A stretch of 37,506 bases of DNA from contig JAUWOA010000010.1 of NCBI GenBank assembly GCA_030612365.1, positions 1 to 37,506 on the forward strand. Reading direction: 5' to 3'. Source of the stretch: Candidatus Thorarchaeota archaeon (GTDB taxonomy: Archaea > Asgardarchaeota > Thorarchaeia > Thorarchaeales > Thorarchaeaceae). The translations under genes and the position numbers were made by a program. The notes under the pieces are model-generated. The model was not told the DNA's origin. It did not search any database and saw only the letters and a program-made list of their open reading frames with translations. The first letter of the stretch is position 1. The number at the start of each line of letters is the position of its first letter. Below are positions 1 to 37,506 of this stretch, one piece after another.

Positions 1-387
1 TGTGAGGAACATGAAGTGAAAAAGGTGTTCTTCGAAGACCTCAGGAGCTTTCAAGCTCATGCAGGCTCTAAAGACCTGTCATACAACCTCACTTCAAACT
101 TATGGGGGAAGATTATCGACACAGTGAGGTACATGCGGGAGTCCCTTGGTCACTCCAAATACAGTGTGTGGACAGTGAATCCAAGGTACACATCTCAGAC
201 CTGTCATGTCTGTGGAGAGAGAGGAATACGAGTAGAGGACGAAACGTCGACCACTGAGAGAAAAGGTGGGGAGTACTTCTACTGTGGTAAGTGCGACATG
301 CACTTCCATGCCGATGTGAATGCGGCTCGAAACATCATTCACGTGCAAGATAATATGTCCAGTGTCGTTCCTGGACGGACAGCTTGA
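1..387 (+). CDS. tnpB: TnpB (IS605/IS607 OrfB) C-terminal part, 5' end outside window
   Basis: This is the C-terminal end of a TnpB, the RNA-guided nuclease carried by IS200/IS605 and IS607 elements. The frame is open to base 1, so the gene is cut by the window edge; the ATG-like start at 16 in the ORF track is internal. Visible are the family's zinc finger (CHVCG, then CGKC about 36 residues later) and, just after it, HADVNAARNI, which holds the last RuvC-type catalytic Asp. The C-terminus is therefore intact. The stop at 385-387 overlaps the ATG at 387-389 of the next ORF. I see no tnpA in the window and could not define the right end of the element or a guide RNA. Family assignment is confident; whether the element is active is unknown. 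Confidence 0.9.
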   Translation, partial: CEEHEVKKVFFEDLRSFQAHAGSKDLSYNLTSNLWGKIIDTVRYMRESLGHSKYSVWTVNPRYTSQTCHVCGERGIRVEDETSTTERKGGEYFYCGKCDMHFHADVNAARNIIHVQDNMSSVVPGRTA

Positions 388-479
388 TGTCCAAGTTTGT
401 CCAAGAAAAAATGAACGGTACACGGCAACCTGCCTTCAGAAGCAAGCGTGCAGGGCACATGGCTTCATTCACAGTCAAT

Positions 480-1244
480 ATGGCATACGCCTTCCCAGAT
501 ATCCAGCAGGCGGCTAGTGCAGGTGATAGCGCTGATTCTGACCATCATCGCGGTCGTAATCTGGAGCTTGGGGTGAATCGTGTGGACCCGGTCCAAAGCA
601 TTCTATTATTGGCCGTATTCCTGGCTGGGGCTCTTGTACTGCTTCACGATATAGGAAAGGGGATTATCAATCCGGTTTTCAGTATCATCAACAGAGCGAT
701 TGACTCTCCGTGGGATTTGAACGCCTTCCTTCACCTCGAATCAGACCAGCTGGAATCTAATCAGTATTTCAGCTTCGCTGAAGAAGCTGTTGTATCAATG
801 GGGCATAGATACAGCGGGAGGTTTGATCAAGCCGTTTTAGGGTTCGATGGAGTTCCGATTCTGAAGGCCATCATTGAGCGCAAGTTCCCTTCGCGGAATA
901 TGCCAAAGATTGTAAGAACAGAAGACATGTTCCAAGCGGGGCTGTATGCATTGGCATTGATGGAGAGGGGAGTGTCTTGTAGCTCAACACGATTGGTAGT
1001 CATATACTGTACACAGAGAGCTGCATCGAATTGTGTGCATGAGGGCAAAGGCGTGAATTGCTTTGAATGCAAAAAGGGACGCGTATTCCAGGAAGAATTT
1101 AGTCCAAAAAAAGTCCTGAAAACTCTGAAGAGGCTGGACGAAGTTTGGTATGAGAGAAGAAAGCCAAGACCCTCGCCTGAGGTCGGGAAGTGTAAAGCAT
1201 GTCCATTTGGCACCGATGGGGTATGCAATCACTCAGCCGCTTGA
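480..1244 (+). CDS. Membrane-anchored Cas4/RecB-like PD-(D/E)XK nuclease
   Basis: Probable single-span membrane protein with a PD-(D/E)XK nuclease domain. In the long-ORF numbering (frame open from 384) a hydrophobic helix lies at residues 71-88 (SILLLAVFLAGALVLL). The nuclease core follows: Asp148 in GRFDQ, Glu165-x-Lys167 in IERKFP, and Gln184/Tyr188 in the QxxxY motif of RecB/Cas4 nucleases. A Cys triad, CKAC-x7-C (270, 273, 281), ends the protein, as in Cas4 [4Fe-4S] enzymes. The N-terminal Cys usual in Cas4 is absent; instead there is a Cys cluster at 217, 226 and 229, between the core and the C-terminal triad. The start is uncertain: the frame allows ATG at 387, 462 or 480. I chose 480 because nothing before the helix looks conserved. 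No cas genes are nearby, so a role in DNA repair or processing is as likely as one in defence. Confidence 0.7.
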   Translation: MAYAFPDIQQAASAGDSADSDHHRGRNLELGVNRVDPVQSILLLAVFLAGALVLLHDIGKGIINPVFSIINRAIDSPWDLNAFLHLESDQLESNQYFSFAEEAVVSMGHRYSGRFDQAVLGFDGVPILKAIIERKFPSRNMPKIVRTEDMFQAGLYALALMERGVSCSSTRLVVIYCTQRAASNCVHEGKGVNCFECKKGRVFQEEFSPKKVLKTLKRLDEVWYERRKPRPSPEVGKCKACPFGTDGVCNHSAA

Positions 1245-1287
1245 AACACAGAGGTTTTTTACGGATTGACTTCAACCCTTATCTACA

Positions 1288-1704
1288 ATGGGTCATGAAT
1301 TGGAGAACTTCCTCACACGCGTGATGACTTCAAAGAGAACGCTGAAGGAAGTCTACTATACGATAAGGGATTCCGAAACAGAATCTGACGCAAAGGAATT
1401 AGTTATCGCAACGATATCCTTGCAGAAGACATTGGAAGACCTACTAAACATAAAGAGGAAGGTTCCGGTCGCACGGAAAGTGCTAGAAGATCGAAAAGCA
1501 GTCCTATCACTGAGCAAGTGGACCAAGGGATTAACAAGAAGAGTCGATAGCTACGCCAAGAAGAAAGGCAAATTCAAACAGGATCACCTTCACAAGTACC
1601 AAGACAGCTTGCTTGAGTATATCGAGAAGATCGATGAGGAACTGGTGAAGTGGGTTATCGATATCGAAACTCTGAGTGAGATACCTCGCCCCCCAAAGAA
1701 GTAA
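1288..1704 (+). CDS. Small charged helical protein of unknown function
   Basis: A 138-residue ORF starting at ATG with no recognisable family. It is rich in Lys, Glu and Leu, has no Cys, no signal peptide and no membrane segment, and should be almost wholly alpha-helical. The stretch around residues 85-130 looks like a helical hairpin or coiled coil. It starts 43 bases after the nuclease gene, with a T-run (TTTTTTA) and an AT-rich patch in between, so it could be transcribed separately. It converges with aRF1, leaving only 14 bases between the stops. The even, protein-like composition and clean start support a real gene, but no function can be assigned. Confidence 0.6.
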   Translation: MGHELENFLTRVMTSKRTLKEVYYTIRDSETESDAKELVIATISLQKTLEDLLNIKRKVPVARKVLEDRKAVLSLSKWTKGLTRRVDSYAKKKGKFKQDHLHKYQDSLLEYIEKIDEELVKWVIDIETLSEIPRPPKK

Positions 1705-1718
1705 ATGATGTGCCCAAG

Positions 1719-2798
1719 TTACCAGCGCAGCCTAGCTGCTACACCACCGAATGATTTCAACTGTGCACCCGACTCGGTTTGGCTTGAGAACACCATCACC
1801 TCAGAACCATAAGTCTGCGCTTCATTCATGAACTCATCGACAAGGTCCATGTCATCCTCAATGACCAGTATGGTACGTACTCTGCCTGCTTGAAGGGCTT
1901 CAAGGACCTCCTTCTTACCGTAGGTTACTGTTGCATTGCCCTTCATCAAGTCCCCCATGAAATCATCCCAAGCCTGGCGTTCAGCGTAGATCTCCGTTTC
2001 TTTCAGGATTCGAGAGGCTTCCTTCATCGCCTGATACAGGCCAGTTTCATCAATAATGCTGACGGGTATGATTTTCTCAGCAACCTTCTCTCTTAAGCGG
2101 TAATCCAGGTCCCCTTTCTCCAAGAACTCCTGTGCACGAATTGTGTTGCCCCCAAGAACAATGGCATCAACGTTGTCCAAATTGTCCGCGAGAAGTTTGT
2201 TCAGTAATCGTCCGACGAATTTGAAGAACTCAACCATCTTCTCATCACGTAAGCGGTCGTATCGTTTGGCGCTTTGGCCTCCTGCACGTGTTTTCCCGAT
2301 GATGAAGAAATCTTCGTCCCGGATAAGCTCCATGTGTTTTCCACGGAGATAGCCAACTGTAACTTTGCCACCCTCAATCAATACGATAACAATGAGGCTC
2401 TTAGGTCGCGTCATGTCCTCAAGCTCTTCGAGATTGAACTCTCGACCACAGATGTAGCTGAACTGGGAGATTGGAGACAGTGGAATCACAATCTCGCGTA
2501 TCTCCTCGTTTGTACCACTCTCCTCTTTGACGCCATAGAAGAAAGCAATACCGTTCTCCGGAATTGACCCGATCTTCGTCAGCTCGCTCAATATCGCAGT
2601 TAGATTATCAGACACATTCTTTCTGTTTTGCTTGCTCTTAATGTTCTCAGCACCCGCAAGTTCAGCCTTGACGAATGAAATCGTGTCAGTCAAGTTCTTT
2701 GTTGGGGGAACGTAGATTGTCGTGAAAGAACTGTGCCGACCCTGATGCGCTCTAAGCTGTTGCACCTTGCGCCTTAGGCGTTGTCTTTCAAGTTCCAC
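1719..2798 (-). CDS. prf1: Peptide chain release factor aRF1
   Basis: Archaeal class I release factor, which reads all three stop codons in the ribosomal A site and triggers peptidyl-tRNA hydrolysis. The three hallmarks of the eRF1/aRF1 family are present in order: NIKS at about residues 52-55 and YICGREF at about 115-121 (both stop-codon recognition elements of domain 1), and the GGQ motif (AGGQSAKRY) near residue 173 that enters the peptidyl transferase centre. At 359 residues it is on the short side for the family, consistent with a reduced minidomain. The start is GTG at 2798, supported by a Shine-Dalgarno-like AGGTGA seven bases upstream. It is divergent from pheS, and the two genes share a region of about 330 bases. 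Confidence 0.95.
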   Translation of the reverse strand: MELERQRLRRKVQQLRAHQGRHSSFTTIYVPPTKNLTDTISFVKAELAGAENIKSKQNRKNVSDNLTAILSELTKIGSIPENGIAFFYGVKEESGTNEEIREIVIPLSPISQFSYICGREFNLEELEDMTRPKSLIVIVLIEGGKVTVGYLRGKHMELIRDEDFFIIGKTRAGGQSAKRYDRLRDEKMVEFFKFVGRLLNKLLADNLDNVDAIVLGGNTIRAQEFLEKGDLDYRLREKVAEKIIPVSIIDETGLYQAMKEASRILKETEIYAERQAWDDFMGDLMKGNATVTYGKKEVLEALQAGRVRTILVIEDDMDLVDEFMNEAQTYGSEVMVFSSQTESGAQLKSFGGVAARLRW

Positions 2799-3129
2799 GT
2801 TCTGTCACCTACTTTGTCAGGATTAGTGCGAATGTCAACAGAGAATAAGTTGTCGTCCGGCAACTGAAGGAAATGCAGGCCAGACTGTATTTTAAGGTTG
2901 TGAACTAACAGGGCAAATTGCGCACCTCTGTTGACTAATCGGGGCTTTTGACGACACATTAAAAAAGGTCAAGACCATTCGACATGCGCGTCTAGCAATG
3001 AGTGAGGAGCCATGGATCACTACCAATTTACATCATCCAAGTAGGTGTCTGTTTTTCTCTTGGATACAGTCCGTACTCCATGGTTCATCTTCAGCATCAT
3101 CTCGCAAGTGAAGGAGTTTTGAGCGACAA
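2799..3129. promoter_or_regulatory. Divergent prf1/pheS intergenic region
   Basis: About 330 bases between the divergent prf1 and pheS genes, expected to hold both promoters. I see an A-rich TATA-like element (ATTAAAAAAGG, about 2958-2968) facing pheS and a GGTGA ribosome site for prf1. Between that element and pheS lies an unusually long leader, with a possible 37-codon ORF at 2998-3111 containing adjacent Phe codons. There is a GGAG at 3113-3116, but it is 13 bases from the pheS ATG, so it is weak as a ribosome binding site. The short minus-strand ORF at 2774-2959 is not convincing. No tRNA or other known RNA is recognised. Confidence 0.4.
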
Positions 3130-4635
3130 ATGGCCGAGCTGACTATAGGCGAAAGGAAAGTTCTGGGGAAACTGGTTGAGTATGATAAGCTGGTTTCCGC
3201 ATCAGAGCTCGCTAGCGAGCTTCAAGAAAGGAACGAGCGAGTCATCTCCATCCTTAACTCAATAGCCGAAAAGGGGCTCATCAGGCTGGACACAAGGGAA
3301 CACATGACCCACCGTCTGACAGATGAAGGCCGCAGCTACGTGAAGGATGGACTTCCTGAGGAACGCCTGTTTCATGCGGTTATGGACCTCGGGGGTCTAG
3401 CAAAGATGGAAGCGGCTGTTGCCCATGCAGGTCTGGAACAACAGGCTAAGGGAATATCTGTAAACTGGGCGCGGAGGAATGGATGGCTGGAGATTGAAAA
3501 GGTCAATGGAACTACTATCCTCAAGGTGAAGGTGGAAAACGCCGAATCTAGTGTGAAGAACGTTCTTGCTCTTCTGAATAAGGGAAATGCCAACGTACCC
3601 ACGAAACTTGCAGGTGGTCTCGAAACCGCTGTTGAACGAACTCTTGTAGAGGAAAAAACCGCCAAAATGTTCGAGGCCATAATTGTGGAGAATCGCAGGG
3701 GTGAGATTGAATCACTCCTATCGCAAACGGCTGAGGGTATTACTGATCTCACGCCAGAGCTGATTGCCAGCGACGAATGGAGGAATTGCACATTTAGACC
3801 GTATAATGTGGAGCTTGCGCCTGCATTCGTGAACTATGGAAAGAAACACCCTTACAACGAGTTCATTGATTGGCTCAAGGAGGTTCTCGTTGGCATGGGA
3901 TTCAATGAGTGGTATGGACCCTATGTTGAAACCGAGTTCTGGAACAACGATGTCCTATTCGTGCCTCAAGATCATGTTGCCAGAGAAGTTCAAGACCAGT
4001 TCAGAATCGCCGAACCCTACGATCATGGTGACATTCCCGATGAGGAATACTACAGAAGGGTGAAGGCTGTACACGAGAATGGAGGAGACACAGGATCCAC
4101 TGGATGGGAAGCGCCATTCAGTCGAGAGGTGACCACCAGACTATGCTTACGTTCCCACACTACGCCAGTATCAATTAGGTATCTCTGGGAACATCCAGAA
4201 TCGCCGCAGAAGATGTTCATAATCGACCGTAACTTCAGATCGGAATCATTGAGCGCCACTCACGCTCAGGAGTTTAACCAGTTTGATGGCATTATTATGG
4301 ACAAGGGACTCACACTCCGCGATCTCATGGGCTATCTGAAAGAGGTATGCCACCGCATGGGAATCAAGAAGGTGAAGTTCAAGCCAGGACAGTTCCCCTT
4401 CACGGAACCCAGTATCGAAGGCTTCGCGAAACACGATACGCTAGGCTGGATAGAGGTCGCACCTGGAGGAATATTCAGACCGGAGGTAACGCGTCCGCTG
4501 GGAATTACGGATCCAGTTCTAGCTTGGGGCATAGGTGCAGGACGACTCTACATGGCGTCGATGGACATCAAGGACATTCGAGACCTTTACTCAAGGGACT
4601 TGACTTGGCTTCGCAGGGCATACTTCGTGAGGTAG
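3130..4635 (+). CDS. pheS: Phenylalanyl-tRNA synthetase alpha subunit
   Basis: Catalytic alpha subunit of the (alpha-beta)2 class II phenylalanyl-tRNA synthetase, which charges tRNA-Phe in the cytoplasm. Residues 1 to about 75 form a winged-helix DNA/RNA-binding-like domain typical of archaeal and eukaryotic PheS. The catalytic half carries the class II motif 2 region (IDRNFRSESLSATHAQEF), then FDGIIMDKG, a phenylalanine-pocket region (FKPGQFPFTEPS) and motif 3 (AWGIGAGRLYM...DIRDLY). The length of 501 residues is normal for archaea. It begins the pheS-pheT operon, with pheT starting eight bases after the stop. Identification is secure. Confidence 0.97.
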   Translation: MAELTIGERKVLGKLVEYDKLVSASELASELQERNERVISILNSIAEKGLIRLDTREHMTHRLTDEGRSYVKDGLPEERLFHAVMDLGGLAKMEAAVAHAGLEQQAKGISVNWARRNGWLEIEKVNGTTILKVKVENAESSVKNVLALLNKGNANVPTKLAGGLETAVERTLVEEKTAKMFEAIIVENRRGEIESLLSQTAEGITDLTPELIASDEWRNCTFRPYNVELAPAFVNYGKKHPYNEFIDWLKEVLVGMGFNEWYGPYVETEFWNNDVLFVPQDHVAREVQDQFRIAEPYDHGDIPDEEYYRRVKAVHENGGDTGSTGWEAPFSREVTTRLCLRSHTTPVSIRYLWEHPESPQKMFIIDRNFRSESLSATHAQEFNQFDGIIMDKGLTLRDLMGYLKEVCHRMGIKKVKFKPGQFPFTEPSIEGFAKHDTLGWIEVAPGGIFRPEVTRPLGITDPVLAWGIGAGRLYMASMDIKDIRDLYSRDLTWLRRAYFVR

Positions 4636-4643
4636 TGGTTAAG

Positions 4644-6314
4644 ATGTTAGTTGAATGTGTAATCAACGAGCTGTTGAAACTAGTCCGCAAGAAACTGACG
4701 ATTCAGCAGCTGGAGGACGCACTGTTCCTCATGAAGGCGGAGATAGACAAATCGGATGATGAGATCATTGTGATTGAAATCAATCCCGATCGTACAGACA
4801 TGCTGTCGACAGAAGGCATAGCACGCGCCTTGCGAACATTCTTGAATGTAGACTCTGGAATGGCGGAGTATCCTGTTAAGAAATCAGGACTCGAAGTTAT
4901 TGTCAAACCAGGTCTCAAGAAGATCAGGGAATTCATTGCCTGCGGCATTGTGAAAGGCGTGCAGACAAGTGATGATCTCATCAAGGAGTATATGCACCTC
5001 CAAGAAGCCCTGACTACTACACATGGAAGGAACCGCAAGAAGGCTAGCATAGGTCTCTACGTCTTTGATGAAATCGAATTTCCAGTGATTTATCGCCCAG
5101 CAAAACCGGAGTCGATACGATTTGCACCGCTGGGCACTGAAATCGAGATGGATGGTCCCACAATCGTCAATGAACATGAGAAAGGCGTTCTATACGGACC
5201 GATCATATCAAAGCACAAGAAGTGGCCGCTTCTGATTGACTCCAAAGGCAACACCTTGAGCCTTCCGCCCATCATCAATAGCAACACCTTAGGCCAAGTG
5301 GATATGACGACGCGTAACTTGTTCATCGAAGTCACAGGGACTCACAAGAAAACTGTTGATCAGGCTCTGAACATCATGGTGACTTCTCTAGCTGAGCGAG
5401 GGGGCAATCTGGAATCAGTGACCGTACGTTATCCCGATGGGACATCCATTATAACTCCCAACTTGACGCCGAAGAAAATGCTCCTAAAAGTGGAAAATGC
5501 TGCCCGACTTACAGGGCTTTCACTCTCAGATATAGAAACAGTAAACTACTTACGGAAGATGGGCTACGACGCACGAATTAAGGGAAAAGGGAATCTAGAA
5601 GTCAAGATTCCAGCATATCGCACTGATGTTCTTCACCCAGTTGATCTGATAGAGGATGTGGCAATAGGATATGGCTTTGATAGAATCGAACCGTCGATAC
5701 CACAGACAGCAACATCAGGGAAACTGCTGCCTGTCACTCGGCTCAAGAACAAAATCAGAGACCTATTGGTTGGCACGGGGTATCAAGAAATCAAGAGCTA
5801 TGTCATGACATCTCCTGAGATCATGAAGACCAAGATGCTAAGGAATAAGCCACTGACTGCCACCGGGAACCCAAAGAGCCGGGATTACTCAGTTCTTAGA
5901 AACTCACTCTTGCCAGTTCTGCTCGATTTTGCCTCTCAGAATCAGCATGCAGACTATCCTCAACGAATCTTTGAGGTGGGAGATGTCGTCATGCCGGACG
6001 CAAGAGAGAAAACGCGAACGAAACAAGTTCCACATGTATGCCGCTTGGTCATTGACACTCATGTCAATATCACTGAGATGCTCACAGAAGTGGGATTCAT
6101 TCTGCGGAACTTGGGTCTTGGCAGCAAAATCAAGTTCGCGGCTGAAAAGACTCCCGAATTTATAGACGGGAGAGCCGGAAAAATCCTGATAAACGGAGAA
6201 CCCATGGGTATCTTTGGTGAGATTTCACCAGAGGTGCTGCGCAATTTCGGTATTGGAATGCCAGTGGTCGCATTCGAGATGGAGTTGCCAAGAAACGGTA
6301 TGTGGGTGATGTAG
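4644..6314 (+). CDS. pheT: Phenylalanyl-tRNA synthetase beta subunit
   Basis: Beta subunit of PheRS, which binds and positions tRNA-Phe and carries the editing (B3/B4) domain. The ORF track extends this frame back to 4347 inside pheS, but that part is a shadow. The first sensible start is ATG 4644, directly after the pheS stop; a GTG at 4635 overlapping that stop is an alternative. The resulting 556 residues match the short archaeal/eukaryotic PheT form. The N-terminus shows the INPDRTDMLSTEGIARAL region of the family. The middle contains the B3/B4 editing region, followed by the B5 tRNA/DNA-binding fold (about 280-350). The C-terminal third is the catalytic-like module, ending with FGEISPEVLRNFGI. 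No frameshift is seen. Confidence 0.96.
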   Translation: MLVECVINELLKLVRKKLTIQQLEDALFLMKAEIDKSDDEIIVIEINPDRTDMLSTEGIARALRTFLNVDSGMAEYPVKKSGLEVIVKPGLKKIREFIACGIVKGVQTSDDLIKEYMHLQEALTTTHGRNRKKASIGLYVFDEIEFPVIYRPAKPESIRFAPLGTEIEMDGPTIVNEHEKGVLYGPIISKHKKWPLLIDSKGNTLSLPPIINSNTLGQVDMTTRNLFIEVTGTHKKTVDQALNIMVTSLAERGGNLESVTVRYPDGTSIITPNLTPKKMLLKVENAARLTGLSLSDIETVNYLRKMGYDARIKGKGNLEVKIPAYRTDVLHPVDLIEDVAIGYGFDRIEPSIPQTATSGKLLPVTRLKNKIRDLLVGTGYQEIKSYVMTSPEIMKTKMLRNKPLTATGNPKSRDYSVLRNSLLPVLLDFASQNQHADYPQRIFEVGDVVMPDAREKTRTKQVPHVCRLVIDTHVNITEMLTEVGFILRNLGLGSKIKFAAEKTPEFIDGRAGKILINGEPMGIFGEISPEVLRNFGIGMPVVAFEMELPRNGMWVM

Positions 6315-6352
6315 CGCCCATCTGGTGCTGACAAGAATCCCCGCAGAAAAGA

Positions 6353-6358
6353 TATAAG
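6353..6358 (+). promoter_or_regulatory. TATA box for the first Rab-like GTPase gene
   Basis: The sequence AAAAGATATAAG contains a purine-rich BRE-like stretch followed by TATAAG. Transcription would begin about 25 bases downstream, giving a leader of about 40 bases before the ATG at 6422. It lies in the short gap after pheT, so the GTPase gene probably has its own promoter rather than relying on the pheST operon. Confidence 0.45.
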
Positions 6359-6421
6359 AACACGTTAAGAACGCTTGTTTTGTAGCACTAAATTTAGTTC
6401 TGGCTATGGAGCACCATTCAA

Positions 6422-7015
6422 ATGACTGAAATCCTGCCATCAGTGGCTGATGCTGATGATACAAGCACCGGATTCAAATACAGAGTGGTATTGTTGGGAG
6501 AGGCTTCTGTAGGCAAGACTTCACTTCTCAGAAGATTTGCTGAGAATGTATTCGATGAAGTATACAAACAGACCATAGGAACCACTTTTGCTTCCAAGGA
6601 TGTTGCTGTCGTTGGCGAAGATGGCATGAAGCGCAATGTGCGCCTCGTGGTTTGGGACATGGCAGGCCAAGCAACTTACCGCGAGCTGAGACGCCAGTTC
6701 ATGAAAGGAGCATCCGCGGCAGTGATAGTTTACGACGTTACTAGGCCAGAAACTTTCATGAGTTGCAATAATTGGTTCGAGGCGTTTCGTGAAACATGCC
6801 CTGATGCAGCAGTCATCGTTGCTGCGAATAAGGTTGACTTGGAAGAAGAGAGGATTGTGCCAATCGAGCCCGGATGGATGCTGCGAGACTGGTTCCAAGC
6901 CAACTACTATGAAACCTCCGCGAAGACCGGAGCCAAGGTTGCTGATGTCTTCACTAAAGTTGCTGAGATTGTTCTTAAGAGAGGGTTGGGTCTACGTAGT
7001 GACCTAGCCATGTGA
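6422..7015 (+). CDS. Rab/Ras-like small GTPase (first copy)
   Basis: Eukaryote-like small GTPase of 197 residues. All G motifs are readable: G1 GEASVGKT (26-33), switch I TIGTT (51-55), G3 WDMAGQ (78-83), G4 NKVD (136-139) and G5 ETSAK (164-168). After the catalytic Gln the sequence runs ATY where Rab and Ras proteins usually have a Glu-led switch II, and this is shared with the second copy at 8320. There is no C-terminal Cys, so it cannot be prenylated like eukaryotic Rabs, and any membrane contact must use a partner. A CBS-domain gene follows 40 bases later and is probably co-transcribed. Such GTPases are expanded in Asgard archaea. The specific process controlled is unknown. Confidence 0.92.
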   Translation: MTEILPSVADADDTSTGFKYRVVLLGEASVGKTSLLRRFAENVFDEVYKQTIGTTFASKDVAVVGEDGMKRNVRLVVWDMAGQATYRELRRQFMKGASAAVIVYDVTRPETFMSCNNWFEAFRETCPDAAVIVAANKVDLEEERIVPIEPGWMLRDWFQANYYETSAKTGAKVADVFTKVAEIVLKRGLGLRSDLAM

Positions 7016-7055
7016 CATTCACCAAATCACCAATAATCAGCAGGAGAGAATCAAA

Positions 7056-7460
7056 ATGTTAGTGAGTGACTTCATGACCAAGATGATCATCACCGCGGAA
7101 GCATCGACCCCGGTGATTAGCGCGGCTCGAGTAATGGCTGCAGAAGACATTGGCTGTCTTGTTGTAACAAAGGGAGATGTTCTGGCAGGCATTGTTGCAC
7201 AACGTGACATAATTGGAGCACATCTTCTCTCAGACGAATTTTATCAAACGATGGTGCTCGCAGACATAATGACAACCCCTGTGGTCACCGTAAGCCCTGA
7301 AGCAGAAATGGGGCAGCTCATCGCCCTCATGCATCAGAGTGGAAGAAGGCACATTCCTGTGGTCGTTGGTGACGCCATCACTGGGATTGTAACAACCACT
7401 GACGTTATCCGAGTTCTGGCCACGATGAAGATGATTGCAGACGGCGTAAGCGATAACTAA
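7056..7460 (+). CDS. Two-CBS-domain (Bateman module) protein
   Basis: A stand-alone Bateman module of 134 residues. Two CBS repeats are clear: the first from about residue 6 (DFMTKMIITAEASTPVISAA) and the second from about 71 (DIMTTPVVTVSPEAEM). Each ends in the GI(V/L)..DI-type strand-helix where adenine nucleotides usually bind (GIVAQRDII, GIVTTTDVI). No catalytic or DNA-binding domain is attached, so it probably senses adenine nucleotides and regulates a partner. A good ribosome site (AGGAGAG) lies just upstream of ATG 7056. It follows a small GTPase gene closely, which suggests, but does not prove, a link. Its stop overlaps the stop of the convergent gene by four bases. Confidence 0.9.
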   Translation: MLVSDFMTKMIITAEASTPVISAARVMAAEDIGCLVVTKGDVLAGIVAQRDIIGAHLLSDEFYQTMVLADIMTTPVVTVSPEAEMGQLIALMHQSGRRHIPVVVGDAITGIVTTTDVIRVLATMKMIADGVSDN

Positions 7461-8152
7461 GCCGGCTGGTAGCGCTTGATTTCCTTCTTCATTTCCTTCT
7501 TTATCTTCAGTATATCTCGAGCTTGTAGCTCCTTTCTGCGGGGTACAGCAGCCACGATACCATTCCAATGGTCAATTTTCACCATTATTGGGTCACTTGG
7601 TACAATCTTGGTGATTTCCGCTTTCGAGGAGGCAATCTGATCCAAGACGGTTCCAGCCTTGCAGCCCATCTTCAGTGTTGCGACTATTGCTTCAAGCTGA
7701 GCGGCAATCTGCATGCCTGCATGGGGTGATACCGACCCTCCTGTCGCCATTGGTGCTTCGACCGGTGTAGGTGCAATTTGAGCTGGAGCAGGTGCGGGTG
7801 CCGGGGATGGAGTAGGAGTGGGCGCAATAGTCGGAGCAGGGGCGGGAGTAGGAATGTTCTGAACCATCGTCTGTATCTCTTGACGGAAACTCGCCAAGCT
7901 TGAATCGACCGAAGTATTGAGACTTGCCAGGTCGCCTTTGATAGCCGCCAGTAGTTCCTCCTGACCCCCCGCTTGTGCTTGCGCTTGAGGGATTGTCTGG
8001 ATAGCTGTCATGATTTGTTCTGTTGCTATCCGGACTTCAGATTTGATCTCATTAAGTGCGCTCAGGAGCGTTACCATCCGCTTGAGTGTTTCACCCAATG
8101 ACGCGATGCTAGATTCTATCTCAGTAAGTCGACTCAGGAATTGCTCTGCCAT
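7457..8152 (-). CDS. Coiled-coil protein with Pro/Ala/Thr linker, unknown function
   Basis: A three-part protein with no family I recognise. About 95 N-terminal residues form a predicted coiled coil (EIESSIASLGETLKRMVTLL and a second helix after a Gln/Ala/Gly break). A low-complexity linker of PTPAPAP-type repeats spans about residues 100-135. The C-terminal region of about 90 residues is compact and helical and ends in a Lys-rich tail (KIKKEMKKEIKRY). There is one Cys and no membrane helix. The frame opens at GTG 8161, but ATG 8152 is preferred because AGGTGA sits just upstream of it. It lies between two small GTPase genes on the opposite strand and converges with the CBS gene. The architecture suggests an adaptor or oligomerising protein; that is inference. 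Confidence 0.75.
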   Translation of the reverse strand: MAEQFLSRLTEIESSIASLGETLKRMVTLLSALNEIKSEVRIATEQIMTAIQTIPQAQAQAGGQEELLAAIKGDLASLNTSVDSSLASFRQEIQTMVQNIPTPAPAPTIAPTPTPSPAPAPAPAQIAPTPVEAPMATGGSVSPHAGMQIAAQLEAIVATLKMGCKAGTVLDQIASSKAEITKIVPSDPIMVKIDHWNGIVAAVPRRKELQARDILKIKKEMKKEIKRYQPA

Positions 8153-8319
8153 AGATGTCACCTATTCATAGTTGGCAACAGATTGAGAGAATCCTAGCAA
8201 AAAAGGCTTTGTCTGACGGGTGCCAACGAATATTGGCAAGATTGGGAGAACACACGCACAGAAGCATTAAATGTCAAAGATTGGGAATCCACAAGAGCGG
8301 AATCTAGGACTGTGAGAAG

Positions 8320-8919
8320 TTGAACTCTGAACCAGTTTCGCATATGTTTAAGCTGGTTGCCCTCGGCGATGGGGCAGTTGGTAAAACTAGTTGCATTAAG
8401 AGATACACAGAGGACAGCTTTAGCGAGCAGTACATCATGACGATTGGCACGACATTCGCGCTCAAGACAGTTGAGGCCGACCCCCCCGAGGGGAATAAGA
8501 TCACAGCAAGAGTTGTTCTATGGGATCTAGCAGGACAGCCCACGTACAATGAACTGCGTCGCCGTTACATGGCTGGCGCGTCGATGGGGATAATTGTCTA
8601 TGATGTCACTCGTCCGCAGACATTTCTGGATATCGGCGAGTGGTTCACGAAGTTCATCACAGTATGCCCCAATGCCGTTGTAGCCGTGGTTGCAAACAAG
8701 ATTGACAGGCCGGATAGGCTTGTGCCACCTGAAGCAGGTGATATGGTGAAGGAGTGGCTGGATGTTCTACACTACGAAACTTCAGCTAAGAGCGGAAAAA
8801 ACATAGACTCGCTATTCACCGAGCTGGTTCTTAGGGCGATTGAGAAACAGAAGAAGCTGGGTCCGATGGAGCCAGGGTTCCATGGTTCAGCTCAATCGAA
8901 ACCCTTTAAGACGACGTAG
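8320..8919 (+). CDS. Rab/Ras-like small GTPase (second copy)
   Basis: Second eukaryote-like small GTPase, paralogous to the one at 6422 (shared GQ-x-TY switch II start and GAS-x8-DVTRP-x-TF segment). The motifs are G1 GDGAVGKT (16-23), switch I TIGTT (41-45), G3 WDLAGQ (68-73), G4 NKID (126-129) and G5 ETSAKSG (153-159). The tail ends FHGSAQSKPFKTT without a Cys, so no prenylation site. The frame opens at a TTG (8320) with a weak GTGAG just before it; ATG 8344 would remove eight residues and start at MFKLVALGDG, so the start is unsettled. A small membrane-protein gene starts 27 bases after the stop and is probably in the same operon. Confidence 0.92.
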   Translation: MNSEPVSHMFKLVALGDGAVGKTSCIKRYTEDSFSEQYIMTIGTTFALKTVEADPPEGNKITARVVLWDLAGQPTYNELRRRYMAGASMGIIVYDVTRPQTFLDIGEWFTKFITVCPNAVVAVVANKIDRPDRLVPPEAGDMVKEWLDVLHYETSAKSGKNIDSLFTELVLRAIEKQKKLGPMEPGFHGSAQSKPFKTT

Positions 8920-8946
8920 AATACTCTCAGATATGGGCTGGCGCTA

Positions 8947-9483
8947 ATGGTTGAGAGAGGGCAAATCGTCAAAGGAATTATGGCTCACCTCTTGCTGTTG
9001 GTCATTAACTTTTTCGTCCTGCTTGGGGTGATTGAGAGCCTACAGATATTCACCGACGACTTACCGATCATCAATGCGATTATTCTTGGCTACATGTTGC
9101 TCCATACGATATCTCTGCTCACAATACAGTTGAGCATCCAGATTCTTCAACTGGTTAGAATTAGGATGCCATCTTTTCTTATTTTCTACTACTTCAGATT
9201 CGATGATGACGAAACCATCCCGATCGCCCTGTTGGACCCCACGAAGAGCAGACTGGCAGTGGTCATTCTTCTCCTAGTTATCAGCGGAGGACCCATACTC
9301 TATCCAATATTCGCTGTATACGGCTTCTTCCTAGCCTACGCGCATCTTGCTTCCATCATCATCGACCCGCCGACGATTCTTCACTACTTCGAGCTGTTCT
9401 TGAATTACATGCCACCTGTACTCATAATCATAGTAGCCATTGTGATCATCTCGATTGTGGCCATCGAGTTCAGACATGTCTAG
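8947..9483 (+). CDS. Multi-pass membrane protein of unknown function
   Basis: A 178-residue hydrophobic protein with four or five predicted membrane helices: about 12-34, 43-72 (long, possibly two), 98-128 and 155-174. The loop between the second and third regions (FRFDDDETIPIALLDPTKSR) is acidic and soluble. No enzymatic or transporter motif is seen, and I do not recognise the family. Its tight spacing behind the second small GTPase suggests co-transcription. A membrane partner or anchor for a GTPase that lacks a lipid tail is an attractive but untested idea. Confidence 0.75.
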   Translation: MVERGQIVKGIMAHLLLLVINFFVLLGVIESLQIFTDDLPIINAIILGYMLLHTISLLTIQLSIQILQLVRIRMPSFLIFYYFRFDDDETIPIALLDPTKSRLAVVILLLVISGGPILYPIFAVYGFFLAYAHLASIIIDPPTILHYFELFLNYMPPVLIIIVAIVIISIVAIEFRHV

Positions 9484-9526
9484 CGAGCCCGGAAGAGCAC
9501 CCGACAAGCGTGGTGTGACGCATGTG

Positions 9527-9533
9527 TTTATAT
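9527..9533 (+). promoter_or_regulatory. TATA box that decides the FAD-reductase start
   Basis: TTTATAT lies inside the first codons of the ORF as listed from ATG 9522. A TATA box here places the transcript start near 9556, about eight bases before the TTG at 9564. The ATG at 9522 would then not be in the mRNA, and the gene would use a TTG start on an almost leaderless transcript. Confidence 0.5.
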
Positions 9534-9563
9534 CATTGCGAACTTCTTGAAGCCCGACTCACA

Positions 9564-10919
9564 TTGAAACGACCTGAGGTAATAGTAATTGGTGCAGGGA
9601 CAGCTGGTTGTGTTACTGCAAAACGGTGCGCTGAGCTGGGATTGAAGACTATGCTTCTTGATCGCAAGCCAGAACCGGAGATTGGGAAAAAGGTCTGTGG
9701 AGACGAGATCAGCAAGTCACACTTCGAGTTCACAGGAATCAAGCCACCACACGGCAAAGAGATATCATCTGAAGTCAAGGGTGCGGACGTCTATCCGCCC
9801 AACATGTCGAACGAGTTGCAGGTTAGAGGATGGGACGAGTTCGATGGTTGGACAATCGACAGACCGCGGTTTGGACAGCGGCTACTTCAGAGAGCGGTGC
9901 AAGTGGGGGTGGTCTTCAAGCCGGAAGTTCACGTTGTCGGGCCAATCCTCTTGCAGGAGAGGGTGGCTGGAGTAGTGTATCTCGACCGCCACACCGATGA
10001 AAAGATGGCAATTAGCTGCAAGCTGGTAGTGGATGCAAGCGGTTTCGCTGGAGTAATTAGAAAGAAGCTGGACGATCCACTTGTTGAGCGCGATATTGCG
10101 AAGGAAGATATCGCATTATGTTACCGAGAAATACTGGACTTAAAAAATCCAATGGCAGAGCCGGAGGTGGCACGAATATACCTGGGAGGCGATGCCGCTC
10201 CGCAAGGCTACGCATGGGTATTTCCCAAGGGACCTAAGACCATTAACGCAGGTGTTGGAATCACTGGAGGGAAGGGAAAAGCGTCTCCCAAGAGTTATTT
10301 CGAAATTTTCAAGAAACAAATCCCATTGTTGCATGGCGCGCGTGTATTGGAAAGCGGAGGAGGAGCAGTCCCAATCAGGCGGCCAATGAAGAGCCTAGTG
10401 ACAGACGGAGTGGCTTTTGTAGGTGATGCCGCTTGGCAGGTTAATCCCATACACGGCGGGGGTATTGGGGCAGGAATGAGAGCTGGGATAATCCTGGGCG
10501 AAGTGGCAAAACAGGCCATAGCGAGGAGAGATTTGAGCGCACGAGGTCTGTGGGGCTACAATACACTGTACCTTCGTGGATTCGGAAGAAGACTAGCTTC
10601 TCTAGAGGTATTCAAGAGACTTCTCCAGGCAGTTAGTGACGAGGATATGAACTACGGATTCGAGAAGCGCTTGCTTGAAGCAAACGACCTAATGGCTGCA
10701 AATCGCGGTGATGGCCTGTCAATTGGCATGAGAAACAAGATAGGCCGGGTAAAAAGAGGAGCCTCACGAGTCAAACTCCTATTGAAGCTACGGAAGGCGG
10801 CCGGTCTGATGAAGAAGGTGGACCGCCACTATGCACAATATCCCGGAACTCCAGATGGTCTTGAGAATTGGACGCGCGGCATCAACAAGATTATGGAGTC
10901 CGCAAGATTCAGCTCGTGA
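9564..10919 (+). CDS. Geranylgeranyl-reductase-family FAD oxidoreductase
   Basis: FAD-dependent oxidoreductase of the geranylgeranyl reductase family, whose archaeal members saturate the isoprenoid chains of membrane lipids. The N-terminal Rossmann motif is VIGAGTAGC, followed by a conserved CGDEIS segment. The family segment with Tyr-x-Trp-x-Phe-Pro-Lys-Gly appears as YAWVFPKG, and the second FAD motif as FVGDAAWQVNPIHGGGIGAGM. No membrane helix is present, so it is probably peripheral. The ORF runs from ATG 9522 (465 residues), but I prefer TTG 9564 (MKRPEVIVIGAG, 451 residues) because a TATA box overlaps the earlier codons. The exact substrate cannot be read from sequence; related plant-type or menaquinone reductases are the main alternatives. 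It converges with radA. Confidence 0.85.
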   Translation: MKRPEVIVIGAGTAGCVTAKRCAELGLKTMLLDRKPEPEIGKKVCGDEISKSHFEFTGIKPPHGKEISSEVKGADVYPPNMSNELQVRGWDEFDGWTIDRPRFGQRLLQRAVQVGVVFKPEVHVVGPILLQERVAGVVYLDRHTDEKMAISCKLVVDASGFAGVIRKKLDDPLVERDIAKEDIALCYREILDLKNPMAEPEVARIYLGGDAAPQGYAWVFPKGPKTINAGVGITGGKGKASPKSYFEIFKKQIPLLHGARVLESGGGAVPIRRPMKSLVTDGVAFVGDAAWQVNPIHGGGIGAGMRAGIILGEVAKQAIARRDLSARGLWGYNTLYLRGFGRRLASLEVFKRLLQAVSDEDMNYGFEKRLLEANDLMAANRGDGLSIGMRNKIGRVKRGASRVKLLLKLRKAAGLMKKVDRHYAQYPGTPDGLENWTRGINKIMESARFSS

Positions 10920-10932
10920 CGGGCCATCTATC

Positions 10933-12030
10933 CTAGGTGGCAACCGCGTCAACGTCTCTGATGCCATCCTTGCATACTCTGAAGATAGCTTCGCCTTCCG
11001 GCAGATTTGGTGAATCTACCAGTCTGCAAATTCTACGTTCGCCCTTGGATTTTCTTAGATAGCAACGTGTCTGAGGTACGTGAGCCATAACATGCCCACC
11101 GACAGGTGTTGTTGGATCACCAAAGAAAGCATCGGGACGTGACATCACCTGATTCGTGATATAGACAGCCAAATTGGCGACCTCTGCACCCCGCTGTAGA
11201 TGGTGCAGGTGCTTGTTGAGCTTCTGCTGTCGTGCCGCTAGAGTACCTCGGCCCGTGTATTCAGCTCTGAAGTGACTGGTTACCGAGTCAAGAACGAGAA
11301 GCTTGGCATTTAGCTCTGTGGCCATCTCCAGTGCTTGGTCGCACAACAAAATCTGATGGTCGGAATTGAATGCTCGTGCCCACACCACGTTCTTCAGAAC
11401 CTTCTTGGGATCAAGACCCACAGCCTCAGCCATGTCAACAAGGCGCTCGGGACGAAAAGTACCCTCGGTATCCACATAGATCGCTGTCGCGCTCAAACCT
11501 CCCTTCTCAGGAGGTAGTTGGATATTAACAGCCAGCTGGTGAGCCATCTGTGTCTTCCCCGAACGGAACGAACCGTACATCTCGGTGATACTCTGGGTTT
11601 CAAGTCCGCCGCCGAAGAGCTCATCAAGAGCCTTAGAACCAGTAGTGATTCTACCAGCTGTTCTGCGCCGCTCTAGCATTAGATCAGCTGTTTCAAAACC
11701 GATATCCAGCATCTCTCGTGCTGCTTTGACAATCTTCGTCGCGGTTGTTTCGCCGATTGAGCCGGCTGCTGCAAGTTCTCTCGGTGAAGCCACTGCAATC
11801 GCTTCAACACTCTTGTAGCCTGACTCAGCTAGTCGTTTCCCAATTGCAGGTCCAACGCCTGGAAGATCGGTCACGTCGAGACTGGCATTAGCTTCTGCAC
11901 TGGCCTCCAATGTAGAATCTTTCCCTTCATCAAAGTCCTCGTAGTCAACATCGTCCTTGTCTTTCTTTGCTGGAATCCTAAAGACCTCCCTCAAGTGCTT
12001 GGTACGCTGAATTTCACCGCAGCAATGCAC
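10933..12030 (-). CDS. radA: RadA recombinase
   Basis: Archaeal RecA/Rad51-family recombinase that forms filaments on single-stranded DNA and drives strand exchange. A charged N-terminal leader of about 50 residues precedes the helix-hairpin-helix domain (LPGVGPAIGKRL, about 56-110). The ATPase core has Walker A GSFRSGKT (153-160) and Walker B LLVLDSV. The GDPTTPVGGHVMAH segment and the C-terminal FRVCKDGIRDVD are also typical. Walker A has Ser-Phe-Arg where GEFGSGKT is common, but the essential GKT is intact. The GTG start at 12030 lies about six bases after the transcript start predicted from the TATA box at 12059-12066. A similar HhH unit is duplicated in the nearby Topo VI A gene. Confidence 0.96.
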   Translation of the reverse strand: MHCCGEIQRTKHLREVFRIPAKKDKDDVDYEDFDEGKDSTLEASAEANASLDVTDLPGVGPAIGKRLAESGYKSVEAIAVASPRELAAAGSIGETTATKIVKAAREMLDIGFETADLMLERRRTAGRITTGSKALDELFGGGLETQSITEMYGSFRSGKTQMAHQLAVNIQLPPEKGGLSATAIYVDTEGTFRPERLVDMAEAVGLDPKKVLKNVVWARAFNSDHQILLCDQALEMATELNAKLLVLDSVTSHFRAEYTGRGTLAARQQKLNKHLHHLQRGAEVANLAVYITNQVMSRPDAFFGDPTTPVGGHVMAHVPQTRCYLRKSKGERRICRLVDSPNLPEGEAIFRVCKDGIRDVDAVAT

Positions 12031-12058
12031 GTGGCTAGGTTATGGTGGATTCACACAG

Positions 12059-12066
12059 TATAAAAA
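12059..12066 (-). promoter_or_regulatory. radA TATA box
   Basis: On the minus strand this reads TTTTTATA. The distance to GTG 12030 predicts a leader of only about six bases, which supports that GTG as the real start. Confidence 0.55.
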
Positions 12067-12202
12067 TGGCACTAGTTGCGGCACCGAGTGAGTATGCGAT
12101 AAAGACAGGATTCGACAAACCTAGTCAAGCGAACCGCATAATGGAGTTGATCTGTCTTTAAGAGGCAGTGTGGTGTAATTATGAAACTGTGGTTCTGATG
12201 AA

Positions 12203-12511
12203 TCAGAGCTTGGTCAGAGTGACAAGAATAAACTCCTCTTGAGGCGCTATGCGAATTCCACCGAAGGTCGTTTGAACTTGGATGAAATGCAAATCACCGC
12301 CCTCATTGACCTGTCTGATGATTTCTTTTGTCTTGCCGATGAGGGCACTGAGCAGCGCCGATATCTCTTCAGCTCTTTCTAGACTTACGCCCCAGCTGTT
12401 TATCGGAAAGCCCTCTGGACTGATGAAGAGTGCGGCATAGACGTCCGGAAACTTGCTGGTAATATTCTGGATTATTCGTTCAAAGATCTCCCGCTTTGGC
12501 ATTGCCGGCAT
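12203..12511 (-). CDS. Roadblock/LC7 domain protein
   Basis: A 102-residue single-domain Roadblock/LC7 (longin-related) protein. The family fold is readable as helix, strands (YAALFISPEGFPINSWG), a long helix (EEISALLSALIGKTKEIIRQV), then strands (DLHFIQVQTTFGGIRIAP, EEFILVTLTKL). These proteins dimerise and commonly regulate or scaffold small GTPases; the bacterial MglB and eukaryotic Ragulator subunits are examples. Two small GTPases are encoded 4-6 kb away, so a functional link is plausible but not shown. The start at ATG 12511 gives a compact domain; a second in-frame ATG lies three codons on. A TTATTTT element about 50 bases upstream could serve as its TATA box. Confidence 0.9.
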   Translation of the reverse strand: MPAMPKREIFERIIQNITSKFPDVYAALFISPEGFPINSWGVSLERAEEISALLSALIGKTKEIIRQVNEGGDLHFIQVQTTFGGIRIAPQEEFILVTLTKL

Positions 12512-12868
12512 GAGTTACACATCCGTGGTTGTCGCTGGACTTCCCGTATTAGGAAAAAGGGAAAATAAGAGAACAAAAGGTTTGCCGTTGTAGACTTCTC
12601 GCATAAGCTTCGAAAATTCACCACTTCTTCAAGACTGTCGGAGGAGCATCGATGGACTTCATGACCACACGGGGTGCCTAAGCATTGCTCTATATCTGGT
12701 AATACGTCTAAGCTATCCTTATGAAACACCACAATTCTATTTCTGGCAAGGATTACCTGAAACGCCGAGTTGACGTTGCTTGCGTGTTTGGCTTTTCAGT
12801 TTCTCCGTAAGCGTGCTGTTCCTTAAGGATGACCAGCCGCAGTTAGTAATAGATCAGATGTGTGTGCA
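12512..12868. other. Gap between Roadblock and zinc-ribbon genes
   Basis: About 350 bases between divergent genes. It holds the Roadblock promoter (minus strand) and at least one clear plus-strand TATA box (CTCTATATCT, 12689-12698). The possible leaderless short ORF at 12721 is listed separately. The 86-codon minus ORF at 12472-12732 in the track overlaps the Roadblock start and does not look like a protein. No RNA gene is recognised. Confidence 0.4.
12721..12810 (+). CDS. Possible leaderless 29-residue ORF
   Basis: ATG 12721 opens a 29-codon frame (MKHHNSISGKDYLKRR...). The TATA box at 12691-12695 lies about 28 bases upstream, exactly where a leaderless archaeal gene would have it. The peptide is basic at its N-terminal half and hydrophobic later. 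Alternatively the same promoter simply makes a long leader for the zinc-ribbon/TPR gene that begins at 12869. There is no homology evidence. Confidence 0.25.
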   Translation: MKHHNSISGKDYLKRRVDVACVFGFSVSP

Positions 12869-14203
12869 ATGGCTGAGTTCATAGAATGCCCAGAATGCAG
12901 CAAGAGAATTCGCAAAGGATCAACCTTCTGCTTGCATTGTGGAATCAGAATCGGAGAAGACATGAAGTCGCTGGGCAGCCCCATCATCACAGAAGATGCA
13001 CCAAGCCCCGTAACTGATAGTCTGGAGAATCTCGAGGATAAGATGGCTGACATGCTAACGCAATCTGGTTTGCCGACCACAGAGCACTCAACAGAGGCAC
13101 CGACCATTTCAGAAGCGGAAGGAGATATTCTTCCTGATATCGACGATTCTATCCTTCCAGAGCCTGAAGAGGTAACACGCCCTGAAGAAAAATCTACCCT
13201 CGAAGCAACAACGATCCCACCAGCTGATGAAATGGCTTGGGAAGTTGACAGCTCAGTTCAGTTGGAGGCGGGGCTTGGTGTGACAACCGATGAGCCAACA
13301 GCCGCTCCTGCCGAATCATCTCAGGAAACTGAAGTGCGCGATTACGATCATGTAAGTGCTGAGATGAATTGGGACACAGCGTCCATACCGGAGTTCTCTT
13401 CAGACGAAGTCAAGGAGGGCATGCCATTCAAGGAAGTGGCACCTCCAAGGATTGCTGCAGATGACATAACCACTTCAACAGATGAAGCACTGCGACACCT
13501 ATTCCCTGATGAAATCGATGCTAGCACAACAGAAGCTGTCACACACCTATTTCCTAGGGGACGTGGAGATGCATCGCGTGACTTCGTTGACGTTGTCGTA
13601 GGAAAACCCAAGAAGATTACCATCACATCCAAAATGCACGAACTGAAGACACCATCCTGTCCGAATTGCGGAACCACAATCACAGGAGATGGCTATGAGT
13701 ACCCGTCGTACGTTTACGAATCCATGGGGAAAGCAAGGCTCGAACAGGGAGCACAGAAGCAAAGGGAGAATGACCATGAAAACGCCATTGAATCGTTCGA
13801 AATGGCCAAGACGCTTTTCGAGAGGGCGGAAAATCCCAAGGCTATTTTCGAAGCCCAGAAGAGAATAGATGGTGGCTATGAAGCGATGGCGGCGTCACAT
13901 CTCACGCAGGGTGAAATGCACTTCAAAGCTGGCGAGTTTGAATGGGCAGCAGTCCAGTTCAAGAAAGCACGTGAGATATTCATGTTTACAACTCGAAGTA
14001 AAATGAGAGCCAAATGCTCCGAGAGAATACGCGCGTCCTACGGCGCTTGGGGGAAAGCCATTGAATCCGAGGGGGATCGGTTGTCCAAGGAAGGTCGGTC
14101 AAGAGAAGCCCTCGCAAAATACCAACTTGCCGCCGCGAAGTACAAGGAGGCCGACGCCCCCAAGAGGCTCAGGGGTCTCGATAAGAAGATACGCAAGGCA
14201 TAG
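12869..14203 (+). CDS. Zinc-ribbon protein with acidic linker and TPR-like helices
   Basis: Multi-domain protein of unknown role. A complete N-terminal zinc ribbon (CPEC, then CLHC) is followed by about 220 low-complexity acidic residues rich in Glu, Asp, Thr and Pro, probably disordered. At about residue 264 a CPNCG pair begins the second module; the matching second Cys pair is missing, so it is only half a ribbon. The last 150 residues are paired amphipathic helices with A-x-Y/F and ALAKYQLAAAKYKEA patterns like TPR repeats. The longest frame starts at GTG 12860, but ATG 12869 (MAEFIECPEC) is the more natural start. No membrane segment is present. A scaffold role is inferred from the architecture only. 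Confidence 0.75.
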   Translation: MAEFIECPECSKRIRKGSTFCLHCGIRIGEDMKSLGSPIITEDAPSPVTDSLENLEDKMADMLTQSGLPTTEHSTEAPTISEAEGDILPDIDDSILPEPEEVTRPEEKSTLEATTIPPADEMAWEVDSSVQLEAGLGVTTDEPTAAPAESSQETEVRDYDHVSAEMNWDTASIPEFSSDEVKEGMPFKEVAPPRIAADDITTSTDEALRHLFPDEIDASTTEAVTHLFPRGRGDASRDFVDVVVGKPKKITITSKMHELKTPSCPNCGTTITGDGYEYPSYVYESMGKARLEQGAQKQRENDHENAIESFEMAKTLFERAENPKAIFEAQKRIDGGYEAMAASHLTQGEMHFKAGEFEWAAVQFKKAREIFMFTTRSKMRAKCSERIRASYGAWGKAIESEGDRLSKEGRSREALAKYQLAAAKYKEADAPKRLRGLDKKIRKA

Positions 14204-14321
14204 ATTGCAGCTTAGCGTTACAGCAGCCCAATTGAGCGCACAGGAATCGCAGCTAGGACATTTTTCAAACAATAAAGAGATAAGACTTCAGACATACATA
14301 GAATCTGAGGGGAATCGTATT

Positions 14322-14549
14322 ATGCTCGAATACATCATTATCGCGGGTATTGCCATTGCTGTGGTTGTAGCAATAATCCTGCTTAGTGTCAGGCGATCTG
14401 AGGCCACGGGTCGATCCTCTGCGCCGCCTAACGTGCTCGACGAGTCGTATTTCCCAGGCGTAAATGGCTTCACCAAATGGCCATTGCCATTGGGAGGAAG
14501 GACCGAGAGGAAGAAGACAGAAACTTACAGACAACACAGTGACGACTAG
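14322..14549 (+). CDS. Small single-span membrane protein
   Basis: A 75-residue protein starting at ATG 14322 with a GAGGGG ribosome site upstream; the track's ORF from 14061 is a shadow running through the preceding gene. Residues 3-22 form one hydrophobic helix (YIIIAGIAIAVVVAIILL), followed by RRSEATGR, so a cytoplasmic tail of about 50 polar residues is expected by the positive-inside rule. The tail contains FPGVNGFTKWPLPLGG. A TATA-like CAATAAAGAG lies upstream. The family is not recognised. It converges with top6A, with nine bases between the stops. Confidence 0.6.
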   Translation: MLEYIIIAGIAIAVVVAIILLSVRRSEATGRSSAPPNVLDESYFPGVNGFTKWPLPLGGRTERKKTETYRQHSDD

Positions 14550-14558
14550 TTGCTGAAC

Positions 14559-16673
14559 TCAAATCCAATCTCCGGTTTCCAGCTTGGTAGGCAAGTACTC
14601 GTCTGTTAGATACTGGAATGAATGACTTGCAAAGGCCTGTATCTCAGCCTTCTCCTTCAGTTGCAGCATCAGCTTCAAGTCCTTGACCCAAGCTTTGTTC
14701 TTCTGGATAAAGGGCTCCTTGAGCATATCCTTCACTCTTTTGATGTCTGTTGGTTCCATTGGTATCCGAACAGCTTTCGGAATATTGTACGCGTCAAGGT
14801 CTCTGCTCAAGACACCAAGCAGTTTCAGATCTGGTGTGGCTATGAATGGTGATTCGTAACTGAGTCTTTTACTGCCGCGAAGAAACACCGAGTAGATATA
14901 GTGTCCGTACGGATCTGAATCGACAAGGGCGAAGGCAGGAATTTCAAGCTCCTTAACAAGCATCTTCAGGAATGCTCTCGTTGCGATGTCACCACTACCC
15001 TTTCCTGTAAGGACAATGCACGGTTGTCGGTTCCAGTATTTCGCTTCAGACAGGCGCATCACTGCGGCATCCTTCTCGGAAAGCAGGATAAACTCTGCAT
15101 CACTTTCAAGAATCTCCACCTGTTCGAGGAATGGTGTGATTGCCCACCCGCCTGTACCCATCTTCGTCAAATCAATAGTATCGCCGCCATCTCTTATGAC
15201 CACACGGCCCATGGCTGATCCTCGGGCTGAAGCAACAACATGGACACTGTCTCGAGTCGTACGAAGCATAGATGCAACATCCTCAATGATTTTGTCGCTA
15301 TACTTTTGTTCCCGAAACAGGTTAACGTCACTGTAGAACACCTCTCGTTTCGTTGCGTGTAGGTTGGCCTTGAGCAACTGAAATACTATCTCCATTACTC
15401 GAGCAGTGCGTGTGGCATCTACGACGGACGCCAATGAATGATAGGGTCGCGTGATGGTCTTCATTCCAAGGAGGAGAAGGTCTCTAATCTCGTCCCAGAT
15501 GATGTTGTCTGCGGATCTGCGGGGAATCTCAAAGGCAGGGCGACCTGTCATCATAGTCTCGTTGAGGACCTCCATGGCAACTTGGATTAGCTTGTCCTGT
15601 GTTTCATTGGCTGTTAAACCAACAACTTGGACTGTGTCCTCTATTGTTAATTCGCCCTCTTTGGGCTCCGCCCCAGCTGCGAGAGCCTCAGCTCTTTTCT
15701 CAGCATCCTTCCACTTCTTCTTCATCTGCTTGGCAACACGAGTGACAGCCGCAGGGACGGGAAGGCCTGATTTCTTCTTCTTTGCTTTCGTCCTTGGATG
15801 CTTCTTTGGAATCTGTTCTGCATCCTTTTTTATTGGTTTCTTCTTGGTTGGTGCCTTCTTGGACGAATCTTTCTTTTGTGGAGTCTTCTTTTTGGATCCT
15901 ACTTTCTTGGCCACAACTGCTACCTCCGCAGGAACCTCCTCCTTGGGAGTCACGGGTTTCTCCACGAGCTTCGGTTCTATCTTGGGACCAACCTTTCCAG
16001 TTATTGCTTGCATCTCCCTATCTTGAATAGCCTTCTTCGCCGCGACAATTATCATCTTCGCTCGATTAACGCTCAAGCCGCTCACAATTCGTGCAACACT
16101 TTGCGGACGTGCTCGGGATAATCGGGACACAGAATCATATCCTGAGTCCTCGAGCTTGCGTACCATCTTTGCACCCACACCTGGCAGAGAAGCAAGAGAA
16201 ATCTTAGCTGGACCTTGCGTGATTTCCACTGCTGCATCATCAGGCTCAATGTCTGTTACAGGCTTCAGCTTGGTACTCATCTCAGGCGCATTGATAGATT
16301 CCTTTGCAGCTCGCACCAAGTTCTTCGCACCCGTCTTACTTAGTCCGTTCACTTTTTTCGCAACGCTTTTCGATCTGGCTTTTGAGAGTTTGAGAACAGA
16401 GTCATATCCTGCAGCTACAAGTCGGTTTCTAAGCTTGGTCCCAACACCCGGAAGCGAAGCTAATGACGGACCTGTCACAACTTGCGGCTCTTTCTTGACG
16501 GAAGTTTTTTCCTTGACCTTCTTGACAAGTGCCTTCCTCTTGGTTACCATCGCTGTGGGTTTCTTCTTGACCGTTTTCTTCTTGCTAGTGGCTTTCTTGG
16601 AAGGTTTTTTTACAAGCTCACCCAATGTAGATTGGACGGTTTCCTTTTTTCTAGTCTTCTTTCTTGAACTCAT
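14559..16673 (-). CDS. top6A: DNA topoisomerase VI subunit A with HhH/Lys-rich extension
   Basis: Spo11-like DNA-cleaving subunit of the type IIB topoisomerase. The catalytic part occupies about residues 345-704 and alone matches a normal family member. It has the winged-helix with catalytic Tyr447 (TKREVFY), then a Toprim domain with Glu533 (LLSEKDA) and Asp585/Asp587 (LVDSDPYG). In front is an extension of about 340 residues: a Lys-rich tail, a helix-hairpin-helix unit (about 69-125, LPGVGTKLRNRL), a second copy (about 158-215, LPGVGAKMVRKL), then another Lys/Pro-rich stretch. The two units are about half identical and resemble the RadA N-terminal domain. The start ATG overlaps the top6B stop (ATGA), so translation is probably coupled. 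The fusion looks real: one unbroken frame with consistent composition. Confidence 0.95.
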   Translation of the reverse strand: MSSRKKTRKKETVQSTLGELVKKPSKKATSKKKTVKKKPTAMVTKRKALVKKVKEKTSVKKEPQVVTGPSLASLPGVGTKLRNRLVAAGYDSVLKLSKARSKSVAKKVNGLSKTGAKNLVRAAKESINAPEMSTKLKPVTDIEPDDAAVEITQGPAKISLASLPGVGAKMVRKLEDSGYDSVSRLSRARPQSVARIVSGLSVNRAKMIIVAAKKAIQDREMQAITGKVGPKIEPKLVEKPVTPKEEVPAEVAVVAKKVGSKKKTPQKKDSSKKAPTKKKPIKKDAEQIPKKHPRTKAKKKKSGLPVPAAVTRVAKQMKKKWKDAEKRAEALAAGAEPKEGELTIEDTVQVVGLTANETQDKLIQVAMEVLNETMMTGRPAFEIPRRSADNIIWDEIRDLLLLGMKTITRPYHSLASVVDATRTARVMEIVFQLLKANLHATKREVFYSDVNLFREQKYSDKIIEDVASMLRTTRDSVHVVASARGSAMGRVVIRDGGDTIDLTKMGTGGWAITPFLEQVEILESDAEFILLSEKDAAVMRLSEAKYWNRQPCIVLTGKGSGDIATRAFLKMLVKELEIPAFALVDSDPYGHYIYSVFLRGSKRLSYESPFIATPDLKLLGVLSRDLDAYNIPKAVRIPMEPTDIKRVKDMLKEPFIQKNKAWVKDLKLMLQLKEKAEIQAFASHSFQYLTDEYLPTKLETGDWI

Positions 16674-18736
16674 TCTGTGCCGCCCTCCATTGAAGCCTCT
16701 GCGGGTTCACCATCGCCAAGAGGCATGTCTGCAACAAGATCGGTTCCTTTTGCGTCTGTTTCGGTTTCCTCAGCGTCAACTTGTGTTTCAAATCCAGTTA
16801 TGGAGTCCCTCATTTTCCTGGCGAGTACCTCAGCATTGAACTTGGGTTTCTTGCGGCCATCATTGACTATGTTGGCTAGACTCTGAGCGAACTGATCTGC
16901 GTACATAGCAAGAATTCCCGCTCTCTTTGCCTTTCGACGTGCAGTTTCACGCCTTGTGATGAATCTCTTGAACTTCCGACCTGTATCTTCAAGGGCAAGC
17001 TTGATCTCTCTTAGAAGAACCTCATCTTCTGCTAGAGCCTGCTTACTCTGACCCTTGAACATCACATGCACATATGCACCAGCCACATGAATGAAGACCA
17101 TTATTTGACCACGAGGGATGCCATTATCGAATGTGGCGACCTTGTAGTTCTTCCAATTGACCGATGCTGTGCTTTTCCACGTCGCGCAGTCACTGTTATC
17201 CCTAAGCTTGGGCACGCGATTCACAAACCGCCAAAGCGCCATTGGGGCTGAAGTAGCGGTCCTCAGATCCCCACCATACGCGATACAGACTTCCACTGCG
17301 AAGGAAAGGCCCTTTCCAGAGGTGGGTTTGCGTGTCACCGCGGTGACGAACTCAGGATTGTAAGCCAGATTAATCGTCTGCTCGAAGACCTCAGCTCCAA
17401 CAGGTACAACCGTGTCCGTCGGTGGAGAGATGTACTCCTGACTTGAGAATGACTTGTACAATAGCTCCACTTCTGTCTTGGACAAAGAATCAGCAGGCGT
17501 CTTCATACTCAAAGTATCAAGGTGACGGCGCCGTAGTTCCTTATTCGCGCTTTGGATGATAGTTCGAGCCTTGTTTGTGCTTAGCCTAACAAACGCCCGC
17601 GTGAGGAAGCGTCCTAAATCATTCTCTAGGGTTTCCCGTAGAAGGTCCTGGAATTCTCCAATCCGTATACTTGCAGGATGAGGTTGAGCATACTTGGGCT
17701 CATCTGGGAAGCTCTTCACACGCCGTGGATGGATATGAACAACGCCGTATGGATCAATAAACACAAGCGTGACGTGTGCGTTGAGAAGAGAAGCCATCTC
17801 TGTGTAAATGTCAGCATAACCCCGTCTGTACTGGATGTTTAGGTAGTAGAGTTTGATGAATGTACCGTGCTCCAATGGAAGGTCCATATTGATGGGACCA
17901 CTAACGTAATCCTTTGTATTAGCTGTCGTCGTATAAAAGTCAGCTGCAGTGGCCTTATCCGATGTGAACCGCTTGGAAACGGTGAAGATTGGTTTTCCAG
18001 TTGTATTCTGGGAATCACTGAATGCAGATGGTGCGCCGAAACCCTGACTTCCTCTGGTTTGCTTTAATTTCTCCGATTTGCTTGAAGCCAGATAGATACC
18101 GTACTTCTCGAGGTCTGACGGAATCATACCCACACCATTGTCAAAGCAGATGAATTCGTAAACCTTTAACCCCTCATCATCGTCGAGTGGTATTAGGTCA
18201 GGCATTTGAACTTCCGTGAGCTGCATCACGACTAGGGGTTCACGTTTCTTAATCAGACTCCTGAATGGAACCAAGAACTTCCTGAACCTCGTGAGTTGTT
18301 CATCCAGCGTTTCTTTTCGACGAGGGGGGATATCGACTTTCTTTCCAGCGCGAACATCCTTTTCGAGCCGCTTACTGAGAGCAATCGAGTCGTGCAGGGT
18401 TCCCTCAAGCTTATCCCGTACCTCCTGAACAATCTCCGGGTCCAGTGCATCCTTAAGTCGGGGCCTTTTATCTGTCTTCCACCACCAGCTCTCCAACGCG
18501 TCGATAGCATTGTCTAGGAACTCTATGCTAAACTGGGTGTGCTTGTTGAGCCCCGTTTCGAAGCCGACCAGCTGAGTTCTCTTTCGCATGAACTTGGCAA
18601 TCGTGCCTTGGCGAATGTCGCCTGTTTCTTCCATAGTTGGGACATTAGCTGTCGTCTTCTTGCCACCACTTGGCTTACCGGAGCCACGCTTCTTCTTGCG
18701 AGACTTGGTGCGCTTAGTCTTCTTCGAAGGACTCAT
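16670..18736 (-). CDS. top6B: DNA topoisomerase VI subunit B
   Basis: GHKL-type ATPase subunit of topoisomerase VI, which dimerises on ATP binding to act as the gate. The N-box reads FLDNAIDA (Asn79 in the long frame), the G1 box FDNGVGM (Asp202) and the G2 region RGSQGFGAPSAFS. A transducer-like segment with the lysine-containing FKGQSKQALAE follows near 580. The N-box and G1 box are about 120 residues apart instead of the usual 35 or so, so a charged helical insertion of about 90 residues is present. The N-terminus is Lys/Arg/Ser-rich and the C-terminus acidic. Start: GTG 18745 is possible, but ATG 18736 has GGAGTGA at good spacing. It is the first gene of the top6B-top6A operon. Confidence 0.95.
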   Translation of the reverse strand: MSPSKKTKRTKSRKKKRGSGKPSGGKKTTANVPTMEETGDIRQGTIAKFMRKRTQLVGFETGLNKHTQFSIEFLDNAIDALESWWWKTDKRPRLKDALDPEIVQEVRDKLEGTLHDSIALSKRLEKDVRAGKKVDIPPRRKETLDEQLTRFRKFLVPFRSLIKKREPLVVMQLTEVQMPDLIPLDDDEGLKVYEFICFDNGVGMIPSDLEKYGIYLASSKSEKLKQTRGSQGFGAPSAFSDSQNTTGKPIFTVSKRFTSDKATAADFYTTTANTKDYVSGPINMDLPLEHGTFIKLYYLNIQYRRGYADIYTEMASLLNAHVTLVFIDPYGVVHIHPRRVKSFPDEPKYAQPHPASIRIGEFQDLLRETLENDLGRFLTRAFVRLSTNKARTIIQSANKELRRRHLDTLSMKTPADSLSKTEVELLYKSFSSQEYISPPTDTVVPVGAEVFEQTINLAYNPEFVTAVTRKPTSGKGLSFAVEVCIAYGGDLRTATSAPMALWRFVNRVPKLRDNSDCATWKSTASVNWKNYKVATFDNGIPRGQIMVFIHVAGAYVHVMFKGQSKQALAEDEVLLREIKLALEDTGRKFKRFITRRETARRKAKRAGILAMYADQFAQSLANIVNDGRKKPKFNAEVLARKMRDSITGFETQVDAEETETDAKGTDLVADMPLGDGEPAEASMEGGTE

Positions 18737-18788
18737 TCTAATCACTCCGCAGGCTTCATTGGTTTAAGCCCTAAGATCTACATTCTTT

Positions 18789-18837
18789 TGTGGATAGGAA
18801 GACGAGCGTCTTCCCCACATAAAGCAGTTTTCTGCTT
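18789..18837. other. Two strong hairpins between top6B and cofE
   Basis: The first hairpin is TGTGG-ata-GGAAGAC-gagc-GTCTTCC-CCACA (18789-18819): twelve pairs, a four-base loop and a three-base bulge. The second is AAGCAG-tttt-CTGCTT (18822-18837). They lie about 50 bases before the top6B start and about 180 bases before cofE. On either strand they could form in a leader RNA or act as protein sites. They do not match a known riboswitch that I recognise. The rest of the 18737-19012 gap holds no gene I can defend. Confidence 0.5.
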
Positions 18838-19012
18838 CTAGATATTGTGGAACCTTCATCATGCCTATTAGGCTTTTGCCGGTGTACATGCGCGTAGAGG
18901 CAATCTGGTCCTTCTGGAGCACTCCTCTGAAAGAGCGGGTTTCTTCCAGAGAAGTGAACAATAAGCAGAGGATTTTTCCGTGTTACAGATACTGGGGGAC
19001 TGAGATGAAGCA

Positions 19013-19768
19013 TTGAGCAAACAAAGTATCTCCATCATGGCACTGCTAGGTGTCCCCATCATTGAACATGGAGATGATGTTGCAGATGTTATACTCAAGG
19101 CTCTTGAAACCTCCAACATTCAGCTGCTGGATGGAGACCTAGTCATTATCGCACACACAGTTGTTTCGAAGTCCGAAGGGAGAATTGTGCGCGGTGACGA
19201 AGTGTCAGTTTCAGACAGGGCAAAAGAAATAGCCGATCAGAATGGTTTCGATCCTGTGCAAGTCGAACTGGCATTGAGAGAGAGCAAGGAAGTGATTCGG
19301 AGCGACGGTGCTCTCATCACTGAAACCAAAACAGGACTTATCTGCAACTTCAGCGGAGTTGATCATTCAAATGCACCCAAGGATTCGTATGTTCTTCTTC
19401 CTGAGAACCCTGACCGGAGTGCGAGCGATATCTTGAGGATGCTGACCAATTCGACTGGGGTCAGATTAGGGATTGTCATAACCGATACACAGGGAAGACC
19501 TTGGCGAAAGGGGTCCGTGAATCTTGCAGTCGGGTCTGCAGGGATTAATGCGTTCAAGCACAACAGAGGGAAGCAAGATCTCTATGGAAGAACCCTCAAG
19601 AGGTCAACTGTCTGTCAGGTGGACGAGCTGGCAGCCTCCGCGGAACCACTCATGGGGCAAGCAGACGAGGGTATTCCAATCGTTATTATCCGGGGCTACG
19701 AATATGAAGATGGCTCTGAGAGGAGTAGGGATGTTCCCCGCCCAAAGAGCGAGGAACTCTTTCGATGA
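19013..19768 (+). CDS. cofE: F420-0:gamma-glutamyl ligase CofE
   Basis: GTP-dependent ligase that adds L-glutamates to coenzyme F420-0, the deazaflavin hydride carrier. The 251 residues match the stand-alone archaeal enzyme. Family segments are visible: GDLVIIAHTVVSKSEGR near the N-terminus, a central ITDTQGRPWRKGSVNLAVG motif, then GINAFKHNRGKQDLYGRTL and a DELAASAEPLMGQADEGIP end. The start is TTG 19013, with a GAGATGA ribosome-site-like sequence a few bases upstream; ATG 19037 would cut into the first conserved strand. It implies the organism makes or uses F420. No other cof genes are in the window. It is divergent from top6B and convergent with a zinc-ribbon protein gene. Confidence 0.95.
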   Translation: MSKQSISIMALLGVPIIEHGDDVADVILKALETSNIQLLDGDLVIIAHTVVSKSEGRIVRGDEVSVSDRAKEIADQNGFDPVQVELALRESKEVIRSDGALITETKTGLICNFSGVDHSNAPKDSYVLLPENPDRSASDILRMLTNSTGVRLGIVITDTQGRPWRKGSVNLAVGSAGINAFKHNRGKQDLYGRTLKRSTVCQVDELAASAEPLMGQADEGIPIVIIRGYEYEDGSERSRDVPRPKSEELFR

Positions 19769-19779
19769 CTAGTATGATC

Positions 19780-20598
19780 CTAGACCGGTTGTCCACACTT
19801 ACCGCAGAATTTTGAACCCGCGGGCAGTGGCTGGCCACACTTCGTGCAGAACCCGCCGCCTCCTTCTGTGGGCACATGGATATGGATGGTTTCGCCCCCG
19901 CCTTGAGCTGGTGCGCCTCCTCCACCCTCAATTGGCGCTCCACACTTTGGACAAGAAATAGCATTCGGAGCATTGGTGCCGCAGTATGGGCACTTGCCCT
20001 CACTCTGGGCAGAAGTGACATTTGCAATGACAGAGGGAATGACCTTGCTCTGCCTGAACTCAAACTGCATGTTTCCACCTGATTTGAGCTCGACTATCAG
20101 TTTCTTGCCGCTCTGAGTGGCTTGACTGATTGCCACAAGCGGGAGGGCGATGGTTTCCGTGTTTCCGTTCTTGTCTTTGTTGTAATATGAATCCCTAGTC
20201 CATGATGAAATCGCTACGCCAATGGATGCATAGGCTACTGTTCGACCAGCACGCCGGATCGCGTGTCCAGCAACTCCTCCGACGCTACTGCCAATAATAT
20301 CAGCGGCTATGGCCCCACCAACTGCAGCAGCAATGCCTCCGAACTTTCCCATGCCGCCCCATTTTGAAGGCTTCTTGATCCATACGATACGGACATCGGT
20401 GAGCTCGAGTGAGCCATCCTCACCATCAAACTTCACATCTTTTTCTCTTATCATCTTCTTCTCATAGTTCATGGTCGTGAGACCAGAGCCCGAATAGGTC
20501 ACCGTTAGAAAGTCAGGTCGTTCTCCCAAGTATAACACCGACCGATTCTTGAAATCAAATGATTTTAACTTTGTTGAGGATGAACTGTGGAACCGCAT
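19780..20598 (-). CDS. PH-like/glycine-rich membrane protein with C-terminal zinc ribbons
   Basis: Protein of unknown function with a layered architecture. Residues about 45-80 look like part of a PH/GRAM-like beta domain (GSLELTDVRIVWIKKP). A Gly/Ala-rich hydrophobic stretch follows (about 82-118, GGIAAAVGGAIAADIIG) that could insert in or lie on a membrane. A second beta segment comes next, then two zinc ribbons: CPYC/CPKC near 204-220 and CTKC/CGKC near the C-terminus. They are separated by a Gly-rich linker containing a HIHV segment. The frame opens at ATG 20598, but an internal ATG at 20472 (MNYEKKMIREKD) could be the true start, because the first 42 residues show no clear pattern. It converges with cofE. 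Confidence 0.65.
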   Translation of the reverse strand: MRFHSSSSTKLKSFDFKNRSVLYLGERPDFLTVTYSGSGLTTMNYEKKMIREKDVKFDGEDGSLELTDVRIVWIKKPSKWGGMGKFGGIAAAVGGAIAADIIGSSVGGVAGHAIRRAGRTVAYASIGVAISSWTRDSYYNKDKNGNTETIALPLVAISQATQSGKKLIVELKSGGNMQFEFRQSKVIPSVIANVTSAQSEGKCPYCGTNAPNAISCPKCGAPIEGGGGAPAQGGGETIHIHVPTEGGGGFCTKCGQPLPAGSKFCGKCGQPV

Positions 20599-20660
20599 GC
20601 ACCACTCAAATCACGTCATCTGCTTCAGCAGGATAGATTTGGGAATCTGTAGATGTGCAA

Positions 20661-22172
20661 TTATTCTTCGGTGGGCTTATCGTCGAATACTTCAGTAGGC
20701 CATGTTTCCGTGAATTCCTCCGAAGACACATCCCCAAGCCCATCTGATTCCGCCAAGGGGGTCATCCAAGTTTCCTCTGTAGGGACCGGTTTTGGCTGGG
20801 CAAGTCCATGTCTAATCAACAGCACGCCCACGAAAGACACAATCGCAATCCCTGTCAGTGTCAACGGAAAGCCATACATGGGAACAAGCATGCCAAATAG
20901 CGCGATCTGCGGAATCGCAAAGATAATCGCTACTGTTGGGATGAGCGAGTATATGCTATTGCGAATACGATTCGGAATGACATCCAAGAGCATGCGCTGG
21001 GTGAGAATCTCTGCAAATCCACCAAAGAAGCTCGTAGCAGCAAATGTGATGAAAGCAAGGATGATAGGGATGAACGATTGTTGCGGAATGCTCGCTATGA
21101 CCAAGTCGGTAAAAGGCCATATCACTTCGATTGTAGGTGCACCCGGCGGCGCAGGAGGAAAGAAATAGGTAATTGCCGCGAGGATTCCAAAGAATAGGAA
21201 ACCACACGTTTGAAGGAGACGAAAACGGGGGATCCATTTCTTGGGCTCAAATCGTTTTGACCAGATGCCTGACCGCTCCCGTGCCGCGACTCCGGGCAAG
21301 AACAAGAGAGTACGATAGCTCGCCACTGCTACGTCGGTAATAAGGTAGCTATAGTAGAATGGAAAGAGGATCAAGTTTCCCCAAACCATTATGCTGCTGA
21401 TTGTTAGCATCCCGCCGATGATAAGGTACTTGATAAACTTATCACCGAACAGGAATTTCACTCCAGACTTGAGTATCGACAAGTATTCACTTGTGGAAGG
21501 CCGTTTCTCTCGGGCTTCTCGAACCTCTGGGAAGTCCACGACATACTTAAACACTGCAATTGCTACTACCACACAGAGGACAGCCTGGAGTTGAAACACC
21601 CAAGCCCTCTGGAACACCACCGCTAGAAGGCTGCCGGGGATCAGTGATAGCGTCGCGACTATCCCAAAGATCATTCCAATCCGGCCTTGAAAAACACCGT
21701 ACTGTTTTCTTTCTGTGTCCTCAGGCATCGCCGCCCTGTAGTTATTGTCAAACCAGGCACCGAATGCTCCACTATCCTGCGCCGCCGCGAATCCTTGTAG
21801 CGCATAGATTGCAACCAGAAAGAGGAATGGAGTCGAGCTAGTGACCAGCGACACCATATAGAATGCAACACCATATAGAATGAAAGCTGAAGAGATTATG
21901 TATCGCTGGCCGAGCCAGTCCCCGATTCCTCCTGTAGGATAGTCGAAAATTGTCTGTACCGTCAGCTGAATAACTACAAGGACACCTACCAAACCCATGC
22001 CCTGCATGAAGTCGCCGCTCCCCAGCGCCTCTGCTATGAAAATGACGTAGAACGTTGTTGAGAGCATGACCGTCACGGAGATTAAGGGGAAGAATACAAC
22101 CATGAGCCGAGCCATTCTCATTATCTTGTCGTTGGGCTCAGTGAAACCAAAGAAGTTCGCCAGTCTGGTCAT
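20661..22172 (-). CDS. MFS transporter (tandem copy 1)
   Basis: Major facilitator superfamily permease of 503 residues with about 12 membrane helices. The family's motif A lies between helices 2 and 3 as GGIGDWLGQRY. The C-terminal tail is acidic and cytoplasmic. It is clearly paralogous to the next gene upstream (for example RAWVFQLQAVLCVVVA versus RAWVFQVQAVLCVVIA), so the pair arose by duplication. The start ATG 22172 is well supported by GGAGGA eight bases upstream. A 56-codon ORF fills the gap to the other MFS gene, and its stop overlaps this start as ATGA. The substrate cannot be predicted; drug or peptide export and metabolite uptake are all possible. Confidence 0.9.
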   Translation of the reverse strand: MTRLANFFGFTEPNDKIMRMARLMVVFFPLISVTVMLSTTFYVIFIAEALGSGDFMQGMGLVGVLVVIQLTVQTIFDYPTGGIGDWLGQRYIISSAFILYGVAFYMVSLVTSSTPFLFLVAIYALQGFAAAQDSGAFGAWFDNNYRAAMPEDTERKQYGVFQGRIGMIFGIVATLSLIPGSLLAVVFQRAWVFQLQAVLCVVVAIAVFKYVVDFPEVREAREKRPSTSEYLSILKSGVKFLFGDKFIKYLIIGGMLTISSIMVWGNLILFPFYYSYLITDVAVASYRTLLFLPGVAARERSGIWSKRFEPKKWIPRFRLLQTCGFLFFGILAAITYFFPPAPPGAPTIEVIWPFTDLVIASIPQQSFIPIILAFITFAATSFFGGFAEILTQRMLLDVIPNRIRNSIYSLIPTVAIIFAIPQIALFGMLVPMYGFPLTLTGIAIVSFVGVLLIRHGLAQPKPVPTEETWMTPLAESDGLGDVSSEEFTETWPTEVFDDKPTEE

Positions 22173-22339
22173 CTATCGATTCCTCCAAGAATCTCGAGGT
22201 CTGCTACCTTTGGAATTACAATTTGAAAGACAAGGCTAAGATTCCTTAAAGAATCTTGTATTCCGGGAGGTGCAGTTCGTAGAGGCCACTCAATTAGTGC
22301 AGTTGAACTCGATGCGGGATTCACCATATCACTCTCCAT
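22169..22339 (-). CDS. Possible 56-residue ORF coupled to MFS copy 1
   Basis: Too short for the ORF track. It starts at ATG 22339, 27 bases after the stop of MFS copy 2, and its TGA overlaps the ATG of MFS copy 1. The peptide (MESDMVNPASSS...EILGGIDR) has a polar N-terminus and a partly hydrophobic helix (LVFQIVIPKVADLEIL). It contains a perfect inverted repeat, AAGATTC-cttaaa-GAATCTT (22238-22257), which could instead be an operator if this stretch is non-coding. The ribosome site for ATG 22339 is weak. I cannot decide between a small gene and an intergenic regulatory region. Confidence 0.35.
   Translation of the reverse strand: MESDMVNPASSSTALIEWPLRTAPPGIQDSLRNLSLVFQIVIPKVADLEILGGIDR
22238..22257. 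repeat. Perfect inverted repeat before MFS copy 1
   Basis: AAGATTC-cttaaa-GAATCTT, with seven-base arms and a six-base AT-rich centre. On the minus strand the centre reads TTTAAG and could be a TATA-like element, putting a transcript start about 50 bases before ATG 22172. It is either an operator over a promoter or part of the 56-codon ORF. Confidence 0.4.
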
Positions 22340-22366
22340 TAGGTGGTTAGGCGGCCCCCAAGGGAG

Positions 22367-23806
22367 CTACTCCGCAGGGACCGCCAGTGAGATAGACTCT
22401 GTTTTGGCTATGTCGTCGTGCTTTATTGGAATCGGGTAGCTAAGACCTTTCCGAATCATGACGACTCCGATCAAAGCCACGATTCCAACAGAAGCAAGAG
22501 TCACAGGAAAGCCAGCCGTCGGTATTAGCCAGCCAAACAGCGCAATCTGAGGGATTGCGAAGATTGTTGCTATTGTAGGAGATAGAGAGTACATGCCGTT
22601 CCTGATCTTGTTCGGAATTACATCTAGTAGGATTCTCTGGGTTAGAATCTCAGCGAACCCACCGAACAATCCAGTCAGCGTGAATGTACACATTATCAAT
22701 AGCACCGGCAAAACCGAGCTAGCTGGCATCCGCATAATGGCAATGGTTGTGAAAGGCAGAATCACATCGATGATTGCCCCGCCTGCAGCAGGGGGAAAGA
22801 GAAACATCGTGATTGCCAACACGATGTAGAATAAGAAACCTCCAAACTGAAGGAGTCGGAACCGCGGAATCCATGTCTTCGGATCGAATTTCCTAGACCA
22901 AATGCCAGATCTTTCCTGCGTGAAGATTCCGGGAATGAATAGAATTGTTCTGAAACTTGAAACTGCTATGTCTGAAACCAAATATGAGAAGTACAGAGGG
23001 AAGAGAATCAGCTCGCCCCACACAAATCCTGCACTCCATATGACGCAGCCTCCAATGGTTACGTACATCATGAACTTATTGCTGAACAGGAAACTGACTC
23101 CAGACTTCAGTAGTGATGTGTACTCGTTCATGGTCGGTTTCTGTCTGGCAGCCTCTACTTCGGGGAAATCCTGCACCAGACGGAGCACGATTGCTGCTAT
23201 AACCACGCACAGCACTGCTTGAACTTGGAATACCCACGCCCTGCCAAGAATCGCGGCGATGATGCTTCCAGGTATCAGAGCTGCAGTTGCCACGAGTTGG
23301 AAGAGCATTCCAATCTTCCCCCAAAACACGCCATACTGCTTTCTATCCTTATCACCAGGCATCGCAACTCTGTAGTTATTGTCGAACCAAGCATTGAACG
23401 AGCCGCTGAGCTGGGAGCTTCCGATACCCATCAAAACATAGAGGCCAATCAGGAAGATGAAGGGAGTTGCACTGTTAACCAGCGAAACCATGTAGTATGC
23501 TAGGCCATAACAAAGGAATGCTGACGCTATCACGTAGCGTTGGCCAATCCAATCGCCTATCGCACCTGTGGGGTAATCCAACAAGGTTTGAACGACCATC
23601 TGAATGACAATCAGGAATCCTACGAGCATCATTCCATCAATGAAGGAGCCACCGCCCAAAGCCTCCGCCACGAAAACCATGAAGAAAGTGGTGCTAAGCT
23701 GTATTGTAGCCGCGACAACAGGAAGCAACATTGACATGATCTTAGCTAACCGCAGAATCTTGTCGTTTGCGTCAGTCAATCCAAAGAAGGTACCTATTTT
23801 GCTCAG
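22367..23806 (-). CDS. MFS transporter (tandem copy 2), probable CTG start
   Basis: Second MFS permease, paralogous along its whole length to the gene at 20661, with about 12 helices and motif A as GAIGDWIGQRY. The track opens the frame at ATG 23881, giving 25 extra residues with no counterpart in the paralog. Aligning the two N-termini (FFGLTDANDKI with FFGFTEPNDKI) places the start at codon CTG 23806. A strong GGAGGTG lies seven bases upstream, the same arrangement as in the paralog. GTG 23815 and ATG 23881 remain possible. A 40-codon ORF upstream ends in the TGA that overlaps this CTG. The promoter is probably the TATA box near 23960. Substrate unknown. Confidence 0.88.
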   Translation of the reverse strand: MSKIGTFFGLTDANDKILRLAKIMSMLLPVVAATIQLSTTFFMVFVAEALGGGSFIDGMMLVGFLIVIQMVVQTLLDYPTGAIGDWIGQRYVIASAFLCYGLAYYMVSLVNSATPFIFLIGLYVLMGIGSSQLSGSFNAWFDNNYRVAMPGDKDRKQYGVFWGKIGMLFQLVATAALIPGSIIAAILGRAWVFQVQAVLCVVIAAIVLRLVQDFPEVEAARQKPTMNEYTSLLKSGVSFLFSNKFMMYVTIGGCVIWSAGFVWGELILFPLYFSYLVSDIAVSSFRTILFIPGIFTQERSGIWSRKFDPKTWIPRFRLLQFGGFLFYIVLAITMFLFPPAAGGAIIDVILPFTTIAIMRMPASSVLPVLLIMCTFTLTGLFGGFAEILTQRILLDVIPNKIRNGMYSLSPTIATIFAIPQIALFGWLIPTAGFPVTLASVGIVALIGVVMIRKGLSYPIPIKHDDIAKTESISLAVPAE

Positions 23807-23925
23807 TACAGGCACCTCCGCTCGTGACACCCATGGAATACCACTGACGTTAGAGTACCCTTGAAGGCGAATACAGCGCATTCCACGCAGGCTGCTGCAT
23901 CTATTGGTGTTGTTTCACTTCTCAT
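23803..23925 (-). CDS. Possible 40-residue Cys-containing ORF coupled to MFS copy 2
   Basis: Not in the ORF track. ATG 23925 has GAGGT about seven bases upstream and lies just after the transcript start predicted from the TATA box at 23960-23964. The peptide (MRSETTPIDAAACVECAVFAF...CHERRCLY) has four Cys, as CVEC then a pair near the end. Its TGA overlaps the likely CTG start of the MFS gene. It reads a different frame from the N-terminal extension the track gives to that MFS gene, so at most one of the two is real. There is no homology support. Confidence 0.35.
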   Translation of the reverse strand: MRSETTPIDAAACVECAVFAFKGTLTSVVFHGCHERRCLY

Positions 23926-23951
23926 TTCGTGTACCTCACATTCATTGGACT

Positions 23952-24009
23952 GGTCACTGTATATCCCATTGATGGGAAATGGTGCCCACTTCTGTGACCA
24001 CTCGTGACC
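23952..24009 (-). promoter_or_regulatory. MFS-copy-2 promoter with GGTCAC/GTGACC sites
   Basis: A TATA element (ATATA on the minus strand, 23960-23964) faces the MFS genes. GGTCAC lies at 23952-23957, and two direct GTGACCA copies lie ten bases apart at 23994-24000 and 24004-24010. One-turn spacing suggests a bound protein on one DNA face. The same core recurs twice at 24441-24459 upstream of the dehydrogenase. Confidence 0.45.
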
Positions 24010-24016
24010 ATGTAGT

Positions 24017-24124
24017 TTACCTTCTATAGGTAAAAGCGTAAGAAACCGCCTCAGTAGACTGAACCTTTGCGATCTTCCTTTTCTTCAGCATGGATGAATC
24101 TCGATTGTTTGATGCTAGGGCCAT
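24017..24124 (-). CDS. 35-residue microprotein A (tandem paralog)
   Basis: Small ORF absent from the ORF track. It encodes MALASNNRDSSMLKKRKIAK followed by VQSTEAVSYAFTYRR and TAA. It is 26/35 identical to microprotein B, with the same length and frame, conservative replacements only and 12 synonymous codon differences, which is good evidence of coding. It has AGGAGTG seven bases before the ATG and a TTTATATA box at 24187-24194, flanked by two palindromes. The peptide is basic in the middle (LKKRKIAK) and aromatic at the end, with no Cys and no hydrophobic helix. The function is unknown. Its position just upstream of two MFS genes on the same strand suggests a secreted or signalling peptide, or a small regulator; this is speculation. 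Confidence 0.75.
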   Translation of the reverse strand: MALASNNRDSSMLKKRKIAKVQSTEAVSYAFTYRR

Positions 24125-24140
24125 ACTATTACACTCCTAA

Positions 24141-24156
24141 GTTTGTGTGACAAACC
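24141..24156. promoter_or_regulatory. Palindrome downstream of microprotein A TATA box
   Basis: GTTTGT-gtg-ACAAACC lies between the predicted transcript start (about 24164) and the ribosome site of microprotein A. It shares the GTTTG/CAAAC core of the palindrome on the other side of the TATA box, so the same dimeric protein may bind both. Confidence 0.5.
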
Positions 24157-24186
24157 TTTCTGTAGCCCATGGCTTGTACATGAATC

Positions 24187-24194
24187 TATATAAA
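24187..24194 (-). promoter_or_regulatory. TATA box of microprotein A
   Basis: On the minus strand the sequence is TTTATATA, directly preceded by the palindrome at 24195-24211 that would cover the BRE. The predicted start is near 24164, giving a leader of about 40 bases. Confidence 0.6.
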
Positions 24195-24211
24195 GGTTTG
24201 CTCACCAAACC
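24195..24211. promoter_or_regulatory. 17-base palindrome over the BRE of microprotein A
   Basis: GGTTTG-ctcac-CAAACC, a perfect dyad with six-base arms abutting the TATA box on its upstream side. Occupancy would block TFB or, depending on geometry, recruit it. Confidence 0.5.
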
Positions 24212-24275
24212 ATATTCTACGCAATCGTCCGAAGTTAAAACCCAATCAATCACTTGTCAGACACCTCTACACATT

Positions 24276-24383
24276 CTACCTTCTGTAGGCGAATGCGAAG
24301 CTGATTGCCTCAGTTGACTGAATCTTTGCGATCTTCTTGTTCTTGAGCACTGACGAGTTCCGGTTGTTTGTTGCTAGAGCCAT
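24276..24383 (-). CDS. 35-residue microprotein B (tandem paralog)
   Basis: Small ORF absent from the ORF track, encoding MALATNNRNSSVLKNKKIAK followed by IQSTEAISFAFAYRR and TAG. It is paralogous to microprotein A, 151 bases upstream on the same strand. The invariant parts are MALA-x-NNR-x-SS-x-LK, KIAK-x-QSTEA, AF and YRR. A TTATATAC box lies at 24415-24422, giving a very short leader. A small hairpin (ATATCT-tgtg-AGATAT) just before the ATG covers the GTGAG ribosome site. The peptide is soluble and basic. The function is unknown, and no modification enzyme for a ribosomal peptide is encoded nearby. Confidence 0.75.
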   Translation of the reverse strand: MALATNNRNSSVLKNKKIAKIQSTEAISFAFAYRR

Positions 24384-24384
24384 T

Positions 24385-24400
24385 ATATCTCACAAGATAT
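24385..24400 (-). other. Hairpin over the ribosome site of microprotein B
   Basis: On the minus strand: ATATCT-tgtg-AGATAT, ending one base before the ATG. The loop and 3' arm contain the GTGAG ribosome-site sequence. It could limit translation or act as a protein-binding dyad. Confidence 0.4.
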
Positions 24401-24414
24401 CCTGCTCAGAATCA

Positions 24415-24423
24415 GTATATAAT
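24415..24423. promoter_or_regulatory. Bidirectional TATA element
   Basis: GTATATAAT reads as a TATA box on both strands: TTATATAC toward microprotein B and TATATAAT toward the dehydrogenase gene. The predicted starts are near 24392 (minus) and 24445 (plus). One element may serve two divergent transcripts. Confidence 0.45.
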
Positions 24424-24439
24424 GCGAAGCCACAATTCA

Positions 24440-24468
24440 GGGTCACAGCAAAGGGTCACATCTTGTGA
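24440..24468. promoter_or_regulatory. GGGTCACA direct repeats and TCACA-tct-TGTGA dyad
   Basis: GGGTCACA occurs at 24440-24447 and 24453-24460, 13 bases apart, and the second copy runs into TCACA-tct-TGTGA (24456-24468). This lies at the predicted start of the dehydrogenase transcript, so a bound protein would repress it. It matches the GTGACC sites before the MFS gene. Confidence 0.45.
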
Positions 24469-24557
24469 CTATGTTTGGGGAGGCTGACAGTCAAACATAT
24501 TACGGACCATCTTGCGAACCAATGACATACGAAACCATCAATGAGAGGTTGTTGACG

Positions 24558-25439
24558 ATGGAGATAAAGAAGATAGCAGTTCTCGGAGCGGGTCAGATGG
24601 GCAATGGAATCGCCCAAGTCTGCGCGCAAGCCGGCTACGAGGTCACGATGCGAGATATCGCACAGAAATTCTTGGACAATGGCATGGCTACGATAAAGAA
24701 GAACCTAGAGAGAGGCCTCAAGAAAGGGAAAATCACTCAGGAAGAGGTTGACGCAGCTCTTGGCAGAGTTAAACCAGTTCTCGAAATGAAGGATGCTGTG
24801 AAGGATGCGGATCTCATCATCGAAGCAATTCCAGAGATTGTAAAGCTCAAGCTCGACACTTGGAATGAAGTTGACGAACTGGCTCCTAAGGAAGCGTACC
24901 TGGCATCCAATACGTCGAGCATCAGTATCACACAGATGGCTGCTGCAACGAAAAGGCCTGAAAAGTTCGTGGGCTGCCATTTCTTCAATCCAGTTCCTGT
25001 GATGGGCCTCATAGAAATTATCAAAGGCGCCGCAACGAATGACGAATCTGTTGATGTCATAAAGCAGCTCGCTAAGAAGCTGAACAAGCAAACCGTGATT
25101 GTCAATGAAGCGCCTGGCTTTGCAGTGAACCGCCTGCTAGTTCCAGCAATCAATGAAGCAATATTCGCGATTCAAGAGGGAGTTACCACGGTTGAGGATA
25201 TGGACCTCTCAATCAAGCTTGGGTTGAACTGGCCGATGGGTCCGCTCACATTGGCAGACTTCGTGGGTCTGGACACTCTGCTGTACATAAGCGACTACTT
25301 CGTCGATGAATTCAAGGACAGCAAGTACAGAGCACCGGCCCTACTGAGAAAGATGGTGCGCGCCGGATGGATGGGGCGAAAGACCCGAAAGGGCTTCTAC
25401 GATTACTCCGGTGATAAGCCCGTACCACAGCGTTTCTAG
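24558..25439 (+). CDS. hbd: 3-hydroxyacyl-CoA (3-hydroxybutyryl-CoA) dehydrogenase
   Basis: NAD-dependent dehydrogenase interconverting 3-hydroxyacyl-CoA and 3-ketoacyl-CoA, used in fatty-acid beta-oxidation or butyrate-type pathways. The N-terminal Rossmann motif is VLGAGQMGNG. The catalytic region has SNTSSISIT and GCHFFNPVPVM with the His of the Ser-His-Glu set, and the C-terminal helical dimer domain has GFAVNRLL and WPMGPLTLADFVGLD. From ATG 24558 it is 293 residues, normal for the stand-alone enzyme. The track's start at GTG 24465 adds 31 residues; MEIKKIAVLGAG matches the family start and has GAGAGG upstream. ATG 24471 is also possible. A T-run terminator follows. No thiolase or crotonase is adjacent. 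Confidence 0.93.
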   Translation: MEIKKIAVLGAGQMGNGIAQVCAQAGYEVTMRDIAQKFLDNGMATIKKNLERGLKKGKITQEEVDAALGRVKPVLEMKDAVKDADLIIEAIPEIVKLKLDTWNEVDELAPKEAYLASNTSSISITQMAAATKRPEKFVGCHFFNPVPVMGLIEIIKGAATNDESVDVIKQLAKKLNKQTVIVNEAPGFAVNRLLVPAINEAIFAIQEGVTTVEDMDLSIKLGLNWPMGPLTLADFVGLDTLLYISDYFVDEFKDSKYRAPALLRKMVRAGWMGRKTRKGFYDYSGDKPVPQRF

Positions 25440-25448
25440 CTTTAGATC

Positions 25449-25504
25449 GAGGGTTGCGTGGACCCCTGCAAAGGATCACGACACCCTCCCTTACTCCTTT
25501 TTTT
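25449..25504 (+). terminator. Hairpin plus T-run after the dehydrogenase gene
   Basis: An imperfect stem (GAGGGTTGCGT pairing with ACGACACCCTC, two central mismatches) is followed ten bases later by seven T residues (25498-25504). The T-run alone could terminate an archaeal polymerase. It separates the dehydrogenase from the hydrolase pair. Confidence 0.5.
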
Positions 25505-25553
25505 CGTCAAGATTAATTAGCGCAGTCCAACAACAGCAAGAACAGTGTCTGAA

Positions 25554-26396
25554 ATGAAGCATGAAGAGAGTGAGTACATCGGATATGATGGAACCAGAAT
25601 GTTCATGCATGTCTGGCTCCCGAACCGCGAGATACCTCGTGCTCTGCTAGTCGCGATACACGGCCTAAGCAGCCACGGAGGAGGCTTACAAGGCATTGGT
25701 GAATTTCTTGCAGAGAAAGGTTTGGCTGTCTTCGCGCCGGACATGAGGGGCTTCGGTCACTATTCCGGTTTGAAAGGCCATGTTATGAACTTCGATGAAT
25801 TCACCGAAGATCTGCAGAACATCATCATGCAAGTCAAAGATCGTTTCCTCAATACTCTCACATTCCTCTACGGGATTTCATTGGGCGGCCTCCAAGTGAT
25901 AAGATACGTGACGAGATATCCAAAAATGGTCGATGGATTGATGCTCACTTGCCCTGCAGTATCTGAAACCTTGGATATCGGACTGGGCACAAGGATACTT
26001 GCTGAGCTGCTTTCTGTGCTGAATGTAAAGAAATATTTCTCAAACCCCAGCAGTCATGAAGATAGCACGCGTTCTCCCGAGGCGGTGAAAAGGTATGAAG
26101 AGGATCCCCTGCGATTTGAGTCTGTTACTCCCCGGTTCGGCATCTCCGGCTTAAAGGCCTCGAAGGATGCATTCCATGCCGCACAACAAATCACGTTGCC
26201 AGTTTTTATTCAACAGGCAGGCGATGATAAGCTAGTGTCACCGGAGAAGAGTAAGACATTCTTTGATAACCTCAAGTCCGAGGATAAGACCTGGAGACTC
26301 TACGAAGGTCTTTATCACTCACTTCCGGATGAGCCAGAAAAGGCCATGGTTCTGGGAGACATGAACGCTTGGCTTGAGAAGAGGTTGCCTAGATAG
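25554..26396 (+). CDS. Monoacylglycerol-lipase-like alpha/beta hydrolase (copy 1)
   Basis: Serine hydrolase of the lysophospholipase/monoacylglycerol lipase family. The nucleophile elbow is GISLGG (Ser about 109). The catalytic Asp lies in QQAGDDKLV and the His in GLYHSLPDEP. The oxyanion region is AIHGLSSHGG, followed by APDMRGFGHYSG. There is no signal peptide, so it is probably cytoplasmic. The frame opens at GTG 25545, but ATG 25554 aligns exactly with the start of the next gene (MK-x-EESEY), so I use it. The two genes form a tandem duplication 62 bases apart. Neighbouring fatty-acid chemistry (hydroxyacyl-CoA dehydrogenase) fits a role in acyl-ester use, but the true substrate is unknown. 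Confidence 0.9.
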   Translation: MKHEESEYIGYDGTRMFMHVWLPNREIPRALLVAIHGLSSHGGGLQGIGEFLAEKGLAVFAPDMRGFGHYSGLKGHVMNFDEFTEDLQNIIMQVKDRFLNTLTFLYGISLGGLQVIRYVTRYPKMVDGLMLTCPAVSETLDIGLGTRILAELLSVLNVKKYFSNPSSHEDSTRSPEAVKRYEEDPLRFESVTPRFGISGLKASKDAFHAAQQITLPVFIQQAGDDKLVSPEKSKTFFDNLKSEDKTWRLYEGLYHSLPDEPEKAMVLGDMNAWLEKRLPR

Positions 26397-26458
26397 GAGC
26401 CGCACAGAGTCCGCAAGACAAATAGCACAGGAAGCACTCTACCAGAGTGGTGGTCATA

Positions 26459-27298
26459 ATGAAGACTGAAGAGAGTGAATATGTTGGACATGATGGAACA
26501 AAGATGTTCCTTCGCGCATGGCTTCCTGATACTGAATCGCGCGCGCTTGTGATAGGGATCCATGGACTTGGGTCCCACAGCGGCCTGATGTCGTTCCACG
26601 GCGAGAGTTTCGCAACGAAGGGTATGTCATTCTTCGCACCGGATTTGCGGGGTTTTGGCAAGAATCCGGGTTTGAAGGGGCATGTTGAGAGATTTGATGA
26701 GTATATAGAAGACATGAATAGTCTAGTTACACAGCTCAAGGACAGAATGCCAGGCAAACCCACATACATGTTTGGACATTCTCTTGGGGGTTTGCACGTC
26801 ATCAGATACGCCGCCACATATCAGGATGAGCTTGATGGGATCATTATTCCGTGTCCTGCCGTGTCGGAGAGGTTGGAGGTAAGTGCAGGGCTCAGGATGA
26901 TGGCAAAACTTCTCTCCAAACTCAATATCAAGAAGACCTTCAACAACGGCATCAACTTCGATCTGCTCTCACGAAACCCTGAGGTTGTCAAGCGAAATCT
27001 GGAAGACCCGCTTAGAGTAGACGATGTGACTCCGCGCTTCGCCACTGAAGGGCTAGCAGCTCGTGTGAAAGGAGCCAACCTGGGTCCGAAGATCACACAG
27101 CCAGTTCTAATGCAGCAAGCAGGGGATGACCTCATACTTATTCCGGAGGAGAACAAGGCGTTCTTCGATACAATAGCCTCTACTGACAAGACATTCAAGC
27201 TCTATCCGGGTCTCTACCATGATCCCTTCGAGGAACCAGGCGGGGACGAGCTCGTGGCAGATATGTTCTCCTGGCTTGAAGAGAGGCTGCCGCTGTAA
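26459..27298 (+). CDS. Monoacylglycerol-lipase-like alpha/beta hydrolase (copy 2)
   Basis: Paralog of the preceding gene, with the same architecture. The nucleophile elbow here is GHSLGG (Ser about 108), the more usual form, versus GISLGG in copy 1. The Asp is in QQAGDDLIL and the His in GLYHDPFEEP. The cap region between the elbow and the Asp (about residues 140-210) differs most between the copies, which suggests different substrates. ATG 26459 is chosen over the earlier GTG (26447) by alignment with copy 1. It converges with the P-type ATPase gene, leaving nine bases between stops. Both copies look intact. Confidence 0.9.
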   Translation: MKTEESEYVGHDGTKMFLRAWLPDTESRALVIGIHGLGSHSGLMSFHGESFATKGMSFFAPDLRGFGKNPGLKGHVERFDEYIEDMNSLVTQLKDRMPGKPTYMFGHSLGGLHVIRYAATYQDELDGIIIPCPAVSERLEVSAGLRMMAKLLSKLNIKKTFNNGINFDLLSRNPEVVKRNLEDPLRVDDVTPRFATEGLAARVKGANLGPKITQPVLMQQAGDDLILIPEENKAFFDTIASTDKTFKLYPGLYHDPFEEPGGDELVADMFSWLEERLPL

Positions 27299-27307
27299 CC
27301 CGTTAAG

Positions 27308-30139
27308 CTATGTGTTAGTTTTGGCAGCAGCTGCGAGTTTCTTTTCCTTGTGGTGACCAAACAGAATGTGAGGCGGTATCAAGAGCGCTGGTATGCAGGC
27401 GATAGCAATCACTGCCCAGTCCAGCGGATATAGCGGAACGCACTGGAACAAGACCGCCACAAATGGCACGTAAATGGTAACCAAAGTTAGTACAACAGAA
27501 AACAGAACTGCAATCATCAGCGCCTTCGACCCGGTGATGTCGGTCTTCCAGACGGGATGGTACTCATCCCGACAGTTCCAAACAAAAAGCAGTTCAAAGA
27601 AGACAACACTTGCGAAAACTGTTGTACGCGCATGCGTTAGCACATAATCCCAAGTCAGACCAGTAACACTTGACACATCTGTCGTCCAGTTCACCATGGG
27701 TCCAGTAAGACCAGGAATCCAACCTCCATACACAGATAGAGACCAGAAGAATGCGGTAGCTGAGGCCAAGAATGCAACAAACCCAGCCACAAGGATGAAA
27801 GACACCATACCTCGGTCCATCATCTTTATGCCAGGTTTCCTTGGAGGCCGATTCATCACACCCTTCTCAGGAGGGTCGACGCCCAGAGCCAGAGCAGGGA
27901 ATCCGTCAGTGGCAAGATTCAACCAGAGTATCTGAATTGCTGTGATTGGCAAGGGCAGGCCAATCATTATGATTGTGAAGATGAGGAACAACTCATCGAA
28001 GTTGGCCGCCAGCAAGAAGCGGACGAATTTGCGGATGTTGGAATAGATCTCCCTACCCTTCTCAACAGCCGAAACAATGGTTGCGAAATTGTCGTCGACC
28101 AGTATAACGTCAGAGGCTTCCTTCGTGACGTCAGCCCCCCGTATTCCCATCGCGATTCCTACGTCTGCGGCTTTTACGGCAGGAGCGTCATTGACACCGT
28201 CGCCTGTCATGGCAACGACTTGATCATGGCCTTTGAGTGCCTCGACTATACGTAGTTTGTGTTCAGGAGCCACCCTTGCATATACGTTGCATGTATCAAC
28301 AATGGCGTTAAACTCTTCGTCAGTCATATCATCAATCATGGTCCCGGTGATGACTTGACCATCACGTTCAATGAGACCGACTTCATGGGCAATGGCTCGT
28401 GCTGTGAGTTCGTGGTCGCCGGTTATCATGATTGGACGAATTCCCGCCTTTGCGCATGTAGCCATCGCTTCAAGAACCTCATCGCGCGGTGGGTCGAACA
28501 TTCCCTGAAGCCCAACAAATACAAGGTCCTTCTCTACCTCCTCGGCGTCCCAATCGGGAATCTCGTGATCGAGGTCTCTGTAGGCGAAAGCCAAAATCCG
28601 AAGGGCTTTCGCAGCGAAACCGGCGGCTACTTCGAGGATGCCCTCACGCTTAGTCTCATCCAATGGTCTAACAGTGCCATTCTCGTAGATGTGACTACAG
28701 AGAGATAAGAGGATCTCTGGAGCACCCTTGGAAAACGCCGTTAGGTTTTCTTCGGGACCCTTGCAGATGGAGGTCATCCTTTTCCTAGCTGAGTCGAAAG
28801 AGATCTCCGTTATCTCCGTATACGTATTCCACGTTTTGTCGTATGATACACCAGCCTTTTCTGCCACCACCAATAGAGCGCCTTCGGTCGGATCGCCTAC
28901 AATGGCCCAATCTCCTGCGCCCGACAGATCTTCCTGAAGCAAGGCATTGCTGCAGAGTTGACCTATCTCGATTAGCTTGATGACGTGAGGGTCTTGATGA
29001 ACGTCAAACTCCTTGTCTGCTTGGAAGAACTGCCCTTCCTTGTTATACCCGACGCCTGTCACGTCGATGGTCATACCATTGACGAAGAAATTCGTCACCG
29101 TCATTTCATTCTTGGTGATGGTCCCCGTCTTGTCAGAAGCAATGACAGTGGTAGAGCCAAGGGTTTCGACAGACGGGAGTCTACGGACAATTGCGTTTCT
29201 TTGGACCATTCGCTGAACTCCGATGGCAAGCGTTATTGTGACAACCGCAGGGAGTCCCTCAGGGATGGCCGAGACTGCAAGGGCGATTGCAGTCAGCAGC
29301 ATCTCCATCAGCTCTCCTACATTGCGAAGTACCTCTGCGGCGAAAACGATTACAACCAGTATGATTACAAGAATTCCTAGCTTCTTTCCCAAGTCTTCAA
29401 GGTCATGCTGGAGAGGAGTCATGTCCTTCTCGCTCTCTTGAACCATCTCGGCGATTTTGCCGAACTCGGTATTCATTCCAGTAGCTGTGACAACAGCTCG
29501 GCCCTTGCCGGACACGATTGTCGTGCCAGAGAACACCATGTTGGTCATATCAGCTATTACAGGATTGCGAAGATGAATCGGGTCGTCAATCTTACGTACT
29601 GCCATCGATTCACCAGTGAGAACTGCTTCGTCTACGCCGAATCCAACAGAATAGACCACCCTGCCATCCGCTGGGACGCGAGCTCCTGACTCAAGCGCAA
29701 CAATATCACCTGGGACTAGTTCTTTCGAGTCGATATCTATCCACAGACCATCTCTCATGACGAGGGCTCGTGGTGCAGCCATCTCCTTGAGAGCCTCAAG
29801 AGCCTGCTCCGACTTATACTCCTGAACAAAACCGAATACTGAATTGAAGATGACAATCGCAGAGATCACGATTGCGTCAATAAACCCATGACCCCCTTCA
29901 CCCACAATTGATGTGAAAACGGAGATGACTATGGCAACTAGAAGGATGATGACCATGGGGTCAGTGAATTGCCGCAGGAACATTCGGAGGGGCCCGATAC
30001 GGTCAATAGCGACTAGCTCATTGTACCCATAGGTCTCGAGACGTGTCTGCGCCTCGGAACTGGAGATTCCCTCCATCGTAGTGTCGAGATGTTTCATTGC
30101 GTATTCGACATCGTTGCTGTGCCAGTTATGTTCGGACAT
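27308..30139 (-). CDS. P-type Ca2+-transporting ATPase (type IIA-like)
   Basis: Ion-pumping P-type ATPase of 943 residues. Actuator loop TGES at 175-178; phosphorylated Asp336 in SDKTGT; hinge and Mg motif TGDGVNDAPA. Membrane helix 4 contains PEGLP (293-297) and helix 6 has NLATDGFPALALG, the Asn-Thr-Asp pattern of Ca2+ pumps such as SERCA and PMR1 rather than Na+/K+ or heavy-metal pumps. A cation-ATPase N-terminal domain (EYAMKHLDTT) precedes the first helix pair, and four further helices close the C-terminus. The start ATG 30139 has GGAG eight bases upstream. It is a single transcription unit. Calcium export is likely; Mn2+ transport or another cation is possible. Confidence 0.93.
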   Translation of the reverse strand: MSEHNWHSNDVEYAMKHLDTTMEGISSSEAQTRLETYGYNELVAIDRIGPLRMFLRQFTDPMVIILLVAIVISVFTSIVGEGGHGFIDAIVISAIVIFNSVFGFVQEYKSEQALEALKEMAAPRALVMRDGLWIDIDSKELVPGDIVALESGARVPADGRVVYSVGFGVDEAVLTGESMAVRKIDDPIHLRNPVIADMTNMVFSGTTIVSGKGRAVVTATGMNTEFGKIAEMVQESEKDMTPLQHDLEDLGKKLGILVIILVVIVFAAEVLRNVGELMEMLLTAIALAVSAIPEGLPAVVTITLAIGVQRMVQRNAIVRRLPSVETLGSTTVIASDKTGTITKNEMTVTNFFVNGMTIDVTGVGYNKEGQFFQADKEFDVHQDPHVIKLIEIGQLCSNALLQEDLSGAGDWAIVGDPTEGALLVVAEKAGVSYDKTWNTYTEITEISFDSARKRMTSICKGPEENLTAFSKGAPEILLSLCSHIYENGTVRPLDETKREGILEVAAGFAAKALRILAFAYRDLDHEIPDWDAEEVEKDLVFVGLQGMFDPPRDEVLEAMATCAKAGIRPIMITGDHELTARAIAHEVGLIERDGQVITGTMIDDMTDEEFNAIVDTCNVYARVAPEHKLRIVEALKGHDQVVAMTGDGVNDAPAVKAADVGIAMGIRGADVTKEASDVILVDDNFATIVSAVEKGREIYSNIRKFVRFLLAANFDELFLIFTIIMIGLPLPITAIQILWLNLATDGFPALALGVDPPEKGVMNRPPRKPGIKMMDRGMVSFILVAGFVAFLASATAFFWSLSVYGGWIPGLTGPMVNWTTDVSSVTGLTWDYVLTHARTTVFASVVFFELLFVWNCRDEYHPVWKTDITGSKALMIAVLFSVVLTLVTIYVPFVAVLFQCVPLYPLDWAVIAIACIPALLIPPHILFGHHKEKKLAAAAKTNT

Positions 30140-30315
30140 GCTGTGCGCTCCGAGGTCTAGTCAGATTGCAGACCTTTGCTAGGTGAGGTGCGGCAAATAT
30201 TCGATAGAAATACCTTTCGGCATAGACTGTCCCCTTCAATCCATTCCTCTGACGAAAGGATTAAGAGATTGCCAGAACACGCAGCCGAACGTTTCCGGAA
30301 GGAAGATGACTAGAC

Positions 30316-30912
30316 ATGAGTGAGAAGTCCAAATTCAGCTTCAAGTGCCTTGAACAGAAATGCGATACAAAAGCTTGCCATATTCGACGCCGCATCAATA
30401 TCACCATGAGTGATATCGCAAGATGGACAAGTCAGAACTACCTTTCTCAGATCCTACCTGGCATAACTCTAAGCATGCCATCTAATGAAAATGAACCTCT
30501 CGCTCTTACGACTCTTCGAAAGCCTTTGGAGAGCGACCCAGAGCAGACTGCATGCATCTTTTATCATGAAGAGTCAAATGGGTGCACAATAAGGTACTCG
30601 CGGCCCATCTCTTGCAGAGCATTCCCGCTCGAATACAACGGCGAGAAATACTTCTTGAGCGATAAGAACTGTCCCGGTGTCGGTGAAGGAGAAGTCAACA
30701 AAGACGCCTTGAAGGAGGCAAGAGACCTTGCCGAACAGGAGTACAGAGAGAAAATCGAAACGCTGGCGGCCTTGCCAGGCGTTTACTCCATCTTTATGGG
30801 AATGATGATAAGACAGTCTGCAGAGGCAATGAAGGACTTGCCAGAAGACGATAAGAAGCACATTGAAGACATCATGTCCAAATCATCAGCCGATAAGAAG
30901 CAGGACGAATAA
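30316..30912 (+). CDS. YkgJ-like cysteine-cluster protein
   Basis: Protein of the YkgJ (zinc/iron-chelating, UPF0153-like) family, 198 residues. The conserved cysteines appear as C-x4-C-x4-C at residues 11, 16 and 21, then ACIFYHEESNGCTIRYSRP and SCRAFPLEY, with a last Cys in KNCPGVG. The arrangement suggests one metal centre, probably Fe-S or zinc. The second half is helical and charged. No catalytic motif is known for the family, so no reaction is assigned. The start ATG 30316 has GGAAGGAAG about ten bases upstream. It is convergent with the peptidase gene. Confidence 0.85.
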   Translation: MSEKSKFSFKCLEQKCDTKACHIRRRINITMSDIARWTSQNYLSQILPGITLSMPSNENEPLALTTLRKPLESDPEQTACIFYHEESNGCTIRYSRPISCRAFPLEYNGEKYFLSDKNCPGVGEGEVNKDALKEARDLAEQEYREKIETLAALPGVYSIFMGMMIRQSAEAMKDLPEDDKKHIEDIMSKSSADKKQDE

Positions 30913-30922
30913 CCATCCAGAT

Positions 30923-32032
30923 CTAGACATCAATCTGGATTAGGCTCCTTGGCGAGTAGGTCAACACCTCTGGTCCACCATCCTTCACGCAAACCAGGTC
31001 TTCAACCCTGATTCCGAATTTACCTTCCAGATAGATGCCAGGTTCAACACTGTGAGTCATACCCACTCTAAGTTCACACGGATTTCCTCGGACGAGATAA
31101 GGTGGCTCATGTACTTCGATGCCGATACCGTGCCCCAGCCGGTGCGTGAAGTACTCGCCATATCCGGACTCTTCGATTATGCGGCGCGCAATGCTGTCAG
31201 CTTTGCCGCAGGCAAGTCCAGGGGCTATCTTCTCAATGGCAGTCTGTTCAGCCTTCAACACCACAGAGTGAACCCGTTTCTGTTCGTCCGTGGGTTCACC
31301 AGCGACTCCCACTCTAGTCATGTCAGTGTTATAGCCGCCTAGTGAACAACCGCAATCTAAGAGAACAATATCGTGCTTACTCAGCTCCCTGGTTGACGGA
31401 TGAGCATGGGGGAGGGCACTGTTCGCCCCAAACTGAACAGCTGCAAATGTTGGTTTAGCGTCCAGACGGATTGTTTCGTTTTGGACTATCTGCTTCATCT
31501 CCATCTCAGTCATTCCCAGCTGTGCCTTCCTGAAGGCCAACATGACCGCGTCATCGATAATTCGCCCTGCCTTCTTGATGAGGTCTAATTCTGCTTCACT
31601 CTTGATGAGTCGCATCTCACCAAGATAGGGAGTTAGCGATACAGTACTCTTGAACTCCCCAATAGCTTTCTCAAGAGACCAGTATACACCAAGGGGCAGA
31701 CTGTTATCAAGAAGAACCGAATAACCTGCCGTCTTTGAACTGAGTGTTTCTGAGATTAGCGAGTATGGGTTTTCCTCCTCCTCCCAAGGCAAGATCTCGT
31801 CAATCCAAGTCCCACTTGAGAGGTTAGAAACCTCAAATGCGGGAGCTATCATCGTAGGCGCATCATCTGCTGTGAGAAGCAAACCAACAAGACGTTCACG
31901 CATCTCCAGATCCAGACCCGTGAGATACTGAAAGGCTGGCGAAGGCGTGAGAAACACAAAATCCGAACCAGTCGCCCGGATATGGTTTCTGACTTGATCC
32001 ACTCTCTTCTGAAAGACCTTGTCTTCGAGCAT
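30923..32032 (-). CDS. M24-family metallopeptidase (Xaa-Pro aminopeptidase-like)
   Basis: Dinuclear-metal peptidase of the pita-bread fold. Residues 1 to about 130 form the creatinase N-terminal domain (QYLTGLDLEMRER). The catalytic domain has the five ligands in order: two Asp in LLDCGCSLGGYNTDMTRV, His in HRLGHGIGIEVHEPP, Glu in SVEPGIYLEG and Glu in IRVEDLV. At 369 residues it matches archaeal prolidase or X-Pro aminopeptidase. The function is release of an N-terminal residue preceding proline, or Xaa-Pro dipeptide cleavage; sequence alone does not separate the two. It is cytoplasmic, with no signal peptide. It is divergent from the third MFS gene and shares about 100 bases with it. Confidence 0.92.
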   Translation of the reverse strand: MLEDKVFQKRVDQVRNHIRATGSDFVFLTPSPAFQYLTGLDLEMRERLVGLLLTADDAPTMIAPAFEVSNLSSGTWIDEILPWEEEENPYSLISETLSSKTAGYSVLLDNSLPLGVYWSLEKAIGEFKSTVSLTPYLGEMRLIKSEAELDLIKKAGRIIDDAVMLAFRKAQLGMTEMEMKQIVQNETIRLDAKPTFAAVQFGANSALPHAHPSTRELSKHDIVLLDCGCSLGGYNTDMTRVGVAGEPTDEQKRVHSVVLKAEQTAIEKIAPGLACGKADSIARRIIEESGYGEYFTHRLGHGIGIEVHEPPYLVRGNPCELRVGMTHSVEPGIYLEGKFGIRVEDLVCVKDGGPEVLTYSPRSLIQIDV

Positions 32033-32135
32033 ATGTCAGCTCTCTCTACGCTTCATACTAGACGTGACCAAGCAAATAATGCTGACGGTTTGTGTCTTCA
32101 GACTGGTTTCCTAAGACCTAGAGTTAATAGGGGAG

Positions 32136-33512
32136 ATGTCTGACCGGGGGTCTACTTCGGGAAGGTTACTCATGGAACAGGATGCAGCCCAGCAACGCAC
32201 CAAGAAGATTCCGCCAAGAGCATATCTCCTGGGATCGCTGCTGAGTTCTGCTCAGGGCATGTATGCTCCATTCATGATGACATACATGATTGATATGAAC
32301 GCCAGCTTCACTGAGCTAGGAGCTTTCCGCAGCGTGGGCAACATTGCGCCCGCCATCCTGCAGCCAGCGTGGGGTGCTGGTTCTGACAAGGTAGGGCACA
32401 GAAACCTATTCGTGGCGTTTGGTAGTCTAACTGGGCTTCTCACGGTGTATCTGTTCCTCTGGGCTAGGACACCATTTGAGATGATTGTCCTTTACGCAAT
32501 TCAATCCATGCTCTTCAGTATCCAAATACCAACTTGGCTCTCCCTTGTAGGCAGCTTCATTGATGAAGACAATAGAGGCAATGAACTAGGGCGTTTCGAA
32601 ATGGTCACTCGACTGACCGCTCTTACCGCCACGTTAGTGTCCGGATTCCTCATCGGACTAGAGGGCTTGGTCACCTTGCTACGAAATACGCTGGGCGGTG
32701 TGGGAGTCATTCTTTTGCCCCCATCAGAAGCACTGGGTGAGCCATACTACATTTCATTCTATCTTACTGCCATTCTGGGTATCATAGCCGCGTTGATTTC
32801 AATCACAATCCATGAGAAGCCACTTAGCAAGGTCAAGAAGAGGGAGTTTCCACCTATCCTCCGGTTACTTAGAACACCCGGAGACTTTAGGAGATTCTGT
32901 CTTGTCACCATATTATTCTCATTCGCCATGGCCATGTCGTGGCCGTATTTCACCGTGATTCTGTATGGTAGACTAGGGGCCACACATTTTGGCGTAGGAA
33001 TTGCATCAGCAATAATGGCCCTAAGCGTCATTGTATTTACCGTTCCATTTGGACGCCTCAGTGATCGAATAGGTAGAAAACCCCTAATCGTTTTTGGTCG
33101 CGGTATTCTCTTCCTTGTTCCATTGCTCTACGCCTTCGCACCTAATGTATACTGGATTTATGCAGCCAACGCAATTGCAGGTATCTCCATGGCGTCATCA
33201 TGGAATGCACTCACTGCATACATCTATGACATTGCACCGGAGGAGGAAAGAGGGGCTCATTTGGCGGTCTACAATATGTTCATCGGAATTGTCTTTCTTT
33301 CAGGCTCGCTTGTAGCGGGAGTGCTTGGTGACGTCATCGGGGTTTTCATGGAGGAGTACGCAGTCGCTTTCACGATGCTAGTAGCAAGCGGAGTGCTCAG
33401 GTTTGTATCTTCATTTTTCTACTTGCTGCTTCGAGAGCCTCGGGACTACGCATCCAACTTCTGGGCAGAACTGAGAGGGTTTATTCACAGGGAGAGACTC
33501 GATTATCCGTAG
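32136..33512 (+). CDS. MFS transporter (third, unrelated subfamily)
   Basis: Major facilitator permease of 458 residues with about 12 membrane helices and a long central loop. Both copies of motif A are present: WGAGSDKVGHRN between helices 2 and 3, and GRLSDRIGRKP between helices 8 and 9. It lacks the distinctive segments of the two tandem MFS genes at 20.7-23.8 kb, so it belongs to another subfamily. The start is uncertain: ATG 32136 or ATG 32172 (MEQDAAQQRT), the latter with GGAAGG at reasonable spacing. The substrate is unknown; drug efflux is common for this type. The padR-like regulator follows about 110 bases downstream on the same strand and may control it. Confidence 0.88.
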   Translation: MSDRGSTSGRLLMEQDAAQQRTKKIPPRAYLLGSLLSSAQGMYAPFMMTYMIDMNASFTELGAFRSVGNIAPAILQPAWGAGSDKVGHRNLFVAFGSLTGLLTVYLFLWARTPFEMIVLYAIQSMLFSIQIPTWLSLVGSFIDEDNRGNELGRFEMVTRLTALTATLVSGFLIGLEGLVTLLRNTLGGVGVILLPPSEALGEPYYISFYLTAILGIIAALISITIHEKPLSKVKKREFPPILRLLRTPGDFRRFCLVTILFSFAMAMSWPYFTVILYGRLGATHFGVGIASAIMALSVIVFTVPFGRLSDRIGRKPLIVFGRGILFLVPLLYAFAPNVYWIYAANAIAGISMASSWNALTAYIYDIAPEEERGAHLAVYNMFIGIVFLSGSLVAGVLGDVIGVFMEEYAVAFTMLVASGVLRFVSSFFYLLLREPRDYASNFWAELRGFIHRERLDYP

Positions 33513-33531
33513 GCTTATTAGGAGATGGAAA

Positions 33532-33554
33532 AGTACTTAGTGTCACTATGTACT
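33532..33554. promoter_or_regulatory. 23-base dyad upstream of padR
   Basis: AGTACTTAGT-gtc-ACTATGTACT, arms complementary at nine of ten positions. It lies between the MFS stop and the padR gene, upstream of a TATA-like AAAATATG (33574-33581). Size and symmetry fit a dimeric winged-helix regulator, most simply PadR itself. Confidence 0.5.
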
Positions 33555-33622
33555 GCCCGGTTACAGGATTAGCAAAATATGCTGATTGGAACCTGTGACT
33601 GAACTTCAGAGGATTGTAGGAA

Positions 33623-33976
33623 TTGAAGAAGGCTCCAAACTTCGAAGACAGTTGGAAGGTCGAGATTCGGAGAGGAGTTCTTCAATATGCAGTTCTAGCC
33701 ATTGTCAGTCGGCACAAGGAAGAGGGCATTCACGGATATGGAATAGCTCGCGAATTGGAAGAGAAAACGGACGGTCTTCTTGAAGTTAAAGAAGGAACGT
33801 TGTACCCCATACTGCATAGACTTCGCAAGGAGAGGCTCTTGAACGTTAGAACAGAGAAATCAGAAACAGGGCCTGTTCGTAAGGTGTATGTATTGACAGG
33901 GGACGGTGATCGGGTCTATCGAGAGCTTACAGTTATTCTTGATTCTATTAATGAGAAGTTGGAGGCTTTGCGATGA
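33623..33976 (+). CDS. PadR-family transcriptional regulator
   Basis: Winged-helix regulator of the PadR family, 117 residues. The N-terminal pattern RRGVLQYAVLAIVSR, HGYGIARELE, the wing EVKEGTLYPILHRLRKERLL and the strand VRKVYVLTGDG are diagnostic. A C-terminal helix (YRELTVILDSINEKLEAL) mediates dimerisation. An in-frame TAG lies just upstream, so the start must be TTG 33623 (with TAGGA before it) or later. It overlaps the next gene by four bases (ATGA). PadR-plus-HAAS gene pairs are common in bacteria and archaea and usually regulate membrane or envelope functions. Confidence 0.92.
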   Translation: MKKAPNFEDSWKVEIRRGVLQYAVLAIVSRHKEEGIHGYGIARELEEKTDGLLEVKEGTLYPILHRLRKERLLNVRTEKSETGPVRKVYVLTGDGDRVYRELTVILDSINEKLEALR

Positions 33977-34440
33977 ATGAGAGAGAAATTACGCAGACTA
34001 TAGAGGAGTACATCAAGAACGTTAGTCGAGTTCTACCGTCAGGTTTTGAAACTGAGGACATGCTTGAGGAACTCAGGATTCACATTAGCGAAGCCTTTTC
34101 GGATAAGATTCAGAAAAAACCTTTAGCCAACAAAATCGACCTCTTGAGAGAGGTATTGAACGATCTAGGTGAGCCAAAGGAGATAGCTGAGGAGTTCAAA
34201 AGAACTGGCGTTCGTCTTCAGGAGCAGGGAGGAGATGATGAGAAGGCATTCTGGCTGATAGCGCGATTCATCATCAATATGGTTGTGGTTGTTGCTGCAT
34301 CATGGTTCGTGTCAAACCTCCCTGATGCTGGAATATCCTTCTATTGGGCACTTGCCGTTTTTCTTGTGTTTGGTCTTGCTGAGTGGTTCATTCGAGCTCG
34401 GCAGATGCGAGAAGCCAGTCGGATAGAGGTGCAAAACTAG
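33973..34440 (+). CDS. HAAS-domain membrane protein paired with PadR
   Basis: 155-residue protein. The N-terminal region of about 85 residues is a HAAS-type (DUF1700-like) helical domain (IEEYIKNVSRVLP, then DMLEELRIHISEAF and LNDLGEPKEIAEEF), a known partner of PadR regulators. Two membrane helices follow (about 93-112 and 118-140), and the tail is short and basic. The start ATG 33973 overlaps the padR stop and has GGAGG seven bases upstream, so translation is coupled. It probably ties PadR activity to a membrane signal, by analogy. It converges with dnaJ. Confidence 0.85.
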   Translation: MNEREITQTIEEYIKNVSRVLPSGFETEDMLEELRIHISEAFSDKIQKKPLANKIDLLREVLNDLGEPKEIAEEFKRTGVRLQEQGGDDEKAFWLIARFIINMVVVVAASWFVSNLPDAGISFYWALAVFLVFGLAEWFIRARQMREASRIEVQN

Positions 34441-34455
34441 GAGATAGCGGCGAGC

Positions 34456-35493
34456 CTAATCGAAGACCTCTGCAAAGCTCTCCAAGTACTTCTTTTGTTC
34501 CTTAGTGGGCTTCTTGGGAATGTGAATCTTGACTCGCACCCGCTGGTCACCCTGTCGCCCATCTTGGGCATGCACGCCTTTTCCTCTTAGGCGAAGAATC
34601 GTGCCGCCCTTTGTGCCCTTCTTGATCTTCATCTTGCTTGTGCCCCACATCGTGGGTACATCAACATCGCCCCCGAGCACCGCCACCGAGAAGGGTATGT
34701 CCATCTCCATGTAGACATGCAATCCACGACGCACGAATTGCTTGTGGGGCTTAACTGAGAATATCACGATCAGATCGCCATTGAGGCCGCCACGTGCTCC
34801 CGCATCTCCACCACCCTGAATACGCTGTCCCATGCCATCCTCTACACCGGGCGGTATTGGGACTGTAATCTCCATTCGTTTCGACTGTAGCCCGGTTCCG
34901 CGGCATGTCTTGCATGGGCTATCGATAATCTCCCCAAGACCTCTGCAGCTTGGGCAAGTTTGCGCTACCGTCATGAATCCACCCATGGACCGCATGACTT
35001 GACCTTGACCTTGGCACGTAGGACATCTTTTGGGGGTGGTCCCGGGTTGGGCACCTGAAGCGCCACAGGTTTCACACCGCTCCTTTCGTTTGAATGCGAT
35101 TTCCTTTTCGGTGCCAAAGAACGCCTCTTCAAAGGTGAGCCGTATCGTTATCCTGAGAGTCCTCCCCGGTGGCGGTCCCGCTCGGCCTCTCTGGCCAAAA
35201 CCACCAAAGCCTCCAAATCCCCGGAATATCTGACTGAACAGGTCGCCAAAACCTTCCATGTTAATGCTCTGGAAATCTGCAGTGCCGTATCGATCGTAAT
35301 TCGAGCGCTTCTCAGGATCACTTAGAACAGTGTAGGCTTCATTGATGCGCTTCAGCTTTTCTTCGGATTCTTTGCTGCCGGGATTCTTGTCAGGGTGATG
35401 TTTCTTGGCTAGATTCCGGTAGGCTCGTTTGAGCTCATCTTGGGTGCTACTCTTGCTGACACCCAAAACACTGTAGTAATCATTCTCAGCCAA
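34456..35493 (-). CDS. dnaJ: Chaperone DnaJ (Hsp40)
   Basis: Type I Hsp40 that delivers clients to DnaK and stimulates its ATPase. The J domain (1-70) has the HPD motif (KKHHPDKN). A Gly/Phe-rich stretch (about 85-110) precedes the zinc-binding domain, whose four CxxCxGxG-type repeats are [24 protein letters not shown] and CKTCRGTG. The C-terminal substrate domains follow. At 345 residues it is a little shorter than typical. The start is TTG 35493, supported by GGGTGA just upstream. It is the last gene of the grpE-dnaK-dnaJ operon, 23 bases after dnaK. In archaea this set is generally regarded as acquired from bacteria. Confidence 0.96.
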
Positions 35494-35516
35494 ACTACGT
35501 CACCCAAACAAGAATT

Positions 35517-37391
35517 CTAGTCGATGTCCTCAAAATCAACGTCGACTACGTCTTCGTCATCTGAACCCTTCGACTTTGCCTTTTCACTACCTGGCATCTG
35601 AGTTGCATCAAAGCCCATCTTACTTGGGTCCATTCCAGCGCCCCCCGGTCCTTGAGCACCGTAAGCCTTCTCTGATATCTTGAAGATCACTTGCTGCAGT
35701 GCGTCTGTTCCTTCCTTCATCTTCTCGTAGTCATCAATTTCGATGGCTTTCTTAAGACCCTCAGACTCCTTCTCGAACTCCGTCTTGAGGTCGGCAGGAA
35801 CCTTGTCGCCGAGGTCCTTCAGTAGCTTCTCTCCCTGGTAGACCATCTGATCTGCGTTATTCTTGGTTTCCACCTGTGCTTTCCTCTTGGCGTCTTCTTC
35901 AGAGTACTTCTCCGCATCCTGTACCATTCTCTCAACATCGCCATCAGATAGGTTGGTGCTTGCAGTGATGGTCACAGACTGCTCGTTACCTGTTGCCTTA
36001 TCCTTGGCTGCGACTTTGACAATGCCATTGGCGTCTATGTCAAATGTGACTTCAATCTGGGGGATGCCTCTGGGTGCAGGTGGGATACCAACTAGCTGGA
36101 AACGCCCAAGGGTCATGTTATCCGCCGCCATTGGACGCTCGCCCTGCACAACGCGGATATCGACTGCGGTCTGGTGGTCTGCAGCAGTGGAGAAAATTTG
36201 ACTCTTCCGAGTCGGAATTGTAGTGTTCTTGTCGATAAGAGGTGTCGCTACACCACCCAGTGTTTCAATGCCAAGAGTCAACGGAGTGACGTCAAGCAGA
36301 AGAATATCTGTGACTTCTCCAGACAGTACCCCTGCCTGAGCGGCCGCACCCAATGCGACGCATTCGTCTGGATTGATGCTCTTGTCCCCTACTTTGCCGA
36401 ACATGGCACGGATGATGTCCTGAATCATTGGCATCCTCGTAGCACCTCCAACAAGGAGTATCTTGTCGATGCCTTCTGGTTCGACCTTGGCATCAGTGAG
36501 AGCCTGTCTAATCGGACCCAATGTGGCCTGCACCAAGTCATCTGTCATCTGTTCAAGCTTTGCCCGCGTGATTTCTAGATTCAGATGCTTCGGACCGCTC
36601 TGGTCAGCGGTTATGTAAGGAAGGTTGATTGTTGTCTTTTTAACAGTAGAGAGCTCGATCTTCGCCTGCTCAGCAGCATCCTTAATTCTCTGCATAGCAG
36701 ATAGGTCCTTAGTGATGTCCATACCAGTAGTTTTCTTGAACTCCTCAACCATCCAATCCATGACACGCTGATCCCAATCATCGCCTCCCAACTGAGTATT
36801 GCCGCTTGTGGAGAGTACTTCATAGACTTCTTCGCCGATTTCAAGTATCGACACATCAAAGGTTCCGCCTCCGAGGTCGTAAACAAGGACCTTGAGTTCC
36901 TCATTCTTATCAAGGCCATAGGCCAGAGCCGACGCTGTGGGTTCATTAACAATTCTCAGAACCTCAAGACCAGCTATCTTCCCCGCATCCTTCGTTGCTT
37001 GCCGTTGACTATCGTTGAAATATGCAGGCACCGTGATGACAGCCTGCACGACTTCCTGTCCCAGAAACGCTTCTGCATCCCTCTTCATTTTGGTCAGGAT
37101 CATTGCAGATATCTCCTGTGGAGTGTATTCCTTATCTCCAATCTTCACTGAGTAATCCTGCCCCATCTTGCGTTTTATTGACCGGACTGTCCGTTCCGGC
37201 ATAGAAACTGCTTGTCTCTTTGCAAGTTCCCCAACAACAATCTCTCCATTCGGCATGATCCCCACGACTGACGCAGTTAGCCGCTTGCCTTCTGCGTTAG
37301 GGATTATCGTGGGCGTCCCGGCTTCCATGTAGGCAATGCCACTATTGGTGGTTCCCAAGTCTATGCCGACAACTATGGTTTTCTTTGACAT
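35517..37391 (-). CDS. dnaK: Chaperone DnaK (Hsp70)
   Basis: Cytoplasmic Hsp70 of 624 residues. The ATPase domain has the phosphate-1 motif [25 protein letters not shown] and [13 protein letters not shown]. The linker and substrate-binding domain start at [17 protein letters not shown]. The lid is helical, and the tail is Gly/Met-rich, ending in an acidic [14 protein letters not shown] much like bacterial DnaK. It lacks the large ATPase-domain deletion of Gram-positive forms. The start ATG 37391 comes two bases after the grpE stop. Order grpE-dnaK-dnaJ on one strand. No frameshift. Confidence 0.98.
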
Positions 37392-37393
37392 GT

Positions 37394-37506
37394 TTATTCA
37401 CTATCCATTTCTGAGCTCTTGTTAACATCTTCTTCGATTTCACTGGCAGAAGGACTCTCGTGTCGGTTTACACGAACCATCGCAGGTCTTAGAACCTTTT
37501 CCCTTA
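37394..37506 (-). CDS. grpE: GrpE C-terminal end (cut by window edge)
   Basis: Not in the ORF track. The minus-strand frame is open to the window end and reads [16 protein letters not shown], then an acidic Ser/Glu-rich tail and TAA, two bases before the dnaK ATG. The VLRPAMVRV segment is the conserved C-terminal beta-domain end of GrpE, the nucleotide exchange factor of DnaK. Only 37 codons are visible. The position immediately before dnaK supports the call. Confidence 0.85.

Follow-up and report, generated by a model that had tools for sequence, protein, structure and literature searches.

A topoisomerase VI A subunit with an N-terminal array of (HhH)2 units throughout Thorarchaeia, a candidate DNA-holding arm

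Here, we provide genomic and structure-prediction evidence that topoisomerase VI subunit A (Top6A) of Thorarchaeia, a class of Asgard archaea, carries, in front of an intact catalytic core, an N-terminal extension that contains between two and seven (HhH)2 units. The fusion is apparently undescribed, class-wide and well conserved, and its function is testable. It is encoded by a 704-aa open reading frame with an ATG start in the window, i.e., the whole stretch of 37,506 nucleotides that was analyzed, which derives from a 2.3-Mb, 188-contig thorarchaeial draft genome (Table 1). We assign a probability of roughly 0.6 to the reading in which the extension serves as an accessory grip on DNA, independent of its sequence, and operates like the (HhH)2 array of topoisomerase V (Topo V). 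The front end of the thorarchaeial Top6A is probably on DNA-holding duty and could illustrate how a slow, distributive enzyme becomes efficient.

Table 1. Coordinates of top6A-HhH, its parts and its partner gene in the window.
Feature	Position	Strand	Evidence
top6A-HhH, topoisomerase VI subunit A with N-terminal HhH extension, 704 aa	14559..16673	-	ORF, Pfam, orthologue searches
Conserved N-terminal motif VQSTLGELV (Q-x-[TS]-L core)	16611..16637	-	Orthologue alignment; FEN1 PIP boxes compared
Lys-rich tail 1, residues 22-68, predicted disordered	16470..16610	-	Charge count, AlphaFold
(HhH)2 unit 1, residues 71-126, dN/dS 0.11 within genus	16296..16463	-	Pfam, unit profile, AlphaFold
Variable inter-unit linker, residues 127-159, dN/dS about 0.7	16197..16295	-	dN/dS, AlphaFold
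(HhH)2 unit 2, residues 160-216, dN/dS 0.19	16026..16196	-	Pfam, unit profile, AlphaFold
Lys-rich tail 2, residues 217-301, mostly predicted disordered	15771..16025	-	Charge count, AlphaFold
SGLPVP motif and predicted helix, residues 302-350, extension-to-core connector	15624..15770	-	Alignment, AlphaFold
Top6A catalytic core (WHD/CAP and Toprim), about residues 351-704	14562..15623	-	Pfam, PDB sequence match, alignment, Foldseek
Presumed catalytic tyrosine Y447, invariant in 43 aligned sequences	15333..15335	-	Alignment including solved Top6A
Toprim glutamate E533, invariant in 43 sequences	15075..15077	-	Alignment
Toprim D585-x-D587 (DSDPYG), invariant in 43 sequences	14913..14921	-	Alignment
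top6B, partner ATPase subunit, immediately upstream; stop overlaps top6A start (ATGA)	16670..18745	-	Pfam, NCBIfam, sequence

The original prediction of a normal catalytic core preceded by some 340 extra residues, with Lys-rich tails and two HhH units, agrees with the domain analysis. About 350 residues precede the core, in which the Pfam domains TP6A_N (residues 421-479, 7.5e-19) and TOP6A-Spo11_Toprim (residues 528-698, 8.8e-54) both exceed their cut-offs and the presumed catalytic residues are invariant. Foldseek searches with the core matched solved Top6A and Spo11 structures. The equivalog cut-offs of the NCBIfam Top6A models, which are narrow, were not reached (best NF003333, 303.9 bits versus a cut-off of 465); this shortfall marks a divergent Asgard Top6A and is no argument against superfamily membership. 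The upstream top6B (Topo-VIb_trans, 9.5e-41; NF003218 above its cut-off) overlaps top6A by four bases. With the top6B stop and the top6A start overlapping, the simplest reading is that an operon gene is translated from this ATG, with the extension as its N-terminus. In Asgard Top6B sequences, including that of the window (L151-L178 for the others), the N box (FLDNAID) and the G1 box (DNGVG) lie about 100-127 residues apart, a wider spacing than is known from other Top6B. Two Top6B frames (L180 in G046, and one on contig C63 of G037) exceed 1000 aa; about 260 extra residues separate their matched parts, close to where the transducer domain begins.

Upstream of the SGLPVP motif, the extension spans about 302 residues with a net charge of about +59 and a pI of 10.8. 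Pfam HHH_5 exceeds its cut-off in two separate stretches, as does either unit alone, and is present in 30 of the 43 aligned members, the remainder being core-only or truncated. The two units, whose boundaries were placed by an iterated unit profile, were correctly anticipated to be about half identical (31 of 56 residues); their similarity is not due to chance, given an alignment score of 131 versus a maximum of 32 among 1000 shuffles. AlphaFold predicts each unit confidently as a short helical domain (pLDDT about 85-92) resembling the RadA N-terminal domain, with disordered tails and linkers and a helix at residues 308-332 preceding the core. Foldseek searches with the units (those with the full-length model were dominated by the core) matched RadA N-terminal domains, NusA AR2 and Topo V, with weak E-values (best 4e-3). 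The modeled unit superimposes on NusA AR2 over 59 columns (rmsd 1.7, TMt 0.79) and has the predicted five-helix (HhH)2 fold. A sequence search of the PDB likewise matched the extension to Topo V and RadA, and only the HhH part matched Topo V.

The units had been described as RadA-like, on account of an LPGVG start shared with the RadA encoded nearby (10933-12030, minus strand), whose N-terminal domain indeed begins with LPGVG. This likeness holds for the fold and the HHH_5 family, but RadA is not the nearest relative of the units within the genome, as ribosomal protein L32e (76.0 bits), RNA polymerase subunit Rpo6 (58.7 bits) and an MFS-type protein (54.8 bits) all outscore RadA (48.1 bits) with the unit profile. 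Pairwise identities of unit 1 were 23 of 56 residues with L32e and 19 of 54 with RadA. NCBIfam models of RadA matched only residues 158-218 of Top6A, far below their cut-offs, and no RecA/Rad51 ATPase core was found in the protein. RadA as the donor of the units is thus unsupported by profile and pairwise scores, and a tree of 55-residue units is too weak to name any donor. From these sequence comparisons, HhH_5 looks like a shuffled module in the thorarchaeial lineage. The L32e frame (L113/L003, G000 C186, 269 aa) has an N-terminal HhH_5 unit followed by a Lys-rich linker, and the Rpo6/RpoK frame (L112/L002, G000 C17, 226 aa) an N-terminal HhH_5 domain; frames of 220-230 aa with HhH matches, similar to the Rpo6 frame, occur in other Thorarchaeia too. 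An odd pairing is the C-terminal HhH_5 of the MFS-transporter-like membrane protein (L117/L004, G000 C114, 577-aa frame).

Orthologue searches in 59 related genomes and 47 genomes of Thorarchaeia yielded 40 distinct proteins. The 5' region is readable in 36 of these, which cover all 13 genera, and every one of the 36 has at least two units. The remaining four have one unit (L026) or none (L031, L032, L047), because these genes run into a contig end or contain a masked stretch and not because units were lost. The concern, voiced with the original prediction, that the fusion could be an assembly artefact absent from close relatives is thereby ruled out, as the 13 genera all have it and one of the orthologues (L014) comes from a genome assembled as a single contig. 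HhH copies are thus found throughout Thorarchaeia, and outside the class the Top6A matches listed were core-sized. Among the matches listed outside Thorarchaeia in 228 Asgard genomes, open frames were at most 476 aa long, mostly 395-425 aa, and the longest non-thorarchaeial Asgard Top6A among the matches listed across all searches had 477 aa. The unit profile detected no HhH unit in ten outgroup Top6A proteins. Thorarchaeia form a single clade in the core tree (support 100/100), and the fusion is best read, from these sequence data, as a single acquisition on the thorarchaeial stem.

Most orthologues have two units, four are found in L034 and the pair L023/L028, five in L033, and seven in L092/L093. 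Two is probably the ancestral number, because the deepest thorarchaeial branches (L021, L024) carry two. The proteins with four, five and seven units are scattered in the core tree, which suggests at least two origins of the four-unit state and separate five- and seven-unit lineages. In the unit tree, which is of low resolution (55 columns), for most two-unit proteins, the first units from different genera group together and apart from the last units, and most of the extra units in L023/L028, L033 and L092/L093 fall together with units from their own protein. Because each of the two units clusters with its counterparts from other genera, their duplication is old and predates the radiation of the class; tandem amplification followed more recently.

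Both units are under purifying selection, and the linkers act like spacers. Computed within the genus from five sequences, dN/dS was lowest in the core (0.04), followed by unit 1 (0.11), unit 2 (0.19), the connecting helix (0.22) and the N-terminal motif with its tail (0.26); the second tail (0.49) and the inter-unit linker (0.73) were least constrained. Such in-frame selection on both units, the presence of the extension in every readable orthologue and the coupling of its start codon to the top6B stop make it very improbable that the protein can simply do without the extension, or that translation from an internal start skips it to give a core-only subunit; in favor of these readings, a methionine in the connecting helix shortly upstream of the core (VAKQMKKKW) and the fast evolution of the linkers could be adduced.

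The two-unit extensions have net charges of +16 to +73, and the thorarchaeial Top6A cores are acidic or near-neutral (0 to -16). Nine of the ten core-only outgroup proteins are basic over their whole length (+2 to +21), the exception being a Heimdall protein (-6). It is as if DNA affinity had shifted from the core to the arm. The seven-unit extensions have charges of only 0 to -2; they lost the basic tails and retained the GVG/GVGKK hairpins. Halophile-type acidity as the cause of this neutrality is unsupported, as the core charges of these proteins (-15, -16) resemble those of several two- and four-unit proteins. Unit number seems compensatory, as if there were two ways to hold DNA, either by charge and few units or by many units. 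The Lys-rich, disordered and fast-evolving tails would also suit a nucleoid-associated role, in which the arm would retain Topo VI on DNA that is compacted or chromatin-like, or would itself promote compaction, and would leave catalysis unchanged. We consider this distinctly unlikely, because in the seven-unit lineage the tails are lost while the HhH units multiply, so that it is the folded units and not the tails that have been retained.

The strongest unexplained detail of the extension is its N-terminal motif. Q-x-[TS]-L occurs near residue 14 of every orthologue with a complete N-terminus, including the four-, five- and seven-unit forms, and usually reads [VI]Q[STA]TL[GSNED][DE][LVI][VI]. 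Among 28 aligned sequences, Q14 and L17 are 100% and T16 is 96% conserved amid poorly conserved residues. The canonical PIP box is Q-x-x-[LIM]-x-x-aromatic-aromatic, and the motif resembles its first half. We do not call it a PIP box because the aromatic pair is missing in every sequence. FEN1 ends with QS[SA]L[ST]DFF in most thorarchaeial genomes checked and has QSALSDFF in the genome studied here. A Hef-like helicase/nuclease (L115, G000 C126) has the internal, PIP-box-like sequence QTSLDDFV. The extension might accordingly be mainly a recruitment arm, whose motif and/or HhH units bind a protein (the PCNA clamp, a chromatin or a transcription factor) and bring Topo VI to forks or transcribed regions. 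In favor of such a role are the persistence of the motif, as the best-conserved stretch of an otherwise variable tail, across the multi-unit forms, the first half that it has in common with the FEN1 and Hef-type sequences of the same genome, the fusion of HhH_5 units to Rpo6 and L32e, and NusA AR2 as a near fold. We nevertheless regard it as unlikely, since not only the aromatic pair is absent in all sequences, but in several the hydrophobic pair is lost too (LGEHEE, LDASDG, LLEHDK), and since the strong net positive charge suits DNA better than a protein partner.

Sequence-independent DNA binding, as proposed in the original prediction, is the best-supported function, with charge, hairpins and domain family pointing to it. 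In this reading, Top6A is catalytically intact and its extension would act as a flexible, sequence-independent DNA-binding arm. The backbone of duplex DNA would be held by the (HhH)2 units, to which the Lys-rich tails of most species would add electrostatic binding. As Top6A is a dimer, each A2B2 enzyme would have two such arms, which could hold the duplex beside the DNA gate. This would slow dissociation between strand passages and lengthen residence time, resulting in greater processivity or in the ability to work at lower enzyme concentration. The arms may also confer a preference for crossings with two duplexes close together, through local capture of the second segment. Several points count against a DNA grip: such (HhH)2 domains are also used for contacts between proteins, with NusA AR2 among the nearest folds; the E-values of the fold matches are weak; and the seven-unit extensions lack a net positive charge.

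The genome encodes three Topo VI-like A and B pairs, namely the HhH-bearing one, a conventional one (G000 C126:31522-34006, L109) and one with an altered Toprim domain (C30:6381-9143, L181). No HhH domain was found in the A subunits of the latter two pairs, and the HhH-bearing enzyme hence need not be the general-purpose one. In the A subunit on C30, LVDMSPW replaces DxDPYG, by which one Toprim aspartate is lost; matches to both other kinds of A subunit recur across Thorarchaeia. GyrA was not detected in any of 28 thorarchaeial genomes at an E-value of 1e-20, and exceeded the cut-off in two of the 16 other Asgard genomes searched, both of family f2. The fusion matters because Topo VI of Methanosarcina mazei is extremely slow and highly distributive on supercoils, for which accessory processivity factors have been postulated (PMC8837201), and because gyrA was not found in these 28 genomes. 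A whole archaeal class in which gyrase was not found would have an enzyme that bears its own candidate DNA-holding array of 2, 4, 5 or 7 copies. This natural copy series and the core-only Asgard relatives make the question testable by deletion and swapping. It is tempting, if rather doubtful as a complete scenario, to propose that gyrase-less Thorarchaeia converted one of their three Topo VI-like enzymes into a type IIB topoisomerase that is tethered and processive by means of an (HhH)2 array, with the number of units tuned by tandem duplication; this would be the type IIB counterpart of the clamp-like array of Topo V, possibly guided to forks by the degenerate PIP-like motif. If so, the processivity factor postulated for Topo VI would be supplied in cis.

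The architecture is, according to the original prediction, not known from characterised Topo VI, and an HhH domain on Top6A was not found in the open-access text of papers on archaeal topoisomerases and on the phylogeny and structure of Topo VI/Spo11 (PMC9348778, PMC8185306, PMC11302465, PMC12203943, PMC13040014). The thorarchaeial protein shares TP6A_N, Toprim, the catalytic Tyr, Glu and DxD, the adjoining top6B and its best core structural matches with the type IIB Topo VI A subunits of Sulfolobus shibatae (2zbk), M. mazei (2q2e/9o0g) and Methanocaldococcus jannaschii (1d3y), but adds about 350 residues at the N-terminus, among them two to seven (HhH)2 units; the lengths of the six NCBIfam Top6A models, 354-386 positions, suffice for the core only. 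It thereby adds an Asgard case of diversification to the family that gave rise to Spo11. In M. mazei, DNA bends and crossings are sensed by three conserved positively charged regions of Top6B (PMC5922973). Plant BIN4 and RHL1 are also extra Topo VI components beyond the A2B2 core, but are plant-specific and separate polypeptides (PMC7614492). The RadA/Rad51 N-terminal domain has the same HhH_5 family, fold and LPGVG hairpin, whereas its RecA core is absent from the fusion. The HhH N-terminal domains of L32e and Rpo6 are the nearest relatives of the Top6A units in the same genome, and L32e shares the Lys-rich linker, but these are single units on other host proteins. Topo V of Methanopyrus kandleri likewise combines a topoisomerase catalytic domain with tandem (HhH)2 domains, which the units match in sequence and fold, but its catalytic domain is of the unrelated type IC. 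Its 12 (HhH)2 domains are C-terminal and include AP-lyase sites (PMC9489208), whereas the thorarchaeial units are N-terminal and sit on disordered linkers. The (HhH)2 domains of Topo V wrap DNA as a processivity factor and can raise the processivity of other enzymes, and its architecture was stated to resemble that of no other topoisomerase (PMC9489208), a statement that the thorarchaeial Top6A weakens.
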